Source of the DNA: Longimonas halophila
GTDB taxonomy: Bacteria > Bacteroidota > Rhodothermia > Rhodothermales > Salinibacteraceae
Length of the DNA stretch: 64,000 bases
NCBI RefSeq assembly: GCF_002554705.1
Contig: NZ_PDEP01000003.1
Location: forward strand, 62,001 to 126,000
Reading direction: 5' to 3'
Both the position numbers and the translations under genes were made by a program. Positions 1 to 64,000 of the stretch are shown here, one piece after another. How positions within the stretch are numbered: position 1 is the first letter of the stretch; the number at the start of each line of letters is the position of its first letter. The notes under the pieces are model-generated. The model was not told where the DNA came from, ran no database searches, and saw nothing but the letters and a program-made list of their open reading frames with translations.

Positions 1-1329
1 GACCCACGCCCGGAATTCGTTGAGCAGTTCATCCGAATCCCACCCGCCTGCAGGGGGATGCGGATGCGTACGCGCCACCCGACTGGCAAACCGAAAAAAC
101 GCACCCTCGCGCTGCAGTGCTTCTTCGAGCGGACTCGCATAGTTGTCATCAATCGGCACATCGGGCTCGATGCCGTGACGCTCGCGAATGAGACGCCCTG
201 AATCGGTTCTGAAGGCGGCTGTATGCATCGTCTCCTGCATCACGTCCGTCGTCTCCGCCTGGATGCTACGTCCGCTGGGCGTGTAGTAGCGCGCTGTTGT
301 CATCTTGAGGGACGCGCCATGCGGGAGGGACCGAATCACCTGCACAAGACCCTTCCCAAACGTCGTTTGTCCGAGCACGACGCCACGGTCATGGTCTTGC
401 AGTGCTCCGGCTAAGATCTCGCTCGCCGAGGCGCTGCGTCCGTTTACCAGCAGCACGAGGGGCATGTCAGGATGCGCGGGCGTTGTGGTGTTGCGGTAGG
501 TGCGCGCACTACGCTCGGTGCGCCCTCGGGTGGAAACGACTACGCGGCCTCGATCCAGAAAGAGCGCCCCAACATCGACAGCCGCCTCCAGCAGCCCGCC
601 CGGATTGTCGCGCACGTCGAGCACGAGGCCCTTGACCGGGGCGCTGTCTTCCAGATCGGCAATAGCCTCCTCCACCTCGTGCGCTGCTTGCTGCGTGAAG
701 CGCTCGATGCGCACGTAGCCCATGCCCTCGTGCACACCGCCAATAAACCCGGAGTACGGAACCGCCGCCAGCTCCACCGGCGTCCGGTCGAGCGTTACCG
801 TGTCGGGGGTTTCGCCCATGCGCAAGATAGAAAGCGTAACGGTGCTGCCCGATTCGCCGCGCAGTGCGCCGCGCACACGGTGAATGCTCCAATCCTCTAC
901 GGAAGCGCCGTCGATGTGCGTAACTACGTCGCCGATGGACAAGCCCTGCTGCTCGGCGGTGCTTCCCTGTACAACCGACTCGACGACCACGTGCCGCCCG
1001 CGCCGCTCGACCTGGGCCCCAACGCCAATATATCGGCCTTGTGTGAGTGCCTCGACCGTAGCGCGCTCGTCTTCGCTGATGTACGCGGTGTACGGATCGA
1101 GTTCGCTGAGCATAGCCTGCAGCCCAACCTCCATGAAGTCCTGTGCGTCAACGGGATCCACATAGGTGTTGACGACCTCCTCGAATGCGGCTGACCAGAT
1201 CTGAATGCTTTTGCGTACGTCAGCATCGGTCTGTGAGCGTGCCATGCCGAATCCAACGAGCAGCCCGACCAGAGCCGCCACGACCCAGCCTCCCCAAATG
1301 TACGTGTGGCGTGTATCGATACGCATCAT
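1..1329 (-). CDS. S41 family C-terminal processing peptidase (partial, 3' end outside window)
   Basis: The frame stays open to the window edge, giving 443 residues without a stop. It begins at paired ATG codons (1329 or 1326). An N-terminal membrane anchor (about residues 11-30, WGGWVVAALVGLLVGFGMA) is followed by the tail-specific protease fold, a PDZ-like domain and the catalytic segment GRSASASEILAGAL. Ser301 and Lys326 (TTFGKGLVQ) are 25 residues apart, the usual spacing of the Ser/Lys dyad in Ctp/Prc proteases. The family cleaves periplasmic proteins near their C-termini. It is the last gene of a minus-strand run after tatC, 94 nt downstream of it. Family assignment is firm; the substrate is unknown. 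Confidence 0.95.
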   Translation of the reverse strand, partial: MMRIDTRHTYIWGGWVVAALVGLLVGFGMARSQTDADVRKSIQIWSAAFEEVVNTYVDPVDAQDFMEVGLQAMLSELDPYTAYISEDERATVEALTQGRYIGVGAQVERRGRHVVVESVVQGSTAEQQGLSIGDVVTHIDGASVEDWSIHRVRGALRGESGSTVTLSILRMGETPDTVTLDRTPVELAAVPYSGFIGGVHEGMGYVRIERFTQQAAHEVEEAIADLEDSAPVKGLVLDVRDNPGGLLEAAVDVGALFLDRGRVVVSTRGRTERSARTYRNTTTPAHPDMPLVLLVNGRSASASEILAGALQDHDRGVVLGQTTFGKGLVQVIRSLPHGASLKMTTARYYTPSGRSIQAETTDVMQETMHTAAFRTDSGRLIRERHGIEPDVPIDDNYASPLEEALQREGAFFRFASRVARTHPHPPAGGWDSDELLNEFRAWV

Positions 1330-1423
1330 ACGAGCAAGAGGGCCAAATGCAACAAATAGCGAGACAACATGCCCACAACGCTTCTCCCAACCTTGGCGTC
1401 ATAGCAACTGCACCATCTTGGCG

Positions 1424-2278
1424 CTACTGGGATGCGCGTGCTTGCTGGCGGTTTACGTAGGCCGACACACCGATGGAGAGTTCGTAGAGCAGCAGTAGCG
1501 GCACAGCTACCAGAATCTGGCTGAACGGATCGGGCGGAGTGAGTAGCGCCCCCACCACAAGCACCACAAGCAGCGCATATTTGCGATACGTACGCATGAG
1601 ATCGGGCGTAAGCAGTCCCACCTTCGACAGGAAGTACACCACCACCGGGAGCTCAAACAAAAGGCCAGTGCCCAGCGCCCAGAACGTCACCATGTTAAAA
1701 TAGGTGATGATGTCGAACTGGTTTGCGATCTGCGCTGAGATCTCGTAGGTCGCAAAAAATTGCAGCGCCACCGGCGTCAGGATCAGGTAGCCAAACGCAA
1801 TGCCCAACAAGAAGAAAAACGTAGCTGAAACAGATGCAAACTTCATGCCTGCACGCTCTTTTGGATAGAGCGCCGGTTCAATGAACCGCCACAGGTAGTA
1901 CACCAGTACCGGCGACCCTGCGACCATGCCCACCACGAGAATTGTACCGATGTCTGCAAAGAATTGCCCGGTGATGGTCCGGTTGAGCAGGTTCAATTCT
2001 TCGGCCTGGAAGCCAAGCACCTGGTACATGAAGAAGTCGGGCCGCGTAGGACCGATGAGCACGGTATCTACAACCCAACGGCTAAAGACTGCCGCCAGCA
2101 CGGTGGTAATAAGCACGCCAATACCGCCTTTGAGCAACGCCCAGCGCAGCTCCTCCAGGTGATCAAGGAACGGCATAACGCCTTCCTCATCGGGCGCAGA
2201 CGCCGGGTCGGGCGCTCCGTCGCCGTGCATAGAGCGGGGCGCTTCGGTACGGGAAGGCGAGGATGAGCTCGAAGGCAT
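1424..2278 (-). CDS. tatC: Twin-arginine translocase subunit TatC
   Basis: A 284-residue polytopic membrane protein with the TatC core starting at MPFLDHLEELRWALLK (about residue 35). The conserved cytoplasmic N-terminal Glu-rich motif is followed by six predicted membrane helices, with the hallmark PALYPKERAGMKF loop after helix 2. TatC binds the RR signal peptide and nucleates translocation of folded proteins. The 34-residue acidic/Ser-rich N-terminal extension before the core is unusual; a start at Met35 cannot be excluded. It lies 18 nt downstream of the phosphoribosyltransferase gene, so co-transcription is likely. No tatA/B gene is seen in the window. Confidence 0.97.
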   Translation of the reverse strand: MPSSSSSPSRTEAPRSMHGDGAPDPASAPDEEGVMPFLDHLEELRWALLKGGIGVLITTVLAAVFSRWVVDTVLIGPTRPDFFMYQVLGFQAEELNLLNRTITGQFFADIGTILVVGMVAGSPVLVYYLWRFIEPALYPKERAGMKFASVSATFFFLLGIAFGYLILTPVALQFFATYEISAQIANQFDIITYFNMVTFWALGTGLLFELPVVVYFLSKVGLLTPDLMRTYRKYALLVVLVVGALLTPPDPFSQILVAVPLLLLYELSIGVSAYVNRQQARASQ

Positions 2279-2296
2279 AGTGACTTCACATTTGGG

Positions 2297-2905
2297 TTAC
2301 GCCGAGTCGGAGCTACCGGTGGCTTTGTCACGCAGGTTCAGGTCAAGCAGCGAATCGACCCAGAGCCCTTCGTTTTCAATGCGCGAACGTCCACGGCTCC
2401 ACGTAAAGTTGAACAGCGTGAGTAGCCCATCAACGGTGTAGTTCGCCGCACGTAGCTGCTCCAACGCCTCAACGGCACTGCGCCCACTGTTGATAATGTC
2501 GTCGAGCAGCACGACCGGTTCACTCGGGTCGATCGCGCCCTCCACAATGCGCCGCCGCCCGTGCGGCTTGCGCTCCTCACGAATGAGCCCGCCTCGAAAC
2601 GCAGGCTCGTTGGGGGTTCCCACCACCGCACACACCAGCGGATGCGCGCCGAATCCATACCCGACGACCTGACCTATCTCCTTTTCAAGGAGCCGCTTGG
2701 CCAGCACCTGCCCGACTTCTCGAAACAAATCACCATGCAACATGGGCACGCGTGTGTCAAGTAGCCACCCGATGGGCTGGCCTCGCGGATCGGTGATGAG
2801 CTCATCCTCGCGGCGGATGAGTGCTTTGTCATATAGGCGGCGCCCCAGGTCGACCAGCTCGTCGTAGGCTGTGGGCGAAAGCGCGTTATGGTCCATAGAA
2901 GGCAT
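2297..2905 (-). CDS. Phosphoribosyltransferase, orotate phosphoribosyltransferase-like
   Basis: About 202 residues from the chosen ATG; another ATG lies three codons inside. The type I PRTase PRPP-binding motif VVLLDDIINSGRSAVEAL is intact, and the upstream GYGFGAHPLVCAVVG and IREERKPHGRRR segments match the OPRT-type fold (PPi loop and catalytic Lys/Arg loop). The likely reaction is transfer of phosphoribosyl from PRPP to orotate or a related base. The gene lies 18 nt before tatC and downstream of glyA. A promoter-like box (2931-2949) shared with ptpS lies just upstream. An OPRT-like PRTase of other specificity is possible, so no symbol is given. Confidence 0.82.
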   Translation of the reverse strand: MPSMDHNALSPTAYDELVDLGRRLYDKALIRREDELITDPRGQPIGWLLDTRVPMLHGDLFREVGQVLAKRLLEKEIGQVVGYGFGAHPLVCAVVGTPNEPAFRGGLIREERKPHGRRRIVEGAIDPSEPVVLLDDIINSGRSAVEALEQLRAANYTVDGLLTLFNFTWSRGRSRIENEGLWVDSLLDLNLRDKATGSSDSA

Positions 2906-2930
2906 GGAGCGGACGGGCGCGTAGGCGGAA

Positions 2931-2949
2931 TATACACGGGATACAGAGG
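2931..2949 (-). promoter_or_regulatory. Promoter-like box shared with the ptpS upstream region
   Basis: Read on the minus strand, TGTATCCCGTGTATATTCC lies about 25 nt ahead of the phosphoribosyltransferase start. Nearly the same sequence (TGTATCCCGTCTATATCCC) lies upstream of ptpS at 14764-14782; 17 of 19 positions agree. The TATAT part could be a -10 element. Function is inferred only from position and recurrence. Confidence 0.35.
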
Positions 2950-3042
2950 GAGTAGAATGCATCCATTCCAAACCCTCGTCTTGGGCGGTGCGTTCCCCCA
3001 CCCTTGTAGCTCTACGGTATGGTTACGCACACAGCAGATCCG

Positions 3043-4356
3043 CTACACCGTCGCAAAATCGTACAGCGGGAATGTGTCGCAGAGCGCTTGCACCTCGCTG
3101 CGCACGGCCTGCTGTACGTCTTCGTTGGATGGGTCGGCCAGCACGCGGTCAATGAGAGCGGCCACGCGGCGCAGTTCATCGGGACCAAAGCCGCGCGTGG
3201 TCAGCGCCGGCGTGCCCAGACGGATGCCGCTCGTTACAAACGGGCTCTTGTCGTCGTACGGAACCATGTTTTTGTTCGTGGTGATGCCGGCTGCCTCCAG
3301 CGCCTGTTCGGCTTGCTTTCCGGTCAGGTCCTTGTTACGCAGGTCTACCAGTACCAGGTGGTTGTCGGTACCACCGGATACGAGATTGTAGTCACGCTCG
3401 ATGAGCGCCTCGGCCAGCGCCTGCGCGTTGTCAACGATCTGCTGCGCGTATGTCGTAAAGTCGTCTTGCAGCGCCTCTCCAAAAGCTACCGCCTTCGCTG
3501 CAATCACATGCATCAGCGGACCGCCCTGTGTGCCGGGGAAGACACCCGAGTCGAGCACCTCGCCCAGCATCTTGGTGCGTCCGCTCTTGCGGGCGGTGAT
3601 GCCAAACGGATTCTCGATGTCGTTACCGACCAGCATCATTCCGCCGCGTGGACCACGAAGCGTCTTATGCGTAGTCGTCGTTACGACGTGCGCGTAGGGC
3701 ATCGGGTCGTTCATGACCTCTGCGGCTATGAGTCCTGCTGTATGGGCCATGTCCATCCAGAGCAGCGCGTCTACTTCATCGGCAATGTCGCGGAATGCCT
3801 CGTAGTCAAAGTCCCGCGGATACGCACTGGCCCCAATCGAAATCATCTTCGGCTGCACCTCGTGGGCTTTGTCGCGCACCTTGTTCATGTCGATGCGCCC
3901 GGTATCCTTCTCTACGCCGTAGAACGCCGCCTCATAGAGAATGCCGGAAAAGTTGACTGGACTGCCATGCGTAAGGTGGCCGCCGTGGGCCAGGTCCAGG
4001 CCGAGCAGCTTATCGCCTGGCTCCAGCGCCTTCAGGTAGAGCGCGGCATTGGCCTGCGCCCCCGAGTGCGGCTGCACGTTGACCCAGTCGGCGCCAAACA
4101 GCTTCTTGGCGCGGTCGCGGGCCAGATCTTCCACCACATCGACGTGCTCGCACCCGCCGTAGTAGCGCTTGCCGGGCAGGCCCTCGGCATATTTGTTGGT
4201 GAGCGGCGTGCCCATGGCTTCGAGCACAGCGCGCGATACGAAGTTTTCCGAGGCAATCATCTCAAGCCCGTCGTTCTGCCGATCCACCTCGTTTTGGATG
4301 GCGGCGTACACGTCGGGGTCTTGTGTGGAGAGTGCATGCTGAGGCAGGGTAGACAT
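3043..4356 (-). CDS. glyA: Serine hydroxymethyltransferase
   Basis: A 437-residue, full-length GlyA. It converts serine and tetrahydrofolate to glycine and 5,10-methylene-THF using PLP. Visible motifs are the N-terminal [21 protein letters not shown]-type region, [15 protein letters not shown], the PLP-lysine motif [16 protein letters not shown], and [17 protein letters not shown]. The start at ATG 4356 gives the normal N-terminus. It follows the DUF4359-like gene at 68 nt in the minus-strand run; no glycine riboswitch fits in that gap. Confidence 0.98.
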
Positions 4357-4424
4357 AAGGTGTCCAAAAACAGGTGAGTAAAAGGAGTCAGAATGGATAC
4401 GCAGGTACGGTATACGGAGCAGCG

Positions 4425-4745
4425 CTACTCCTTGGCCTCCAACTGTACGAACCGGTCAGCAATGCCGAGCCACTTCAGGTCGGGCTGCTCATCGCCGTCG
4501 ATGTCGATGGTGTAAACGCTGGCCACGAAGTAGTTGGTGCGCATCGTGTACTCGTCGGCGCGGTTAGCCAGAGCGGTACCGGCTACGCTGCCCAGCGCAT
4601 CCCCAAGCCAGGAATCGCTGCCCACCTCGTTGCGAATGAGCGTAGCAGCTTCGTCTTCAACGTGCGCTTCGAAGGCCTCTATACCGGGATTCGTGTATAC
4701 GAGCAGGCCGACAAGCACGAGAAGAAACAGGGTGGAGATGCGCAT
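4425..4745 (-). CDS. DUF4359-like exported/membrane-anchored small protein
   Basis: 106 residues. An uncleaved signal anchor, [19 protein letters not shown], begins the protein; the soluble part ends in a conserved-looking block ([12 protein letters not shown], then [13 protein letters not shown]). The NP motif just after the membrane segment and the late YTID...LGIA...F pattern resemble DUF4359 proteins, whose function is unknown. The start follows the DUF4159 gene by 40 nt, so the two are probably co-transcribed ahead of glyA. Family assignment is from memory of the motif pattern and is moderately sure. Confidence 0.7.
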
Positions 4746-4785
4746 GGCGGTTGATGGTTCGAGTCAGGAAAGCGCACAAGTACGT

Positions 4786-5493
4786 TTAGTGGGTGAGTGC
4801 GTAGGTGAGCACGTTCACACCCATCTCGCGGGCGGTGCGGCGCAGATCGGCAGGCGTGTCGTGCACCGAGGCCGGCTCCCACCCATCGGTAATGTTGGAT
4901 TCGTGCAGGTAGTACACCACCACGCGTCCGTCGTGCACAAGACCAAAGCCTTGTGGGGCATCGCCATCGTGCTCATGAATCTTGGGCGGACCGTCCGAAA
5001 AGTCGTACGGGTGGTGATAGATCGGATGGTCGTACGGCAGCTCAACCAGCTCCTGATCCGGGAAAACCTTGGCGAGTTCCGGGCGGATGTACTCATCCAG
5101 CCCGTAGTCGTCGTCAATAAGCAGAAAACCGCCGGTTTCCAGGTAGTGGCGCAGGCGCTCGGCCTCGCGGCTGGTGAAGCGGACGTTGCCATGTCCGCTC
5201 ATCACCAGAAACGGATACGTGTACAGCCGATCGGCTCCCAGCTCGACTACGTCGCCCTCAGGGGCCACGTCAATGGCGGTGTGCTCGCGTACAAACGACA
5301 AAAACGTAGGCAGCGGCGTCTCAGCCTGGTACCAGTCGCCCCCGCCCCCGTACTGCAGCGCCGCAATGCGCACATGCGGGTCATCGTTTGGCGCGTAGCT
5401 CGGTGCTTGGACTGCAGGCGGCACCGTGCTCCACGCGCCCAGCGTCAGGAGCGCAAGCAGCAGGCCCGTTATGCGAATCAGCCGCTGTGTCAT
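4786..5493 (-). CDS. DUF4159 domain-containing exported protein
   Basis: 235 residues from ATG 5493, chosen because a good signal peptide (RLIRITGLLLALLTLGAWSTV) follows it; an upstream in-frame ATG (5580) adds only low-complexity residues. The mature part contains YGGGGDWYQ, FLVMSGHGNVRFT, YLETGGFLLIDDDYG and YPYDH/HPIYHHPYDF, typical of DUF4159, which has a Rossmann/glutamine-amidotransferase-like fold of unknown activity. The protein is probably periplasmic. It heads the minus-strand run leading to glyA and tatC. Confidence 0.88.
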   Translation of the reverse strand: MTQRLIRITGLLLALLTLGAWSTVPPAVQAPSYAPNDDPHVRIAALQYGGGGDWYQAETPLPTFLSFVREHTAIDVAPEGDVVELGADRLYTYPFLVMSGHGNVRFTSREAERLRHYLETGGFLLIDDDYGLDEYIRPELAKVFPDQELVELPYDHPIYHHPYDFSDGPPKIHEHDGDAPQGFGLVHDGRVVVYYLHESNITDGWEPASVHDTPADLRRTAREMGVNVLTYALTH

Positions 5494-5656
5494 GGCGTTT
5501 TGTGATGAATCCAACAAACAACAAGGCACCGGTTGGCACGCTACGCTATACGCCGCCTTGCAGCGCATGTGCCGAACCATCCGACGCCCCCTGATGTTAG
5601 GTGTGGATACGTCTGTACTCCTATGCTCCTGTGTCCTTCAACGGATTCCTCTGCTT

Positions 5657-5857
5657 ATGTCGCGTGTCCTGAAAGCTCTTCTCATTTCGGCTGCTGCTAC
5701 CGGCGCCGCTGCACTGGTACTGCGCCAGTTTGATCTGGATCAGCCCGCTCCTGCGCCCTCCGACGATATGCCCTTTGGCGGTATGGATCCCGATGCTATG
5801 CCCGACGAAGACGTGGAGCTGCTCATGCGCGAGCTGGCCTCGCAGCTGGGGCTGTAA
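5657..5857 (+). CDS. Small membrane-anchored acidic protein (unknown)
   Basis: 66 residues. The start at ATG 5657 gives a hydrophobic segment (VLKALLISAAATGAAALVL) followed by a short, very acidic tail (DPDAMPDEDVELLMREL). The frame continues upstream, but those residues have mixed composition and overlap the divergent DUF4159 promoter region. No family recognised. It is the first gene of a plus-strand run and sits 55 nt before a zinc-ribbon protein; the two may be co-transcribed. Confidence 0.55.
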   Translation: MSRVLKALLISAAATGAAALVLRQFDLDQPAPAPSDDMPFGGMDPDAMPDEDVELLMRELASQLGL

Positions 5858-5912
5858 CGCCCTGTTTCCTCGTTCTGCTTGTGGCATCTCGCCCTGCATC
5901 CCCAACTGTGCC

Positions 5913-6080
5913 ATGCCTGAAACCCGTGAATGCCCCTCGTGCGCGCTGGAGTATGAAGACACCGGCGACGTAGACGTCTGCCCCTACTGCGGCTATGAGT
6001 TTCCGCAGCGCAAGTCTTCGACTATATGGGCGGCCCTCCTCTTTTTACTGCTGATGCTGCTGTTTATCTTTGGGTTTTAG
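5913..6080 (+). CDS. Zinc-ribbon, tail-anchored small membrane protein
   Basis: 55 residues, too short for many gene callers. Two CxxC knuckles (ECPSC and VCPYCGYEFP, residues 7-10 and 23-26) form a zinc ribbon, followed by one C-terminal membrane helix (WAALLFLLLMLLFIFGF). The fold resembles cytosolic zinc ribbons with a membrane tail; the function is unknown. The last base of the TAG stop is the first base of the adjacent MITE. Removing the element and one TTA repeat still leaves TAG, so the protein end was not changed by the insertion. Confidence 0.75.
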   Translation: MPETRECPSCALEYEDTGDVDVCPYCGYEFPQRKSSTIWAALLFLLLMLLFIFGF

Positions 6081-6240
6081 AACCTGTTTTGATTTCTTAT
6101 TTTGGGCTCCGAGCGGCTCCGCTGGGCTGCAAATTGCCCCTAATCTCGGCCCGTAGCCCCGGCTACGAACCTCGATTGGGGTCCAATTTTCGCCTCAGCG
6201 TCCCTCGCTCTCGCCGTCAAACCAAAACCCAAACAGGTTC
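6080..6240. mobile_element. 161-bp MITE-like palindromic element with TTA target duplication
   Basis: The element begins GAACCTGTTT and ends AAACAGGTTC, flanked by direct TTA repeats (6077-6079 and 6241-6243). Left and right halves are imperfect inverted repeats over about 80 bp, meeting near GTAGCCCCGGCTAC, so the whole element can fold as one long hairpin. There is no coding capacity. A TNA duplication and this type of terminus fit non-autonomous derivatives of IS5-superfamily elements (IS1031/IS427-like). That family assignment is inference; the structure is directly visible. Confidence 0.75.
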
Positions 6241-6314
6241 TTAGCAGGTCATGGGGGATGCAACACCTTGCTGCCCACTCGCTGTCTATCTCTGTTTGTT
6301 GACTGCCCTGCCCT

Positions 6315-7517
6315 ATGCCTGATTCGCCCACCGCGCCTTTTGGATCGCTGGCCCCGCGCGATTTCCTCAATACCTACTGGCAGAAAAAGCCGCTCTTCAT
6401 CCGCGACGCGTTTCCTGATTTCACATCGCCGGTAACGGCGAACGAACTCGCCGGGCTGGCCTGCGAGCCGGATGTGCAGAGCCGCCTCATTCTGGAGCAG
6501 GGCGGCGCGCACCCGTGGGAGCTACGCCACGGCCCGTTCGACCCATCGGCGTTTGGCGACCTGCCCGAGACGCACTGGACACTCCTCGTACAAGAGGTGG
6601 ATCGCCTGCTGCCCGACGCGGCGGCGCTACTCGACCATTTTGATGTGGTGCCCTCATGGCGTCTCGACGACATCATGATTAGCTATGCGCCTGAAGGGGG
6701 CAATGTGGGCGCACACATCGACAACTACGATGTGTTTTTGCTGCAAGCGGAGGGCACGCGCGAATGGGCCATTGGCCACGACCCGGTTGAGAACGAGCGC
6801 ATTGTACCCGACCTGGATGTGCGCATCCTGGCGGACTTTACGCCGGATGAGACGCTGACCGCCCGCCCCGGCGATCTGCTGTATCTGCCGCCTCGCGTGG
6901 CGCATCATGGCATCTCGAAGAGCGACGACTGCCTCACCATCTCGGTTGGATTCCGCGCTCCCAGCCACCGCGCGCTCGTGCAGAGCTTCGCGCAAGACGC
7001 TGCCCAACAGATCCCCGACACGGCCCGCTACAGCGACCCCGATCGTCCACTGCCCAATGCGCCGGGCGAGCTGCCTACGTACGACCGCGAGCGGGCTCGC
7101 CAGCTGGTGCGTCAGCGCCTCGAATCGCTCTTGTCGGACGACGCGGCCCTCGACGACTGGTTCGCGCGCACCCTCACCACACCGGCTCCCGGACGCGACG
7201 CTCCGCCCCGCGAGGAGCCGCTCTCGCCCAAGACGCTTGTAGCGCATCTGCGCGATGGCACGGGGCTGCGGCGCGGACCCGTGGCGCATCTCGTGTTTAC
7301 CGATGCCGAGGATGGTACGCGCACGCTCTACATAAACGGACAGGCTCGTGTGCTTTCGGAGGCCGAGGCGCCGCTGGCTCCGCGCATTGCAGGGCGGGCG
7401 CGCATCCCTGCCGATGACTTGACGGACCTGCTCGGCCAGGCCGCTGTGCAGAAACTGCTCACCGAGTTGGTTAATGACGGCGTACTCGAACTCGACCATG
7501 TCCTGGCTGATGCCTAA
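6315..7517 (+). CDS. roxA: RoxA-like JmjC/cupin ribosomal protein oxygenase (ribosomal protein hydroxylase family)
   Basis: 400 residues, matching YcfD/RoxA in length and layout: an N-terminal JmjC double-stranded beta-helix, then a dimerisation/winged-helix C-terminal part. The Fe(II) ligands are His134 and Asp136 (GAHIDNYDVFLLQ) and a His near 197 (LPPRVAHHGIS); the early FLNTYWQKKPLFIR motif is characteristic. In E. coli the homologue hydroxylates an arginine of ribosomal protein L16 using 2-oxoglutarate and oxygen. The substrate here is inferred from family membership. The gene begins 74 nt after the MITE, whose hairpin may isolate it from upstream transcription. Confidence 0.88.
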   Translation: MPDSPTAPFGSLAPRDFLNTYWQKKPLFIRDAFPDFTSPVTANELAGLACEPDVQSRLILEQGGAHPWELRHGPFDPSAFGDLPETHWTLLVQEVDRLLPDAAALLDHFDVVPSWRLDDIMISYAPEGGNVGAHIDNYDVFLLQAEGTREWAIGHDPVENERIVPDLDVRILADFTPDETLTARPGDLLYLPPRVAHHGISKSDDCLTISVGFRAPSHRALVQSFAQDAAQQIPDTARYSDPDRPLPNAPGELPTYDRERARQLVRQRLESLLSDDAALDDWFARTLTTPAPGRDAPPREEPLSPKTLVAHLRDGTGLRRGPVAHLVFTDAEDGTRTLYINGQARVLSEAEAPLAPRIAGRARIPADDLTDLLGQAAVQKLLTELVNDGVLELDHVLADA

Positions 7518-7564
7518 TATCAAATCCGGTTGTATGATTGTAGTATCCCTGCGGTGTACAACGG

Positions 7565-7592
7565 TAACGACACGGCGTGCCGTGTCGCCACG
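7565..7592. repeat. Short palindrome, ACACGGCGTGCCGTGT family (copy 1, divergent)
   Basis: The inverted repeat CGACACGGC/GCCGTGTCG lies between roxA and the DinB gene. It shares the ACACGGCnnGCCGTGT core with three better-conserved copies at 44057, 45287 and 46277. There is no T-run, so it is not a typical terminator. Its position supports the downstream ATG 7677 rather than 7530 as the DinB start. Confidence 0.5.
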
Positions 7593-7676
7593 TATGCGTA
7601 TGCGACTGACGCCCCACGCTGCCTCGTTACAGTCGTTATACAAGGCATGACACGTTGCATTACAGGCCCTCTCATT

Positions 7677-8243
7677 ATGGAACCGCTGCCGCCACCGTAC
7701 GAGCCGTACCGATCTGGATTCGAGACGTGCTGCCACGATGCCCGTATGCTGTGGGACGCCATGACACCCGGCGAGGCCCTTACGCCACCCGCACCCGGAC
7801 GCTGGTCGCCTGCGCAGTGCCTGGCGCACCTAAACGCGGCGGCGCGCCCGCTCGTACCGGCGCTGGAGGCGCGCATCTTCAAGGCACAGCGCTACGGACC
7901 ATACGGCGCCCCGCCGTTTCGCTATGGATGGCTGGGCCGCCTCTTCATTGCGTCGGTGGATCCGGAAAGCTCGGTGGCCATCCCCGCCCCGCCGTCGTTT
8001 CGTCCACCGCCCGAGCCGGACCCGCAGGCGGTGCTCGACACCTTTTGTGACTACCAGCGCCGCCTATCGGTATGCGTGGCACGCAGTCAAGGACTCGACT
8101 GGGCCCGCGTGCGGGTGGCCTCGCCTGCGCTGCCGGTGCTGTATCTGGGTATTGGTGCCTGGTTTGAGGCCACGCTCAACCACGAGCGCCGTCACCTGCA
8201 GCAAGCGCGTCAGGCCCGTGGCGCTGCACCTAATGTGGCGTAA
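7677..8243 (+). CDS. DinB family protein (putative metal-dependent hydrolase)
   Basis: 188 residues from ATG 7677. DinB/YfiT-like four-helix bundle proteins use three histidines for metal binding. Here the first is in WSPAQCLAHLNAAARP and the other two in the C-terminal motif LNHERRHLQQAR (HxxxH). Members include thiol transferases and many unassigned enzymes. The substrate is unknown. It stands 37 nt before the amidase gene, so co-transcription is likely. Confidence 0.85.
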   Translation: MEPLPPPYEPYRSGFETCCHDARMLWDAMTPGEALTPPAPGRWSPAQCLAHLNAAARPLVPALEARIFKAQRYGPYGAPPFRYGWLGRLFIASVDPESSVAIPAPPSFRPPPEPDPQAVLDTFCDYQRRLSVCVARSQGLDWARVRVASPALPVLYLGIGAWFEATLNHERRHLQQARQARGAAPNVA

Positions 8244-8280
8244 CATCGCTTTGCTCTGCCTCCCAACGTACGATTTTTGT

Positions 8281-9705
8281 ATGGCCGCCCCCCTTGCCGA
8301 TCCACGCCTTTTTCCTGATGCCACGGCTCTCGCCAAGCGCATCCAGACAAATGATACCTCAGTGCCCGAGGTGCTCGAACTGCACCTGGAGCGCTTGCAG
8401 GCCGTGCAGCCCGAACTCAACGCTGCTACCGCATGCCTGACTGATCGCATCCAACAAGCTGTTGATACGCCGCCGACAGGCTCTTGGGCGGGCGTGCCCA
8501 TCAGCGTGAAGGAAACCTATGGGCTGAAGGGCGAGCCGCTTACCGCTGGGTCGAAGCGTGCGCCGACCCTGCATCCACAGGAGGATGCGGTGCTCGTGCA
8601 GCGGATGGGCGCGCAAGGCGCAGTGGTCTGTGCACGGGGCAACATCCCGGAGTTTGCGATGACGCACGAAACGGAAAACTTGCTCTACGGGCGCACGCAC
8701 AATCCGCTAAATCCAGAACGTGGTCCGGGCGGATCGAGCGGCGGCGATGCGGCGCTGGTGGCCTCGGGCGCTGTCGCCGTTGGGTTTGGGTCGGATCTGG
8801 GCGGCTCGGTGCGCTACCCGGCCCACTGCTGCGGCATCGTGGGCTTTAAGCCGGCCTCGGGCGAGATCGACGATACCGGCACCTGGCCGCTTATCGATGC
8901 GGAGCCGCCCGAGCCGCTACTGGCCGACAGCATGCTGGCGCTGGGTCCGCTGGCGCGCTCGGTCCGCGATGTGCGCACCACGTACACCTGGACCGCCAAC
9001 CGTTCGCTGCCCGAGCCGCCCCCGCTCGATTCGCTGCGCCTTATCGCGCCTGCCGACTTTACGATGACCGCCCGTGAGCGGCTCATCCCTGCAGCCGTTG
9101 ACTACAGCCGCCGCCAGCTGGAGGACGTGGGGCTCACGTCTACCCGAGCGCGCCTGCCCGATGCCGGAGCGCTCTATCAGGCCTACCTCACGGTGGTCGT
9201 GCGCGACTATGCCTCATTTCTGTACGATGCGCTCACCACCCGCAACGGCGAGGCGCTGTCGTGGACGCGCGAGGCGTGGCAGCAGGCGCGCAACCGTCCG
9301 ACGGTGCACTGGTATCTGTTTCGGCTGCTGGCCTCGATGCATGCGCTGCGCCCCTCGGCGCAAACCGGATGGAACGCCGAAGCCGAAATCCGCCAGGCGC
9401 GCCGCGCCATCCGCACGCAACTGGGCGATGACGGCATTGTGCTGCTGCCCACGAACGGCGCCCTGGCTATGCCGCCTGGCGAGGCCGCAGCGTACATGGC
9501 GCGTCCGGGCATTCGTGGGCTGTTTACACCGACCATCTACCCAAACGTGCTCAACCTGCCTGCGATCTCCATTCCAGCATGGACGCACCAGGACGCTCGC
9601 TCGGGGCTGGTGCCAGGTATCCAACTGATTGCCGCACCGGGCAACGAGGCTGCGCTGTTCGCCGTAGCAGAAGCCCTCGAAGCGCGTCTGCACGATGGTC
9701 CGTAG
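8281..9705 (+). CDS. Amidase (amidase signature family)
   Basis: 474 residues, normal for the family. The Ser-cisSer-Lys triad is visible: Lys77 (VPISVKETYGLKG), the cis-Ser around 152-153 (GPGGSSGGDAALVASG) and nucleophile Ser176 (GSDLGGSVRYP). The C-terminus (PTIYPNVLNLPAISIP) is also typical. The enzyme hydrolyses a carboxamide. It lacks a gatB/gatC context, so a general or fatty-acid-amide-type amidase is likelier than GatA. ATG 8281 is preferred over longer upstream readings that run into the DinB gene. Confidence 0.93.
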   Translation: MAAPLADPRLFPDATALAKRIQTNDTSVPEVLELHLERLQAVQPELNAATACLTDRIQQAVDTPPTGSWAGVPISVKETYGLKGEPLTAGSKRAPTLHPQEDAVLVQRMGAQGAVVCARGNIPEFAMTHETENLLYGRTHNPLNPERGPGGSSGGDAALVASGAVAVGFGSDLGGSVRYPAHCCGIVGFKPASGEIDDTGTWPLIDAEPPEPLLADSMLALGPLARSVRDVRTTYTWTANRSLPEPPPLDSLRLIAPADFTMTARERLIPAAVDYSRRQLEDVGLTSTRARLPDAGALYQAYLTVVVRDYASFLYDALTTRNGEALSWTREAWQQARNRPTVHWYLFRLLASMHALRPSAQTGWNAEAEIRQARRAIRTQLGDDGIVLLPTNGALAMPPGEAAAYMARPGIRGLFTPTIYPNVLNLPAISIPAWTHQDARSGLVPGIQLIAAPGNEAALFAVAEALEARLHDGP

Positions 9706-9755
9706 GGCCGCTCCTTCGCATCCCCCTGTTTCTATTGATGCTCTGACTGTTTCTT

Positions 9756-10649
9756 ATGGTTTCCGATCTGTTTGATGCTGAGGCGTGGGCTCCTGTCGAC
9801 GGCTTTGACCTGACCGATGTGACGTACCACCGCGCCCGCCATCAGGGCACGGTGCGCATTGCATTCGACCGGCCCGACTCGCTGAACGCGTTTCGTCCGC
9901 AAACGGTGGATGAACTCTACCGCACGCTCGACCACGCGCGCCAGACGTCGGACGTGGGCACGGTGCTGCTGACGGGCAACGGCCCCTCGCCGAAGCACGG
10001 CAAGTGGGCATTTTCCTCAGGCGGCGACCAGCGTATCCGTGGCAAAGACGGCTACAAGTATGCGGACGACGCAGGCGAACAGGATCCAGCGCGCCTGGGG
10101 CGGCTGCACATTTTGGAGGTGCAGCGCCTCATCCGCTTTATGCCCAAGGTGGTGATTGCAGTGGTGCCCGGCTGGGCCGTGGGCGGCGGACACAGCCTGC
10201 ACGTGGTGTGCGATCTGACGCTGGCCAGTGCCGACCACGCCATATTTAAGCAGACGGATGCGGATGTGGCCAGCTTCGACGGCGGGTTTGGCTCAGCCTA
10301 CCTGGCACGCCAGGTCGGACAGAAGCGCGCCCGCGAGATCTTTTTCTTAGGACGCAACTACTCGGCGGAAGAGGCGGTGGAGATGGGCATGGCCAACGCG
10401 GCAATCCCGCACGAGGAGCTGGAATCGACGGCACTGAAGTGGGCTGAAGAGATCAACACGAAGAGTCCGACCGCCATTCGGATGCTGAAGTACGCGTTCA
10501 ACTCGATTGACGACGGCATGGTGGGGCAACAGCTCTTTGCGGGCGAGGCCACACGCCTGGCCTATGGCACCGACGAGGCGCAGGAGGGCCGCGACGCCTT
10601 CCTCGAAAAGCGCGACCAGGACTACAGCGACTTTCCCTGGCATTATTGA
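9756..10649 (+). CDS. menB: 1,4-dihydroxy-2-naphthoyl-CoA synthase
   Basis: 297 residues in the crotonase fold. MenB-specific features are present: the long N-terminus with DVTYHRARHQGTVRIAF, the GNGPSPKHGKWAFSSGGDQ-type insert, GGDQRIRGKDGYKY, the oxyanion-hole segment VPGWAVGGGHSLHVVCDLT, and the C-terminal EGRDAFLEKRDQDYSDFPWHY. It closes o-succinylbenzoyl-CoA to DHNA-CoA in menaquinone synthesis. No other men genes are nearby; neighbours are an amidase and an aldo/keto reductase. Confidence 0.96.
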   Translation: MVSDLFDAEAWAPVDGFDLTDVTYHRARHQGTVRIAFDRPDSLNAFRPQTVDELYRTLDHARQTSDVGTVLLTGNGPSPKHGKWAFSSGGDQRIRGKDGYKYADDAGEQDPARLGRLHILEVQRLIRFMPKVVIAVVPGWAVGGGHSLHVVCDLTLASADHAIFKQTDADVASFDGGFGSAYLARQVGQKRAREIFFLGRNYSAEEAVEMGMANAAIPHEELESTALKWAEEINTKSPTAIRMLKYAFNSIDDGMVGQQLFAGEATRLAYGTDEAQEGRDAFLEKRDQDYSDFPWHY

Positions 10650-10709
10650 TGCGGGCCGCAGCCGCGCAGCGCATCCGTTTTCCTCAACTTCCTATAGATT
10701 CAACTTCTT

Positions 10710-11561
10710 ATGGCCGACACCACGACCACCATCCACGGACGCACCGTCCCCACACTGGGGCTGGGCACGTACAAGATTACCGGCGACACCTGCCGCGAGA
10801 GCGTGGCGCATGCCCACACGATGGGCTACCGCCACATCGACACCGCACAGATGTATCAGAACGAAGCCGAGGTCGGCGCAGGCATCGCCGAGGCGCCTGT
10901 AGCCCGCGAAGACATCTTCCTGACCACAAAGGTATGGCACACCAACCTTGCACCCGCTGACGTAAAACGCACCACCGAGGAGAGCCTGCGTGCCTTGGGC
11001 ACCGACTACGTGGACCTGCTTCTCATCCACTGGCCTGCGCACCTTGATAGCGATGAAGATGCGCTGCGTCGCACGCTCGATGCATTTGTGGAGGTGCACG
11101 AAGCGGGGCAGGCGCGGCATATTGGCGTGAGCAACTTCTCGCCGAAGCTGCTCGACCAAACCGTGGCGCATCTGCCCGACGAAGCGCCGCTGTTTGCGCA
11201 TCAGGCCGAGTACCACCCGTTTCTGTCGCAGGAGCCGGTGCTTCAACACGCACGCGAGCACGGCTACCTGTTCACCGCGTATCGTCCGCTGGCGCGTGGG
11301 GCGGTGCTCCAAAACGAGCGTCTACGAGCGATTGGGGAGCATCATGGCAAGACTGCGGCACAAGTAACGGTTCGTTGGCTCTTGCAGCAGCCGAACGTAT
11401 CTGCGATTCCAAAAGCCGCCAGCGCCGCGCACCGCGTGAGTAACCTGGATGTGTTCGACTTTACGCTCTCCGACGACGAGATGACCGCCATCCACAATTT
11501 AGCACGCGGCGAGCGCCAGATCGACCCGGCATTTGCGCCTGCCTGGTCCGAAGGTGCCTAA
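10710..11561 (+). CDS. Aldo/keto reductase
   Basis: 283 residues, a complete (alpha/beta)8 NADPH-dependent reductase of the AKR5-like type (2,5-diketo-gluconate reductase group). Catalytic positions are visible: Asp/Tyr in GYRHIDTAQMYQNE, Lys in FLTTKVWHTN and His in DLLLIHWPAH. The cofactor-binding end carries SAIPKAASAAHRVSNLDVF. The physiological carbonyl substrate is not evident. It begins 60 nt after menB on the same strand. Confidence 0.95.
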   Translation: MADTTTTIHGRTVPTLGLGTYKITGDTCRESVAHAHTMGYRHIDTAQMYQNEAEVGAGIAEAPVAREDIFLTTKVWHTNLAPADVKRTTEESLRALGTDYVDLLLIHWPAHLDSDEDALRRTLDAFVEVHEAGQARHIGVSNFSPKLLDQTVAHLPDEAPLFAHQAEYHPFLSQEPVLQHAREHGYLFTAYRPLARGAVLQNERLRAIGEHHGKTAAQVTVRWLLQQPNVSAIPKAASAAHRVSNLDVFDFTLSDDEMTAIHNLARGERQIDPAFAPAWSEGA

Positions 11562-11607
11562 CCGCGCGACCCGTTTTCGCTTCCCCCTGCATCTACCTCG
11601 CATCCTC

Positions 11608-12063
11608 ATGTCTACGCTCTCCATTCGCCGTGCTGCCCTCAGCGACCTGAACACGCTTGTTGCTTTCAACACAGCAATGGCAGACGAGACCGAAGACAAA
11701 ACGCTCGAACAAGACACGCTACGAGCGGGCATTCGCACGCTGCTACAGGATGAGCAGAAGGGGCGCTACTGGGTAGCCGAGCAGGGCGGTCGTGTTGTGG
11801 GAGCCCTCATGTGCACGACCGAGTGGAGCGACTGGCGCAACGGCGCGTTCTGGTGGATTCAGAGCGTGTACGTACGCCCAGAAATGCGTCGGCAGGGCGT
11901 GTTCACGGCGCTGTATGAGCATGTGCACGCAAAAGCGCAGGCCAAAGCCGACGTTTGCGGACTGCGCCTTTACGTAGAGCGCGAGAATGCGGCGGCCCAG
12001 TCCACCTACGAGGCGCGGGGCATGGCGCGCACGGCGTATCAGATGTACGAGACCGAAGTATGA
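11608..12063 (+). CDS. GNAT family N-acetyltransferase
   Basis: 151 residues from ATG 11608; an earlier in-frame ATG (11533) would overlap the reductase and adds a basic leader unlike the family. The acetyl-CoA site is visible as IQSVYVRPEMRRQGVFTALYE (motif A, R-x-x-G-variant RQGVF), with a late ENAAAQSTYEARGM segment typical of motif B. The substrate is unknown. It ends the plus-strand run and converges on the thioesterase gene. Confidence 0.9.
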   Translation: MSTLSIRRAALSDLNTLVAFNTAMADETEDKTLEQDTLRAGIRTLLQDEQKGRYWVAEQGGRVVGALMCTTEWSDWRNGAFWWIQSVYVRPEMRRQGVFTALYEHVHAKAQAKADVCGLRLYVERENAAAQSTYEARGMARTAYQMYETEV

Positions 12064-12071
12064 TCTGCGTG

Positions 12072-12086
12072 CGTCTGCAACAGACG
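12072..12086. terminator. Small hairpin between convergent genes
   Basis: CGTCTGCAACAGACG forms a perfect 6-bp stem with a 3-nt loop between the converging GNAT and thioesterase genes. There is no T-run, so terminator function is only positional inference. Confidence 0.25.
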
Positions 12087-12099
12087 GATCAGCAGGCGA

Positions 12100-12627
12100 C
12101 TACTCTTCGGCAATCCCTACCGGGGTGAGCGACGCATGAGCGGGCTGATCGTCTTCCTTATCATCAGCCAGAGCCACGTAGCGCCCCATAAAGGTAAACG
12201 CACACTCGCCCGCCGCCTCAATTTTGCACTTCAGGTCGAGGCGCGCGCGGCCCCAACGGTCGAGCATTGCCTGAAAGCGGTCCAACGCGTCTTCATTCGG
12301 GCGCTCGCAGACTACCGAGATGTTTTCGCACACCGGTTTCAGGTATTCAATGTCGCTTTCCTGAATGATGACCTCGACCTGCTGCTTCATGTTGTCGACC
12401 AACTGGTGCATCATCGCCCAGCCAGTTACGGTTGCCAGCATGCTAAGGCTGCCGCCAAAGGCCGTGCCCATGTGGTTGGCATTGGGCTTGAGCGGAGCCG
12501 ACGCGCACAGGCAGCCATCTTCTTTCGGGCTCAAGGAAAATTGCAGGTGCTCCGTAATCGGCATTTCCTGCATAATGAGCTGCTCCAGGTGCTCCAGCGC
12601 CTGTTCAGTCATAGACGTACGCGACAT
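12100..12627 (-). CDS. YiiD_C-type hotdog-fold thioesterase
   Basis: About 175 residues; an ATG four codons upstream (12639) is the alternative. The hotdog motif is clear: LKPNANHMGTAFGGSLSMLATVTGWAMM, followed by strands VEVIIQESDIEYLKPV and a late LKCKIEAAGECAFTFMGRYV. This resembles the C-terminal thioesterase domain of YiiD. It probably hydrolyses an acyl thioester; the substrate is unknown. It lies about 160 nt downstream of the pterin operon on the same strand and may be separate from it. Confidence 0.82.
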   Translation of the reverse strand: MSRTSMTEQALEHLEQLIMQEMPITEHLQFSLSPKEDGCLCASAPLKPNANHMGTAFGGSLSMLATVTGWAMMHQLVDNMKQQVEVIIQESDIEYLKPVCENISVVCERPNEDALDRFQAMLDRWGRARLDLKCKIEAAGECAFTFMGRYVALADDKEDDQPAHASLTPVGIAEE

Positions 12628-12790
12628 AGTTGTATGCAATAAAGTCGGTTGCGTGTGTGAAGCAGTAAAACAAGTGGGATACTAAAAAGCCATACGTCCC
12701 AGACGCTCACACGTTCTTTGCATCCATGAAGGATACGTGCGATGCGTTTCAGCATCAGGCCGTCTGAACGTACGCACCTCCGCAAAAGAC

Positions 12791-13492
12791 TCACACATCT
12801 CCCTGTTGCGGACGCAGCAGCACCTCTTCCATCACCGTACGGTCGGAGAGCGCGTAGGCTTGTACGACTGTAGCAGCAATATCTTCGGCAGGCATGAGGC
12901 GCTCGGGGTCAATGTCGACTCCCTCCCATGTTGGGGTGTGGGTAGCGCCCGGAAAGACTGTTGTAACGCGCACACCCTCATCTTTAGTTTCCTCGCGCAC
13001 CACACGGGCCAGTCCGCGCAGCCCATGCTTGCTGGCGCAGTAGCCCGCATTGCCCGGATACGCTTGCAGCGAGGCCACCGATGCCGTGTAGAACAGGTGC
13101 CCGCTGCCTCGCTTGCGCATGGGTGGCAGAAATGCCTGCGTGACAACAAACGCGGACGTCAGGTTCACGTCGATCTGGCTGCGAAAGCCCTCGGCAGTAA
13201 GTTCGCTGAGCGGCGCGGGCGTAAACGCCCCGGCATTGTTCACCACCACATCGGGCGTGCCCCAGGTGTCGTGTACGCGCTCCGCCATTGCTGCAACGGC
13301 TTCGTCGTCGGTGACGTCGGTAGGGCAGACAAGCGGAGTGGCTCCGTGATCGCGGCAGGTGTCGGCCACGGATTCGAGCTTGCCGGTGGAGCGGGCGACA
13401 AGCGCAACGCGGGCGTCATCATACCGTGCGGCAAAAGCTTCAGCAATGGCTGCGCCAATGCCCTGGCTGGCGCCGGTTACAACAATCGTCAT
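12791..13492 (-). CDS. Short-chain dehydrogenase, sepiapterin-reductase-like
   Basis: 233 residues from ATG 13492. It has the Rossmann glycine motif TGASQGIG (6-13), NNAG (85-88) and the catalytic Ser138, Tyr151, Lys155 (YCASK). The C-terminus (PAEDIAATVVQAYALSDRTV then MEEVLLRPQQGDV) closely resembles the sepiapterin reductase of Chlorobium as I recall it. Sepiapterin reductase reduces 6-pyruvoyl-tetrahydropterin to tetrahydrobiopterin. Third gene after ptpS and folE, which supports this role. A generic 3-ketoacyl-type SDR is the alternative. Confidence 0.85.
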   Translation of the reverse strand: MTIVVTGASQGIGAAIAEAFAARYDDARVALVARSTGKLESVADTCRDHGATPLVCPTDVTDDEAVAAMAERVHDTWGTPDVVVNNAGAFTPAPLSELTAEGFRSQIDVNLTSAFVVTQAFLPPMRKRGSGHLFYTASVASLQAYPGNAGYCASKHGLRGLARVVREETKDEGVRVTTVFPGATHTPTWEGVDIDPERLMPAEDIAATVVQAYALSDRTVMEEVLLRPQQGDV

Positions 13493-13553
13493 AGCAACGG
13501 GATCACCGTAATGAGAAAGCATACGTGGTTCAGCCCCCAGCCTGTGCGGCTGC

Positions 13554-14207
13554 TTAGCTGCGAACCAACCGCATGAATTCGTCGCGGGTGCTATGGTTGC
13601 GAAAGGCTCCGCTTACGGCGCTGGTGGTGGTGCAGGAGTTCTGTTTTTCGACCCCGCGCATCATCATGCATAGATGCTGCGCCTCAATCACAACGGCGGC
13701 CCCCTGCGGCTTGAGCACCTCGTCGATGGCTTCACGGATCTGCAGGGTAAGCCGCTCTTGCACCTGCAGGCGACGCGCAAAGACCTCTACGGTACGGGGA
13801 ATCTTACTCAAGCCCACAATGTGTCCATCCGGAATGTAGGCGACATGGGCTTTCCCAAAAAATGGAAGCATATGATGCTCGCACAACGAGTACACCTCGA
13901 TGTCTTTCACCAGGATGATCTCGTTGTAGGTCTCCTCAAACATGGCTTGCCGGAGGATGGCCTTGGGGTCTTGCGCGTAGCCCTGCGTAAGAAACTGGTA
14001 GGCCTTGGCTACGCGTTCGGGCGTCTTGACCAGCCCCTCGCGCTCGGGGTCCTCACCCAGCTTCTGAATGATGGATGCGACATGGTCGGCCACATCCCGG
14101 GTCGTCTCCGCATCGTACATGTCGCGGCGCTCGTAGTGGGTGGGATAGTCGCCCACTACGGTCCCGTTTTCGACGATGTCGTCAGTAACAATTTTTTTCT
14201 CAGCCAT
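13554..14207 (-). CDS. folE: GTP cyclohydrolase I (FolE, type IA)
   Basis: 217 residues. The zinc site is intact: Cys and His in [18 protein letters not shown] and the second Cys in [15 protein letters not shown]. The phosphate-binding [13 protein letters not shown] and [14 protein letters not shown] motifs are typical. It converts GTP to 7,8-dihydroneopterin triphosphate, the shared precursor of folate, queuosine and biopterin. Placed between a PTPS and a sepiapterin-reductase-like gene, it is probably dedicated at least partly to biopterin. Confidence 0.98.
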
Positions 14208-14265
14208 GGATCATCAAAGAGCAAGCAAACAGAATAAAAACAAGCCAGGGGCCGATGCAGAACGC

Positions 14266-14688
14266 CTACGAAGATTCGCCTCGGTATTCGGCAAAGTTGC
14301 GTGGCGTTTCGTACAGGCGGATACGGTGCAGCGTGCCGCCCGGCAATGTGCCTTCCAGTTCGTTCCAGATCGCCACAACGAAGTTCTCAGTCGACGGGAT
14401 AATACCATCCATGAATTCGACATCAAGATTCAGGTTCTTGTGGTCGACCTTGTCGATGATCCGCTCGTGCAGGATCGCCTTGAGCTGGCCGAGGTCGATC
14501 ACGTAGCCGGTGTCGGGGTCGGGCACACCCGCTACCGTCACCTCCAATTCGTAGTTATGACCGTGCCAGTTTGGGTGGTTGCAGGCACCAAACACGTCCT
14601 CGTTCCAGGCATCCGACTTTTCGGGATTGTGCAGCCGGTGCGCTGCATTGAAGTGCGTTTTGCGGGTAACGTAAACAGTAGGCGGCAT
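14266..14688 (-). CDS. ptpS: 6-pyruvoyl-tetrahydropterin synthase (PTPS/QueD family, CX5HGH type)
   Basis: About 140 residues; ATG 14700 four codons upstream is an alternative start. Zinc ligands are His17, His42 and His44; catalytic Cys36 lies in FGACNHPNWHGHNYELEV. Five residues separate Cys from HGH, as in animal PTPS; QueD proteins have three. Glu near the C-terminus and DHKNLNLD are also conserved. The expected reaction is triphosphate elimination from dihydroneopterin triphosphate to 6-pyruvoyl-tetrahydropterin. First gene of the ptpS-folE-SDR run. Automated pipelines may label it queD. Confidence 0.9.
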   Translation of the reverse strand: MPPTVYVTRKTHFNAAHRLHNPEKSDAWNEDVFGACNHPNWHGHNYELEVTVAGVPDPDTGYVIDLGQLKAILHERIIDKVDHKNLNLDVEFMDGIIPSTENFVVAIWNELEGTLPGGTLHRIRLYETPRNFAEYRGESS

Positions 14689-14763
14689 AACGCCAGGCAT
14701 TCTCAATGAAAACACATGCACCCTCAATGCTATCGTGCCCCCGTATGGGCACCCAAGCGCGCG

Positions 14764-14782
14764 AGGGATATAGACGGGATAC
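14764..14782 (-). promoter_or_regulatory. Promoter-like box shared with the phosphoribosyltransferase gene
   Basis: On the minus strand TGTATCCCGTCTATATCCC lies about 75 nt ahead of the ptpS start. It matches the element at 2931-2949 at 17 of 19 positions. It may hold the -10 element (TATAT) of the ptpS-folE-SDR operon. Function is inferred. Confidence 0.35.
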
Positions 14783-14877
14783 AATCAGACCGCAGCTCTC
14801 TCGGAAGGTTCACCGTACCTACCGAAGCGTTACAGTTCTACCAGGGAATCCTCCGCAACATGTGGCTGCATACGTAA

Positions 14878-15318
<441 letters not shown>

Positions 15319-15339
15319 CGGCTCTCTTTTGACCTGACC

Positions 15340-15993
15340 ATGCTCCCCTCATTCTCCCCCACCTGTACTGTGATTACCTTAGGACTTACCGGCGGCATTG
15401 GAAGCGGAAAAAGCACTGCCTGCCGCATGCTCAACGACATGGGCGCACGTGTCTTTTACGCCGACAAGGTAGCGAAAGACATTATGCAGAATGATGCGGA
15501 TGCGCGGGCACTTATCCGCGACACGTTTGGTTCAACCAGCTACAATGAACACGGCTCGCTAAACCGTTCGTATCTGGCGGCGCAGGTCTTCAGCGACCCA
15601 TCGAAGCTCGAAAAGCTCAACGCCATTGTGCATCCGCTTGTGTTTGATGCGTTTGAAGACGCCAAGACGCAGGCCGAATCCGACGGCGTAGAGTTGCTCG
15701 TACACGAGGCTGCACTTCTGTTCGAGGCCGGGGGCGATGCCCATGTCGACTACGTGGCCGTGGTCACTGCGCCCGATGATGTGCGCATCCATCGCGTGAT
15801 GCAGCGCGACGACACCACCGAGCGCGCCGTACGCGACCGCATGCAGCACCAGCTTCCACAAGACGAAATTCGAGACCGGGCCGATTTCGTCATCCCCAAC
15901 AATGCCGACCGCGAGGCCTTGCAGGCTAAGGTGCGCCGCCTGTACGAACAACTCGTCACTGAAGCGAAAGCCGCCTCTGACCCTGCGGCGTAG
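15340..15993 (+). CDS. coaE: Dephospho-CoA kinase
   Basis: 217 residues. P-loop GLTGGIGSGKSTACRML near the N-terminus, GARVFYADKVAKDIMQ, HPLVFDAFEDA and ELLVHEAALLFEAGGDAHVDYVAVV are typical CoaE motifs. It performs the final ATP-dependent phosphorylation in CoA synthesis. The start at 15340 places a 14-residue leader before the core; internal starts are possible. Downstream lies the tRNA-Val promoter. Confidence 0.96.
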   Translation: MLPSFSPTCTVITLGLTGGIGSGKSTACRMLNDMGARVFYADKVAKDIMQNDADARALIRDTFGSTSYNEHGSLNRSYLAAQVFSDPSKLEKLNAIVHPLVFDAFEDAKTQAESDGVELLVHEAALLFEAGGDAHVDYVAVVTAPDDVRIHRVMQRDDTTERAVRDRMQHQLPQDEIRDRADFVIPNNADREALQAKVRRLYEQLVTEAKAASDPAA

Positions 15994-16073
15994 CACCTGC
16001 TGTAAAACGCCGAGATAAACGCCAAAACTTCCATGAATTGGCCTTCCGTCGAATCCCCCGGCTGCAGTAGGCA

Positions 16074-16103
16074 TTGACACTATGCCCGCGCGGGTCGTAT
16101 GCT
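16074..16103 (+). promoter_or_regulatory. Sigma-70-type promoter of tRNA-Val
   Basis: A perfect -35 TTGACA (16074-16079) and -10 TATGCT (16098-16103) are separated by 18 nt. The tRNA begins 35 nt after the -10. The GC-rich stretch after the -10 could act as a stringent discriminator, which is inference. Confidence 0.65.
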
Positions 16104-16138
16104 GTGCGGCGCGAGGTGCCAAGCACCTCTTTCTACAC

Positions 16139-16212
16139 GGGTCTATAGCTCAGTTGGTTAGAGCGCTACGTTGACATCGTAGAGGTCAGTGGTTCGAGTC
16201 CACTTAGACCCA
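16139..16212 (+). tRNA. tRNA-Val (anticodon GAC)
   Basis: A complete cloverleaf: acceptor GGGTCTA pairs with TAGACCC, the D-arm is AGCTCAGTTGGTTAGAGC, the anticodon stem CTACG/CGTAG encloses loop TTGACAT (anticodon GAC), and the T-arm contains GGTTCGAGTCC. The discriminator base is A; the sequence continues CCG, so CCA is not fully encoded. It sits just upstream of thrS. Confidence 0.96.
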
Positions 16213-16397
16213 CCGTTTCATTCTGTTTGATGCTCCGGCTTTTGCTCGTGCCCATGTTCCATCTGCCTACCTACATTCGGTCGCTCACGCGAACGCCGGA
16301 TACGGCAGGTCAGCGATGCCGGTAAGCACACGGTCTTCACTGCGAGGTGCAATCACCGCTTGAGCCGATTGCGCACATCGCCCGCCTGCCTTTGCTG

Positions 16398-16428
16398 AAG
16401 CGCTCTGTCCTCGCGATGGAGCGCTTTT
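16398..16428 (+). promoter_or_regulatory. Terminator-like hairpin in the thrS leader (attenuator candidate)
   Basis: AAGCGCTC and GAGCGCTT form a perfect 8-bp stem around a 13-nt loop, followed by TTCGTTT, ending only about 14 nt before the thrS ATG. This is the position of an intrinsic terminator or translational operator. No T-box features are seen. Regulation is inferred. Confidence 0.45.
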
Positions 16429-16441
16429 CGTTTGTCGACTC

Positions 16442-18424
16442 ATGCCTCTGTCTTTTATGCCCGACGCCGCCTCCGACACCCTCACCATTACGCTTCCTGA
16501 CGGCTCCACGCGCACCTACAGTGTGGGCGTGACGGGCCGCGAGATTGCTGAAAGTATCGGCGCCGGGCTTGCTCGTGCCGCCCTTGCTATTACAGTGAAT
16601 GGTACCGTGCAAGACCTGGAGCGCCCCATCACTGAATCGGCTGAGATCGCAATTCTTACGTGGGACGACGACGAAGGCAAGGAGACGTTTTGGCACTCGT
16701 CGGCGCACCTCATGGCCGAGGCGCTGCAGGCGCTGTATCCCGATGTGCAGTTCACCATCGGACCGCCCATTGAGCGCGGCTTCTACTACGATGTAGACCT
16801 GGGCGATGGTACGCTCTCCGCGGATGATCTGGAGGCCGTCGAATCCAAAATGAAAGAGCTCGCCAAGCGCGATGTATCGTACGAGCGGCGCGAGGTCTCG
16901 AAAGATGAGGCGCTTGCTTACTACAAAGACCAGGGCAACCCGTACAAGCTGGAGCTCATTGAGGACCTCGACGATGGGGAGATCACATTCTACGAGCAGG
17001 GCCAGTTTACGGACCTCTGCCGCGGTCCGCATATCCCATCGACCGGACGCATCAAATATCCGAAGCTGCTGTCGGTAGCCGGCGCATACTGGCGCGGTGA
17101 CGAGTCGAATCCGCAGCTTACACGCATCTACGGCATCAGCTTCCCCAAGAAGAAGATGCTCGATGCGTTCCTGGAGCAGCGCCGTCTGGCCAAGGAGCGC
17201 GATCACCGCAAGCTGGGCAAAGAGCTGAACCTGTTCACGTTCAATGCCGACGTGGTGGGCCCCGGCTTGCCTATGTGGCTGCCCAAGGGCGCTACGCTCC
17301 GCGAAACGCTGGCCGACCTGCTCAAAGATGAGCAGCTCAAGCGCGGCTACGAACCGGTCGTATCGCCCCACATCGGACGTCTGGCGCTCTATCGCACGAG
17401 TGGGCACTATCCGTACTACAAAGACAGCCAGTTTCCGCCGATGCACTTTGGCGGCGAGGGCGATGAGGAGGACGGCTACCTCCTGAAGCCGATGAACTGC
17501 CCGCACCACGTCATGATGTACAAGCACGACATGCACTCGTACCGCGACCTGCCGGTGCGCTTTGCCGAGTTTGGCACCGTGTACCGCAACGAGCAGAGCG
17601 GCGAGCTGGGTGGGCTGACCCGCGTACGTGGCTTCACCCAAGACGATGCCCACATCTTCTGCACGCCCGAGCAGGTAAAAGCCGAGTTCAAAGACGTCAT
17701 TGACCTGACGCTCAAAGTGCTGGGCGCGCTCGACTTTACCGAGTTCACGGCCCAGATCTCGCTGCGCGATCCGCAGAACACCGACAAGTACGTGGGCGAC
17801 GACGCGCTGTGGACGCAGGCGGAGCAGGCCATCCGCGAGGCGGCTGAAGAGATGAACCTCGACACCGTTGAGAAGACGGGCGAAGCGGCATTCTACGGCC
17901 CCAAGCTGGACTTCATGGTCGAGGATGCGCTGGGCCGCGAGTGGCAGCTGGGCACCATCCAGGTCGACTACAATCTGCCCGAGCGCTTCGATCTTACCTA
18001 TGTGGATGCAGAGGACGAGCGCCAGCGGCCCGTCATGATTCACCGTGCCCCGTTTGGCTCGCTGGAGCGCTTCATTGGTGTGCTGATTGAGCACTGCGGC
18101 GGCAACTTCCCGTCGTGGCTCGCCCCCGTGCAGGCTATGGTGATTCCGGTGGGGGCCGACTTCAACGCCTATGCCGAAGACGTAGCCACACAACTCCGCG
18201 ATGCCGACCTACGCGTTAAGGTTGATGCAAGCGACGATACCGTGGGCTACAAAATTCGCGAGGCCGAGACGCAGAAGATTCCGTACATGCTTGTGGTTGG
18301 AGGGCGTGAGGAAGAAGCAGGCACCGTTGCGGTGCGCGCCCACGGCGACGGGCAGCAAGAGGTGATTTCTGTAGACGCCTTTATTGAGAAGATGCAAGCC
18401 GAGCGCGAGGCCGCCTGGTCGTAG
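16442..18424 (+). CDS. thrS: Threonyl-tRNA synthetase
   Basis: 660 residues with all domains in order: TGS (about 10-75), the editing domain with HSSAHLMAEAL, class II catalytic core with motif 2 YRNEQSGELGGLTRVRGFTQDD, zinc-binding Cys in MNCPHHVMMYKHDMHSYRDL, motif 3 PVMIHRAPFGSLERFIGVLIEH, and the anticodon-binding domain. Start ATG 16442; a second ATG five codons in is possible. It opens the classical thrS-infC-rpmI-rplT-pheS-pheT cluster. Confidence 0.98.
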   Translation: MPLSFMPDAASDTLTITLPDGSTRTYSVGVTGREIAESIGAGLARAALAITVNGTVQDLERPITESAEIAILTWDDDEGKETFWHSSAHLMAEALQALYPDVQFTIGPPIERGFYYDVDLGDGTLSADDLEAVESKMKELAKRDVSYERREVSKDEALAYYKDQGNPYKLELIEDLDDGEITFYEQGQFTDLCRGPHIPSTGRIKYPKLLSVAGAYWRGDESNPQLTRIYGISFPKKKMLDAFLEQRRLAKERDHRKLGKELNLFTFNADVVGPGLPMWLPKGATLRETLADLLKDEQLKRGYEPVVSPHIGRLALYRTSGHYPYYKDSQFPPMHFGGEGDEEDGYLLKPMNCPHHVMMYKHDMHSYRDLPVRFAEFGTVYRNEQSGELGGLTRVRGFTQDDAHIFCTPEQVKAEFKDVIDLTLKVLGALDFTEFTAQISLRDPQNTDKYVGDDALWTQAEQAIREAAEEMNLDTVEKTGEAAFYGPKLDFMVEDALGREWQLGTIQVDYNLPERFDLTYVDAEDERQRPVMIHRAPFGSLERFIGVLIEHCGGNFPSWLAPVQAMVIPVGADFNAYAEDVATQLRDADLRVKVDASDDTVGYKIREAETQKIPYMLVVGGREEEAGTVAVRAHGDGQQEVISVDAFIEKMQAEREAAWS

Positions 18425-18611
18425 GCAAAAGGGCCAGCCGGCCACCTGGGGCAGGCGTTGCAGAAGAGGGCGCACGACATCTCTGCCTATCAACGGCGGC
18501 TCCTTTGCAGCCAACGAAACGGCGCCCAGAAATGGAACCCGTTGTTGGCACGATGCGTGCGAATCTATCCGTAAATCACGCAACTATTCCTGAACAAACC
18601 CCAAACCTACT

Positions 18612-19133
18612 ATCGCTAAAGCTGATAAAGTTCGCGTAAACAGAGAGATCCGCTCAGACACCGTGCGGGTCGTCCAACCCGATGGTGAGCACAATGTGGT
18701 GGACCTGGACACCGCCCTGGAGCGCGCCCGCGAGCACGAACTCGATCTTGTCGAGATTGCCCCAGAGGCCGACCCGCCGGTCTGCAAGATTATTGACTAC
18801 GGCAAGTACCGCTACAAGCAGCAGAAGCAAGAGAAGCGGCAGCGGAAACGCTCGAAGTCGATGCAGATGAAGGAGCTGCGGTTTCGCCCGCGCACCGACG
18901 ATCACGACTACGAGTTCAAGAAGAACCATGCCCGCGACTTCCTGGAAAATGGAAACAAGGTCAAAGCCTACGTTCAGTTCCGCGGACGCGACATCATCTA
19001 CAAAGATCAGGGGATGGATCTGCTTCGTCGCCTCATTGAAGATCTGCAGGACTTGGCTCGCATCGACCAGGCTCCGCAGATGGAGAACCGACGGATGACG
19101 ACCATTTTGGCCCCCCACAAAAAGAAGAAGTGA
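18612..19133 (+). CDS. infC: Translation initiation factor IF-3 with AUC start codon
   Basis: 173 residues if translation begins at ATC 18612. The expected IF3 N-terminus (AKADKVRVNREIRSDTVRV) is encoded upstream of the first conventional codon (GTG 18663). Between the preceding in-frame TGA (18591) and that GTG there is no ATG, GTG or TTG. AUU/AUC starts are known in infC and allow IF3 to repress its own synthesis. Conserved linker and C-domain motifs (KIIDYGKYRYKQQKQEK, KELRFRPRTDDHDYE) are intact. A GTG 18663 start would delete the N-terminal strand. Confidence 0.93.
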   Translation: MAKADKVRVNREIRSDTVRVVQPDGEHNVVDLDTALERAREHELDLVEIAPEADPPVCKIIDYGKYRYKQQKQEKRQRKRSKSMQMKELRFRPRTDDHDYEFKKNHARDFLENGNKVKAYVQFRGRDIIYKDQGMDLLRRLIEDLQDLARIDQAPQMENRRMTTILAPHKKKK

Positions 19134-19221
19134 CCCCTACTCTGGGGTAGGCCCTTGCTCTGGCACCACGCGTGCCGGGTCCCCCCTCATACACTTTTTG
19201 CAGAAGCTGTGCGCAGCATAC

Positions 19222-19253
19222 GCCCTGGCCCGGAACGCGGGCCGGGGTGTTTC
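19222..19253 (+). promoter_or_regulatory. Strong hairpin upstream of rpmI (ribosomal-protein leader candidate)
   Basis: CCCTGGCCCG and CGGGCCGGGG pair with a short GAACG loop and are followed by TGTTT. It lies in the 227-nt infC-rpmI gap, 108 nt before the rpmI start. It could be a terminator/attenuator or an L20-type leader element; which one is not determined. Confidence 0.4.
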
Positions 19254-19360
19254 CATTGACGCACGTCCGTTCTGTCTTGGCACCGCCCACTGGGCTTAAT
19301 GCCAAATGGCAGGTTACGCAGCCCAATTACGCGTTCTTTGAACCGACTGCCCTCCCTCTT

Positions 19361-19555
19361 ATGCCGAAGATGAAATCACACAGCGGCGCCAGCAAACGCT
19401 TCAAAAAAACCGGAAGTGGCAAAGTGAAGCGGAAAAAAGCCGGACGCCGTCACATTCTGACGAAGAAGTCGCCCAAAACCAAGCGCCAGCTTCGCAAAGA
19501 CACAACCGTTGACAAAACGCAGGAAAAGCGCATCAAGCAGATGCTGAATAACTAA
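19361..19555 (+). CDS. rpmI: 50S ribosomal protein L35
   Basis: 64 residues, basic, with the typical start [20 protein letters not shown] and [21 protein letters not shown] 19361 gives exactly the normal L35 N-terminus; the frame is open upstream but unrelated. It lies between infC and rplT as in most bacteria. Confidence 0.97.
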
Positions 19556-19651
19556 CGCAGCCTGCACGAACGCACCGGCTGCCAATTCCCAGGGCCCTCT
19601 GCGCTCTGGGATGTCCTGCTTCTTCCCTCCACCTGTTACCCTACATCCACC

Positions 19652-20005
19652 ATGCCACGCGCAACAAACAAGCCGCAAACTCGGCGGCGCCGCAAGAAAG
19701 TTCTAAATATGGCCAAAGGCTACTGGGGCCGCCGGAGCAAAACGTATAGCTCCGCCAAGCACTCGGTCGAAAAGGCCCTGCAGTACGCCTATCGCGACCG
19801 GCGCCAGCGCAAGCGCAATTTCCGCAAGCTGTGGATCACCCGCATCAATGCAGCTACGCGCCAGCAAGGCGTGAGCTACTCGCAGTTCATGGGCGCATAC
19901 CGCAAGGCGGACCTCGACATGAACCGCAAAGTGCTGGCCGACTTGGCTGTGCACGACCCTGAGGCGTTTTCGCACGTCGTTGATCATGTGATGGAGCAAG
20001 CGTAA
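19652..20005 (+). CDS. rplT: 50S ribosomal protein L20
   Basis: 117 residues, full length: [42 protein letters not shown] and the C-terminal domain that in other bacteria also binds its own mRNA. The 96-nt gap from rpmI contains a possible hairpin (TCCCAG...CTGGGA). A strong terminator follows the gene. Confidence 0.98.
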
Positions 20006-20063
20006 CTCCCTGCCTGCGAAGGCCGCCCGCAATGCCTTCGGAGGCTCCATTGCATGACGTTCC

Positions 20064-20105
20064 ATCCCGCCGCTGCTGCCCCCCAGCAGGTCTGGCGGGA
20101 TTTTC
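20064..20105 (+). terminator. Rho-independent terminator after rplT
   Basis: ATCCCGCC and GGCGGGAT form an 8-bp stem enclosing an inner GCTGCTG/CAGCAG stem, followed by TTTTCT. It separates rplT from pheS, so pheS-pheT should have its own promoter or depend on read-through. Confidence 0.75.
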
Positions 20106-20205
20106 TATGTGGCGCGCTGCACCCTTACTGTTGCTCAGTGCACATCGTCGCGCGCTCCCGTAGCCCCGTCCGCATCCGCCCTGTTCCTGCCAATCCGCCG
20201 TTCCC

Positions 20206-21216
20206 ATGGCCGACCCTATCGCCGCGCTACGCGCCGAACTCGAAGCCGAAACGATTACTACCGACGAAGAGGCCGAGGCCTTTCGCATCAGATACCTGGG
20301 CCGCAATCAGGGCGCGATTCCCGACCTCTTCAGTCAGATCGGCCAGCAGCCGCCCGAGGAGCGCCCCGACTTTGGGCGTCGCCTCAACGCGCTCAAGGCA
20401 GATGCTCAGGCCAAGCTCGATGCCGCCCGCGAGCGCCTCAGCGCCGAAGACGCTACCGACACGGGCACTGACTTCGACCTCACGCTCCCCGGACGCCGTC
20501 ACCATCCCGGCTCGCTGCATCCGCTCACGCAGACGCTTAACGAGATTCTGCATATTCTGGAGCGCCTGGGGTTTGCCACCTACGAAGGACCCGAGGTCGA
20601 AACCGACTGGCATAACTTCACCGCGCTCAACTTCCCCCCCGACCATCCGGCGCGCGACATGCAGGACACCTTCTTTGTGAAGGATACACCGCCCGATGCC
20701 CCCACACTCTTGCGCACCCACACCTCCCCCGGCCAAATTCGCGTGCTGCAGGCCACCGAGCCACCCGTCCGCGTCATGGTGCCTGGGCGCGTCTACCGCA
20801 ACGAGGCGATCTCGTATAAGTCATTCTGCCTCTTCCACCAGGTCGAGCTGCTGTATGTGGATACGGATGTGTCGATGGCCGACCTGAAGCAGGTGCTCTA
20901 CCAGCTGGCCCAGGCGCTCTTTGGGGAGGACGTACGCCTGCGCTTCCGCCCGAGCTACTTCCCGTTCACCGAGCCCAGCGCCGAAGTCGACATCTGGTGG
21001 GCTGATCCCGACCATGACGATGGCGGGCGCTGGCTCGAAATCCTGGGCTGTGGCATGGTGCACCCCAACGTGCTGCGCGCCGTCGATGTGGATCCAGAGC
21101 GGTACAGCGGCTATGCCGTGGGGATGGGCATCGAACGCATGACGATGCTCAAGCATGGTATCGACGACATTCGTGTGTTCTATGAGAACGATCTGCGCTT
21201 TTTGCAGCAGTTTTAG
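20206..21216 (+). CDS. pheS: Phenylalanyl-tRNA synthetase alpha subunit
   Basis: 336 residues. N-terminal coiled-coil region, then class II core: [31 protein letters not shown], motif 2 [24 protein letters not shown], and motif 3 [18 protein letters not shown]. It forms the alpha2beta2 PheRS with pheT 62 nt downstream. Confidence 0.98.
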
Positions 21217-21278
21217 CACGCGGGCTGCCGGCCCTGCCTCCCCCCAAACCGTTTCTTGCACAACGCCCTCCTCGCTTC

Positions 21279-23735
21279 ATGGACTGCTCCATCCAGTGGC
21301 TGCGCCGCTACGCCGCCCCCCAGGCTGATGCCGACACCATCGCTGATTTGCTCACCATGGCCGGACTCGAAGTCGACGGCATAGCGCGCTATGGCCAACC
21401 GCTCGACGACCTGGTGATTGGTCACATCGAAGCGGTACACACGCATCCCAATGCCGACCGCCTTGTGCTCTGCGATGTAGCCACGAACCCGGATGCTACG
21501 GTGCAGATTGTGTGTGGAGCGCCCAACGTAGCTGCCGGGCAGCGCGTGCCCGTAGCTCCCGCAGGCACCACGCTCCAGCTGCCCACCGAAAAGGGCAGCG
21601 ACGAGCGCCAGCCCATCACGCTGGAGGCCCGCGAAATCCGTGGCGAAATGTCCAACGGAATGATCTGCTCCGCCCATGAGTTGGGGCTGACGAGCGACGC
21701 CAGCGGCATTATGGTGCTCGACGACGAAGCCCCCGTCGGTATGCCGTTCGTGGAGTATCTGCAGGCGCACAACATTACACCGACCGACACGGTGCTCGAC
21801 ATTGACCTGACCCCCAACCGTGCCGACGCCGCCAGTCATATTGGCGTTGCGCGCGACCTGTCGGCTCTGACCGGCGCACCGCTGCACCGTCCCAACGTAG
21901 ACCTGCCCGACGAGGGCGGCCCCGTAGCTGAGCGGTTTAGCGTGTCGATTGCGGATGCAGAAGCCTGCCCGCGTTACGTGGCACTCTGCGTAGAGGATGT
22001 GGAGGTGGGCCCCTCGCCGGTGTGGCTGCAGCAGCGTCTGGAGCGCATTGGGCTGCGCCCGCGCAACGTAATCGTGGACATCACCAACTTTGTGCTGCAT
22101 GAGTGCGGTCAGCCGCTGCATGCGTTCGATGCCGACACGCTCCACGGAAACGAAATTCATGTCGGCACCGCGACGGAAGACACCCCGTTCACCACGCTCG
22201 ACGACCAAGAGCGCACGTGTCCGGCGGGTACGCTTTTCATTCGAGACGCCGAACGTCCGGTGGCCATTGCAGGCGTAATGGGCGGCGCCGATACCGAGGT
22301 CACGGAAGACACGACCACCGTGCTCATCGAGAGCGCGTACTTCGACCCGTCGCACATTCGCCGTACTGCGAAGGCGCTGGCATTGCAAACGGACTCGTCG
22401 TACCGGTTTGAGCGCGGCGTAGACCGCGACGGTCAGGTGTGGGCGGCTGCTCGTGCCGCCGATCTTATGGTAAAGCTGGCAGGAGGCACCCGGGTCAACG
22501 GCATGATCGATGCCCATCCCCATCCCCCCGAGCCGCGCACCGTTACGCTGCGCCCGGAGCGTGCTAACGCCCTCTTGGGCACCGACCTTGCACGGGCGGA
22601 TATGCAGACGCATCTCGAATCCATTGGCATTGCTGCCGAACCCACGGGCGAGGGGCTCCGATGTACGCTGCCGACCTGGCGCCCCGACCTGGCGATTGAA
22701 GAAGACCTGATCGAAGAAGTCGCGCGCCTGCATGGCTACGACCGCATTCCACGTCCCGAGCGCATCCAGATTCCCGCACGCATAGCCGACCTGCCCGGCA
22801 GCGAACGCACGCACCGCAACGAAGCGCGCCAGCTGCTACGGGGGGCCGGGTTCCGCGAGATCTACACCAACAGCATGCTGCCGCTGGAGGTGGCCGAGCA
22901 GTTCAATCCGCACGACACGCCGGTTGTGGAAACGCAGAACCCCATCTCACGCGAGATGGCCGCGCTGCGTCCGCGCCTGCTGCCCGGCGCACTCCGTGTG
23001 CTACAGCACAACCATAACCACGGCCAAGACGCGATCCGGCTGTTCGAGTTTGGCCGCGTGATGCGCCGCGCCACCGCCGACGAAGCCACGCAGGTGCCGG
23101 GCACCACCGAGCACGAAGCCCTCTTGATTGCTGCCACCGGCCCCGATGCGCCCCGCCACTGGGACCGCGCGGCTCGCAATACCGATGTGTACGACCTAAA
23201 GGGCACCGTGGCCGATCTGCTGAGCGCTCTTGGAGCCCCCGCGCAGTTCACGCCGTCAACCAGCACGCCCCGCTATGTGGCATACGCCCTCGACATTGCC
23301 GCCGACGATGTCGCCCTGGGTACGCTCGCCTGCATCCATCCCGACACCGCCGCCCACTACGACCTGGACGAGGCTGTGCTTGTGGCCGAGCTCGATTGGG
23401 AGGCGGTATCGCGCGTTGTGGATACGCAGCCTGGCTACCAGCCCGTGCCACGCGTCCCCGTGGTAGAGCGCGACCTGGCTGTGCTCGTAGATGCCAATGC
23501 TCCGGTGGGCCCACTGCTCGACACCGCAAAAGACGCCGGAGCCCCGCTGGTGCAACAGGCTGACCTGTTCGACCTGTACGAGGGCAAGGGCATTCCCAGC
23601 GGTCAGAAGAGCGTTGCGCTCTCGGTGCGGCTGGCTGCCGATCACACCTTGACCGATTCCGAAATCGACGCCTGCATGGACAGTATCACTTCGGCTCTGC
23701 AGCATACGCACAGCGCCACCTTGCGCCAGCAGTAG
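21279..23735 (+). CDS. pheT: Phenylalanyl-tRNA synthetase beta subunit
   Basis: 818 residues: an N-terminal MDCSIQWLRRYAAP, EMAP/OB-type tRNA-binding domain (DLVIGHIEAVHTHPNADRL), B3/B4 editing domain, B5 DNA-binding-like domain (MVKLAGGTRVNGM), and C-terminal ferredoxin-fold anticodon-binding domain (YQPVPRVPVVERDLAVLV). Length and order are standard. Confidence 0.98.
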   Translation: MDCSIQWLRRYAAPQADADTIADLLTMAGLEVDGIARYGQPLDDLVIGHIEAVHTHPNADRLVLCDVATNPDATVQIVCGAPNVAAGQRVPVAPAGTTLQLPTEKGSDERQPITLEAREIRGEMSNGMICSAHELGLTSDASGIMVLDDEAPVGMPFVEYLQAHNITPTDTVLDIDLTPNRADAASHIGVARDLSALTGAPLHRPNVDLPDEGGPVAERFSVSIADAEACPRYVALCVEDVEVGPSPVWLQQRLERIGLRPRNVIVDITNFVLHECGQPLHAFDADTLHGNEIHVGTATEDTPFTTLDDQERTCPAGTLFIRDAERPVAIAGVMGGADTEVTEDTTTVLIESAYFDPSHIRRTAKALALQTDSSYRFERGVDRDGQVWAAARAADLMVKLAGGTRVNGMIDAHPHPPEPRTVTLRPERANALLGTDLARADMQTHLESIGIAAEPTGEGLRCTLPTWRPDLAIEEDLIEEVARLHGYDRIPRPERIQIPARIADLPGSERTHRNEARQLLRGAGFREIYTNSMLPLEVAEQFNPHDTPVVETQNPISREMAALRPRLLPGALRVLQHNHNHGQDAIRLFEFGRVMRRATADEATQVPGTTEHEALLIAATGPDAPRHWDRAARNTDVYDLKGTVADLLSALGAPAQFTPSTSTPRYVAYALDIAADDVALGTLACIHPDTAAHYDLDEAVLVAELDWEAVSRVVDTQPGYQPVPRVPVVERDLAVLVDANAPVGPLLDTAKDAGAPLVQQADLFDLYEGKGIPSGQKSVALSVRLAADHTLTDSEIDACMDSITSALQHTHSATLRQQ

Positions 23736-23938
23736 TTCCACCCTACAACCGTCAAAACAGCCAGGCGGCTGGTGGATTTGCCGATTTTTTCCCACACTCG
23801 GCACATCCGCGATCATTAGCCGTAGAGGTGATTCATTGTTGGTCTCTTTTAGGGCAATAATACTACCTGCGCAAAGAGACCGAATGACCCCATTTGCATC
23901 CTGTACTCTCTACGCCCAGCGGCTTCTGGCCCCCTGCC

Positions 23939-24298
23939 ATGACTGCTGAACCCGACTCTTCGATGAATGGTGCGTCGGCTCCGTTTGAGACCGACTCGAT
24001 TCTCTACGCTCTGCCTGAATCTCTGCGTACGCCTGTGCAAACGCTTATTGCCCAGGTCGAAGCAGCCACCCGTCAGATTCAGGCGTTGCAAGCTGAGAAT
24101 GAGCGGCTACGCGACCGCATTAAAACGCTGGAAAAACGCCGCGACGTTCCCCCCTCCGCGTTTGTGCTCTCGTTGGATGAGAACGACCCTGATGCCCTTG
24201 ATGACGAACTGAGCGCACACATCGAAACAATTGACGCGCTCTTGGATGATCTGCCTACTCCTCATCCGCCTGCCGACGATGCCTCTTCTTCTGCATAG
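23939..24298 (+). CDS. Small coiled-coil protein upstream of zapA
   Basis: 119 residues from ATG 23939. The middle is a strongly predicted coiled coil (VQTLIAQVEAATRQIQALQA then ENERLRDRIKTLEKR); the C-terminus is acidic (ENDPDALDDELSAHIETIDAL). No enzymatic motif. It stands 12 nt before zapA, so the two are co-transcribed. Similar coiled-coil genes between pheT and zapA occur in Bacteroidota/Rhodothermota as I recall. A division role, analogous to ZapB, is inference only. Confidence 0.75.
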   Translation: MTAEPDSSMNGASAPFETDSILYALPESLRTPVQTLIAQVEAATRQIQALQAENERLRDRIKTLEKRRDVPPSAFVLSLDENDPDALDDELSAHIETIDALLDDLPTPHPPADDASSSA

Positions 24299-24310
24299 CC
24301 CGTTCTGGTT

Positions 24311-24814
24311 ATGGCTACTCCCGACATGAAACCGATTTGCGTCCACATTATGGGCCACGAGTATGCATTGCGCGTGCGCAAGGGCGAAGAATCGACCACC
24401 CGCGAACTGGCTGAGCAGGTTAACGCACGCATGAAAGCGTTTAAAGAGGAGCACCCTGAGCAAGCCGAACTCACCACCTCGGTGATTACGGCGCTTGCTA
24501 TGGCCGAGGAGCTCAACGACCTGCGCTCCGAGCTTGAATCGGTACGCCAGCAGGCCCAGTCTGCAAACGAGCAGGCGCAGGCGCTACAGCAACTGCTCAC
24601 TCATCTGTCTGAGCAGATGGCCGAGACCCTGCCTTCAGGCGCCCTCCCCGTTGACCCAGACGTTACCCCGGCCCTGCCCTCCAACGACGATGCGCCCGAG
24701 GTGGCTTCCGCCTCCGATGGGCATGCCGACGCTGACGTGTCGCCTCCCGCCCCAGCTCTGGTTCCGGGCTCCAACACAGGCGGCTCAGAGTCATCCGAGG
24801 AAGACAAGACGTAG
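24311..24814 (+). CDS. zapA: Cell division protein ZapA
   Basis: 167 residues. The ZapA domain is at the N-terminus: KPICVHIMGHEYALRVRKGE, then ELAEQVNARMKAFKEEHP and a long helix with ALAMAEELNDLRSELESVRQ. ZapA cross-links FtsZ filaments. The roughly 60-residue acidic, Pro/Ser-rich C-terminal tail beyond the coiled coil is longer than usual. It lies between a coiled-coil gene and uvrA. Confidence 0.92.
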   Translation: MATPDMKPICVHIMGHEYALRVRKGEESTTRELAEQVNARMKAFKEEHPEQAELTTSVITALAMAEELNDLRSELESVRQQAQSANEQAQALQQLLTHLSEQMAETLPSGALPVDPDVTPALPSNDDAPEVASASDGHADADVSPPAPALVPGSNTGGSESSEEDKT

Positions 24815-24963
24815 CTTCATCAGTGAGAATCGCGTCTGTCTCGTCCAGTGTGCCTATCCTTTACGACTCCGTCAAGTCTGCCCCGTAGCGGAGCGCATCT
24901 TACCGGGGCAGCTTGCGGTTTCGTGTTGTCCTGTTGCTTCGTTCTAACGCTGCCGCCTCCCCC

Positions 24964-27867
24964 ATGACCAAAACGCTCGATACGGCACCTCCCCAAGACC
25001 CTGTCATTGCCAATGCCTCGGACGAGGCGCGCGAGAAAGCCCGCTCGCATATCGTGGTGCGCGGTGCACGGCAGCACAACCTGAAAAACATCGACCTGGA
25101 CGTGCCCCGCGAAACGCTGACGGTGGTTACCGGGCCATCGGGATCTGGCAAATCGAGCCTGGCCTTCGATACAATCTACGCCGAAGGGCAGCGCCGCTAT
25201 GTGGAAAGCCTCAGCGCCTACGCCCGGCAGTTTCTGGAGCGCATGGATAAGCCCGATGCCGATCTGATCACCGGCCTGGCTCCAGCCATTGCCATCGAGC
25301 AGAAGACCACAGCAAACAACCCGCGCTCGACGGTCGCCACGCAGACGGAGGTGTACGACCACCTGCGCCTGCTCTACGCCCGCATCGGCACCACGATTTC
25401 GCCGGTGAGTGGGCGGCCCGTCACCAAAGACACGCCCCGTAGCGTAGCGCGCTCGGTTGAAGAGGAGCTGGACGACGGCACGCGCTACTATCTGTGCTGC
25501 CCCGTGCCCGACCGCAGCCGGGCCCTGCGCGATGAACTGAAGAGCCTGCGCGAGCGCGGATTCTTTCGCATCTTGCTGCTCCCCACCGAAAACCAGGCCG
25601 AGCGCGGCGAGCAGCCCGAAGTGCTCGACTTGAACGACACGCCGCCGAGCAACGTCAACAACTACGGACGCAAGCGACTGCTCGTGCTCATCGACCGGCT
25701 CAAGGTGAAGCAGGGCAACGCCTCCGCCCGCACCCGTGTGGCCGAATCGGTGGAGCAGGCGTTCGATGTGGGCAACGGACGCTGCGTGGTGCAGGTGGCA
25801 CGCCGCCGTGGCGATGACACCGACGGACCCGCGCCACAACTGCACTTCAGCGCGCGCTTCGAACGCGATGGCATGGAGTTCGAGGAGCCCACGCCGCTCA
25901 TGTTCAGCTTTAACAGTCCAGTGGGCGCGTGCCCCGAGTGCCAGGGCTTTGGCCGCGTGCCGAGCCTGGACCCGGATCTGATCGTGCCCAACAAGGGACT
26001 CTCCATCCGCGAGGGGGCACTTGCACCCTTTCGCACGGACAAATGGAGCAAGCACTTCCGCAAGCTGATCCGCGTGGCCGCCGAAACCGGCATTGACATC
26101 GACTGCCCGTACCGTGAGCTCGACGACTGGGAGCTCGACATCATCTGGGACGGCCAGGATGAGTACATCGGCCTGAACGGCTTCTTCGAGTTTCTGAACG
26201 AGCGCTCGTACAAGACGCACTACCGCATCTTCCGATCGCGCTTTCGCGGCTACTCCACCTGCCCGGAGTGCAACGGCTACCGGCTGCGCGAAGACGCCTA
26301 CTACGTCAAAATCAACGACACGCACATCGGCGAGGTGTGCGCAATGACCACCCGCGAGGCGTTCGACTTCTTTCAGGATATCGAGCTCTCTGAATACGAA
26401 GAGGAGGTCGCCGGGCGTGTTCTGGAGGAGCTGCGCACCCGCACCGAGTACCTGGTGGATGTCGGGCTTGACTACCTCACGTTCGACCGGCTCGCCCAGA
26501 CGCTGAGCGGCGGCGAGAGCCAGCGAATCAACCTGTCGACCTCGCTCGGCTCCTCGCTCGTCGGCTCGCTCTATGTGCTCGACGAGCCCACCATCGGGCT
26601 GCACCCGCGCGACAACGACCGCCTTGTAGGCATTTTGCATCGCCTGCGCGACCTGGGCAATACCGTGCTGGTGGTGGAGCATGATCCGGTTACCATGGAG
26701 GCGGCGGATCATCTCATCGACATGGGCCCCGCCTCGGGCCAGTTTGGGGGCGAGGTGGTGTTTCAGGGCTCCCACAGCGAAATTCTCGACGACGAAGACT
26801 CGCTCACGGGCAAGTATCTGAGCGGACGCACCGCCATTCCGATTCCAGAAGAGCGGCGTGCTGCAGATCCCGACCGGATGCTCACTATCACCAACGCACG
26901 GCAGCACAACCTGAAGCACATCGATGTTGAGATTCCGCTCGACGGCATCGTGTGCGTAACGGGCGTATCGGGGTCGGGCAAGTCCACGCTCATTCAGCAG
27001 ACCCTCTACGAAGGGCTGCATCGCCTCAAAGGCGGCAGCGGCGACGGCACCGTAGGTGCCCACGACGACATTCGTGGCCACACGCTCGTCGACGGGGTCG
27101 AGATGGTCGACCAGCAATCGATTGGGCGCACCCCGCGCTCCAACCCCGCCACCTATACCGGCGCGTTCGATGGCATCCGCAAGCTCTTTTCCAAGACGCG
27201 GCAAGCGCAGATTCATGGCTACGAACCCGGTTTCTTCAGCTTCAACGTTTCGGGCGGACGCTGCGAGTCGTGCAAGGGCGAGGGCGTGGTCAAAGTCGAG
27301 ATGCAGTTTCTGGCCGACATCTACCTGGAGTGCGAGGCGTGCAATGGGCAGCGCTATAAGCAGGAAGTCTTGAACGTAACGTACAACGGCAAAAACATCG
27401 CCGACGTGCTGAACATGACGGTAGATGAAGCCGCCGACTTCTTCGAAGGCGAGCGTGCCGTCACGAACAAGCTGGAGGTGCTGCAAGACATCGGGCTGGG
27501 CTACCTCTCGCTGGGGCAGCCCTCCACCACGCTCAGTGGGGGCGAGGCGCAGCGCATCAAGCTGGCCTCGCACCTGGGCGGGCGCCACTCCGACCGCATG
27601 CTGTACATCTTCGATGAGCCGACCACCGGGCTGCACTTCGACGACATTCGCAAGCTGCTGAACGCGTTCGACCAGCTCGTAGAACACGGGCACTCAGTGC
27701 TCATTGTGGAGCACAACCTGGACGTTATCAAATACGCCGACCACGTCATCGATCTGGGTCCCGACGGCGGTGCAGAGGGCGGCGAAGTCGTCGTTACCGG
27801 CACACCCGAGGAGGTCGCGGCGCATCCTACCAGCCACACTGGACGGTTCTTGAAGGAGGTGGTGTGA
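24964..27867 (+). CDS. uvrA: Excinuclease ABC subunit A
   Basis: 967 residues from ATG 24964; an upstream in-frame codon at 24913 adds an atypical hydrophobic stretch. Two ABC modules are complete: Walker [11 protein letters not shown] and [10 protein letters not shown], signatures LSGGESQRI and LSGGEAQRI, and DEPT boxes. Zinc motifs [15 protein letters not shown] and CPECNGYR are present. The first zinc module keeps CPECQGFG, but its partner CxxC, expected before [11 protein letters not shown], is replaced ([10 protein letters not shown]). UvrA recognises DNA lesions with UvrB. Confidence 0.97.
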
Positions 27868-28078
27868 GAGCATCTCTGCTCGACGCCGCGTTCCGTACAA
27901 CTGTTTTCGGTTGTAAAGCGCAAATACAACCCGCATAGGTTGTGGCCAGCAGCAGGAGTCCAAATGACCACGTTCCGTTGCACAACGCGCCCACTCACCA
28001 CATCGCCGTTGCGGCTTCCGCACCGTCTTTGTAGGTTGGATGCGACGTTTGCTCCCCCCACTGAACCTGGTGCTGTTG

Positions 28079-30874
28079 ATGCGCACTGTTTCGCTCCGTA
28101 CGTGCTGGACCCTCGCCCTCGGACTGCTGCTGGCCGTGTGCAGTGGCCCCCTCGCCACCGCCCAGCAGGCACTCGACCACGACGACTACGCCATCTGGAA
28201 CCAGATGCACACGCAAGCCCTGGCCCCCGACGGCGAATCGGTGCTCTACGTGCTGGGTCCTGAGCATGGCGACGACACCCTGCGCGTGGCTCAGCCCGAC
28301 GGCACCCACTTGCTGGATGTGCCGCGCAGCACGCACGATGCTCAGTTTACGGCGAACAGCCAGCATGTCATCACGCGCATCGTGCCGCCCACTGACGCTG
28401 AAGACGACGACGCCCCCGACTCGCTCGCTGTGGCCTCCATCGATACCGGCGAGGTGGAGCGCATCCCCGACATCGCCTCGTTCCGGCTGCCCGAAGAGAG
28501 TGGCGACTGGATCGCGTATCGCCACGCCGACACGACCAATGCAGACAACACATCTGAAAACGCTGACCCCGACACCTCCGACACCCGCGCGGACGCCGGG
28601 TCTACACTGGTCCTGCGTTCGCTGGAGAGTGGTGAGGAACGCACCTACGAGCACGCAACCGACGAGTACGCCTTCTCGCCCGATGGCGCCTGGCTCGTCT
28701 TTGCCCGCGCTACGCCCGACAGCACCGGCGACGGCGTCTTTGCCGTGCCCACCCAAACCGGCGATGTGCGTCCGCTGCTTACCGGCCCCGGCAGCTACAC
28801 CAACCTCACCATCGACGAAGACAGCGAGCAGGTTGCCTTCCTCACCAACCGCGACGACGTCGAATCTGAAGCTATCGAGGCCGATGCGCCAGCCCACACG
28901 CTCTACCGCGCCGCCCTTGCTGAAGATGCAGAGCGCATTGCCGGGTGGCAAGCCGACGGCCTCCCCGATAACTGGTGGGTGAGCGAGCACGGATCGCTCT
29001 CGTTCTCGGACGACGGTACGCGCCTGTTCTTCGGCACGGCTCCACAGCCTGCTCCCGATACTACCGCCACGCTCGTAGGCGAGCCCGTGCAGGTCGACAT
29101 CTGGCACTGGCAAGACGAACGTCCGCAGAGCGTGCAGCTCAACGACCGCGAGGAGGAGTTGCAGCGCAGCTACCAGGCGGTGGTGCATCTCAATGACGAC
29201 AACCGCATCGTACAACTGGCAACGGAAGACCGTCCCAACGTCGACGTAGGCAACAACGGAAACGCGGATCTTGCGGTGGCGAACACCAGTCGTCCGTACC
29301 AACAGGAAATGTCGTGGGACTTTCCGTCGTATCACGATGTCTATCTCGTTGATGTGAACACCGGCGCAGCGCGGCAGGTGCAGGAGCAGGTGCAGTACCC
29401 GGCCTCGCTCTCACCCGAAGCCGAATACCTGACGTGGTGGGACGGCACCGCCGAAACGTGGTGGGCGCAGTCCGTCGAGGCAGGCAGCACACCGATCGAT
29501 CTGGGGCAGGCCATTAACGCACCGCTCTACAACGAAGACCACGACCGTCCGTATCCCCCCTTTCCGTATGGATCCGCAGGCTGGCTCACGGAGGACGAGG
29601 CATTTCTCATCTATGACCGCTTTGATGCCTGGGCGGTCGATCCGTCTTCGCCTGAGAACCCGACCAACCTCACAGGCGGTCTCGGACGCGCCGAATCGAT
29701 GCAGTTTCGCATCCAACAGCTCGACGACGAGGCCGACACTCTCGACCCCGACGCTCCGCTGATGCTCCACGCCTTCAACACCGAAACCAAAGCCTCGGGC
29801 TACTACGAAGGCGCCGTGGATGGCGCCCCGCCCACCGAGCTCATTATGATGGACCGCCGCTTCTCGGGGCTTACACAGGCCGCCGACAGCGACCGCCTGC
29901 TCTACCAGCGCGAAGATGTGAGCGAGTTTCCCGATCTGTGGACCGCCACGCCCGACTTCGACGCCCCCGTGCAGATCAGCACCGCCAACCCGCAGCAGTC
30001 CAATTACCGGTGGAGCACCGCCGAACTCACGTCGTGGACGGCGCTCCATGGCGAAACGCTCGACGGCATCATCTACAAACCCGACGACTTCGACGCGGAC
30101 GCCACGTATCCGCTCATGGTCTACTTCTACGAGCGCAACAGCGACAACCTGCACAATCATTGGGCCCCTGCGCCGCATCGCTCCATCATCAACCCCACGT
30201 TCTATGCCAGCCGCGGCTATGTCGTATTCGTGCCCGATATTGTGTACGAAGAGGGATACCCGGGCGAGAGCGCCTACAACAGCATCATGCCAGGCGTTAC
30301 CGAGCTGGCCGATGCGCCATTTATCGACCGCGATCGCATTGGCGTACAGGGCCACAGCTGGGGTGGCTACCAGATTGCGTACATGATTACGCGCACCGAC
30401 CTATTTGCAGCCGCGGAGGCTGGTGCCCCCGTATCCAACATGACGAGCGCGTACGGCGGCATCCGGCAGCGCACCGGGCGCAGCCGCATGTTTCAGTACG
30501 AGCAGACGCAGAGCCGCATTGGCGGTTCGCTGTGGGAGTACCCCACCCGCTACTGGGAAAACTCGCCGCTTTTCTATGCCGACCGCATCGACACGCCGCT
30601 CATGATGATGCACAACGATGAAGACGGTGCCGTGCCGTTTGAGCAGGGCGTGGAAATGTTCATGGCAATGCGCCGGCTGGGCAAGCCCGCCTGGCTCATC
30701 AACTACAACGGGCAGCCGCACTGGCCCACCGAGTATCACCTGAAGGTGGACTGGCAGCGGCGCATGCAGCAGTTCTTTGACCACTACCTGATGAATGCCG
30801 ACGCGCCCCCCTGGCTCGATGAAGGCATCCCGGCTACCGAGAAAGGCCGCACGCTGGGCTATGAGGTGGAGTAA
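28079..30874 (+). CDS. Secreted S9 family peptidase (prolyl oligopeptidase/dipeptidyl peptidase type)
   Basis: 931 residues from ATG 28079, chosen because a signal peptide follows (RTCWTLALGLLLAVCSGPLATA, cleavage near AQQ). A long N-terminal beta-propeller is followed by the alpha/beta-hydrolase domain: nucleophile Ser in GVQGHSWGGYQIAYM, Asp in HNDEDGAVPFEQG, and His in NGQPHWPTEYH. It is probably periplasmic and cleaves peptides. The protein is markedly acidic. It is preceded by a 211-nt gap after uvrA. Confidence 0.94.
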   Translation: MRTVSLRTCWTLALGLLLAVCSGPLATAQQALDHDDYAIWNQMHTQALAPDGESVLYVLGPEHGDDTLRVAQPDGTHLLDVPRSTHDAQFTANSQHVITRIVPPTDAEDDDAPDSLAVASIDTGEVERIPDIASFRLPEESGDWIAYRHADTTNADNTSENADPDTSDTRADAGSTLVLRSLESGEERTYEHATDEYAFSPDGAWLVFARATPDSTGDGVFAVPTQTGDVRPLLTGPGSYTNLTIDEDSEQVAFLTNRDDVESEAIEADAPAHTLYRAALAEDAERIAGWQADGLPDNWWVSEHGSLSFSDDGTRLFFGTAPQPAPDTTATLVGEPVQVDIWHWQDERPQSVQLNDREEELQRSYQAVVHLNDDNRIVQLATEDRPNVDVGNNGNADLAVANTSRPYQQEMSWDFPSYHDVYLVDVNTGAARQVQEQVQYPASLSPEAEYLTWWDGTAETWWAQSVEAGSTPIDLGQAINAPLYNEDHDRPYPPFPYGSAGWLTEDEAFLIYDRFDAWAVDPSSPENPTNLTGGLGRAESMQFRIQQLDDEADTLDPDAPLMLHAFNTETKASGYYEGAVDGAPPTELIMMDRRFSGLTQAADSDRLLYQREDVSEFPDLWTATPDFDAPVQISTANPQQSNYRWSTAELTSWTALHGETLDGIIYKPDDFDADATYPLMVYFYERNSDNLHNHWAPAPHRSIINPTFYASRGYVVFVPDIVYEEGYPGESAYNSIMPGVTELADAPFIDRDRIGVQGHSWGGYQIAYMITRTDLFAAAEAGAPVSNMTSAYGGIRQRTGRSRMFQYEQTQSRIGGSLWEYPTRYWENSPLFYADRIDTPLMMMHNDEDGAVPFEQGVEMFMAMRRLGKPAWLINYNGQPHWPTEYHLKVDWQRRMQQFFDHYLMNADAPPWLDEGIPATEKGRTLGYEVE

Positions 30875-31017
30875 GTCCGTGCCGGGCGACGTGCCCCGAC
30901 ACAACCCAACATAATCAATACAAGATGAAGCTATTGCTTTCTCACAGATAAGCGTTTGGGTCAAACCGAGATCGCTACGCGTGCCGTGCCGTCCCAAACA
31001 GTTCCCGCCAAACGCCG

Positions 31018-31100
31018 AGGAGATGGTTCGACTGCGCTCACCATGACACGCTTCGTTGGGGGAATGATGCCAGGGTAACCATCAAAATGAGGGTTGGCAC
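31018..31100. repeat. Dispersed repeat A, copy 1
   Basis: The unit reads GGAGATGGTTCGAC, then CGCTCACCATGACAC, GCTTCGTTGGGGGAATGATG, and ends CATCAAAATGAGGGTTG. Related copies lie at 41113 and 61451. It is intergenic, between the S9 peptidase and the SRPBCC gene. Nothing else is seen in this gap except a weak GTTTGGG/CCCAAAC inverted repeat at about 30955-31000. Confidence 0.6.
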
Positions 31101-31104
31101 AGCA

Positions 31105-31551
31105 CTATGCGTTATGCGCCGTCTCCAGTTGATCTTTCAGGTTGGCAAGTAGCGTGCGGACCTCGCGCTCATTGTAGCGGCGCGCCACGGCTTCCGCGGC
31201 TTTCTGCAGCACCGGCACTGGGATTTCGTACATCGCTTCGTAAATGAGACGGGAGCGCTCCTTGGCAAGCGACGTAAACGTCCATGCAATTTCGCCACCG
31301 AGGTCGCCTTCCATGGCAAACACAATACGATTGGGTGGGTCGTATGTGGTAGCGCGGACTTCCCCCTCAAACGCGATGCCCAGAAAGCTGTAAGTGTAGG
31401 CAGCGCGCGAGCCGCCATTCGGAAGCCGCTCAATAAGCTCCGAACGCACCAGGCTGGGTGTAATCTCGGCTTGATGCGCCGGTTCGTCCATGTATGCAAA
31501 TGCGTCGCTGCGCGGGACAGAAAGGTCGACTTGATCACGCACGCGTACCAT
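31105..31551 (-). CDS. SRPBCC (START/polyketide-cyclase-like) family protein
   Basis: 148 residues. It begins VRVRDQVDLSVPRSDAFAYM and contains ERLPNGGSRAAYTYSFLGIAFEGEV and GGEIAWTFTSLAKERSRLIYEAMYEIP, a beta-grip helix-grip pattern typical of SRPBCC ligand-binding proteins. The ligand is unknown. It stands alone with its own upstream region. Confidence 0.8.
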   Translation of the reverse strand: MVRVRDQVDLSVPRSDAFAYMDEPAHQAEITPSLVRSELIERLPNGGSRAAYTYSFLGIAFEGEVRATTYDPPNRIVFAMEGDLGGEIAWTFTSLAKERSRLIYEAMYEIPVPVLQKAAEAVARRYNEREVRTLLANLKDQLETAHNA

Positions 31552-31635
31552 AACTTAAAGCTGTTTGGAGATCACATTCTGGCGAAGGGGATAAACCTCC
31601 ACCACGCGCAATCAGCACGCTATGCAGCCCACTGG

Positions 31636-32160
31636 CTACGCGTCCTCGTCGCGCACCACGTCAAACATCGATCCGGATGTGGACTCAGACGCATCGGACG
31701 CCTCTTCTTCCACATTGGCGGACTGCTGGAGCGCGCTCATGGCTTCGTTCATGAGCGACTCGGTGTCGGGCGCTGTATCATCTGTATCGTCCTCTGTATC
31801 GTCTGTGGCATCACCCCGTATCGCACTCAACCGGTTGCTCATGCGGCGCAGGCGGTCGGCAGCCGTGTCGGTATCTGCGTCTTTCGTTTCGGCTGCTGTC
31901 GTAGATGTATCTCGCTTCGTCCTGTTGGCTGCAGCACTGTCAGGGACAGCAGAAGACCTTTTGTCTTGGGTTACAGCCTGCTCGGGGTGACGATGCACAT
32001 CGATAAGGGTTGCAAGCACTTCATCGACGGAGCACTTCTGTTCGCTGGCCTGCTTTGCAAGCCACGACCAGAGCCGCTGCGGAAGCGTTACATCGCGCGT
32101 GTCGAGCGCATTGAGGGCGTTCTGCGTTGCGCTTGCTGAGGAGGGAGAGGTATGGGCCAT
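31636..32160 (-). CDS. Hypothetical protein with acidic C-terminal half
   Basis: 174 residues from ATG 32160 (MAHTSPSSAS); the frame is open further upstream with low-complexity residues. The N-terminal part (LPQRLWSWLAKQASEQKCSV then DEVLATLIDVHR) looks like a compact helical domain; residues beyond about 100 are very rich in Asp, Glu, Thr and Ser (DDTEDDTDDTAPDTES) and likely disordered. No family recognised. No neighbour suggests a function. Confidence 0.55.
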   Translation of the reverse strand: MAHTSPSSASATQNALNALDTRDVTLPQRLWSWLAKQASEQKCSVDEVLATLIDVHRHPEQAVTQDKRSSAVPDSAAANRTKRDTSTTAAETKDADTDTAADRLRRMSNRLSAIRGDATDDTEDDTDDTAPDTESLMNEAMSALQQSANVEEEASDASESTSGSMFDVVRDEDA

Positions 32161-32394
32161 AACAGAGAGCGGAGCCAAGCGTGAAGAGCAATTGCACGTG
32201 CGCTGCTGCGTGGACACGTAGCAGTTGGTAGAGCCACGTGCTGAATTACGATGCATTACAGTAGTGTGATGTGCAGTCCACTGAGTGATAACTCTCTGGG
32301 CCTGTGGTGTTTGTACCAATGTGTTGACAGTCTCTCTACAGCGTTACACTCAGGTAATTTGTAGTCCCCACCGCTCAATCTTTCTCAGCTTGTG

Positions 32395-32985
32395 CTATTG
32401 CGATCGTACATGAGAGGGTAGTTCATCGGGAGCGGGCACCGCGTGCCAGTGTCCCTGCACTGTAACGCGCGGTGCCGTCTGTCCACGAAGGGTTAGCGTA
32501 GCATGTACCCGCCCCACATGATCGGTAGGCGTAGCCCGCTCCACATGCAGCGTGCCTGCCTGCGCCTCAAACGTGCCCTGTGTGCCATATGCCATGAAGA
32601 GCGAAGCCGCCAACGGATCAGTAACGCGCGGCGCAGGGCGATATGCATCGTCGGTTGCTTCTTTCTGCACCGCCTGCATCAGCGCATGAGGAACGAGCGT
32701 GTATGTAGGAGCAGGTGCCTCGCTACGCATCCAATGAACCGACCACCCAATAGAGTCGGCATCCAACTCAAGGCCCGGCTCTGTAGATGTTGTATCGCGC
32801 AGGTACGCTGCGCCGCGCACGGTGTCTTGCACAGCCCCGTCAACATACATCACGAATGCACCTCGTGCCACGCCATTGCCCGAGGGTGCCTCGCTGGTAC
32901 ACGCAGCTATCCCCAGAGCACTACATATACAGAGAAGGAGCATGCGTCCCCACGCTCCGTGCATTCCTGCCCTACGTGCAGCCAT
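32395..32985 (-). CDS. Putative lipoprotein (unknown function)
   Basis: Up to 196 residues; internal ATGs at 32964 and 32943 are alternative starts. A lipobox (LGIAAC, Cys at residue 29 of the longest form) follows a hydrophobic stretch MLLLCICSALGIAAC, predicting outer-membrane lipoprotein processing. The mature part shows alternating beta-strands and ends in LTLRGQTAPRVTVQGHWHAV. No family recognised. It is divergent from the glycosyltransferase gene. Confidence 0.7.
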   Translation of the reverse strand: MAARRAGMHGAWGRMLLLCICSALGIAACTSEAPSGNGVARGAFVMYVDGAVQDTVRGAAYLRDTTSTEPGLELDADSIGWSVHWMRSEAPAPTYTLVPHALMQAVQKEATDDAYRPAPRVTDPLAASLFMAYGTQGTFEAQAGTLHVERATPTDHVGRVHATLTLRGQTAPRVTVQGHWHAVPAPDELPSHVRSQ

Positions 32986-33129
32986 GCTTTCGTTCAGGTT
33001 GGTTTACTAAATACTGGACTCGCCTATACCAACAGCCGGGCCCACCGATTCCTACCTGGCTGTTCCGAATCAGAACCCCCTGCAGTCCGTGCACACTGTC
33101 CTCGTATTCTTGCAAGAACGCTGCCTCGC

Positions 33130-34623
33130 ATGACCGGCCTCGACGTACTCGCTGTGGGCGTGGCCGTGGGCTACACGGCCTGCCTGGTAGTCCTTACGCT
33201 GTTCGGACTGCACTGGGGCTGGTGGGCCTGGATACGCCGACAGTACCGTTCCCCCAATGCCTCGTCCCCACCCACCTGGCCTGCTGTTACCGTACAGATC
33301 CCGCTCTACAACGAGCCGCGTCTGGCCACCCGCGTGATCGACGCCTGCGCACAGCTCGACTATCCGGCGGACCGCCTCCACATCCAGGTGCTCGACGACT
33401 CGACCGATGCCACTTCGCAGCGCGTGGCCGAACGCATTGCCTACTGGCAGCAGCGCGGATGCTCCATTACGCATGTGCAGCGCACGCACCGTACCGGATA
33501 CAAAGCCGGGGCCCTTGCCCACGGTCTTCGGCACACCACCGCCCCCTTCGTAGCTGTGTTCGATGCTGATTTCGTACCGCCGCCTCATTTCCTGAAGCGC
33601 CTGCTGCCCCACTTTTCTACACCGGATACAGGACTCGTGCAGGCCCGATGGGCCCACCTCAACCCCGATACCTCATGGCACACCCAGAGTCAGGCCGTGG
33701 GCCTGAATGCCCACTTTGCACTCGAACAGGCCGGACGCTATGCCGGAGGCTATTTCATGCACTTCAACGGCACAGCTGGCATCTGGCGGCGGGCCTGTAT
33801 CGAAGACGCCGGGGGCTGGTCGGCTGATACGCTCACCGAGGATCTGGACTTAAGTTATCGAGCCCAACTGGCCGGGTGGCAGCTCCGCTACGTGAATGAC
33901 GTAGCCGTACCGGCCGAGCTGCCCCGCACCGTATCCGCCTGGCGCACCCAGCAGTTTCGGTGGACGAAGGGGGCCATCGAAACGGCACGCAAGCTGCTAC
34001 GTCCGTTGTGGCGATCTTCGCAGCGCCTCGGACACAAGATTGCAGGCAGCGCCCACCTGCTGGCGCATCTGGCGTTTCCAGCTATTGTAGGAACGGCACT
34101 GCTGCACACGCCCTTACTGGTGCTGGCCATGTACAGTCCCGCCGTGTCGAATACGTATCTGGGTATGCTGGCAGTGGGTGGGGTTGGCTTTGCCGCATTT
34201 GCTACAGCTGTATGGACGGCCCAGCGTGTGCTTGGCTCTTCGCGATGGCGCACCGCGCGCACACTCCCCCTTTTTCTTCTCGGATCAATGGGACTGGCCG
34301 TCAACAACACGCAGGCGGTGTACGCTGCGCTAACCCGCGTATCTATACCGTTTCGGCGTACGCCCAAAGGCGGCGCACCGCCATCGCGCTCGTCGGTCCG
34401 CACCTGGACGGGTGAGCTGCTACTGGGACTCTATAGCGCGGCGGGGCTGGGCGTGCTGTTGCATCAGCAGATCTGGAGCGGCGTACCCTTTCAAAGTGCA
34501 CTGGCGCTAACTTTTTTGCTTATGGCCGGTACCGACTTGTGGGAGCGCATTCAGGCGCCTCAAGACACAGCACCGCCCGAAGCGCTGTGCAAAGAGACTG
34601 CAAACCCCACGCCCCCCCTTTGA
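33130..34623 (+). CDS. Family 2 glycosyltransferase, processive membrane type
   Basis: 497 residues from ATG 33130. One N-terminal membrane helix, then the GT-A domain: VTVQIPLYNEPRLATRVIDA, DDSTDATS, the metal-binding DxD in VFDADFVPP, TEDLDLSYRAQ and the QxxRW motif QQFRWTKGAIE. At least four C-terminal membrane helices follow. The layout resembles CslA/beta-mannan or cellulose synthase-like enzymes. It probably polymerises or adds sugars at the inner membrane. The frame continues upstream but overlaps the divergent lipoprotein gene. Confidence 0.92.
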   Translation: MTGLDVLAVGVAVGYTACLVVLTLFGLHWGWWAWIRRQYRSPNASSPPTWPAVTVQIPLYNEPRLATRVIDACAQLDYPADRLHIQVLDDSTDATSQRVAERIAYWQQRGCSITHVQRTHRTGYKAGALAHGLRHTTAPFVAVFDADFVPPPHFLKRLLPHFSTPDTGLVQARWAHLNPDTSWHTQSQAVGLNAHFALEQAGRYAGGYFMHFNGTAGIWRRACIEDAGGWSADTLTEDLDLSYRAQLAGWQLRYVNDVAVPAELPRTVSAWRTQQFRWTKGAIETARKLLRPLWRSSQRLGHKIAGSAHLLAHLAFPAIVGTALLHTPLLVLAMYSPAVSNTYLGMLAVGGVGFAAFATAVWTAQRVLGSSRWRTARTLPLFLLGSMGLAVNNTQAVYAALTRVSIPFRRTPKGGAPPSRSSVRTWTGELLLGLYSAAGLGVLLHQQIWSGVPFQSALALTFLLMAGTDLWERIQAPQDTAPPEALCKETANPTPPL

Positions 34624-34699
34624 AAGACGCGGTCCCCGTCGTACGTTAAGAGATACGCGGGCCCGAATGAGGCCTCCTCCGTTGGTGATCTCTACGCTC

Positions 34700-35491
34700 A
34701 TGGCTGCTTCCGTCATTCAAGACGCTCTCGAATTGCTCCGTACCCAGTCGGTCGTCGAGGCCATCGATTGCCTCGAAGCTGCGGTGGTTGAGACTCCGGC
34801 CTACCCGGCGGCCTACGTGCTCCTGGCCCGCGCCTACGAGGCGCGCAAGAACTGGGGGGCGGCACGCTCAGCGTGGGATCAGGCCTACGTGCTCATGCCG
34901 CACAGCCCAACGGTGCAAGACGGACGCACACGGGTGCGGTCGCTCATTCGCAAGCAGCGCCGGGCCGAGGCCTCCTCAGATCGCCCCGCTTCCCCGGACG
35001 CACCCCGTTCGCAGCAGGATGCAGACGCCCCATCCGCTACGCCGTCTAACGCCCCAACCGACGAGGCTTTGCCTTCGCTGTCCATGGACGACGGGCCCGC
35101 TGACCTGGAGGCACTCCGCGCGCAGGCCGATCAAGCGGCTCAGGACCACGCCGCAGCCGCATTCGATAGCGAGGCGCCTTCTTCAGCCGAAGCGCTTGAC
35201 CAGATTGACGACGACCTGGATGCGCTCATCGAGGAGCTGCAGTCCGCACGCATCCGTCCCGACCCGAACATCGACGACCTCCCCCCCGATGAGCTCGACG
35301 ACGACATTGACGACATGGTGTCGGAAACGCTCGCCCGCATCTACGCTTCGCAGGGCGCCTATCACGAGGCTGCCCGCGTGTATGTGCAACTGGCTGCTCA
35401 AGAGCCCGATCGGTCAGAGGAGCGGTTGCGCGAGGCCTCCAAGATGCGCCAAAAGGCCCGGGCCCAGGACGACTCATCTGGGGAGCAATAG
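34700..35491 (+). CDS. Tetratricopeptide-repeat protein with acidic linker
   Basis: 263 residues from ATG 34700; ATG 34667 is an alternative. TPR-like helices at the N-terminus (AIDCLEAAVVETPAYPAAYV then LLARAYEARKNWGAARSAWDQAY) and again at the C-terminus (SETLARIYASQGAYHEAARVYVQLA) flank a long acidic, low-complexity linker. Probably a scaffold or adaptor. It follows the glycosyltransferase by 76 nt and may act with it; this is inference. Confidence 0.82.
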   Translation: MAASVIQDALELLRTQSVVEAIDCLEAAVVETPAYPAAYVLLARAYEARKNWGAARSAWDQAYVLMPHSPTVQDGRTRVRSLIRKQRRAEASSDRPASPDAPRSQQDADAPSATPSNAPTDEALPSLSMDDGPADLEALRAQADQAAQDHAAAAFDSEAPSSAEALDQIDDDLDALIEELQSARIRPDPNIDDLPPDELDDDIDDMVSETLARIYASQGAYHEAARVYVQLAAQEPDRSEERLREASKMRQKARAQDDSSGEQ

Positions 35492-35527
35492 CGATCCGCT
35501 CCGATAAGGCGCTTTCGCCTGTCCCCA

Positions 35528-37492
35528 TCAGGACGACGATTGAGGGGAGGCCATCTCGTCTGTTGTAGAAGTGTCGTGCGCTGACGCGGCATGGTGCTCC
35601 TTGCGCGTCATGCCATCTCCGTTGGGCGCCTGCAGTTGAATCGGAGCAGCCGGGTGCAGATCCAAAGCAAAGAGCCGACACGCCATGCCCGCTTCCACAC
35701 AGATGCGGAGCAGCTCGCGTTGGGTATCTCTATCGGTCGAAAATGTAGGGACAATCAGCTCGTCGGCATCGTAGCTGCCGCTGATGGACGCCAGCTCGTC
35801 TGGCGTGCCTACGACCGAGAGGCCCTGCACATGCATCCCCACGCGATTGGCGTCGGCATCGACGAACCCGACAGCGGTGCGGTGGAGCGTGTCATCTTCG
35901 CGCAGATGGCGCAGCGCCAGCACGCTTGCGCTATCGCTTCCATAGATGAGTACCCGTTTTCCATTCGAACGCTGGGCGGCCAGATACTGGCGCATCCCCC
36001 GAAAGCCAAACCGAATGCCTGCAATGGATGCGGTCGTCACCATCCAGTCAAGAATTACGAGCGCAGGCGAGAGCGTGGCCCCATGCCCCAGCAATAGAAT
36101 CCCCACAACGAGCACGGCCGATGCCGCTGTGGAGCCCATCACCAAGCGCACAAACTCGGACGTGCCGGCGTGGCGCCAGATGCCGTGGTATAACCCACAC
36201 AGGTAGAACACGGTCACTTTCACGGTCATGACGGCCGGTAGAATACGCAGCATCAGGTTGTCGTAGGGCGCAGGCGGGGCGCCATCGAACCGCAGGTGAA
36301 AGGCCAGCACGAGTGCAGCACCTACGAGAAGCAGGTCGGCCATTGTGCCCACGATAGACTTCCAGTAGGGGCCGCCCGCTACCGCTTGCATCACCGCCCC
36401 AAACTTCTGGCTGGCAGTTTTCCGTTCTACGCGAAGTGGAATGTCGATCCGTGGGTAGTGCGTGGCTCCTGCCAGATACAGACCGAGCAGTACAAATCCG
36501 GCCCCTGCGAACAACATGAGCGCAATGAAGAGCGGAGTCGTCACCCAGTATAGCATGAGCGCGCCCCCCGCAAACACCGCAGCGATGCTCCACAGCAGCA
36601 GCACAGTCTGCCGCTCCGACAGTCCCAGAAGCACGAGCCGGTGCATGGTGTGGTCGTTGCCCCCCTCGGTAATGGGGCGATCATTTAGAATGCGCGTGAT
36701 GGTTACAAAGCTGGTGTCGAAGATCGGGACGGCGAGCACGGCCACCGGCACCAGCGTAGCAGCCAGCGGCTCGCCCATGCCCTGCACGGTAAGCGCCAGC
36801 GTAGCCAGCACAAAGCCAAGCAGCAGGCTGCCGCAATCGCCCATGAAGACCCGCGCTGGCTTGAAGTTAAACACCAGAAATCCGATGGTGGCCCCCATCA
36901 CAACAACCGACACCGCCGCCACACCGGGCACCCCCACCAGCCAGGCAATCGTTGCCAGAACCGCGGTAGCCACAGCGGTAAGTCCGGCCGCAAGCCCATC
37001 CATGCCGTCAATGAGATTCACTGCATTGGTAACACCCACCACCCAGAGGAACGTTAGGGGAATGTGGATCCAGAAGGGCGCGCTGTTCCAGAAGGCAAAC
37101 CCCGCGTAGAGCAAAAGCGACGTTGCAACGATCTGCACAACGAGCTTGGCCTCGGGCCGGATGTCGATCAGGTCGTCGGCGAGGCCCGAGGCAAACACGA
37201 GCGTTATAGCCAGCCAGACGGGCCAGGCATACACCTCAAGAAGCCCGGTGGCAACAATTCCCGTGGCAATTGCCCCAAACACCGCAATGCCGCCCATGAG
37301 CGCAACCGGCGTGGAATGCCAGCGGTCGTTGGCAGGCCAGTCGAGCCATCCAAGGCGGCGTGCACCAAAAATGACGAGCGGCGTAAAGGCAAGCGCAGCA
37401 AGCAGGGCAATGCTGCCTCCCATCACCAGGCGGTGCCCGGCGGTATCCCCCAGAAACAACCCGTGTAGTTCAGCAAGTAGTGATGTCAACAT
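35528..37492 (-). CDS. WecA-type polyprenyl-phosphate GlcNAc-1-P transferase fused to a CapD-like N-terminal domain
   Basis: 654 residues from ATG 37492. Residues about 1-350 are a multi-spanning PNPT transferase: DDLIDIRPEAKL, TNAVNLIDGMDGLAAG, FNFKPARVFMGDCGSLLLGF and GGNDHTMHRLVLLG (HxH-type loop). From about 390, four more membrane helices (MADLLLVGAALVLAFHLRF) lead into a cytosolic Rossmann-like domain (GKRVLIYGSDSASVLALRHL), as in the N-terminal half of CapD/FlaA1 or polyprenyl glycosylphosphotransferases, but without the epimerase or transferase domain. The predicted product is undecaprenyl-PP-linked sugar for envelope glycans. Upstream is a GT4 gene. Confidence 0.88.
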   Translation of the reverse strand: MLTSLLAELHGLFLGDTAGHRLVMGGSIALLAALAFTPLVIFGARRLGWLDWPANDRWHSTPVALMGGIAVFGAIATGIVATGLLEVYAWPVWLAITLVFASGLADDLIDIRPEAKLVVQIVATSLLLYAGFAFWNSAPFWIHIPLTFLWVVGVTNAVNLIDGMDGLAAGLTAVATAVLATIAWLVGVPGVAAVSVVVMGATIGFLVFNFKPARVFMGDCGSLLLGFVLATLALTVQGMGEPLAATLVPVAVLAVPIFDTSFVTITRILNDRPITEGGNDHTMHRLVLLGLSERQTVLLLWSIAAVFAGGALMLYWVTTPLFIALMLFAGAGFVLLGLYLAGATHYPRIDIPLRVERKTASQKFGAVMQAVAGGPYWKSIVGTMADLLLVGAALVLAFHLRFDGAPPAPYDNLMLRILPAVMTVKVTVFYLCGLYHGIWRHAGTSEFVRLVMGSTAASAVLVVGILLLGHGATLSPALVILDWMVTTASIAGIRFGFRGMRQYLAAQRSNGKRVLIYGSDSASVLALRHLREDDTLHRTAVGFVDADANRVGMHVQGLSVVGTPDELASISGSYDADELIVPTFSTDRDTQRELLRICVEAGMACRLFALDLHPAAPIQLQAPNGDGMTRKEHHAASAHDTSTTDEMASPQSSS

Positions 37493-37586
37493 ACCGGAAT
37501 GCAAGCTATGAAGCAGGGCCGATACGGAGTACCGAATCGGCGTTAGTGTCGTGGCCGCCCCTTCTGTACCGGTGGGGATCTCCCGG

Positions 37587-38810
37587 TTATGTAACAGCGG
37601 CCGTGCGGCTACGAATGCATGTGTGCAACGTGCGTTCAAATGCGGATGCGGCCTCCGAGGCCGCATCCGCAACCACGGCCCGCGCCCGATTCCCAGCGGC
37701 GGTGCGGCGCTCAGCATCGGCATACCACGTTTCAAGTTCGCGGGCCAGCGCACGCCCTGTAGGCTGCGGCAGCACCGCTCCGCAGTCATGATCGCGCAAG
37801 ACGCGTGCCGCCTCACTGCCTGCTGGCCCCAAGAACAGCGCCGGACGCCCGGCGGCCAGCACGCCGTACAGCTTGCTGGGTACCACAAGGCCCTCCAACT
37901 TCGGCTGCATTGTAACCAGGTGCACGTCGGCGGCGCTTAGGCTGTGGGCCAGTGTCTCAAACGGTTGATACGGAAAGAATCGGACATTGTCCAGCTCGCG
38001 CTCGCGGACGCGCGCCTGTAGTTCTGCCTTGCGGGGACCTTCGCCGACGAGGGCAAGCACTGCGTGCGGCACCGTGTCGTGTAGATAGGTGGCTGCCTTC
38101 AAGACCGCATCGAACGGATGCGCCAGCCCCATATTGCCGGAGTACATCACAACAAATGCATCCTCCAGCCCATGCTCGGCACGGAACGTGTTTTCGTGGT
38201 GCGGCACCGGATGTACCGACTCGGGCGGCCAGTTCGGAACCACGCGCGTGCGCTGCTCGGGATAGCCACGTGCCACAATGCGCTGCTGCATACAGCGGCC
38301 CACCGTAACAACCCGGGCATGCTGATGCAATGCTGCCGTCGATACGCGCCGCAGCCCACCCGCCAGCCAGCCGTTCTTGGAGATCACACCCAGCTCCTCG
38401 GCCACCTCCGGGTACACGTCTTGCGCCCAGTGCACCGCCGGTACGTTCCATATGCGGCTTAGCAGTGCGCTCACTACCAGTTGCAGCGGCGGGTCGGTCT
38501 TCGACACGATTACGTCGGGACGCGGCAGGCGCAGGGCCCGCGCTACAAAAGCCGGATACAGCGAGGCGTAGGCCAGTCCGCGCCTCCAGGTGCTGGCGCG
38601 CGTAAACTTCAGGGCCGACACGCGTTCTACCCGCACACCATTGCGATACGCTGACGGGGGCGCATCCTCTGCGGGACCGGCAACAACAGTTACGTTCCAG
38701 CCGCGCGTTACAAGACGCTCGGCCAACTCAGCCAAAATGGCGCCTGTGGCCCCTGTATTGGGCGGATACACGCGGTTCGTAAAAAGCACATGGGGGGATT
38801 GCGTATCCAA
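37587..38810 (-). CDS. Family 4 glycosyltransferase (WcaI/WbuB-like)
   Basis: 407 residues. GT-B fold: PHVLFTNRVYPPNTGATGAI at the start, VSKTDPPLQLVVSALLSRI and VHWAQDVYPEVAEELGV in the N-domain, and VMYSGNMGLAHPFDAVLKAA and QPKLEGLVVPSKLYGVLAAG in the donor-binding domain. This resembles WcaI/WbuB enzymes of extracellular polysaccharide synthesis. It sits 94 nt upstream of the WecA fusion on the same strand, so both likely act on the same lipid-linked glycan. Confidence 0.92.
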   Translation of the reverse strand: MDTQSPHVLFTNRVYPPNTGATGAILAELAERLVTRGWNVTVVAGPAEDAPPSAYRNGVRVERVSALKFTRASTWRRGLAYASLYPAFVARALRLPRPDVIVSKTDPPLQLVVSALLSRIWNVPAVHWAQDVYPEVAEELGVISKNGWLAGGLRRVSTAALHQHARVVTVGRCMQQRIVARGYPEQRTRVVPNWPPESVHPVPHHENTFRAEHGLEDAFVVMYSGNMGLAHPFDAVLKAATYLHDTVPHAVLALVGEGPRKAELQARVRERELDNVRFFPYQPFETLAHSLSAADVHLVTMQPKLEGLVVPSKLYGVLAAGRPALFLGPAGSEAARVLRDHDCGAVLPQPTGRALARELETWYADAERRTAAGNRARAVVADAASEAASAFERTLHTCIRSRTAAVT

Positions 38811-39141
38811 CAGAGAAGCAGGAATGAGGAGAAGGATGCGTGCGCGTAGAAAACTGCCATAGTCGTCTTAACAAGGCACCGCCAACATAAGATGCACACA
38901 CTGAACATGAAAGAAGGTTCATCTGGTCAGAAGCGCTTTCATTCCCCAAAAATAAACGATTTTAGGCGTAGGTCACGACATGGTGGTGCCGATTTCCCAT
39001 CCGTCACCTCGCCACTGGACATGCCGGAGCGGCACCATCGGATAAAGGGAACAGACTCTTTTGTCGGAGTGAGTATCACATACCCTGTCGCCAATATCGT
39101 ATCGGCATGTCCGATCGTCTCATGAGATGCAACATCGCACG
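38811..39141. other. Intergenic region without recognised gene
   Basis: The 331-nt gap lies upstream of the GT4 gene and downstream of folC. It probably holds the promoter of the polysaccharide genes. I see no convincing coding frame, RNA gene or repeat. Confidence 0.5.
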
Positions 39142-40410
39142 TTACAGCGGACGCAATGCCGGAGCCAGTTCGCCTACCGTGTAGTGCGATCCGGTAACAA
39201 GCAGGAGGTCTTCGGGAGAGGCCGTGTGCTGAAAGTAATCGACGTGGGTCATTAGCGAAGCCGGAGCGCGCGTTGACCAGCCACGGGCCTGGCACGCATC
39301 AGCAAGGGCCTCTGCCGGCAGGGCCCGGTCGGTGGGTACCTCAACGGGCCACACCGTATCGATTCCACGATCGTCCAGCGCATCGAGCAACGCGCTGAGC
39401 GGCTTGTCGCGCATCACCCCCAGCGCCACGATGCAGCATCCGGGGCAGTGGGGCAGTGCCGTGCATGCTGCCGCCAGCCCCGCCGGGTTGTGTGCCACAT
39501 CAATCCACACGGGTGGATGCACAGCCAGACGTTCCATACGCCCATGCAATCCGGCATACGCACGCACGGCGCCCAGTCCGCTGGCTACGGCATTGGAGGT
39601 GAGGCGCACCGCCGGGTGCAGCTCCAGCGCCCGCACCGCGCAGGCCGCGTTCTGCTGCTGATGCACACCCGGCAGGTCCAGGTCGGGCACGGCGTAGCAG
39701 GCACGCGGCGTGATGAGCGTGCGGCGGGCCTCGTTCCAGCGTGTCGTGGCGGCGGTGCGGTGCAAAACAGCCCCACGCGCCGATGCTTGTTTCTGGAGGG
39801 CAGACTCAGCTTCATTGGAAAGCGGGCCCAGCACCACGGGCTGCCCCGCTCGCATGATGCCGCCTTTTTCTTGGGCGATCTTCGCCTCCGTATCCCCCAG
39901 AAGCGCCGTATGCTCCAGCGCAATTGATGTGATGATGGCAACCTCGGCCTCTACCACATTGGTCGCATCCAGCCGCCCGCCCAGCCCCACTTCAACCACC
40001 GCCAGGTCCACGCTTTCACGAGCAAAGTATTGTAAGCTGAGCGCCACCGTCGCCTCAAAGAAGCTGGGTTCGATGCGATCGAACGCGGGCTGCGCTTCCG
40101 CAATCATGGCGCGGAGCGTGTCGTCAGGGATCGGCGTGCCGTCAATGCGCATCCGCTCGGCCACCGACCACAGGTGCGGCGACGTGTGCAGCCCCACCCG
40201 ATAACCCGCCGCCTGTGCAATGGCGGCACTCATAGCGGCGGTAGAGCCTTTGCCATTGGTACCCGCAATGTGCAACGTGGGTAGGTCGTCAAGGCGGATG
40301 CCGAGCGCATCGATGAGTGCCTGCATCCGGTCGAGGCCCGGCTTGTAGCTGTCGTCATCGGTGCCGGCGTAGCGGGGCAGCGCGTGGAGTGCGTCGATAG
40401 GGTCAGTCAT
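39142..40410 (-). CDS. folC: Folylpolyglutamate synthase/dihydrofolate synthase
   Basis: 422 residues from ATG 40410. Mur-ligase-type ATP site HIAGTNGKGSTAAM, then VGLHTSPHLWSVAERMRIDG, EVGLGGRLDATN and ITSIALEHTALLGDT, all FolC signatures. It adds glutamate to dihydropteroate/folates. Its start overlaps the tsaE stop by 8 nt (ATGACTGA), which indicates translational coupling. Confidence 0.95.
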   Translation of the reverse strand: MTDPIDALHALPRYAGTDDDSYKPGLDRMQALIDALGIRLDDLPTLHIAGTNGKGSTAAMSAAIAQAAGYRVGLHTSPHLWSVAERMRIDGTPIPDDTLRAMIAEAQPAFDRIEPSFFEATVALSLQYFARESVDLAVVEVGLGGRLDATNVVEAEVAIITSIALEHTALLGDTEAKIAQEKGGIMRAGQPVVLGPLSNEAESALQKQASARGAVLHRTAATTRWNEARRTLITPRACYAVPDLDLPGVHQQQNAACAVRALELHPAVRLTSNAVASGLGAVRAYAGLHGRMERLAVHPPVWIDVAHNPAGLAAACTALPHCPGCCIVALGVMRDKPLSALLDALDDRGIDTVWPVEVPTDRALPAEALADACQARGWSTRAPASLMTHVDYFQHTASPEDLLLVTGSHYTVGELAPALRPL

Positions 40411-40855
40411 GGCACGTTTGCCTGATTCGGCGCGTGGTGCGGGTTTCGTGCGTAAGCTGCAGGTGCAGTGCGGTGTCGGGCAGCAGCTCGCCCATCCGGC
40501 TGGGCCATTCGATGCAGCAGACGCCCTCGCCGTACAGGTAGGTGTCGGCGCCCATCTCGTACAGCTCTGCCGGGTCGCCAAGGCGGTACGCGTCGATGTG
40601 ATACAGCGGCAGCCGCCCGCCTTCGTGCACATGCACCAGCGTGAAGGTAGGACTACGAATATCGGCGGGGTTGTATCCCAATCCCGCACCGATTCCTTTT
40701 ACCAGATGTGTCTTCCCGGCCCCCAGGTCGCCATGCAACGCTATCACATCGCCGGGCTGGACCCGCTCGGCCAGTTGCTCGCCCAACGCATGGGTCGCCT
40801 CGGGCGAGGTGCTCTGCAACGGCAACAGGTCGGTCCAGCGGTCAGATTCGGTCAT
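40403..40855 (-). CDS. tsaE: tRNA threonylcarbamoyladenosine biosynthesis ATPase TsaE
   Basis: 150 residues. Walker A GDLGAGKTHLVKGIG, then SPTFTLVHVHEGGRLPLYHIDAYRL and CCIEWPSRMGELLP are diagnostic. TsaE works with TsaB/TsaD to make t6A37 in ANN-decoding tRNAs. It overlaps folC and is preceded by a 414-nt repeat-bearing gap. Confidence 0.97.
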   Translation of the reverse strand: MTESDRWTDLLPLQSTSPEATHALGEQLAERVQPGDVIALHGDLGAGKTHLVKGIGAGLGYNPADIRSPTFTLVHVHEGGRLPLYHIDAYRLGDPAELYEMGADTYLYGEGVCCIEWPSRMGELLPDTALHLQLTHETRTTRRIRQTCHD

Positions 40856-41269
40856 AGGAGTGCGTCAAACAGATAGAGCCGATTGGTTTGCGGCAGGTGT
40901 GCTTCCCCTCCGTCAGCCATGATTTTAGTAGTCGAAACCTATTTTCTCTCAACGTGCGTCACCTTGAGCGCAGCAGATGCCCCGCATCTGCGCAGCCGAA
41001 AGGTCTCTCTCAATTTAGTAGGGCGCTCTATACCAGTGCATGCCTCGATAGTGGATAGACCGTGAGTGATAGCCCTCCTGATAAAAACATTGACAGGGAT
41101 CTGCCAATCGAGTAGGAGATGGTTCGGCTCTCGGCTCCTTCGTCGCCTTCCGCTCACCATGACAGGCTTCGTTGGGGGGATTTCAAGATGGTCATCCGAA
41201 TGATAATGGGCGTACGACCTCCTCTTCAGCAAGTGGCGGCTCCTTTGACCGTCAACGTACCTGTTCTGA
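40856..41269. other. Intergenic region carrying short repeats
   Basis: This 414-nt gap has no supported gene. It contains a hairpin GCAGATGC/GCATCTGC (40973-40991) inside a CACCTTGAGCGCAGC-type dispersed unit, and copy 2 of dispersed repeat A (41113-41211). Short frames read from the repeat are not conserved coding sequence. Confidence 0.5.
41113..41211. repeat. Dispersed repeat A, copy 2
   Basis: It starts AGGAGATGGTTCGGC, continues with CCGCTCACCATGACAGGC and TTCGTTGGGGGGAT, and diverges towards the end. It matches copies at 31018 and 61451 in the same order of blocks, with a longer middle segment (TCCTTCGTCGCCTTCCGC) shared in part with copy 3. Confidence 0.6.
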
Positions 41270-43879
41270 TCACGCATCAGCAGACGGGTCGATCAAATGC
41301 TCGTTTGGGCGGGGGCGCAGGTTATAGATGTTGGCCATTGCAGCTCCGTAGGCCCCCGTGGTGGCAATGAGCATAACATCACCGGGTTCGGTCGCCGGAA
41401 GGCGGCGGCTGTAGCCGAGCACATCGCCACTCTCGCAGATGGGCCCCACCACATTCACCGTCTGCACGTTGGGCTGGTCCAGCTTGGTCAGGTTCACGAT
41501 GTCGTGGTAGGCCCCGTACAGCGCCGGACGCATGAGCGTGTGCATGCCGGCATCGAGTCCGACGTACGTGGCCTCCCCCTTTTGCTTCGTCTGCGTGACG
41601 CGTGCGAGCAGCGCGCCTGCCTCCGCCACCAGGAAACGGCCCGGCTCCATCCACAGGGCGTATTGGGGATGCGACTGCTTGAACGCGGAGAGCCGCTCGT
41701 TCAGCGCATCCAGCGGCAGCCGGTCGCCATTGGGCCGCTCGGGCACGCCGAGTCCGCCCCCCACGTTCAGAATCTCCACGTCCGGGAAGTCTTCGGCCAG
41801 CGAGCCCAGAAACGCGGCGATGTCGGCCCACGGCTCGGCGCGGGTGATGCCGCTGCCCACATGCACGTGCAGGCCCTGAACGCAAATGTCGTGCTCAGCG
41901 GCCAGCGCGCGGGCCTGCGGCAATTCGTCGGGCACGATGCCGAACTTCGACTGCGCGCCCGCGGTGCGCACGTGGCGGTGATGGCCGTGCCCGCGTCCGG
42001 GATCGATGCGGAGGAAGATCGTCTGCCCCGCAAACACCTCGGGGTGCGTGTCGAGCGGCTGCACGTTGTCGAGCGTCACGCGCACGCCCTGATCGAAAGC
42101 CGCCCGGTATTCGTCGATGGCTGCAAAGTTCGGCTGGAAGAGCACGCGCTGCGGATCCACCTGGGGGACGGCCTCAAAGACGCGTTCCACCTCGCCCAGC
42201 GATACGCACTCAAAGCCCAGGCCCTCATCGTACAGGCAGCGGAGCACGTCGGGATGCGGGTTGGCCTTCACAGCGTAGTAGGGCTGATCCACCGCCTCCA
42301 GCGCCGTAAGCTGCCGGGCACGGGTGCGCAGTGTGGGGGCGTGATAAACGTAGCCAGGCGTGTTGGTGGTGTCGGCCAGGGCCAGAAGCGCCTCGCGCTC
42401 GGTCTGCCACCAGGGCGGCGTAGCCTCCGCGTCGGACTCGTTGGTGTCGAACAGCTCCGACCACGACGGCCCGAAGAGTTCGTCGGCGGGGCGGGCGCTG
42501 AACCGCTCGGCGTGCAGCTCGCGCACCAGCCGGGGCGCCTGCTCCGCATCCACCACAAAACTGAAGTTGAGATCGCTGGCCGCTTGCGAGACCAGGTAGA
42601 TGTTCTGCTCGTCGAATACTTCGAGCGCCGGCCCCAAGTCGCTAAGCAGCGCACGGATGTGGCGTCCCACCAGACTGACCACCGCACACGGCCCAATGAC
42701 GCGGGCGTTGCAGAACGCGTTCAGGTCGCGCACCACCGCGTTGATGGTGTCGGGGTCGAGCGCGTTGGCCACCGGGTCAAGCGTCACGGTGACGTTCGCC
42801 TCTGACGTCGCCACCAGGTCGACGGAGAGGCCGTGATGCTTGAAGACGCTGAAGACATCCGCCAGGAAGCCCACCTGCTGCCACATCCCCAGGGTATCCA
42901 TAGAGATGGCGGTGACGTTGTCCTTCGCGGAGATCGCCTTCACCTGCGGACCGTAATCGGGCACGTCGTCGCGGATGGCGGTGCCCTCAAGGTCGGGCGC
43001 GTCGGTGCAGCGCACGTGCAGGGGGATGCCATGCGTGCGCACCGGGTCGATGCAACGTGGATGCAGCACGGCCGCGCCCATCGTGGCCAGCTCCTGCGCC
43101 TCGTTGTAAGTAAGCCGCTTCAAAAGCCGCGCCGAGGGAATGTCGCGCGGGTTGGCGGTGAAGAGGCCCGGCACGTCGGTCCATATTTCGAGGCGCTCTG
43201 CTTCGAGCTTGGCGGCAAAGTACGCCGCCGAGGTGTCGGAGCCGCCGCGCCCCAGCAGCACGGTCTCCCCAATCTCGTTCCCCGCAATGAAGCCTTGCGT
43301 GAGCACCGCGTCGGTGTCGGCATCGTGCAGGTGGTCTTGCAGGATAGCGTCGGGGTAGAAGCTGCACGTGGCCGATAGATAGCGGCGCGCAGGCGTAAGG
43401 TGCGCCTCGCGCTCGGAGCGCAGAACCTCGCGGGCATCCAGCCAGCGGGTGGATACGCCTTGCGCCCGCAGAAACGCGGCACCGAGTCGCGTAGACAGCA
43501 GTTCGCCCTGCGCCATCAGCGCAGCTTGCTGCCGTGGATGCGGCGTGTCGTTATCGGGCAGATCATCGACGAGCGCCTGCAGGTCGTCCAGTGCATCACC
43601 CAGCACAGCATTGCCATCCAGATCCAGATCGCGCGCCAGTTCGAGATGCTGCGTTCGGAGGGCCGCGAGTTGGTCGGTGCGCTCTGCAGACGCGCTGGCA
43701 TGCAGAATCGCATCCAGGCGGTCGGATACGCCGCTGAGTGCGCTACACACCAGCATGGGACGCATCCCGCGGTCGATGTGGCGCTGAACGAGGGCGGCAA
43801 TGGTTTCCCAGCGGGCGCGAGTCGACACACTGGTACCGCCAAACTTGCAAACAATCCAGGAGGATGCGGAGGTGGGCAT
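41270..43879 (-). CDS. Bifunctional aspartate kinase/diaminopimelate decarboxylase
   Basis: 869 residues, a fusion of LysC and LysA. The N-terminal half has the aspartokinase motif VCKFGGTSVSTRARW, GRGGSDTSAAYFAA and tandem ACT domains (AISMDTLGMWQQVGFLADVF; VSLVGRHIRALLSDLGPALE). From about residue 490 the PLP-dependent decarboxylase follows: Lys in YYAVKANPHPDVL, HVHVGSGI, NVGGGLGVPE, EPGRFLVAEAG and CESGDVLG. It joins the first and last steps of the DAP-lysine pathway. Similar fusions are known in some bacteria. Confidence 0.96.
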   Translation of the reverse strand: MPTSASSWIVCKFGGTSVSTRARWETIAALVQRHIDRGMRPMLVCSALSGVSDRLDAILHASASAERTDQLAALRTQHLELARDLDLDGNAVLGDALDDLQALVDDLPDNDTPHPRQQAALMAQGELLSTRLGAAFLRAQGVSTRWLDAREVLRSEREAHLTPARRYLSATCSFYPDAILQDHLHDADTDAVLTQGFIAGNEIGETVLLGRGGSDTSAAYFAAKLEAERLEIWTDVPGLFTANPRDIPSARLLKRLTYNEAQELATMGAAVLHPRCIDPVRTHGIPLHVRCTDAPDLEGTAIRDDVPDYGPQVKAISAKDNVTAISMDTLGMWQQVGFLADVFSVFKHHGLSVDLVATSEANVTVTLDPVANALDPDTINAVVRDLNAFCNARVIGPCAVVSLVGRHIRALLSDLGPALEVFDEQNIYLVSQAASDLNFSFVVDAEQAPRLVRELHAERFSARPADELFGPSWSELFDTNESDAEATPPWWQTEREALLALADTTNTPGYVYHAPTLRTRARQLTALEAVDQPYYAVKANPHPDVLRCLYDEGLGFECVSLGEVERVFEAVPQVDPQRVLFQPNFAAIDEYRAAFDQGVRVTLDNVQPLDTHPEVFAGQTIFLRIDPGRGHGHHRHVRTAGAQSKFGIVPDELPQARALAAEHDICVQGLHVHVGSGITRAEPWADIAAFLGSLAEDFPDVEILNVGGGLGVPERPNGDRLPLDALNERLSAFKQSHPQYALWMEPGRFLVAEAGALLARVTQTKQKGEATYVGLDAGMHTLMRPALYGAYHDIVNLTKLDQPNVQTVNVVGPICESGDVLGYSRRLPATEPGDVMLIATTGAYGAAMANIYNLRPRPNEHLIDPSADA

Positions 43880-44056
43880 ACGTCAGGAACAGCTACGAAG
43901 TAACAAAGACGCCCTCACGTACCGCTGGCCCGCCTTTGAGTTCGAGTGAGTTCGAGCGCGCGTGCTCCTTGCGTTTCCACCACGGCCCTTATGTGTGACC
44001 TTGCCGCTTTTTTGCGATTACTTACCAGCATCCGCAGAGTCGTGCGGTACGAGGCT

Positions 44057-44084
44057 GTAGGGATACGGCGCGCCGTGTCCCTAC
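44057..44084. repeat. Short palindrome, ACGGCGCGCCGT family (copy 2)
   Basis: GTAGGGATACGGCG and CGCCGTGTCCCTAC form a nearly perfect 28-bp palindrome in the gap between the lysC-lysA gene and the lipoprotein gene. It is the same family as those at 45287 and 46277. Confidence 0.6.
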
Positions 44085-44107
44085 GGCATGATTCTGCCCA
44101 TGCATTA

Positions 44108-44138
44108 GATCTGACAGGTCTTCGAGACCTGTCAGATC
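44108..44138. repeat. REP-like hairpin (CTGACAGGT type)
   Basis: GATCTGACAGGTCT and its exact complement AGACCTGTCAGATC form a 14-bp stem with a 3-nt loop, 16 nt past the lipoprotein stop codon. No T-run follows on either strand, so a REP-like or mRNA-stabilising element is likelier than a terminator. Confidence 0.55.
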
Positions 44139-44153
44139 GTTGTGTCGAGAGCC

Positions 44154-44489
44154 TCAATCGTCTTCAGCCACCCTTTCATTATTGATCATGTACACCTCGC
44201 ACGCGTTCTCCAGCCGGTAGATTTCGCGACGTGTTTCGCACTGGAGCCGCGCTGCTTCCAACGCCTCTTCCTGTGTTGAATGCCCCGATCCGTACCCGTA
44301 GACGTACGCCCGGCTTCCCGCTTTCCGCGAAACCATCAAGACCTTTTCAGTTTGCGCTTCCATGTATGCTTGATAGGCATCGGGATCGAGCGACTCAAAG
44401 CTTGGTAATGTGGTGCACCCTGTGCCCGCAAGCGATAGCCCGATCAACAGCAGCGTGTAGAGAGGGAAAGAGTGAGACATGGTTTTCAT
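44154..44489 (-). CDS. Small putative lipoprotein
   Basis: 111 residues (ATG 44489; Met4 possible). Signal peptide FPLYTLLLIGLSLAGTGC ends in a lipobox with Cys25. The mature part contains SRAYVYGYGSGHSTQEEALE then AARLQCETRREIYRLENACEVYMINNE. This block (GSGHST...AL..AL..C...R......C.vY..N) recurs in small exported proteins of unknown function. It lies 22 nt downstream of the cyclophilin gene region on the same strand. Confidence 0.75.
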   Translation of the reverse strand: MKTMSHSFPLYTLLLIGLSLAGTGCTTLPSFESLDPDAYQAYMEAQTEKVLMVSRKAGSRAYVYGYGSGHSTQEEALEAARLQCETRREIYRLENACEVYMINNERVAEDD

Positions 44490-44511
44490 GAGAGAGTGAG
44501 CAGTCGACTGG

Positions 44512-45171
44512 TTACCTCATAATACGAGCCGTCTCAATCACATCCAAGTCCGGGTAGTTGCGCGCCAGGTAGGTGCGGCCCTTCACGCGAATGGAGTCCT
44601 GGCTGATGTCTTCGCCGTAGCCGCTGTGCCACGCATCGACGGCCTCCATGCCACGGGTGACGCGCCCGAGCGGCGGAAAGCCGGTTACGCCGTTGTAGGT
44701 GGTGGTGTCGAGGCGGGCGTTGTCGGCGAGGTTGATGAAGAGCTGCGCCGACCGCGTGTCTACGCTGTCACGGGCAAAGGCGATGGTGCCGCGCTTGTTG
44801 GAGGCGCGCACCGGCTCATCGGGAATGCCCGCCTCGGCCCAGAGCGAATCGGTCGCCGGGTCGCCGGTCAATCCGAACTGCGCTACGAAGCCCTCAACCA
44901 CGCGAAAGACCGGCAGATCCGTAAAATGATCGTGCCGCACCAGGCAGTGCAGGCGATCTACGCCGTGGGGCGACCAGTCGCGATACAGGCGCAGCCGCAC
45001 CGGGCCCGTGGTGGTTTCGAGCGCCACCGTAAACGAGTCGGGCGCGGCGGGCGTATCCTCGGGCGGACACGGTACGGCTTGCGGAGGCGGCGCGATGTGT
45101 TGCATCCCCAGAACAGCAAGGAGTGCCGCTACAGGCACCACACCAACAATGTATTGAGGCACGCGGATCAT
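44512..45171 (-). CDS. Peptidylprolyl isomerase, cyclophilin type, exported
   Basis: 219 residues from ATG 45171; the frame is open upstream through repeat DNA, which supports the shorter start. A signal anchor (YIVGVVPVAALLAVLGMQHI) precedes the cyclophilin domain: FTVALETTTGPVRLRLYRDW, FRVVEGFVAQFGLTGDP, SAQLFINLADNARLD and GFPPLGRVTRGMEAVDAW. It catalyses proline cis-trans isomerisation, probably in the periplasm. Confidence 0.92.
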   Translation of the reverse strand: MIRVPQYIVGVVPVAALLAVLGMQHIAPPPQAVPCPPEDTPAAPDSFTVALETTTGPVRLRLYRDWSPHGVDRLHCLVRHDHFTDLPVFRVVEGFVAQFGLTGDPATDSLWAEAGIPDEPVRASNKRGTIAFARDSVDTRSAQLFINLADNARLDTTTYNGVTGFPPLGRVTRGMEAVDAWHSGYGEDISQDSIRVKGRTYLARNYPDLDVIETARIMR

Positions 45172-45286
45172 AAAAGCGTCGTGTACCCACCGAGTAGAAT
45201 CTGTGCCCTCGTAATAACGCTGCCGCACAGCGCAATAGCAACTGCGCAGACCCTCGAACGGGGACGCGCAGGGCGTACCGTCAACC

Positions 45287-45316
45287 CGTAGGGACACGGC
45301 GCGCCGTGTCTCTACG
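45287..45316. repeat. Short palindrome, ACACGGCGCGCCGTGT family (copy 3)
   Basis: CGTAGGGACACGGCG pairs with CGCCGTGTCTCTACG with one mismatch. It lies upstream of the cyclophilin gene. Confidence 0.6.
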
Positions 45317-45345
45317 ACCGCACCGCGCCTCTTCCATGGGGTGGA

Positions 45346-45364
45346 TCCTGAACCAAGTTCAGGA
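45346..45364. repeat. Short palindrome TCCTGAAC-CAA-GTTCAGGA
   Basis: A perfect 8-bp inverted repeat with a 3-nt spacer, followed by TGACGGTTCC. Sequences of this type occur as dispersed intergenic repeats in several bacterial genomes, as I recall. It lies between cyclophilin and uspA. Confidence 0.45.
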
Positions 45365-45422
45365 TGACGGTTCCGGAGGTGGAGAGCGCCGTCCCAGAGC
45401 AGACCGCTCCAGCCCCGCTGTG

Positions 45423-45926
45423 TCACGTGTCTTCTTGCCGCACGGTCAGGACGGGCACGTCGGACATACGCACCACCTTTTCGGCGACGCTGCCGATCAG
45501 GTAGCGATCCAGGCCGGTTCGCCCATGTGTGCCCATCACGATGAGGTCGGCATTACAGTCGGAAGCGCCTTCAAGAATCACTTTATACGGATTGCCCACC
45601 TCCAGCATCGTCTGCGTCTCTACACCGCCCAACCGGCTTGCGGCATCAGCTACGATTTGGGCGCCATGTGCCTTGATGCTCTCCTGCATCTCTTCGCGCT
45701 TCGTTCGGCTGCCCACCATGCCAGTCCCCTTTCCCTCGGCATCGCCGACCGTTCCGCGGGGCTGCTCCACCTTCAGATCGCTGCTCAGTCCATACGAGTC
45801 CAGCTGCTCCACGGCATGCAGCACATGCACCGTGGCTCCGTACGACTCAGCCAGGTGGCGGCAGTGAGCAAGGGCGGCATCGGCTCCTGGGCTTCCGTCT
45901 GTCGGATACAGAATATTATCGTACAT
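45423..45926 (-). CDS. Universal stress protein (UspA family)
   Basis: 167 residues from ATG 45926 (MYDNILYPTDGSPGADAALA). The ATP-binding motif GTHGRTGLDRYLIGSVAEKVVR (GxxGx9GS) is intact, so it is the nucleotide-binding type. Probably a stress-related regulator. It is surrounded by repeat-rich gaps on both sides. Confidence 0.95.
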   Translation of the reverse strand: MYDNILYPTDGSPGADAALAHCRHLAESYGATVHVLHAVEQLDSYGLSSDLKVEQPRGTVGDAEGKGTGMVGSRTKREEMQESIKAHGAQIVADAASRLGGVETQTMLEVGNPYKVILEGASDCNADLIVMGTHGRTGLDRYLIGSVAEKVVRMSDVPVLTVRQEDT

Positions 45927-46106
45927 AATGCACCTTAGATCTTGTGCGCAGACTGTTTTATTGGTTGTAGAATACGCATCAATCAATGTTCATTGTTATA
46001 AGCAAGTCAGGGACATGGCCCTACATCAGGATAGGGCAAACCCTCACAGGTAGTGGGTAGACGCTAAGTGATAAGGCTATCGTAGAATGTAGGTTTGTCT
46101 TGTTCG

Positions 46107-46172
46107 AACCCCCTCTCCCTTCGGGTTTCTCCCCCTTTTCCAAGGGGGAGATGTCGATAGACAGAGGGGGTT
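46107..46172. repeat. Nested inverted repeat (C-rich/G-rich)
   Basis: The outer arms AACCCCCTCT/AGAGGGGGTT are perfect over 10 bp and the inner arms CTCCCCCTT/AAGGGGGAG over 9 bp. The two stems are in series and could fold as one long hairpin downstream of the flavin reductase gene and upstream of uspA. Confidence 0.6.
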
Positions 46173-46276
46173 GTCTGGCTCCGATGATGTCGGCCATATG
46201 ACAATCACTTACCATTGAACCGCTACCCCCTCGCAAACCGAAGGCCCTACCCTCGATGGCCCCGCGCCCAAACAAC

Positions 46277-46306
46277 CGTAGGGACACGGCCCGCCGTGTC
46301 CCTACG
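46277..46306. repeat. Short palindrome, ACACGGCnnGCCGTGT family (copy 4)
   Basis: CGTAGGGACACGGC and GCCGTGTCCCTACG are perfect 14-bp arms around CC. It lies about 85 nt downstream of the flavin reductase gene (minus strand). Confidence 0.65.
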
Positions 46307-46390
46307 AACGGGTTTACGAGTGAATGGGCATGTCTGAGTACGCAGAAAAGGCCTTCACAGAAGTTCGAAGAACGGCGGTGGCCTGTGCTG

Positions 46391-47101
46391 CTACACCGCA
46401 CTGGATTCCCACCCTTCGGTGAAGATGGCATCTTCAGCAACACCGTGTTCGTTTTTCAGCACGTCTTCCGTCTCCACCACCATCGGCGGGATGCCGCAAA
46501 TGTAGTAGTGGGGATCGTCGAAGTCGGTGCCAAGCGCGTCCTTGATGTGCGTCTGCACAAAGCCGGTTGGGCCGTCCCACTCTTCGTGCGAGAGCGAGTA
46601 GAACACGCGCAGGTTGGCGTGATCGGCCGAGAGGTGATCGAGCGTTTCCCGGTACATGATGTCTTCTTGTGTGCGCTCGCCATAGAGGAACGCCGCCTGC
46701 CCCGTGCCCTCGCGCAGATACTGCTTCAGCATCGCAGTCATGGGCGTGATGCCGGTGCCGGTCGACAAGAACACCACATCGCGGTCGGTATCGCGCAGGT
46801 GCAGGTTGCCCCCGGGTGGAATGATCTCTATCGTGTCGCCCATCTCACGCTCATCCATGTAGGTAGAAAGCGTGCCATCGTCATACTTTTTGATGCCGAG
46901 CGCAATCGTATCGGTGCCCGGCAGGCTCACCGGCGTGTAGGGCCGCTGCACCAGGTCGCCGTCTTGCCGAATAGCAATCCGCACATGCTGCCCCGGCTTA
47001 TAATTGAACGTGTGTCCAGGCGCCTGCAGCACATACTGCTTCACACGCGGCGTCATCTGATGGATGGAGGTCAGCGTGGTTTCTATTGTGTCGTCGGGCA
47101 T
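46391..47101 (-). CDS. FAD/NAD(P)-binding oxidoreductase (ferredoxin reductase type)
   Basis: 236 residues from ATG 47101. FAD-binding RPYTPVSLPG (RxY(T/S) motif) and ELIPPGGNLHL-like loop, then the NAD(P) motif VVFLSTGTGITPMTAML, and a terminal EGWESSAV. It resembles plant-type ferredoxin/flavodoxin reductases. The partner is unknown; a role in reducing ferredoxin or flavins is inferred. The gap to the histidine kinase gene upstream (about 175 nt) shows no gene. Confidence 0.88.
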   Translation of the reverse strand: MPDDTIETTLTSIHQMTPRVKQYVLQAPGHTFNYKPGQHVRIAIRQDGDLVQRPYTPVSLPGTDTIALGIKKYDDGTLSTYMDEREMGDTIEIIPPGGNLHLRDTDRDVVFLSTGTGITPMTAMLKQYLREGTGQAAFLYGERTQEDIMYRETLDHLSADHANLRVFYSLSHEEWDGPTGFVQTHIKDALGTDFDDPHYYICGIPPMVVETEDVLKNEHGVAEDAIFTEGWESSAV

Positions 47102-47276
47102 AGTGGTACAGGGGGATTCGGTGCGTAGTCGTTGATGCGTAATGGGACAGCCATACACGAAGCAAATCCCCTTCGTATCCAGCCAACCCTGTAGCGTGAT
47201 GTAACGATCTTCGCAGAACAACTTGCGCCGCAATGCGGGCAGCGCAGCCTCAACGACTCGACGCCACCCGACACAA

Positions 47277-48743
47277 TCAGGGGGCTTTCGATGAACGCAG
47301 AAGCTGCACGGTGACGGTGGTCCCGTGTTCGGGTGCAGACTCGATATGCAGTGTGCCACCATGCCAGCGCACAATCTGATCGACAAGCGACAGCCCGAGT
47401 CCGCTGCCGTCTACTTGCGTAGCATGCATCGACGCAGCGCGGAAGAAACGATCGGTTGCCTGTGCCTGCTCGTCTTCGGTCATGCCAACCCCCGTATCCG
47501 ATACAACCAATGCGGCTGTTTCGGGGTCATGCACGCGCACCGTCACCTCAATGCGTCCCTGTCGCGTGTACTTCACAGCATTGTCGAGCAGATTCGTCAC
47601 GACCTCGCGCAGCATTTCGGGCGCTCCGGCTACGGGCACTGATTCTGGCGCATTGACCACGAACGCAACGTCGCGCTCGGCCACGGCCGCTCGAAACGTT
47701 GGGGCTTCCGAACGCACAAGCTGCGCCAGGTCGACCGTGGCCTCTGGATCGGGCTGATCGGCCTGGTCGATGCGCGCGAGCGTGAGCAGGCCCTGCACCA
47801 TCGCAATGAGGTGACTGATCTTGCGGCGCGCCAGCTGCAGCGTCTCGCGGTAGTCCTCGGCCTCACGCGGACGCCGCAACGTGACGTCGACGTGCCCCTG
47901 CAGCACGGTGAGGGGCGTTTTGAGTTCGTGAGCAGCGCTTGCGGTAAAGCGGCGCATCTCGTCGAACGCCGTTTCGAGGCGATCAAGGAGCGTATTCAGC
48001 GTAGCCGCCAACTGTGCCGTCTCGCGGTCGGCCTCATCCGGAACCGTGATGCGTGTGCCCAGCGCATCGGCAGAGATGGTCTGCGTGGCTGCGGTGATGG
48101 TTTCGAGCGGACGCAGCACGCGCCCGGCCACCCACCAGATGAGCCCGCCCAGCCCCATCAGCACGACGAGGAGCCCGCCGCCGAGCCCGAACGCCAGCCG
48201 CCGATGCAGCTGCTGCAGCCCCGGGTCCCGACGGGCCAGTTGCACGATGCCAATGGGCGTGCCTTCAGCATTGCGAATGGGCCGCACCATGTAATAGAGC
48301 TGCGTGTCCTCCACCTGCACGGTGCGCAGCGGAGCATACGAGCGTCCTGGCGGCGTGGGAGTTTCCAGCAGCTGTTCCGGGTAGGCGTCGTCGGGGAAGG
48401 CCGCGATGTTTTCGGAGGCGCGGACCAGTTCGCCTTCTGCGTTGAACACCTGCAAAAAGAAGGGGTCAACGTGCTCTCCACGGAAAAGATGGTGCGGCTC
48501 GTTCCATGCATAGGCGTCGGCCCGTAGCGCACCTTCGGGCCCCACCACCTGAGCCAGCACATGCTCCGTCTCGGCGCGCAGCACCTGGTGAGCTGTATGA
48601 TTGAACCACGCATACGCTCCCAGCCAGATGAGGGCAGCCAGTACGGCCAGTGCCACAGCCAGTGCACTGCCAATGGTAAGCAGCAGTCGCTGCCGGAACG
48701 TAGACCGGTTGGGCAGAGCCGCTGTCGTAGACGAGTTCGCCAT
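47277..48743 (-). CDS. Sensor histidine kinase (HAMP, HisKA, HATPase_c)
   Basis: 488 residues: first membrane helix (LLTIGSALAVALAVLAALIW), a periplasmic sensor of about 130 residues, second helix (GLGGGLLVVLMGLGGLIWWV), HAMP, HisKA with phospho-His in ASAAHELKTPLTVLQGH, and HATPase N/G boxes (NLLDNAVKYT; DTGVGMTEDEQ; GSGLGLSLV). CusS/heavy-metal-sensor-like layout. It lies 32 nt after its response regulator, divergent from the efflux operon, so metal sensing is the likely role. Confidence 0.95.
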   Translation of the reverse strand: MANSSTTAALPNRSTFRQRLLLTIGSALAVALAVLAALIWLGAYAWFNHTAHQVLRAETEHVLAQVVGPEGALRADAYAWNEPHHLFRGEHVDPFFLQVFNAEGELVRASENIAAFPDDAYPEQLLETPTPPGRSYAPLRTVQVEDTQLYYMVRPIRNAEGTPIGIVQLARRDPGLQQLHRRLAFGLGGGLLVVLMGLGGLIWWVAGRVLRPLETITAATQTISADALGTRITVPDEADRETAQLAATLNTLLDRLETAFDEMRRFTASAAHELKTPLTVLQGHVDVTLRRPREAEDYRETLQLARRKISHLIAMVQGLLTLARIDQADQPDPEATVDLAQLVRSEAPTFRAAVAERDVAFVVNAPESVPVAGAPEMLREVVTNLLDNAVKYTRQGRIEVTVRVHDPETAALVVSDTGVGMTEDEQAQATDRFFRAASMHATQVDGSGLGLSLVDQIVRWHGGTLHIESAPEHGTTVTVQLLRSSKAP

Positions 48744-48775
48744 GGGGAGGTATGGATGCGCTCATATGGATGTGC

Positions 48776-49489
48776 TCAGGAGGCGCTGGCATTGCTTGTC
48801 GGGGCGAAGCGATATCCTACGCCTCGCACGGTCTCGATGCATGCATCGCAGCAGGCGGTTTCGTTCAGCTTATTGCGCACGTAGGCCACATATACATCAA
48901 TGAGATTGGTGCCCCGGTCGAAGTCGTGCCCCCAAACGTCGCGATGGATCTGCGCACGCTGTAACGCCTCGCCGGGATGCGCCATGAAGTAGGCCAGCAG
49001 GTCGAACTCCTTGGGCGTAAGATCCAGGGCCGTGTCGTTACAGATGCAGGTGTGCGCAGCACGGTCGAGCCGCAGAGCCCCCGCGTGCAGCACGTCGGAC
49101 GCGTCGGAGTCCCCATCGGGGGAGCCTGCACGCCGGAGCAGCGCTTCTACGCGAGCCAGCAGCTCGTCAAAGTCGAACGGCTTGGGCAGGTAGTCGTCAG
49201 CGCCCGAGCGCAAGCCCGCCACCCGGTCTTCCACCGCATCGAGCGCAGTTAGCATCATCACCGGCAGGTGCGGCAGGCGATCACGCACCTGGTGGAGCAC
49301 CTCCATGCCCGAGATGCCCGGCAGGCGGATGTCGAGGAGCACCACATCGACCGAGGACGTGCGCAGCTCGTCCAGCGCCTGCTCGCCCTCAGTGACCCAG
49401 GTCACCACGTATCCCTCTTCCGTAAGTCCACGCTGAATAAACGAGGCGATGTCGGCCTCGTCTTCGACAAGTAAAATGTGCGCATCCAT
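48776..49489 (-). CDS. OmpR/CusR-family response regulator
   Basis: 237 residues. Receiver domain HILLVEDEADIASFIQRGL with phospho-Asp in VDVVLLDIRLPGISGME and K in LPKPFDFDELLAR, then a winged-helix DNA-binding domain (LTPKEFDLLAYFMAHPGEAL; TNLIDVYVAYVRNKL). First gene of the regulator-kinase pair. The 11-bp direct-repeat array about 80 nt upstream of its start is the obvious candidate binding site. Confidence 0.96.
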   Translation of the reverse strand: MDAHILLVEDEADIASFIQRGLTEEGYVVTWVTEGEQALDELRTSSVDVVLLDIRLPGISGMEVLHQVRDRLPHLPVMMLTALDAVEDRVAGLRSGADDYLPKPFDFDELLARVEALLRRAGSPDGDSDASDVLHAGALRLDRAAHTCICNDTALDLTPKEFDLLAYFMAHPGEALQRAQIHRDVWGHDFDRGTNLIDVYVAYVRNKLNETACCDACIETVRGVGYRFAPTSNASAS

Positions 49490-49570
49490 ACTGAAGTTTG
49501 CTGTTGTGGAACGGGGGTATCATACGGATTGCACACGCGAGGTGCCTCCTTATTCCACCCCGACGGCCTC

Positions 49571-49621
49571 CTCTAATCGTTCTCTAATGCGTCTCTAATC
49601 GGGCTCTAATGATTCTGTCTA
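49571..49621 (+). promoter_or_regulatory. Array of five 11-bp direct repeats (CTCTAAT-N4), likely response-regulator operator
   Basis: CTCTAAT starts at 49571, 49582, 49593 and 49604, and a variant CTGTCTA at 49615, all exactly 11 bp apart, one helical turn. OmpR/PhoB-type regulators bind such direct repeats on one DNA face. The array lies in the divergent gap between the regulator gene and the TolC-type gene, 61 nt before the latter. A possible -10 (TACACT, 49633) follows it. Confidence 0.7.
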
Positions 49622-49681
49622 TGTGCTTCGTGTACACTGCACCATGCACACAGAGCCGACCCTGCGTTTTTCCCTCTTGCT

Positions 49682-51055
49682 ATGCACCGTGTTTTGATGT
49701 TCTCGCCCACTTTGTGGCATTCGCATAGGCACGGGGTGCCCCTTATGCTTCTGATTGGCGTGCTGGCGCTTCTTAGTGCCTCTCCCGTGCAGGCCCAATC
49801 CCGTGCGCTGCCCGATTCGCTCACGCTGGAGGCGGCGGCCTCCCTGATGATGGCGAACAACCCCGGCTTACGGGCTGCACGAGCCGATGCCGACTACGTG
49901 GCACGCAGCGCACGCGATGCCGCACGCTGGCCCAACCCATCCGTGCACGCAGCGCAAACGAGCCTCCCACTTCCTACGGGCGGCACCGAGCGCGAAACGG
50001 AGCTGGGCCTCACGCAAACGCTGCCGTATCCGGGCAACAAACGCGCCCAGCGCCGCGCCGCCACGTACACGTCCGAAGCCGCCCAGTTTTCGTATCAGGA
50101 AGCGCAGGCGCAGGCGTTCCACGAGTTGCGCACGCGCTACCTTAGCGTAGCCGCCGCCGAGGCACGGGTGCAGGCCCTTCAGCAGCTCACCGATGCTGTG
50201 GCCGAAGCCGCCCACACCGCCGACGTGCGCCACGAGGAAGGCGATTTCAGTCCGTTCGGGCGGGCTCGGATGCGTGTAGCGGTAGCCGACTTCGAGAACG
50301 CCTTGGCCGATGCCAGGGTCAGCCGCCGCAACGCCCGCCTGCGTCTGGCCGCCTATATTCTGCCGGACAGCACCATACAGGCAGCCGCCCCCGAAACCCT
50401 CATAACCTACACCGTTGCCGCCACCCTGCAGGCCCCAGCGTTCGACGCAGCGTACGATGCGCTACGCACCCAAGCCCTGGCGCAGCGCGGACTGCTCAAC
50501 GCAGCCGAGGCGCAAGTGGATGCGCAGCAGCAACAGCTGCGCGCCGCCCGGCTCGGGCGCATCCCCGACGTCACCCTCTCGCTCGGACCCGTCCTGCGCG
50601 ACCAACCGGGCGGTACGGAGTGGGGCTATCACGCGGGCATCAACATTGGCTTGCCCATGTGGGACACCGGACGCATGCGCGTTCGCGTCCAAGAGGCGCA
50701 GCAGCAACGTGCTCAGGCCCAGCAGGCAGATGCAAAACGCGCTGTTGAGGTGGAGCTGCGCACGGCCTACACCGAGGCACAGAGCTACCGCAATCGCATC
50801 GACCAGCTCTCCGGCGAGGTGCTTGCGTCGACCGACTCGCTGCTTCAGCAGGCCCAATACGTCTATGAAGAAGGCGAACTGAACCTGGTTGGTCTGCTGG
50901 ATGCGATGGAAGCCGCTCGCTCCGCCCAGCTGCTCCAGATCGATCTGGTTGCGGGCTACCTGCGTCGCCTTTCCGCGCTCGAATATGCGATGGGCGTGCG
51001 CCCCGCCGACACCCCGCCGCTGCTTCCCGCTGCTCGCCTGGAGCCTGCTGACTAA
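49682..51055 (+). CDS. Outer-membrane efflux protein, TolC/CusC family
   Basis: 457 residues. A signal peptide (LMLLIGVLALLSASPVQAQS) precedes two structural repeats of the TolC fold: SLTLEAAASLMMANNPGLRAARA, ETELGLTQTLPYPGNKRAQR and GINIGLPMWDTGRMRVRVQEA. First gene of the operon; forms the outer-membrane channel for the adaptor and RND pump encoded downstream. In-frame ATGs shortly inside could serve as start. Confidence 0.93.
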   Translation: MHRVLMFSPTLWHSHRHGVPLMLLIGVLALLSASPVQAQSRALPDSLTLEAAASLMMANNPGLRAARADADYVARSARDAARWPNPSVHAAQTSLPLPTGGTERETELGLTQTLPYPGNKRAQRRAATYTSEAAQFSYQEAQAQAFHELRTRYLSVAAAEARVQALQQLTDAVAEAAHTADVRHEEGDFSPFGRARMRVAVADFENALADARVSRRNARLRLAAYILPDSTIQAAAPETLITYTVAATLQAPAFDAAYDALRTQALAQRGLLNAAEAQVDAQQQQLRAARLGRIPDVTLSLGPVLRDQPGGTEWGYHAGINIGLPMWDTGRMRVRVQEAQQQRAQAQQADAKRAVEVELRTAYTEAQSYRNRIDQLSGEVLASTDSLLQQAQYVYEEGELNLVGLLDAMEAARSAQLLQIDLVAGYLRRLSALEYAMGVRPADTPPLLPAARLEPAD

Positions 51056-51108
51056 CACAGCCGGTGGGTTTCTCCTCATTCTTCTATCGCCCTACTGCTT
51101 CCGTGCCC

Positions 51109-52215
51109 ATGCCTGTCCGCTCTCTGCCTCTGCTTGCACTGCTCTTTTTTGCTGTTGGATGCAGCAGCAATGCACCGCCCCCGACCAATGACGCCACCGC
51201 TGAAGACGCGTCGCCGCCAGATCAGATTACGCTGACTGACGCAGCGCGCAGCGAGCTCACCATTACCACCGTGACCGTTGAGGAGCGCCCCATCACGAGC
51301 CACCTGTCGCTCCCGGCGCGTGTGCTGCCCGAAGCGAATCAGCAGGCGTACGTCACGTCGCTGATCAGCGGGCGGGTCGACGCGCTGCATGTAGGCGTGG
51401 GGGCGCAGGTTGAGCAAGGCCAGGTGCTGGCCGAAGTCACGGCCCCCGGACTCAGCCAGCGCGTTGCGGCGCTGCGCCAGGCGCGCGATGAGTTGGATCG
51501 CCAGCAGCGTTTGCAGGAGCGCGGCGTCGGCCTCACCAAGAACCTGACCGCTGCCGAACGCGACTGGGCGATGGCCCGCCAGGAGCTGCGCTCCATTGGC
51601 GTGCGCGCCGACCGAATCGAACGCGTGGCACGGGGCGAGGAGGACCTGAGCACCCTGCCTATGGAAGCCCCCATCAGCGGCACCGTGCTCGACCGGATGG
51701 CGGTCTTGGGCAGTCCGGTGGATGAAGGTATGGAGCTGTTTTACGTGGTCGACCTGCATCCCATCCGCGTGGTGGCCGATGTGTTTGAGCGCAACCTGGA
51801 TCAGGTTCGCGAGGGGCAAGAGGTGACGGTCCAGACACCTGTGAATCCAGACCGCGCATACCAGGGCACAATCGCCCAGCTGGTGCCGCAGGTGGATACC
51901 GAACGCCGTGCCGTAAGCGCGCGCATCCGCCTCAGTAACAGCGACGGGTCGCTGCGTCCCGGCATGTTCGCCACAGTGCGCGTAGCCATCACCGGAGCCG
52001 CCGAGCCTGCACTACCTGCCGATGCCATCATGACCGACGAGCGCGGCACCTACGTCATTGTGGAGGAGGGCAACAACACCTACCGCCGCCAGGATGTCGA
52101 CGCCCCCGCCGATGCCGAAGGTACGGTGGTCGTTCGCGAGTTGGCCCCCGGCACGAATGTCGTCATGGATGGCGGCTTCCAGATCATGAGCGCCATCGAC
52201 AATCAGCAGGCCTAA
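51109..52215 (+). CDS. RND efflux periplasmic adaptor (HlyD/CusB family), lipoprotein
   Basis: 368 residues from ATG 51109. Lipobox LLFFAVGCSSN (Cys20) anchors it to the inner membrane. Barrel-sandwich motif LISGRVDALHVGVGAQVEQG then QVLAEVTAPGL, hairpin coiled coil with RQARDELDRQQRLQERG, and C-terminal beta-barrel LPADAIMTDERGTYVIVEEG. Links pump and channel. No N-terminal Met/His metal-binding domain is seen. Confidence 0.93.
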   Translation: MPVRSLPLLALLFFAVGCSSNAPPPTNDATAEDASPPDQITLTDAARSELTITTVTVEERPITSHLSLPARVLPEANQQAYVTSLISGRVDALHVGVGAQVEQGQVLAEVTAPGLSQRVAALRQARDELDRQQRLQERGVGLTKNLTAAERDWAMARQELRSIGVRADRIERVARGEEDLSTLPMEAPISGTVLDRMAVLGSPVDEGMELFYVVDLHPIRVVADVFERNLDQVREGQEVTVQTPVNPDRAYQGTIAQLVPQVDTERRAVSARIRLSNSDGSLRPGMFATVRVAITGAAEPALPADAIMTDERGTYVIVEEGNNTYRRQDVDAPADAEGTVVVRELAPGTNVVMDGGFQIMSAIDNQQA

Positions 52216-52283
52216 CAGCTTGGCTGGCTGCCGATGCTGATACGACGCTGCAATTCCCTGCATCACCCTGACCTCAACCCCTT

Positions 52284-55200
52284 ATGTTCGACGCCCTTAT
52301 CAAGTCTGTTGTCAAGCAGCGCGTACTCGTTCTGCTTCTTACCGCGGCGCTGGCCGGGTGGGGGCTCTACAGCTGGCGTGCGGTGCCGCTGGATGCCTAC
52401 CCTGAGCTCACAAACAAGCAGGTCCAGATCCTGACCGAAGCGCCGGGCCTTTCGCCGGTGGAGATGGAGCAGTCGGTAACCTATCCCATCGAAACGAGCA
52501 TGGCCAGCCTGCCGGGCGTGGTCGAAAACCGATCGCTGAGTCAGTTTGGCCTGAGCGTGGTTACGCTTGTGTTCGAGGAAGATACCGACATCTACTTTGC
52601 ACGGCAGCTGGTCTTCGAGCGGCTTAGCCAGGTGCGCGATCAGCTCCCCGGCACTGCCCAGCCCGCCATGGCCCCCGTGACCACCGCTCTGGGCGAGATC
52701 TACCAGTACGCCCTCCGCGATGCCCCGGGCGACGCGCACACGTACTCTCCTCGTGAGCTACGTACCATGCAGGACTGGATCCTGCGGCCCGAGCTGCGCA
52801 CCGTTCCTGGCGTGGTAGAGGCCAACTCGCTGGGCGGGTTTGTGAAGCAGTATCACGTGCTGTTCGATCCGGAAGCACTTGTCAACCAGCGCATTACGCT
52901 CGACCAGGCCTACGAGGCCCTGCGCCAGAGCAACCGAAATGCCGGCGGCCAATACATCGAGCGGCGCGATCAGCAGTTTGTCGTGCGCGGCATCGGGCGG
53001 CTGGGGGCGGAGTCGGGCAACGTGATAACCGACATTCGCAACACGGTCATCACGAGCCGAAACGGCACCCCGATCCTCGTCAGCGATGTGGCCGATGTGG
53101 AGATCGGCTCGCCGATGCGAAGCGGTGGCGCTTCGATGAACGGCGAAGGCGAAGTCGTTACCGGCATCGTGCTGATGCAGCGCGGTGCCAATGCACAGGA
53201 GGTCGTGGACAACGTCGAATCCAAGATGGAGGAGCTGAAGCAGGCGCTCCCCCCCGGCGTGCAGGTCGACGTCTTCTACAACCGCAACACCCTCGTTCTG
53301 GAGGCCATCGGCACAATCACCGGCAGCCTGATGATTGGCGTTCTGCTCGTCGTTCTCGTGCTCCTGACGTTCCTGGGCGACTGGCGCTCGGCGCTCATTG
53401 TAAGCCTCATTCTGCCGCTGACGGCGCTCATCACGTTCATCCTGATGTACTACTTCGGCTTCAAGGCCAACCTGATGAGCCTTGGCGGACTGGCCATCGG
53501 GCTCGGCATGTTCGTGGATGGGGCGATCGTGATGGTGGAGAACATCTACCGGATGCGCGAGGAGAACCCGACCGAGTCCATTGGGCTCATTGTGGTGCGC
53601 GCCGGGCGCGAGGTGGCGCGGCCTATCGCTTTTGCTGTGGGAGTTGTCATCGCCGTGTTCTTGCCGCTTTTTACCCTGCAGCAGATGGAAGGCCGCATGT
53701 TCAGCCCGCTGGCCTTCACGGTTTCGTTTGCGCTGCTGGCCTCCCTCTTCTTGGCGCTCACCATGGCTCCCGCGCTTAGCTCGTACCTGCTAAAGAACGT
53801 AGGCTCAGGTACAACGGGCTTCTTTGGCTCAAATGGAAAGCAGAAGGCTGCAGCGGGTGATGCTGCAAGAGCCGACATTACAGAAGACGACGCTGCCGAG
53901 CGCAATCCGGTTGTGCGTTTCGCCAAACGGATCTACCTCCCACTGCTCGATGGCGCGCTCCAGCGGAAGGGGCTGACGCTTGCCCTGGCTGGAGCGACCC
54001 TCGCTGTGGGCATCGGCGTCTACACGATCACCGGCTCCGAGTTTGCCCCGCAAATGGAAGAAGGCGCCATCGCTATCCAGGCCGCCATGAAGCCCTCTGC
54101 GGCGCTAAGCACCACCCAGCGCGTGCAGTCGCAGGTGGAGGCGGCGCTGCTGGAGTTTCCCGAAGTAGCGGATGCGGTGAGTAAAACCGGACGCCCCGAG
54201 GTGGCCACCGACCCCATGGGCCAAGAACTCTCAGATATGATTGTGAACCTGACTCCGCGTGACACGTGGCGCTACGACTCGAAAGAGGCGCTCGTGAATG
54301 CGCTCCGCGAACGGCTCGACCAGATGCCGGGCGCCCGGTTCTCGTTTACCCAGCCCATCGCGCTGCGCCTCGACGAGATGGTCAGCGGCGTAAAGAGCCA
54401 GGTCGCTGTCAAGATCTATGGCGAGGACCTCGGCGAGTTGGAGCGGCTGGGCGACGAGGTCGCCGACGTGCTGCGCTCCGTTCCCGGCCATGCCGATGTG
54501 GCCCCCGAACAGGTGGCGGGCTTCGGCTATCTGGAAGTTGACATCCGCCGCGCCGATGCCGCCCGCTACGGACTCTCGGTGGATGCGGTGCAGCGCACCC
54601 TTGCACTGGCCGTCGGCGGTGAGCGGGTCACCGAAGTGCTGGAAGGCGACCGCCGCTTCGATCTCATTGGCCGGTTTGCCGACACCGACCGCAACTCGGC
54701 TGAAGCCGTCCGAGATGTGCCGCTGTTTACGCCAGACGGGACGCAGATCCGTTTGCAAGACGTAGCCACCGTGCGTCTCACGCAGGGGCCGGCGCAGGTA
54801 AGCCGCGAGCAGGGGAAGCGCAAGCTGACCGTCGAATCCAACGTTACTGGGCGTGACATTGGCAGCTTTGTGGAAGAGGCGCAGTCCGCCGTACAGGCAC
54901 AAGTTAGCCTGCCCCCCGGCTACCTGATCGATTGGGGCGGGCAGTTTGAGAATCAGGAGCGCGCGAACGACCGCCTCTTGCTGATTATGCCGATTACGCT
55001 GGCTATTGTGTTCATGCTGCTGTACATGACGTTCAACTCCGCCAAGCAAGCGATGCTCGTGTTCCTCAACATCCCGGTCTCGGTGGTGGGCGGCATTGTG
55101 GTGCTCTGGGCGATGGGCCTGTACATGAGCGTACCGGCTTCGGTCGGATTCATCGCCCTGCTGGGCATCGCCGTGCAGAACGGCATCGTGATGATCTCTT

Positions 55201-55529
55201 TCATCGATGAGCTTCGGATGCAAGGCCGGTCGTTCTACGACGCGGTGCGCGAGGGCGCGATGCTACGCCTCCGCCCCATTCTGATGACAGGCATGACCAC
55301 GCTATTGGGGCTACTGCCCCTGCTGTTTGCCACCGGCATCGGCTCCGACGTGCAACGTCCGCTTGCGGCGGTGGTGGTGGGCGGGCTCTTCACGCTGCTG
55401 GTCTCCACGCTGCTTCTGCTTCCTACGCTCTACGTGCTGTTCAACCCGTCGGCACAGCCTACCTCTGAGATCGACCAGGCCATTGAATCTGCCGAACCCG
55501 CCTCTGCTTCCAGCCAGACAAATGGTTGA
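52284..55529 (+). CDS. RND efflux transporter, CusA/CzcA heavy-metal family
   Basis: 1081 residues, full length. N-terminal MFDALIKSVVKQRVLVLLLT, VPLDAYPELTNKQVQILTEA and LGEIYQYALRD are HME-type features; the fourth helix carries GLAIGLGMFVDGAIVMVENI with the proton-relay Asp. Two large porter domains and 12 membrane helices. A proton-driven pump expelling metal ions across both membranes. Whether Cu/Ag or Co/Zn/Cd is not settled from sequence. Confidence 0.94.
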   Translation: MFDALIKSVVKQRVLVLLLTAALAGWGLYSWRAVPLDAYPELTNKQVQILTEAPGLSPVEMEQSVTYPIETSMASLPGVVENRSLSQFGLSVVTLVFEEDTDIYFARQLVFERLSQVRDQLPGTAQPAMAPVTTALGEIYQYALRDAPGDAHTYSPRELRTMQDWILRPELRTVPGVVEANSLGGFVKQYHVLFDPEALVNQRITLDQAYEALRQSNRNAGGQYIERRDQQFVVRGIGRLGAESGNVITDIRNTVITSRNGTPILVSDVADVEIGSPMRSGGASMNGEGEVVTGIVLMQRGANAQEVVDNVESKMEELKQALPPGVQVDVFYNRNTLVLEAIGTITGSLMIGVLLVVLVLLTFLGDWRSALIVSLILPLTALITFILMYYFGFKANLMSLGGLAIGLGMFVDGAIVMVENIYRMREENPTESIGLIVVRAGREVARPIAFAVGVVIAVFLPLFTLQQMEGRMFSPLAFTVSFALLASLFLALTMAPALSSYLLKNVGSGTTGFFGSNGKQKAAAGDAARADITEDDAAERNPVVRFAKRIYLPLLDGALQRKGLTLALAGATLAVGIGVYTITGSEFAPQMEEGAIAIQAAMKPSAALSTTQRVQSQVEAALLEFPEVADAVSKTGRPEVATDPMGQELSDMIVNLTPRDTWRYDSKEALVNALRERLDQMPGARFSFTQPIALRLDEMVSGVKSQVAVKIYGEDLGELERLGDEVADVLRSVPGHADVAPEQVAGFGYLEVDIRRADAARYGLSVDAVQRTLALAVGGERVTEVLEGDRRFDLIGRFADTDRNSAEAVRDVPLFTPDGTQIRLQDVATVRLTQGPAQVSREQGKRKLTVESNVTGRDIGSFVEEAQSAVQAQVSLPPGYLIDWGGQFENQERANDRLLLIMPITLAIVFMLLYMTFNSAKQAMLVFLNIPVSVVGGIVVLWAMGLYMSVPASVGFIALLGIAVQNGIVMISFIDELRMQGRSFYDAVREGAMLRLRPILMTGMTTLLGLLPLLFATGIGSDVQRPLAAVVVGGLFTLLVSTLLLLPTLYVLFNPSAQPTSEIDQAIESAEPASASSQTNG

Positions 55530-55583
55530 CCCCGCCGACTCCGCACCCCTCCCGTATGCTTCCCACCAACACCCGATACGCTT

Positions 55584-55922
55584 ATGCAGATGATTGTTGC
55601 CTACATCCGCCCTCGCATGCGCGACGCCGTCGTCAACCAGCTTCGCAAGATGAAGGTGCCGGGGGCCAGCTTGAGCACCGTCGAGGGCTTTGGCCACGAG
55701 GCCGACCCGGAGGGGAAGCGCACGTATGACGAGGCGGTCACGCCCTACGTCAAAAAACTCAAGCTGGAGATCGTCTGCCACGACGACCGCATCGACGAAA
55801 TTACAGCGGCCATTGCCGATCACGCACGTACAGGCCGCCGGGGCGATGGAAAGATTTTCGTGCTGCCCGTCCGCCACGCGCTCGACATTCGCACGCCTCG
55901 CACAGGCCCCGATGTCATTTGA
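55584..55922 (+). CDS. PII-like signalling protein in a metal-efflux operon
   Basis: 112 residues. The PII fold is visible: MIVAYIRPRMRDAVVNQLRK, a T-loop region (GFGHEADPEGKRTYDEAVTP), KLKLEIVCHDDRIDEITAAI, and the B-loop HARTGRRGDGKIFVLPV. It lacks the Tyr modified in GlnB. PII-like genes at the end of CzcA/CusA operons have been described as PII-NZ. Probably a cytoplasmic sensor that adjusts the pump. It is 54 nt after the pump gene. Confidence 0.92.
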   Translation: MQMIVAYIRPRMRDAVVNQLRKMKVPGASLSTVEGFGHEADPEGKRTYDEAVTPYVKKLKLEIVCHDDRIDEITAAIADHARTGRRGDGKIFVLPVRHALDIRTPRTGPDVI

Positions 55923-55984
55923 CTGACATCTTCCCGGCAGATGGTGCATTCCGTCTTCTCTTAGCCATTTAACGCACAATCGCC

Positions 55985-56533
55985 ATGAACGCTGCTCACG
56001 CTCATCTCGTCCTAAATCACATTCCACTGTTGGGACTGCTCTTCGGTACAGTGCTGCTGGCCTACGGACAGTGGCGCACAAAAGAAGAGGTCCAAAAAGT
56101 CAGCCTTGCTCTCATTGCTTTTGCTGGTGTATCTACATTGGCGGTATACCTGACCGGCGAGCCTGCTGAGGAGATTGTTGAAGACCTTGCGCATGTCTCC
56201 TACGATGCACTGGAGGCCCACGAAGACATGGGCATCTATGCGCTCTGGGCCGGACTGCTCACGGGCGGCTCGTCAATTATTGCACTCGTGATTGGTGCCC
56301 TGCGCGGTCGACTGGCCCGCTGGTCGGTAGTATTCACGCTTGTGCTGGCTCTGGGTGCCGTCGGACTCATTGGCTACACGGCGAACCTGGGCGGCAAGAT
56401 CAGCCACCCGGAGCTGCGGGAGGAGCAAACCTCTCATGTTGAGTATGGAGCGGTGTGGCAAGAGCATGCGTCGGCGCAACGCACAACCGCATCCTCTGCG
56501 CAGCGTACCTGCTTATCCGCACGCTGCTCATAA
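55985..56533 (+). CDS. Four-helix membrane protein, DUF2231-like
   Basis: 182 residues. Opening HAHLVLNHIPLLGLLFGTVLLA, then helices VSLALIAFAGVSTLAVYLTG, YALWAGLLTGGSSIIALVIG and WSVVFTLVLALGAVGLIGYT; the conserved His and NHIP motif and GGKISHPELRE suggest metal or haem ligation at the membrane surface. It resembles DUF2231-type proteins. Last gene of the efflux operon (62 nt after the PII gene). Confidence 0.7.
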   Translation: MNAAHAHLVLNHIPLLGLLFGTVLLAYGQWRTKEEVQKVSLALIAFAGVSTLAVYLTGEPAEEIVEDLAHVSYDALEAHEDMGIYALWAGLLTGGSSIIALVIGALRGRLARWSVVFTLVLALGAVGLIGYTANLGGKISHPELREEQTSHVEYGAVWQEHASAQRTTASSAQRTCLSARCS

Positions 56534-56546
56534 CCCGCCCCGCTCC

Positions 56547-57926
56547 ATGTCCGACCTCTTCGACGCGCAGGCCGATGCCGCCCGCGAAGCCAACGCCCCG
56601 CTCGCCGACCGCATGCGTCCGCGTACGCTGGATGAGTTCGTGGGCCAAGATCACATCCTGGGCGAAGGCAAGCTGCTGCACCGCGCTATTGAGGCCGATC
56701 GCGTGACGTCGGTGCTGTTTTATGGGCCGCCGGGCACAGGCAAAACGACGCTGGCGCGCATCATCGCGAACACGACCAAGGCGCACTTTACGTCGATGAA
56801 TGCGGTCCTCTCGGGCGTGAAAGACATCCGCGAGGCGATCCAGAAGGCCGAAAACCGGCTGCGACACCATCAGCAGCGCACGATTCTGTTTATCGATGAG
56901 GTGCACCGCTTCAACAAATCGCAGCAGGATGCGCTGCTTCCGCATGTCGAAAACGGAACCGTCGTGTTCATTGGGGCCACAACCGAGAACCCGTACTTCG
57001 AGGTGAACAACGCGCTCGTGAGCCGCTCGCGGGTGTTTGAGCTGCATCCGCTGGATGAAGAAGCCCTCGCCCGCATCGCCGATATGGCCCTGTCGGATGC
57101 CGAACGGGGCTACGGCGACCGCGATGTGCATCTCACCCAAGAGGCCCGTGCACATCTCGTTGATACGGCGAACGGCGACGCCCGGTCGGTGCTCAACGCG
57201 CTGGAATTAGCAGTCGAGACCACCCCGCCCGATGACAACGGCGTGATTCGCATCACGCTGAACGTGGCCGAGGAGAGCATCCAGCAGCGCGCTGTGCTCT
57301 ACGACAAGGAGGGCGATGCGCATTTTGACACGATCAGCGCGTTCATCAAGAGCCTGCGCGGCTCCGACCCCGACGCTGCGCTCTACTGGCTGGCGCGCAT
57401 GGTGTACGCCGGCGAGGATCCGCGCTTCATCTTGCGGCGCATGCTCATCTTTGCCGCCGAAGACATCGGTCTGGCGGATCCCCAGGCACTCACGTTGGCC
57501 GAGAGTGCGTCGCGGGCGTTTGGCTACGTGGGCATGCCCGAGGGCCAGTTCCTCCTGGCCGAGTGCTGCCTCTACCTGGCCACCGCCCCCAAGAGCAACA
57601 CCTCGTTTGCGTACTTCGATGCGCTCTCGTTTGTGCGCGACGAGCAGACTGGCGACGTACCTACGCATCTCAAGGACCCGAGCCGCGACAAGGAGGGACT
57701 CGGCCACGGCGAGGGCTACAAGTATCCGCACGCCTACCGCCAGCACTACACCCCGCAGCAGTACCTGCCCGACACCATGCAGGGCACCTACTTCTACGCG
57801 CCCAGCGAGCAGGGCTACGAGGAAACGGTGGCGCAGCGCCTGCAGGCGTTCCGCGAACGCGACTTCGACGAGGATGTGGTCAAGCGCGCCGAGCGCTATG
57901 CGGAGGCGGCGCGGGATGACTTGTAG
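56547..57926 (+). CDS. rarA: Replication-associated recombination protein A (RarA/MgsA)
   Basis: 459 residues from ATG 56547. AAA+ Walker A VLFYGPPGTGKTTLARII, Walker B TILFIDEVHRFNKSQQDALL, sensor 1 FIGATTENPYFEVN, then the MgsA C-terminal helical domain (DAALYWLARMVYAGEDPRFI; PKSNTSFAYFDAL; YKYPHAY). It acts at stalled replication forks as a tetramer. It starts 13 nt after the DUF2231-like gene stop. Confidence 0.96.
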   Translation: MSDLFDAQADAAREANAPLADRMRPRTLDEFVGQDHILGEGKLLHRAIEADRVTSVLFYGPPGTGKTTLARIIANTTKAHFTSMNAVLSGVKDIREAIQKAENRLRHHQQRTILFIDEVHRFNKSQQDALLPHVENGTVVFIGATTENPYFEVNNALVSRSRVFELHPLDEEALARIADMALSDAERGYGDRDVHLTQEARAHLVDTANGDARSVLNALELAVETTPPDDNGVIRITLNVAEESIQQRAVLYDKEGDAHFDTISAFIKSLRGSDPDAALYWLARMVYAGEDPRFILRRMLIFAAEDIGLADPQALTLAESASRAFGYVGMPEGQFLLAECCLYLATAPKSNTSFAYFDALSFVRDEQTGDVPTHLKDPSRDKEGLGHGEGYKYPHAYRQHYTPQQYLPDTMQGTYFYAPSEQGYEETVAQRLQAFRERDFDEDVVKRAERYAEAARDDL

Positions 57927-57938
57927 GTCGAGACCACC

Positions 57939-57985
57939 CTGAACCCGATTCCGCCCCGGCTCGTTAGCCTCACACATCTTTCATG
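57939..57985 (+). promoter_or_regulatory. 47-nt shared upstream element, copy 1
   Basis: Begins CTGAACCCGATTCCGCC and ends TTAGCCTCACACATCTTTCATG; 42 of 47 positions match copy 2 at 58693. It ends 22 nt before the MNT-like start codon, the same spacing as copies 2 and 3. Likely promoter plus 5' leader. Confidence 0.6.
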
Positions 57986-58007
57986 GTACTTACATCCCCC
58001 TTCTGGT

Positions 58008-58307
58008 ATGGATATAACAACGCGTTCTGACGCGCTTGACACCTTAGTAAACCGTGTGCAGCAGATCCTTCCTGCCGAGGTTTACCTGCTCGATGCGCAT
58101 CCGTACGAGAGTGACGATGGCAACTTGCATATCGCGGTCATCGCAGATGCAGATGATGACATGCTCAATGGGGCCCAGCCCGCAATTGCTTCGGCGGTTG
58201 AAGAAGCAAACATTGCTCTCGGGTTCAATCCGCTTCTGGTATATCATATCGGTCAGCGCCATAATCAACTTGCCTCGATAGCAGAGAAAGAAGGAATACG
58301 GTTGTGA
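58008..58307 (+). CDS. MNT-like nucleotidyltransferase-fold protein, degenerate
   Basis: 99 residues. Size and position (immediately before a HEPN gene) fit the minimal nucleotidyltransferase antitoxin family, but the catalytic GS...DxD pattern is not preserved: the equivalent stretch reads VYLLDAHPYESDDGNLHIAV. The end IGQRHNQLASIAEKEGIRL resembles MNT tails. Likely inactive as an AMPylating enzyme. Overlaps the HEPN start by 4 nt (GTGA). Confidence 0.65.
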   Translation: MDITTRSDALDTLVNRVQQILPAEVYLLDAHPYESDDGNLHIAVIADADDDMLNGAQPAIASAVEEANIALGFNPLLVYHIGQRHNQLASIAEKEGIRL

Positions 58308-58669
58308 GTCAAATCTCGACATATGAATGGCTTGATAGTGCCAGCCGACGTCTGGGAGATGCTCGTCTCCTCGTTGCGCATGACCGTCCGGAAACAGCAC
58401 TCTCAAATGTGTACTTCGCTCTGTTTTATGCTTGCAAGGCTCTTCTTCTGCATAAGGACCACGATTACAAGACCCACAGTTCGGTTATAGGAAATATAGG
58501 GCGTTTTTCCAGCTACCGGACACGCCTTGATACTGGGCTTCCTGCACAACTGCAGACCGAGCGTGCACGCTGTGATTACGAACTGGTATCTTATCCACGG
58601 GCTTATGTCGAACGGAGGGTACGAGAAGCCCAATCTTTTATCGAAGCCTCTCAGGCGATTGTACAGTAG
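58304..58669 (+). CDS. HEPN domain protein (UPF0332-like)
   Basis: 121 residues starting at GTG 58304, translationally coupled to the MNT-like gene. NVYFALFYACKALLLHKDHD, KTHSSVIGNIGRF and RCDYELVSYPR follow the UPF0332/HEPN plan (MYFAAFYAAKALL; THSGVI; R..aDY). The Rx4-6H RNase motif is not seen. With its partner it looks like an MNT/HEPN toxin-antitoxin-type module; activity is uncertain. Confidence 0.82.
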   Translation: MSQISTYEWLDSASRRLGDARLLVAHDRPETALSNVYFALFYACKALLLHKDHDYKTHSSVIGNIGRFSSYRTRLDTGLPAQLQTERARCDYELVSYPRAYVERRVREAQSFIEASQAIVQ

Positions 58670-58692
58670 CATGCTTCGCCCCAGCGCTCCGA

Positions 58693-58739
58693 CTGAACCC
58701 GAGTCCGCCACCGCTCGTTAGCCTCACATATCCTTCATG
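58693..58739 (+). promoter_or_regulatory. 47-nt shared upstream element, copy 2
   Basis: Starts CTGAACCCGAGTCCGCC and ends TTAGCCTCACATATCCTTCATG, 22 nt before the first Uma2 start. Begins 24 nt past the HEPN stop. Confidence 0.6.
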
Positions 58740-58761
58740 AGCACACGCCTACGCATCTGCT

Positions 58762-59367
58762 ATGATTACTTCAGTCGATCCACCGCGCATCACGGTGCAT
58801 CCGTATCGCTTCACCTACGAGAAGGTGCTTGCCATGGCTGAAGCAGGCATGCTGCCGGAGCACGAACATGTAGAACTCATCGACGGACAGCTTATCCCTA
58901 TGACCCCCGTTAACCGTCCGCACTACAAATGCGTAAATCGCATGACGCGTCGCTTCGTCGTGGCCACAGAAGCAATAGATACAGCCGTCACGGTTAGCGT
59001 GCAAAACCCGCTGCACCTCGATGCGCACAACGTGCCGGAGCCAGACCTGACGCTTCTACGCGGACCCGATGCGGATGCGACCGCTGATGCGGCCCTGCTC
59101 GTCGTCGAAGTCTCGGACACGACCCTGGCCTACGACCGCGATACGAAGCTCCCGCTCTATGCCGAAGCCGAGCTCCCCGAGGTGTGGATCGTGAACCTGC
59201 AGGCGCGTCAGGTGGCGGTCTACCGCGAGCCGAAAGGCCCCGCATACGGGCTGCGGCGGCTGGTGGATGCAGAAGACATGCTCTCCATCAAGACCCTTCC
59301 GGATGCGGAGCCGATTGCTGTATCCGACATCTTGCCTCCTCCCGATGCCTCGGATGCGGATTCGTGA
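58762..59367 (+). CDS. Uma2 family protein (restriction-endonuclease-like fold), first copy
   Basis: 201 residues. RFTYEKVLAMAEAGMLPEHE, the acidic residue in VELIDGQLIPMTPVNRPHY, VPEPDLTLLRG, LLVVEVSDTTLAYDRDTKLPLYAEAELPEVWIVNL: the Uma2/DUF820 PD-(D/E)XK-like core (E-x-ID, PD, ExxxxT...K). Function of Uma2 proteins is not established; many are multi-copy. Paralogous to the gene at 60628. Confidence 0.93.
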   Translation: MITSVDPPRITVHPYRFTYEKVLAMAEAGMLPEHEHVELIDGQLIPMTPVNRPHYKCVNRMTRRFVVATEAIDTAVTVSVQNPLHLDAHNVPEPDLTLLRGPDADATADAALLVVEVSDTTLAYDRDTKLPLYAEAELPEVWIVNLQARQVAVYREPKGPAYGLRRLVDAEDMLSIKTLPDAEPIAVSDILPPPDASDADS

Positions 59368-59382
59368 GCGCCTGCCGCTCTC

Positions 59383-60456
59383 TTATGTCGCGGCTTCATC
59401 CCGCGTGCGAATGACGACGGTATTTGCAATGCGATCGTGGATACCCTGGCGGTTGGGATCCCAGTAGACCTGCGCAAAGCCCAGTAGTCCGGTCGCCAGC
59501 CCCGCCGCGTATCCCGCAAACCGGTTAAACGAGTTCCACAGCGTCATCGGATCGCCATCAAGGCGCACCACGCGCAGCCCGAGGAGCCACTTGCCCGGCG
59601 TTTGGCCGCTCCACCACGTCAGGAAGATCGTGAAGTAGACGCCAATCCACCCAATCGAGAGTCCAAAGTCGCGGGCGGTCGCTTTGATGTAGCTCCATAT
59701 GCTTGGGTTCTGAACCCGCTCACTCAGCGCTTCGTTGCGGTCTTCGAGGTCGTCGATGCGGTCGTCGGCATGGTCCAGTCGGCGTTCCAGCGCCTCAATC
59801 TGCGGTCCGGCGACGAACTCGGTCATGGCCGGGCGCAGGCTGTCGCGCACGGTGGTGTCGGATTCGGCGATGGCCTGCGCGTAGCGATTGACCAGCGCCG
59901 CCGCGTCGGCGCGGGCATCCGCCTGCATCGTGTCGGTGGGGGGTGGCATGGTGAGCAGTTCGCGCACCTCGGCAGGCATGAACGGGAGCTGCGCAAGCGC
60001 CTCTGGATCCACCCCGCTGGCTTGCAGTTCGGCGCGCATTTCGTTCATATGAGCCTGCTGCACCGAATCTGACACCGCAGAGGAGGGCTCCGGGATAGCT
60101 GCGCCTTCATTATCATCGTCGCCTTCGATAAGGGCGAGGACGGTGCCAAACAGAATCAGCGCGCCCACGAACGCGAGTGTCGCGCGCGCCCAGCGCTTCA
60201 ACGGACGGTCGATGCGCTGCCGCGTGGCCAGCCGAAAAAACAGAAACGCTACCACAATGCCGACCAGGAGGCCCGCCGCGTTGGCAATGATCGCAGCCAA
60301 CAGCAGATCAATAAGCAGCGCCACCAGCCGACGCGACGGTGTTGCGAGTTCTATGCCCAAGAGCGCCTCGTCCAACTCAAACGCATACGGGGTGATGCGG
60401 TCGCGCGGGTCGCGCGCCGGATCAGTGCCCTGCACATGGCGCGTAGCATCCGACAT
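59383..60456 (-). CDS. RDD family membrane protein with coiled-coil insert
   Basis: 357 residues from ATG 60456. The RDD pattern starts at ATPSRRLVALLIDLLLAAII; hydrophobic helices follow, then a soluble insert of about 140 residues with a coiled coil (LERRLDHADDRIDDLEDRNE), and a C-terminal membrane part with WWSGQTPGKWLLGLRVVRLD and RIANTVVIRTR. Function of RDD proteins is unknown (possible transporters). It lies on the opposite strand between the two Uma2 genes. Confidence 0.9.
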   Translation of the reverse strand: MSDATRHVQGTDPARDPRDRITPYAFELDEALLGIELATPSRRLVALLIDLLLAAIIANAAGLLVGIVVAFLFFRLATRQRIDRPLKRWARATLAFVGALILFGTVLALIEGDDDNEGAAIPEPSSAVSDSVQQAHMNEMRAELQASGVDPEALAQLPFMPAEVRELLTMPPPTDTMQADARADAAALVNRYAQAIAESDTTVRDSLRPAMTEFVAGPQIEALERRLDHADDRIDDLEDRNEALSERVQNPSIWSYIKATARDFGLSIGWIGVYFTIFLTWWSGQTPGKWLLGLRVVRLDGDPMTLWNSFNRFAGYAAGLATGLLGFAQVYWDPNRQGIHDRIANTVVIRTRDEAAT

Positions 60457-60558
60457 AGGCGGTTTACATTGGGGGTTGTACAGAATTGAGTGGATGCGCG
60501 TAACGTACAACACGCCGTGCGAGAACGCAAGCTCTGCACGCTGGCTCCGCCCCTTCAC

Positions 60559-60605
60559 CTGAACCCAACGTTATCCCAGTTCGTTATCCTTGCACATCCT
60601 TTACG
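60559..60605 (+). promoter_or_regulatory. 47-nt shared upstream element, copy 3 (divergent)
   Basis: Begins CTGAACCCAACGTTATCCC and ends TTCGTTATCCTTGCACATCC plus TTTACG. It keeps the length and spacing of copies 1 and 2 (22 nt before the ATG) but matches them less well in the middle. Confidence 0.45.
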
Positions 60606-60627
60606 GACCCAACATCATGCATCCGCT

Positions 60628-61251
60628 ATGACCACCCGAGTCGATTCGCCGCGTACCACCATGCGCCCGTATCGCTTTACGTACGAGGAGGTGCTTCGCA
60701 TCGCTGAAGCCGATATGCTGCGCAAACACGAGAATGTAGAACTGATCGACGGGCAGCTTATCCCCATGAGTCCAGTTGGAGATCCACACGTCAGTTGTGT
60801 AAATCATCTCACGCGCCTGCTCGTCGAACGCACAACATCCAACGTGATGGTCAGCGTGCAGAATCCGCTCCGAATCGACGCTCACAACGCTCCCGAGCCC
60901 GATGTCGTCGTAACTACACAGCACGATGGGGCTCCAACACCTGCCACCACGCTTCTCGTCGTTGAAGTTTCAGACACCACGCTCACCTACGACCGCGATG
61001 TCAAACTCCCCCTCTATGCCGAGGCCGAGATTCCGGAGGTGTGGATCGTAAACCTGGAGGCGCGCCAGGTGGAGGTCTATCGCGACCCCTCGGGCCCGGA
61101 TTATACCGTGCGCCTGCTGCGCGATGCCCCCGCGACGGTAGACGTTGCCGCGCTGCCCGACATCGCGCCGATGGCGGTCAGCAGTATGCTCCCACCTGAA
61201 GACGCCGCCAACGCCTCCCCCGAGCGCACTATCGACTCTGATTCTACATGA
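60628..61251 (+). CDS. Uma2 family protein, second copy
   Basis: 207 residues from ATG 60628. Same architecture as the first copy: YRFTYEEVLRIAEADMLRKH, VELIDGQLIPMSPVGDPHV, APEPDVVVTT and LLVVEVSDTTLTYDRDVKLP then LYAEAEIPEVWIVNLEARQV. The two proteins are clearly paralogous along their length, implying a duplication that also covered their upstream regions. Confidence 0.93.
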   Translation: MTTRVDSPRTTMRPYRFTYEEVLRIAEADMLRKHENVELIDGQLIPMSPVGDPHVSCVNHLTRLLVERTTSNVMVSVQNPLRIDAHNAPEPDVVVTTQHDGAPTPATTLLVVEVSDTTLTYDRDVKLPLYAEAEIPEVWIVNLEARQVEVYRDPSGPDYTVRLLRDAPATVDVAALPDIAPMAVSSMLPPEDAANASPERTIDSDST

Positions 61252-61450
61252 GCACGTACGACATCAACCGTGCCTTGTATCCCAGGGCCACGCCTGCGTC
61301 ACAGGTCGATGTTTGAGTTAGCAGCGCCCCTTGTCAGACGCTATCCTCTTGAGCGCCATCCGACGAATATCGCTCCGACTCCTTTCGGAGGAAAGATCTC
61401 CTGCATGCCCAGCAGCGGCCTTCATTTGATAGGCTTCCGCCATCTGTGCA

Positions 61451-61568
61451 GGAGATGGTTCCGTCGAATGTCATTCGACGGCTAAGCCTCCTACGTCGCC
61501 GTCCGCTCACCATGACAGGCTTCGTTGAGGGATGATGCCAGAGCAACTATCAAAATGAGGATTGACAG
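61451..61568. repeat. Dispersed repeat A, copy 3
   Basis: GGAGATGGTTCCG, CCGCTCACCATGACAGGC, TTCGTTGAGGGATGATGCCA and CTATCAAAATGAGGATTGAC match copies 1 and 2 in order. Within it, a 15-nt segment GTCGAATGTCATTCGAC forms a small palindrome. The repeat supplies the ATG that opens the adjacent gene remnant. Confidence 0.6.
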
Positions 61569-61704
61569 AGCTTTACCGACTCCGGTCCCGCATGAGCACA
61601 TCGACATTGACTTTTCGGCGCATCCCGAAGCATACCGCATCCAGCCGAATGAGAAGGGCGTGTTCAAGGTGGAGCCGTACAAAAGCGCGCTGCTCGAGCA
61701 CTGA
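61555..61704 (+). pseudogene. DUF4385-like gene fragment
   Basis: A 49-codon frame, from an ATG inside repeat A to TGA at 61702-61704. The encoded HIDIDFSAHPEAYRIQPNEK then GVFKVEPYKSALLEH matches the N-terminal block of DUF4385 proteins (iDFrxHPexYrvg..eqGVxlVePYKsexLphW) as I recall it; the stop falls where the Trp is expected, and nothing after it continues the family. Probably a truncated remnant. Confidence 0.55.
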
Positions 61705-61740
61705 GGCTTAGCTGTAAACTGCAGAAGCTATATGAGACCA

Positions 61741-62025
61741 TCAAAATAGATTAGTGACGTTGTAAATATCTACTTTTTGTGCGCCCGAGGAGTTGGTGCG
61801 TATGCCGTATGCTTTTCCGTCTTTGACAACTTGCAGGAAGACAATTCCTTCTAACGTAAACTCCGACAACTGCTGGCCACTTTCATCAAACACGCGATAT
61901 GTGGTATTTCCTTCGTCGAACGCATCGGGATCATTCACGGCAATCCAGATTCGATTTTCTGTATCCACAACCATGTGCTCAAATGCAGGCATGGCATCAG
62001 GGGCCTCACGCCGCAGTTGCTCCAC
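61741..62025 (-). pseudogene. 6-bladed beta-propeller protein, C-terminal part after frameshift
   Basis: About 95 codons from a GTG; the same frame is open upstream to about 62055. Its residues (EQLRREAPDAMPAFEHMVVD, TENRIWIAVND, YRVFDESGQQLSEFTLEG) are the final blades of the propeller encoded next to it in another frame. Joining both by removing one base from the four-G run (minus strand; 62048-62051) gives one protein of about 370 residues, the usual family length. Confidence 0.75.
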
Positions 62026-62041
62026 CTGGTCTGAAGATAAC

Positions 62042-62869
62042 TCAGATCCCCATCCGCTGTATCTCGGTCTCCAACAACTCCTCTGTAACGGGTATAGAAG
62101 TGTGATTGTCTTCTACTACAGTCGCTGTATTTCCATTAACAGGACTGACGCTCTGAATCTCGATCCGTTCATTCATCCCATATAGGATGTCCCCGTCTTG
62201 ACCAACTGTAACGACGGGACGTTTGCCAAATGGCATGAGACGTACGGAAAAGCCTCCGTTTTCGAACACAATAAACTCTCGATCAGGAAGCGTGGCTACG
62301 GGATTTTCTTCTCCAAGAAAATGAATATGGATGGCCCGATCTTCATTTCGATTGCTCGGACTAAAGCCGCGTCCTGATACAACCACTTTTTCCCCGTCAG
62401 GCAACACCCAGATTCCGTGTAGCCCGACCAACGGGCCTCCAATCATGCTGGAGCTGAGTCCGTCGTCGCGCGATGGAATGGACGTGGTGGTACTCCGACT
62501 CATGTTGTCCGTGGGAAATGCGACAATCCGGCGGGCCGCACGGTCGTGTACAAACAGCGAATCGTTCGGCCCCATGTCCATACCAGAGATCGACTGAAAC
62601 TCTCCTGGTCCTTGCCCACGCCCTCCGAACGAGTCGTCGTATGATCCTTCTGAAGTGTATCTGTGCACCTGCATGTTGATGTAGTCGCCTACATAGACCC
62701 TGCTTTCTTCGTCTACAGCAATGCCTTGAATCAGGCCAATGCGCTCGTCCCCGATCTGAGCCTCGGGTTGATGCGGATCATCTGGAAGCCCCAGTCCAAA
62801 TAAGCCCACAAGCAGAGCGATGACGGATATGGAGGTGCTCATAACTGAACTTGTCTCTGTAGTTAACAT
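62042..62869 (-). CDS. 6-bladed beta-propeller protein, N-terminal part (frameshifted gene)
   Basis: 275 codons ending in a premature TGA. A signal peptide (STSISVIALLVGLFGLGLP) is followed by NHL-like blades: LIQGIAVDEESRVYVGDYIN, FGGRGQGPGEFQSISGMDMG and NERIEIQSVS. Resembles secreted 6-bladed propeller proteins of Bacteroidota. The start ATG (62869; ATG 62842 possible) overlaps the stop of the Cys-rich peptide gene by 7 nt, indicating coupling. See the C-terminal part for the frameshift. Confidence 0.8.
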   Translation of the reverse strand: MLTTETSSVMSTSISVIALLVGLFGLGLPDDPHQPEAQIGDERIGLIQGIAVDEESRVYVGDYINMQVHRYTSEGSYDDSFGGRGQGPGEFQSISGMDMGPNDSLFVHDRAARRIVAFPTDNMSRSTTTSIPSRDDGLSSSMIGGPLVGLHGIWVLPDGEKVVVSGRGFSPSNRNEDRAIHIHFLGEENPVATLPDREFIVFENGGFSVRLMPFGKRPVVTVGQDGDILYGMNERIEIQSVSPVNGNTATVVEDNHTSIPVTEELLETEIQRMGI

Positions 62870-63150
62870 GGATTCCTACATGCAAGTATCGCTTCTGGGC
62901 ACTCACATTCTTGTGGACCAGCACTGCAACCAGAGCATGTACAGCAAGCTCCTGACCCTGCGCAGCATTCAGGGGTATCGTCATTGATAAACGTACCCGC
63001 CAAAGTTCCACCGGTATCATTTGAGCCACACATATCTGCAACCTTCGCAGAAACAGCAGAGCGCGCAACCAGAAGGTCAGGTCCTTCTACAACTTCCACC
63101 TCTGGATTGTAACGAATCTCTTCGCCTTCAAAGGACGCGTTACTGTCCAT
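62863..63150 (-). CDS. Cysteine-rich small secreted-type protein (start codon unclear)
   Basis: 95 codons from ATG 63150. Eleven Cys fall in the last 55 residues (41, 62, 63, 69, 70, 72, 75, 82, 84, 91, 95), with clusters ECCAGSGACCTCSGCS and a terminal NPC. In frame upstream of the ATG is a signal-peptide-like stretch (LRHSVVPIFIVAITLIFSGF), but no ATG/GTG/TTG precedes it before a stop near 63245; the true start may use another codon or be lost. Bacteroidota have small Cys-containing peptides (NVEALA type) beside beta-propellers; the relation is inference. Confidence 0.6.
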   Translation of the reverse strand: MDSNASFEGEEIRYNPEVEVVEGPDLLVARSAVSAKVADMCGSNDTGGTLAGTFINDDTPECCAGSGACCTCSGCSAGPQECECPEAILACRNPC

Positions 63151-63707
63151 GACAAAGCCAGAGAAGATGAGTGTTATAGCAACTATGAAGATGGGAACTA
63201 CACTATGTCGAAGCCTATCTCTTTGGTGTTGGTGAACTTTTGATTATGACACACCACACCTTAATGGGGGGGCAGAAACTCAATGATTTAGACTCGTGAA
63301 ATGTGAAATTACAGGCAGTGCAAAAGACGTATGCACCACACCGAGCATGTCTACGATGCGGACGTCAGTCCTATGGCGTAGCACATCCCAGTGCACTGTC
63401 ACACGTGATTGTTTAGGTCGTTTGAGCGCACGGTCTCCCTCTCCAGGGGAGCGATTCGGAGCTTGCTTCTTTACCCTACACGTCAAGGTCATCCTGCCCC
63501 CCGACGACTGGCCGGGGGAAGGATCTCAATGCTCCCCTTGCACATGGGGCACCGGCTTCAGGAGCGGGCACGCTATAGCCCAGGAACTTGGCCTGAACAC
63601 CGCCCGGGACGTGCGCTGCGCTTCCAGTCCCGGGCTACAGATCCCTAAACACGTACTCTTCTCCTGGGAGAAGAGACTCAATACGTGAGGCAATAGCCGG
63701 GGCCCTC
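63151..63707. other. Intergenic region with palindromic repeats
   Basis: 557 nt. The first 95 nt may encode the signal peptide of the Cys-rich protein (minus strand). A seven-G run lies near 63266. CCCGGGAC/GTCCCGGG (63603-63634) forms a perfect 8-bp inverted repeat within a dispersed-repeat-like stretch (AGCCCGGGACTGGAAG on the minus strand). No supported gene. Confidence 0.5.
63656..63675 (-). terminator. Hairpin downstream of holA
   Basis: CTCTTCTC and GAGAAGAG form an 8-bp stem with a 4-nt loop, 33 nt past the holA stop; on the minus strand TACGTGTTT follows. Possible terminator; the T-tract is weak. Confidence 0.4.
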
Positions 63708-64000
63708 CTACCGCGCCGCCTGACGGTTCGGCATCAACTGGCGCAAGAGCAGCGTCAGGATTAGCATCGGGCCGCGCTGGCTGCCGCCTTTGAGCTCGTA
63801 GTCCGCCGCCACCAGGGCCTGATACGCCTGGGCCAGGCGTCCGCGGGTGTAGCGCTTGGCGCTCTGCACGTACTCGGACACGAAGTAGGACGACACCCCG
63901 ATTACGCCCGCCAGCTGACGGTTCGACTTGCGCTGCACGTCGGCAGGCTGTAGCTTCCAGAGCTTGTCGACGTAGGAATTCAGAATCGCCACAATCATGA
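63708..64000 (-). CDS. holA: DNA polymerase III delta subunit, C-terminal part (partial)
   Basis: The frame enters from beyond the window and ends at TAG 63708-63710; 97 residues are visible. LNSYVDKLWKLQPADVQ, LAGVIGVSSYFVSEYVQSAKRY, and LAQAYQALVAADYELKGGSQRG match the C-terminal helical domain of HolA, which contacts the clamp-loader collar. The catalytic-like N-terminal AAA+ part lies outside. Confidence 0.88.
   Translation of the reverse strand, partial: MIVAILNSYVDKLWKLQPADVQRKSNRQLAGVIGVSSYFVSEYVQSAKRYTRGRLAQAYQALVAADYELKGGSQRGPMLILTLLLRQLMPNRQAAR

Follow-up and report, generated by a model that had tools for sequence, protein, structure and literature searches.

A probably decayed cysteine-rich peptide and beta-propeller gene pair in Longimonas halophila, and the association of such genes across the class

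The minus strand of the window (the whole 64,000-nucleotide stretch analysed here, G000:C3:62001-126000, from a 3.73-Mb genome in 35 contigs that is 92.4 per cent complete) carries a cysteine-rich peptide gene followed by a DUF5128-type beta-propeller gene. The pairing of exported cysteine-rich peptides with propellers of this family is far above chance, and the type of peptide is inherited along with the type of propeller. We put at roughly one half the probability that this locus belongs to a widespread two-gene module and has decayed, the module consisting of an exported, disulfide-rich, bacteriocin-like peptide and a dedicated extracytoplasmic DUF5128-type propeller partner. The significance of the finding rests on the class-wide association; the window copy is itself probably decayed. 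Propellers of this family and small cysteine-bearing peptides are common in these genomes, and both are abundantly annotated as 'unknown function'.

In the list of open reading frames (ORFs), the peptide has an open frame on the minus strand that runs from 63243 to 62863 and encodes, in order, a hydrophobic signal-like segment, an acidic linker and a cysteine-rich end (62866..63030, minus strand). Counted directly from the first cysteine to the end of the frame, this end has 11 cysteines in 55 residues, as the original prediction had stated, with CC and CxC motifs and a core, TPECCAGSGACCTCSGCSAGPQECEC, that matches a peptide encoded next to a related propeller of another family. Such density is rare: of 3000 sequences simulated with a first-order Markov model at the same composition, only one had any frame of at least 95 codons that was as dense in cysteine. 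When the codons upstream of the hydrophobic stretch are read through (TCA AAA GTT CAC CAA CAC CAA AGA GAT AGG CTT CGA CAT AGT GTA GTT ... ATG), no ATG, GTG or TTG is found there. The only start in the frame, ATG 63150, falls past the hydrophobic stretch, and the 95-amino-acid ORF as written (62863..63150, minus strand) therefore has no signal sequence. The codon AGG at 63216-63214 occupies the position where a start would yield a normal signal, and we infer that the ancestral gene began there (62863..63216, minus strand), with a product reading (M)LRHSVVPIFIVAITLIFSGFV-MDSNAS..., and that its start codon has probably been lost. The peptide has no match in Pfam or NCBIfam, and none in sequence searches of PHROGs and the PDB. 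In a search of a 395-genome sample of the phylum, the only match outside its own genome contains stops and looks like chance, and structure prediction gave models without a confident fold (pLDDT 42).

The propeller gene (61741..62842, minus strand) is the next gene on that strand. The Pfam profile PF17170 (DUF5128) matches the window ORF with an E-value of 2.4e-5 and 24.1 bits, over the curated cut-off of 22.9; it scores the counterpart in a congener (genome G398, 95 per cent identical) slightly under the cut-off, at 22.7 bits, and the nearest relative of the window propeller at 54.6 bits. The AlphaFold model of the intact congener protein (pLDDT 85, pTM 0.84) is consistent with a six-bladed propeller, the blade number being read from the strands and from structure matches, and Foldseek matched the model to NHL propellers. 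The original prediction of a six-bladed propeller next to the peptide is thereby borne out. Read from its likely start, ATG 62842, the propeller has a secretion signal. The gene is not a single frame. A GGGG run at 62048..62051 (minus strand; CCCC on the plus strand) has one G more than the congener in the pairwise alignment and causes a frameshift: the window frame stops at 62042 and continues in another frame at 62025-61741, whereas the congener, with GGG at this site, has one intact frame of 366 amino acids (375 if counted from an earlier ATG). Pairwise dN/dS between the two copies is 0.31, and the gene was therefore under constraint.

The two genes had been predicted to overlap by 7 nt and to be translationally coupled, which requires the propeller to start at ATG 62869. 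The nine codons by which this start precedes ATG 62842, however, differ from the congener at 4 of 27 bases, against about 4 per cent elsewhere. Because of this divergence, ATG 62842 (MSTSISVIALL...) is the likelier start, which leaves a gap of 20 nt between the peptide stop and the propeller (62843..62862, minus strand) in place of the overlap; coupling of translation through such an overlap finds no support. At the equivalent site of the congener the peptide gene is absent, and the flanks align around the gap. Loss in the congener appears more likely than gain in the window, since the closest relative of the propeller, which belongs to another family, also lies after a similar peptide. With a peptide start that was probably lost, a frameshifted propeller and a congener that lacks the peptide, the window pair is probably nonfunctional, contrary to what the original prediction had implied; the frameshift or the start loss could be a sequencing error in this metagenome-type assembly.

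The case for a functional link comes from the family as a whole. In regions around propeller genes found in the family, we scored as a pair any propeller with a signal-bearing small ORF of at least four mature cysteines within 150 nt upstream. Such an ORF precedes 18 of the 69 propellers with upstream sequence but only one of the 128 other genes that these regions contain (Fisher P = 1.6e-8; counts from the fetched loci), at least one of the 18 (at locus L078) looking spurious and being dropped from the later comparison of pairs. Examples lie in the window genome (L071, L076 and L077), in the congener (L080) and in other genera (L037, L056, L070 and L084), and the pair L071/L080 is orthologous and kept in both congeners. 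Propellers without a peptide are more numerous than paired ones, about one quarter having a recognised peptide, and many propellers may therefore do something else. Lipidation was considered as a mark of paired propellers and rejected, as a lipobox is present in 17 of 30 paired and 86 of 178 unpaired propellers (P = 0.43). In a set of propellers mostly from Gemmatimonadota, 2 of 167 have such a peptide. One plausible signal-bearing, cysteine-rich peptide outside Bacteroidota/Rhodothermia lies 11 nt before a propeller in Gemmatimonadetes (L228).

A matched pair in another family of the same order ties the window locus to this association. Among about 230 propellers of the class, the closest match of the window propeller (searched with the congener sequence) is a gene of genome G003 (29 per cent identity, E = 1e-55; the next match has 3e-35). 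That gene sits 96 nt downstream of the peptide closest in sequence to that of the window: the two peptides end in NECCSSVGFLIFKKKSCCTCDGPCSASGGDCEC (G003) and PECCAGSGACCTCSGCSAGPQECEC (window) and have in common the pattern ECC..CCTC.G.CSA...CEC. Their local alignment score is 80, compared with 35 +/- 6.5 for shuffled sequences, none of 5000 shuffles reaching 80. The sole clear homologue of the window peptide is therefore found directly upstream of a related propeller and not away from propellers, and homologous pairs, which the original prediction had proposed to look for in other genomes, do occur there. Used as the query of an order-wide sequence search, the G003 peptide retrieved only itself; single-sequence searches find little because the peptides diverge too fast. 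A congener of G003 has kept the propeller and lacks this particular peptide, the same picture as in the window genome and G398. Across 30 pairs, similarity between peptides is correlated with similarity between their propellers (Mantel r = 0.84), as it is across 24 non-redundant pairs (r = 0.65, P = 1e-4). This correlation partly reflects shared operon descent, the two genes travelling together. With the enrichment and the matched pair, it supports the predicted functional link between exported cysteine-rich peptides and this propeller family.

In relatives, the same propellers are found with a second kind of peptide. In Balneola-like genomes (a designation based on our own reading of their lineage), they are preceded by cysteine-rich peptides whose leaders read, for example, MSFAKTLSRNEMKNVKAG or LNRSEMKKIMAGS. 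The leader motif L(S/N)R.EMK.I.AG occurs upstream of 15 of 100 propellers. Of 70 other genes only one has it upstream, in a frame that is spurious; the motif is absent from the window peptide. These leaders match NCBIfam 'bacteriocin-like' leader models weakly, below their cut-offs. In four Balneola-like loci (L129, L134, L136 and L144), peptides with bacteriocin-type leaders alternate with propeller genes, and L129 and L136 additionally encode a Peptidase_C39 ABC exporter, an HlyD protein and a VKOR-Thioredoxin_4 protein. A Peptidase_C39 exporter, HlyD and VKOR-thioredoxin are the equipment that exports and oxidises bacteriocin-type peptides. No Peptidase_C39 was found in the window genome, and export through Sec is therefore expected there. 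One propeller family is paired with peptides of two export types, those with a Sec signal and those with a bacteriocin-type leader near a C39 peptidase exporter. Genes for disulfide enzymes adjoin Sec-type pairs as well: a DsbA gene lies 2 nt after the pair at L133, and a Thioredoxin_4/DsbA-like protein is encoded after the pair at L080. Directly after two further Sec-type pairs (L056:2719-3354 and L036:4383-4958, both on the plus strand), we noted small proteins that have a thioredoxin-like cysteine pattern and match nothing in Pfam.

Among known systems, the pair most resembles the NVEALA (PF14055) pairs, to which the original prediction had likened it. In both, the peptide is small, begins with a hydrophobic stretch and ends in a variable region that bears cysteines; the gene after it, on the same strand, encodes a propeller that the same profile finds. 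The NVEALA motif itself is absent from the window peptide, which is denser in cysteine and has the CC and CxC motifs. The window pair is therefore a variant of the NVEALA-propeller layout, with the layout and without the motif. PF14055 scores over its cut-off in none of the 114 genomes of the order and in 2 of the 395 sampled genomes of the phylum, where most of the matching peptides directly precede a propeller recognised by a profile built in this analysis. Some members of the class have NVEALA-like INEAEA or NDAEA motifs before propellers and are unmatched by PF14055. The window ORF matches PF17170 over its cut-off, and the model of the congener protein agrees with a six-bladed propeller; only the propeller enters into the definition of that family, which is silent on a peptide partner, and the window copy is frameshifted. 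Two Bacteroidota bacteriocin-like families with short GG-type leaders (NF047798 and NF047792) are similar in that related propellers follow such cysteine-rich peptides near a C39 exporter and HlyD, but the N-terminus of the window peptide is Sec-like and lacks a GG-type leader. Profile and fold also match the exported protein BF0058 of Bacteroides fragilis (PDB 4raa), at only about 10 per cent identity; the PDB title names no function. In the literature searched, NVEALA had no match, and DUF5128, PF17170 and PF14055 yielded no paper on the family, the few matches looking like unrelated Plasmodium gene names. A Bacteroides six-bladed propeller appears in one incidental line of an expression table, and no publication on the pairing of peptide and propeller was found in the same literature.

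We propose that the peptide would be exported (by Sec in the window genome and by the C39 exporter in relatives), that its cysteines would be oxidised outside the cytoplasm and that the propeller, as a lipoprotein or secreted protein, would bind its own peptide. The most likely role would be in competition between related bacteria, with the propeller as the partner for self-protection. It is the association over two export routes that leads to this proposal of a propeller that binds and protects. Propellers are more numerous than peptides, much as immunity genes are relative to toxins in orphan arrays, which fits self-protection; orphan propellers suit a receptor or an unrelated role equally well. 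According to Zhang et al. 2012 (PMC3482391), no beta-propeller had been found up to then among the immunity proteins of polymorphic toxins. More tentatively, and as a possibility rather than an expectation, DUF5128-type propellers may form a new class of extracytoplasmic immunity proteins (or cognate receptors) for highly diverse disulfide-rich peptides of Bacteroidota and Rhodothermia, exported through Sec or C39; the NVEALA pairs would then be one of its branches. Several pairs are intact and suited as test objects, among them those at L133 and L071 and the G003-type pair at L139 (peptide 5297-5557 and propeller 4109-5197, both on the minus strand).

Four other explanations have to be set against the exported peptide with a protective propeller partner. 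That the window peptide is a chance frame next to a propeller gene would account for a hydrophobic stretch without a standard start before it and for the gene's being missing in the congener, but we consider it very improbable, given the similar peptide beside the nearest propeller relative (not equalled in 5000 shuffles) and a cysteine density matched just once in 3000 simulated sequences. The CC and CxC motifs would suit a protein that binds metal or has a redox function, or one that forms part of the surface, with the propeller as its scaffold. The export signal and the adjoining disulfide-forming enzymes in relatives suggest, however, that the cysteines are oxidised, and strong diversification is ill-suited to a housekeeping metal binder, so that this role seems decidedly unlikely.

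Two further readings keep the partnership and change its purpose. The peptide could be a secreted signal (a pheromone) and the propeller its surface receptor or carrier. Peptide and propeller diversify in step, propellers kept without peptides could be eavesdropping receptors, and propellers commonly bind peptides. Yet none of the neighbouring genes examined was recognised as a regulator or kinase, and it would be unusual for a signalling system to have many different pairs lined up in long arrays within a single genome (L129, L134 and L136); we regard a signalling role as unlikely. The propeller could instead act on the peptide as a processing enzyme or a folding chaperone, as adjacent gene order, co-inheritance, the structural likeness to NHL propellers (virginiamycin B lyase among them) and the profile similarity to peptide-amidating lyase might suggest. 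Among 28 propellers compared, however, few polar residues and no histidine are conserved, and the invariant positions are mainly structural (a GxGPGE motif, D53 and W299), so that the family appears, from this alignment, to have no conserved catalytic-looking set of residues. A dedicated processor would also not explain why propellers persist where the peptide has been lost, and we consider processing quite unlikely. The carrier or processor put forward in the original prediction is possible, but the frequent persistence of propellers without a peptide weighs against it, and the arrays with C39 exporters favour a partner for binding or self-protection.

Reading along the minus strand, the pair is preceded by a DNA polymerase III delta gene (identified by Pfam on the congener) and about 400 bp that contain dispersed repeats (63585-63656 and 63390-63559), elements present at 38 places in the window genome and 16 in the congener. 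The intergenic DNA between the delta gene and the peptide gene was considered as part of the system and rejected on account of these repeats. Elsewhere in the window, two plus-strand genes at 58008-58669 overlap by 4 nt and encode a 99-amino-acid protein without a Pfam match, which we take to look like a nucleotidyltransferase, and a HEPN-domain protein (PF05168); they are likely a toxin-antitoxin pair of the HEPN-MNT type. Two nearby Uma2 family proteins (PF05685) are encoded on the plus strand at 58762-59367 and 60490-61251; as listed, the latter ORF has the longer N-terminus.
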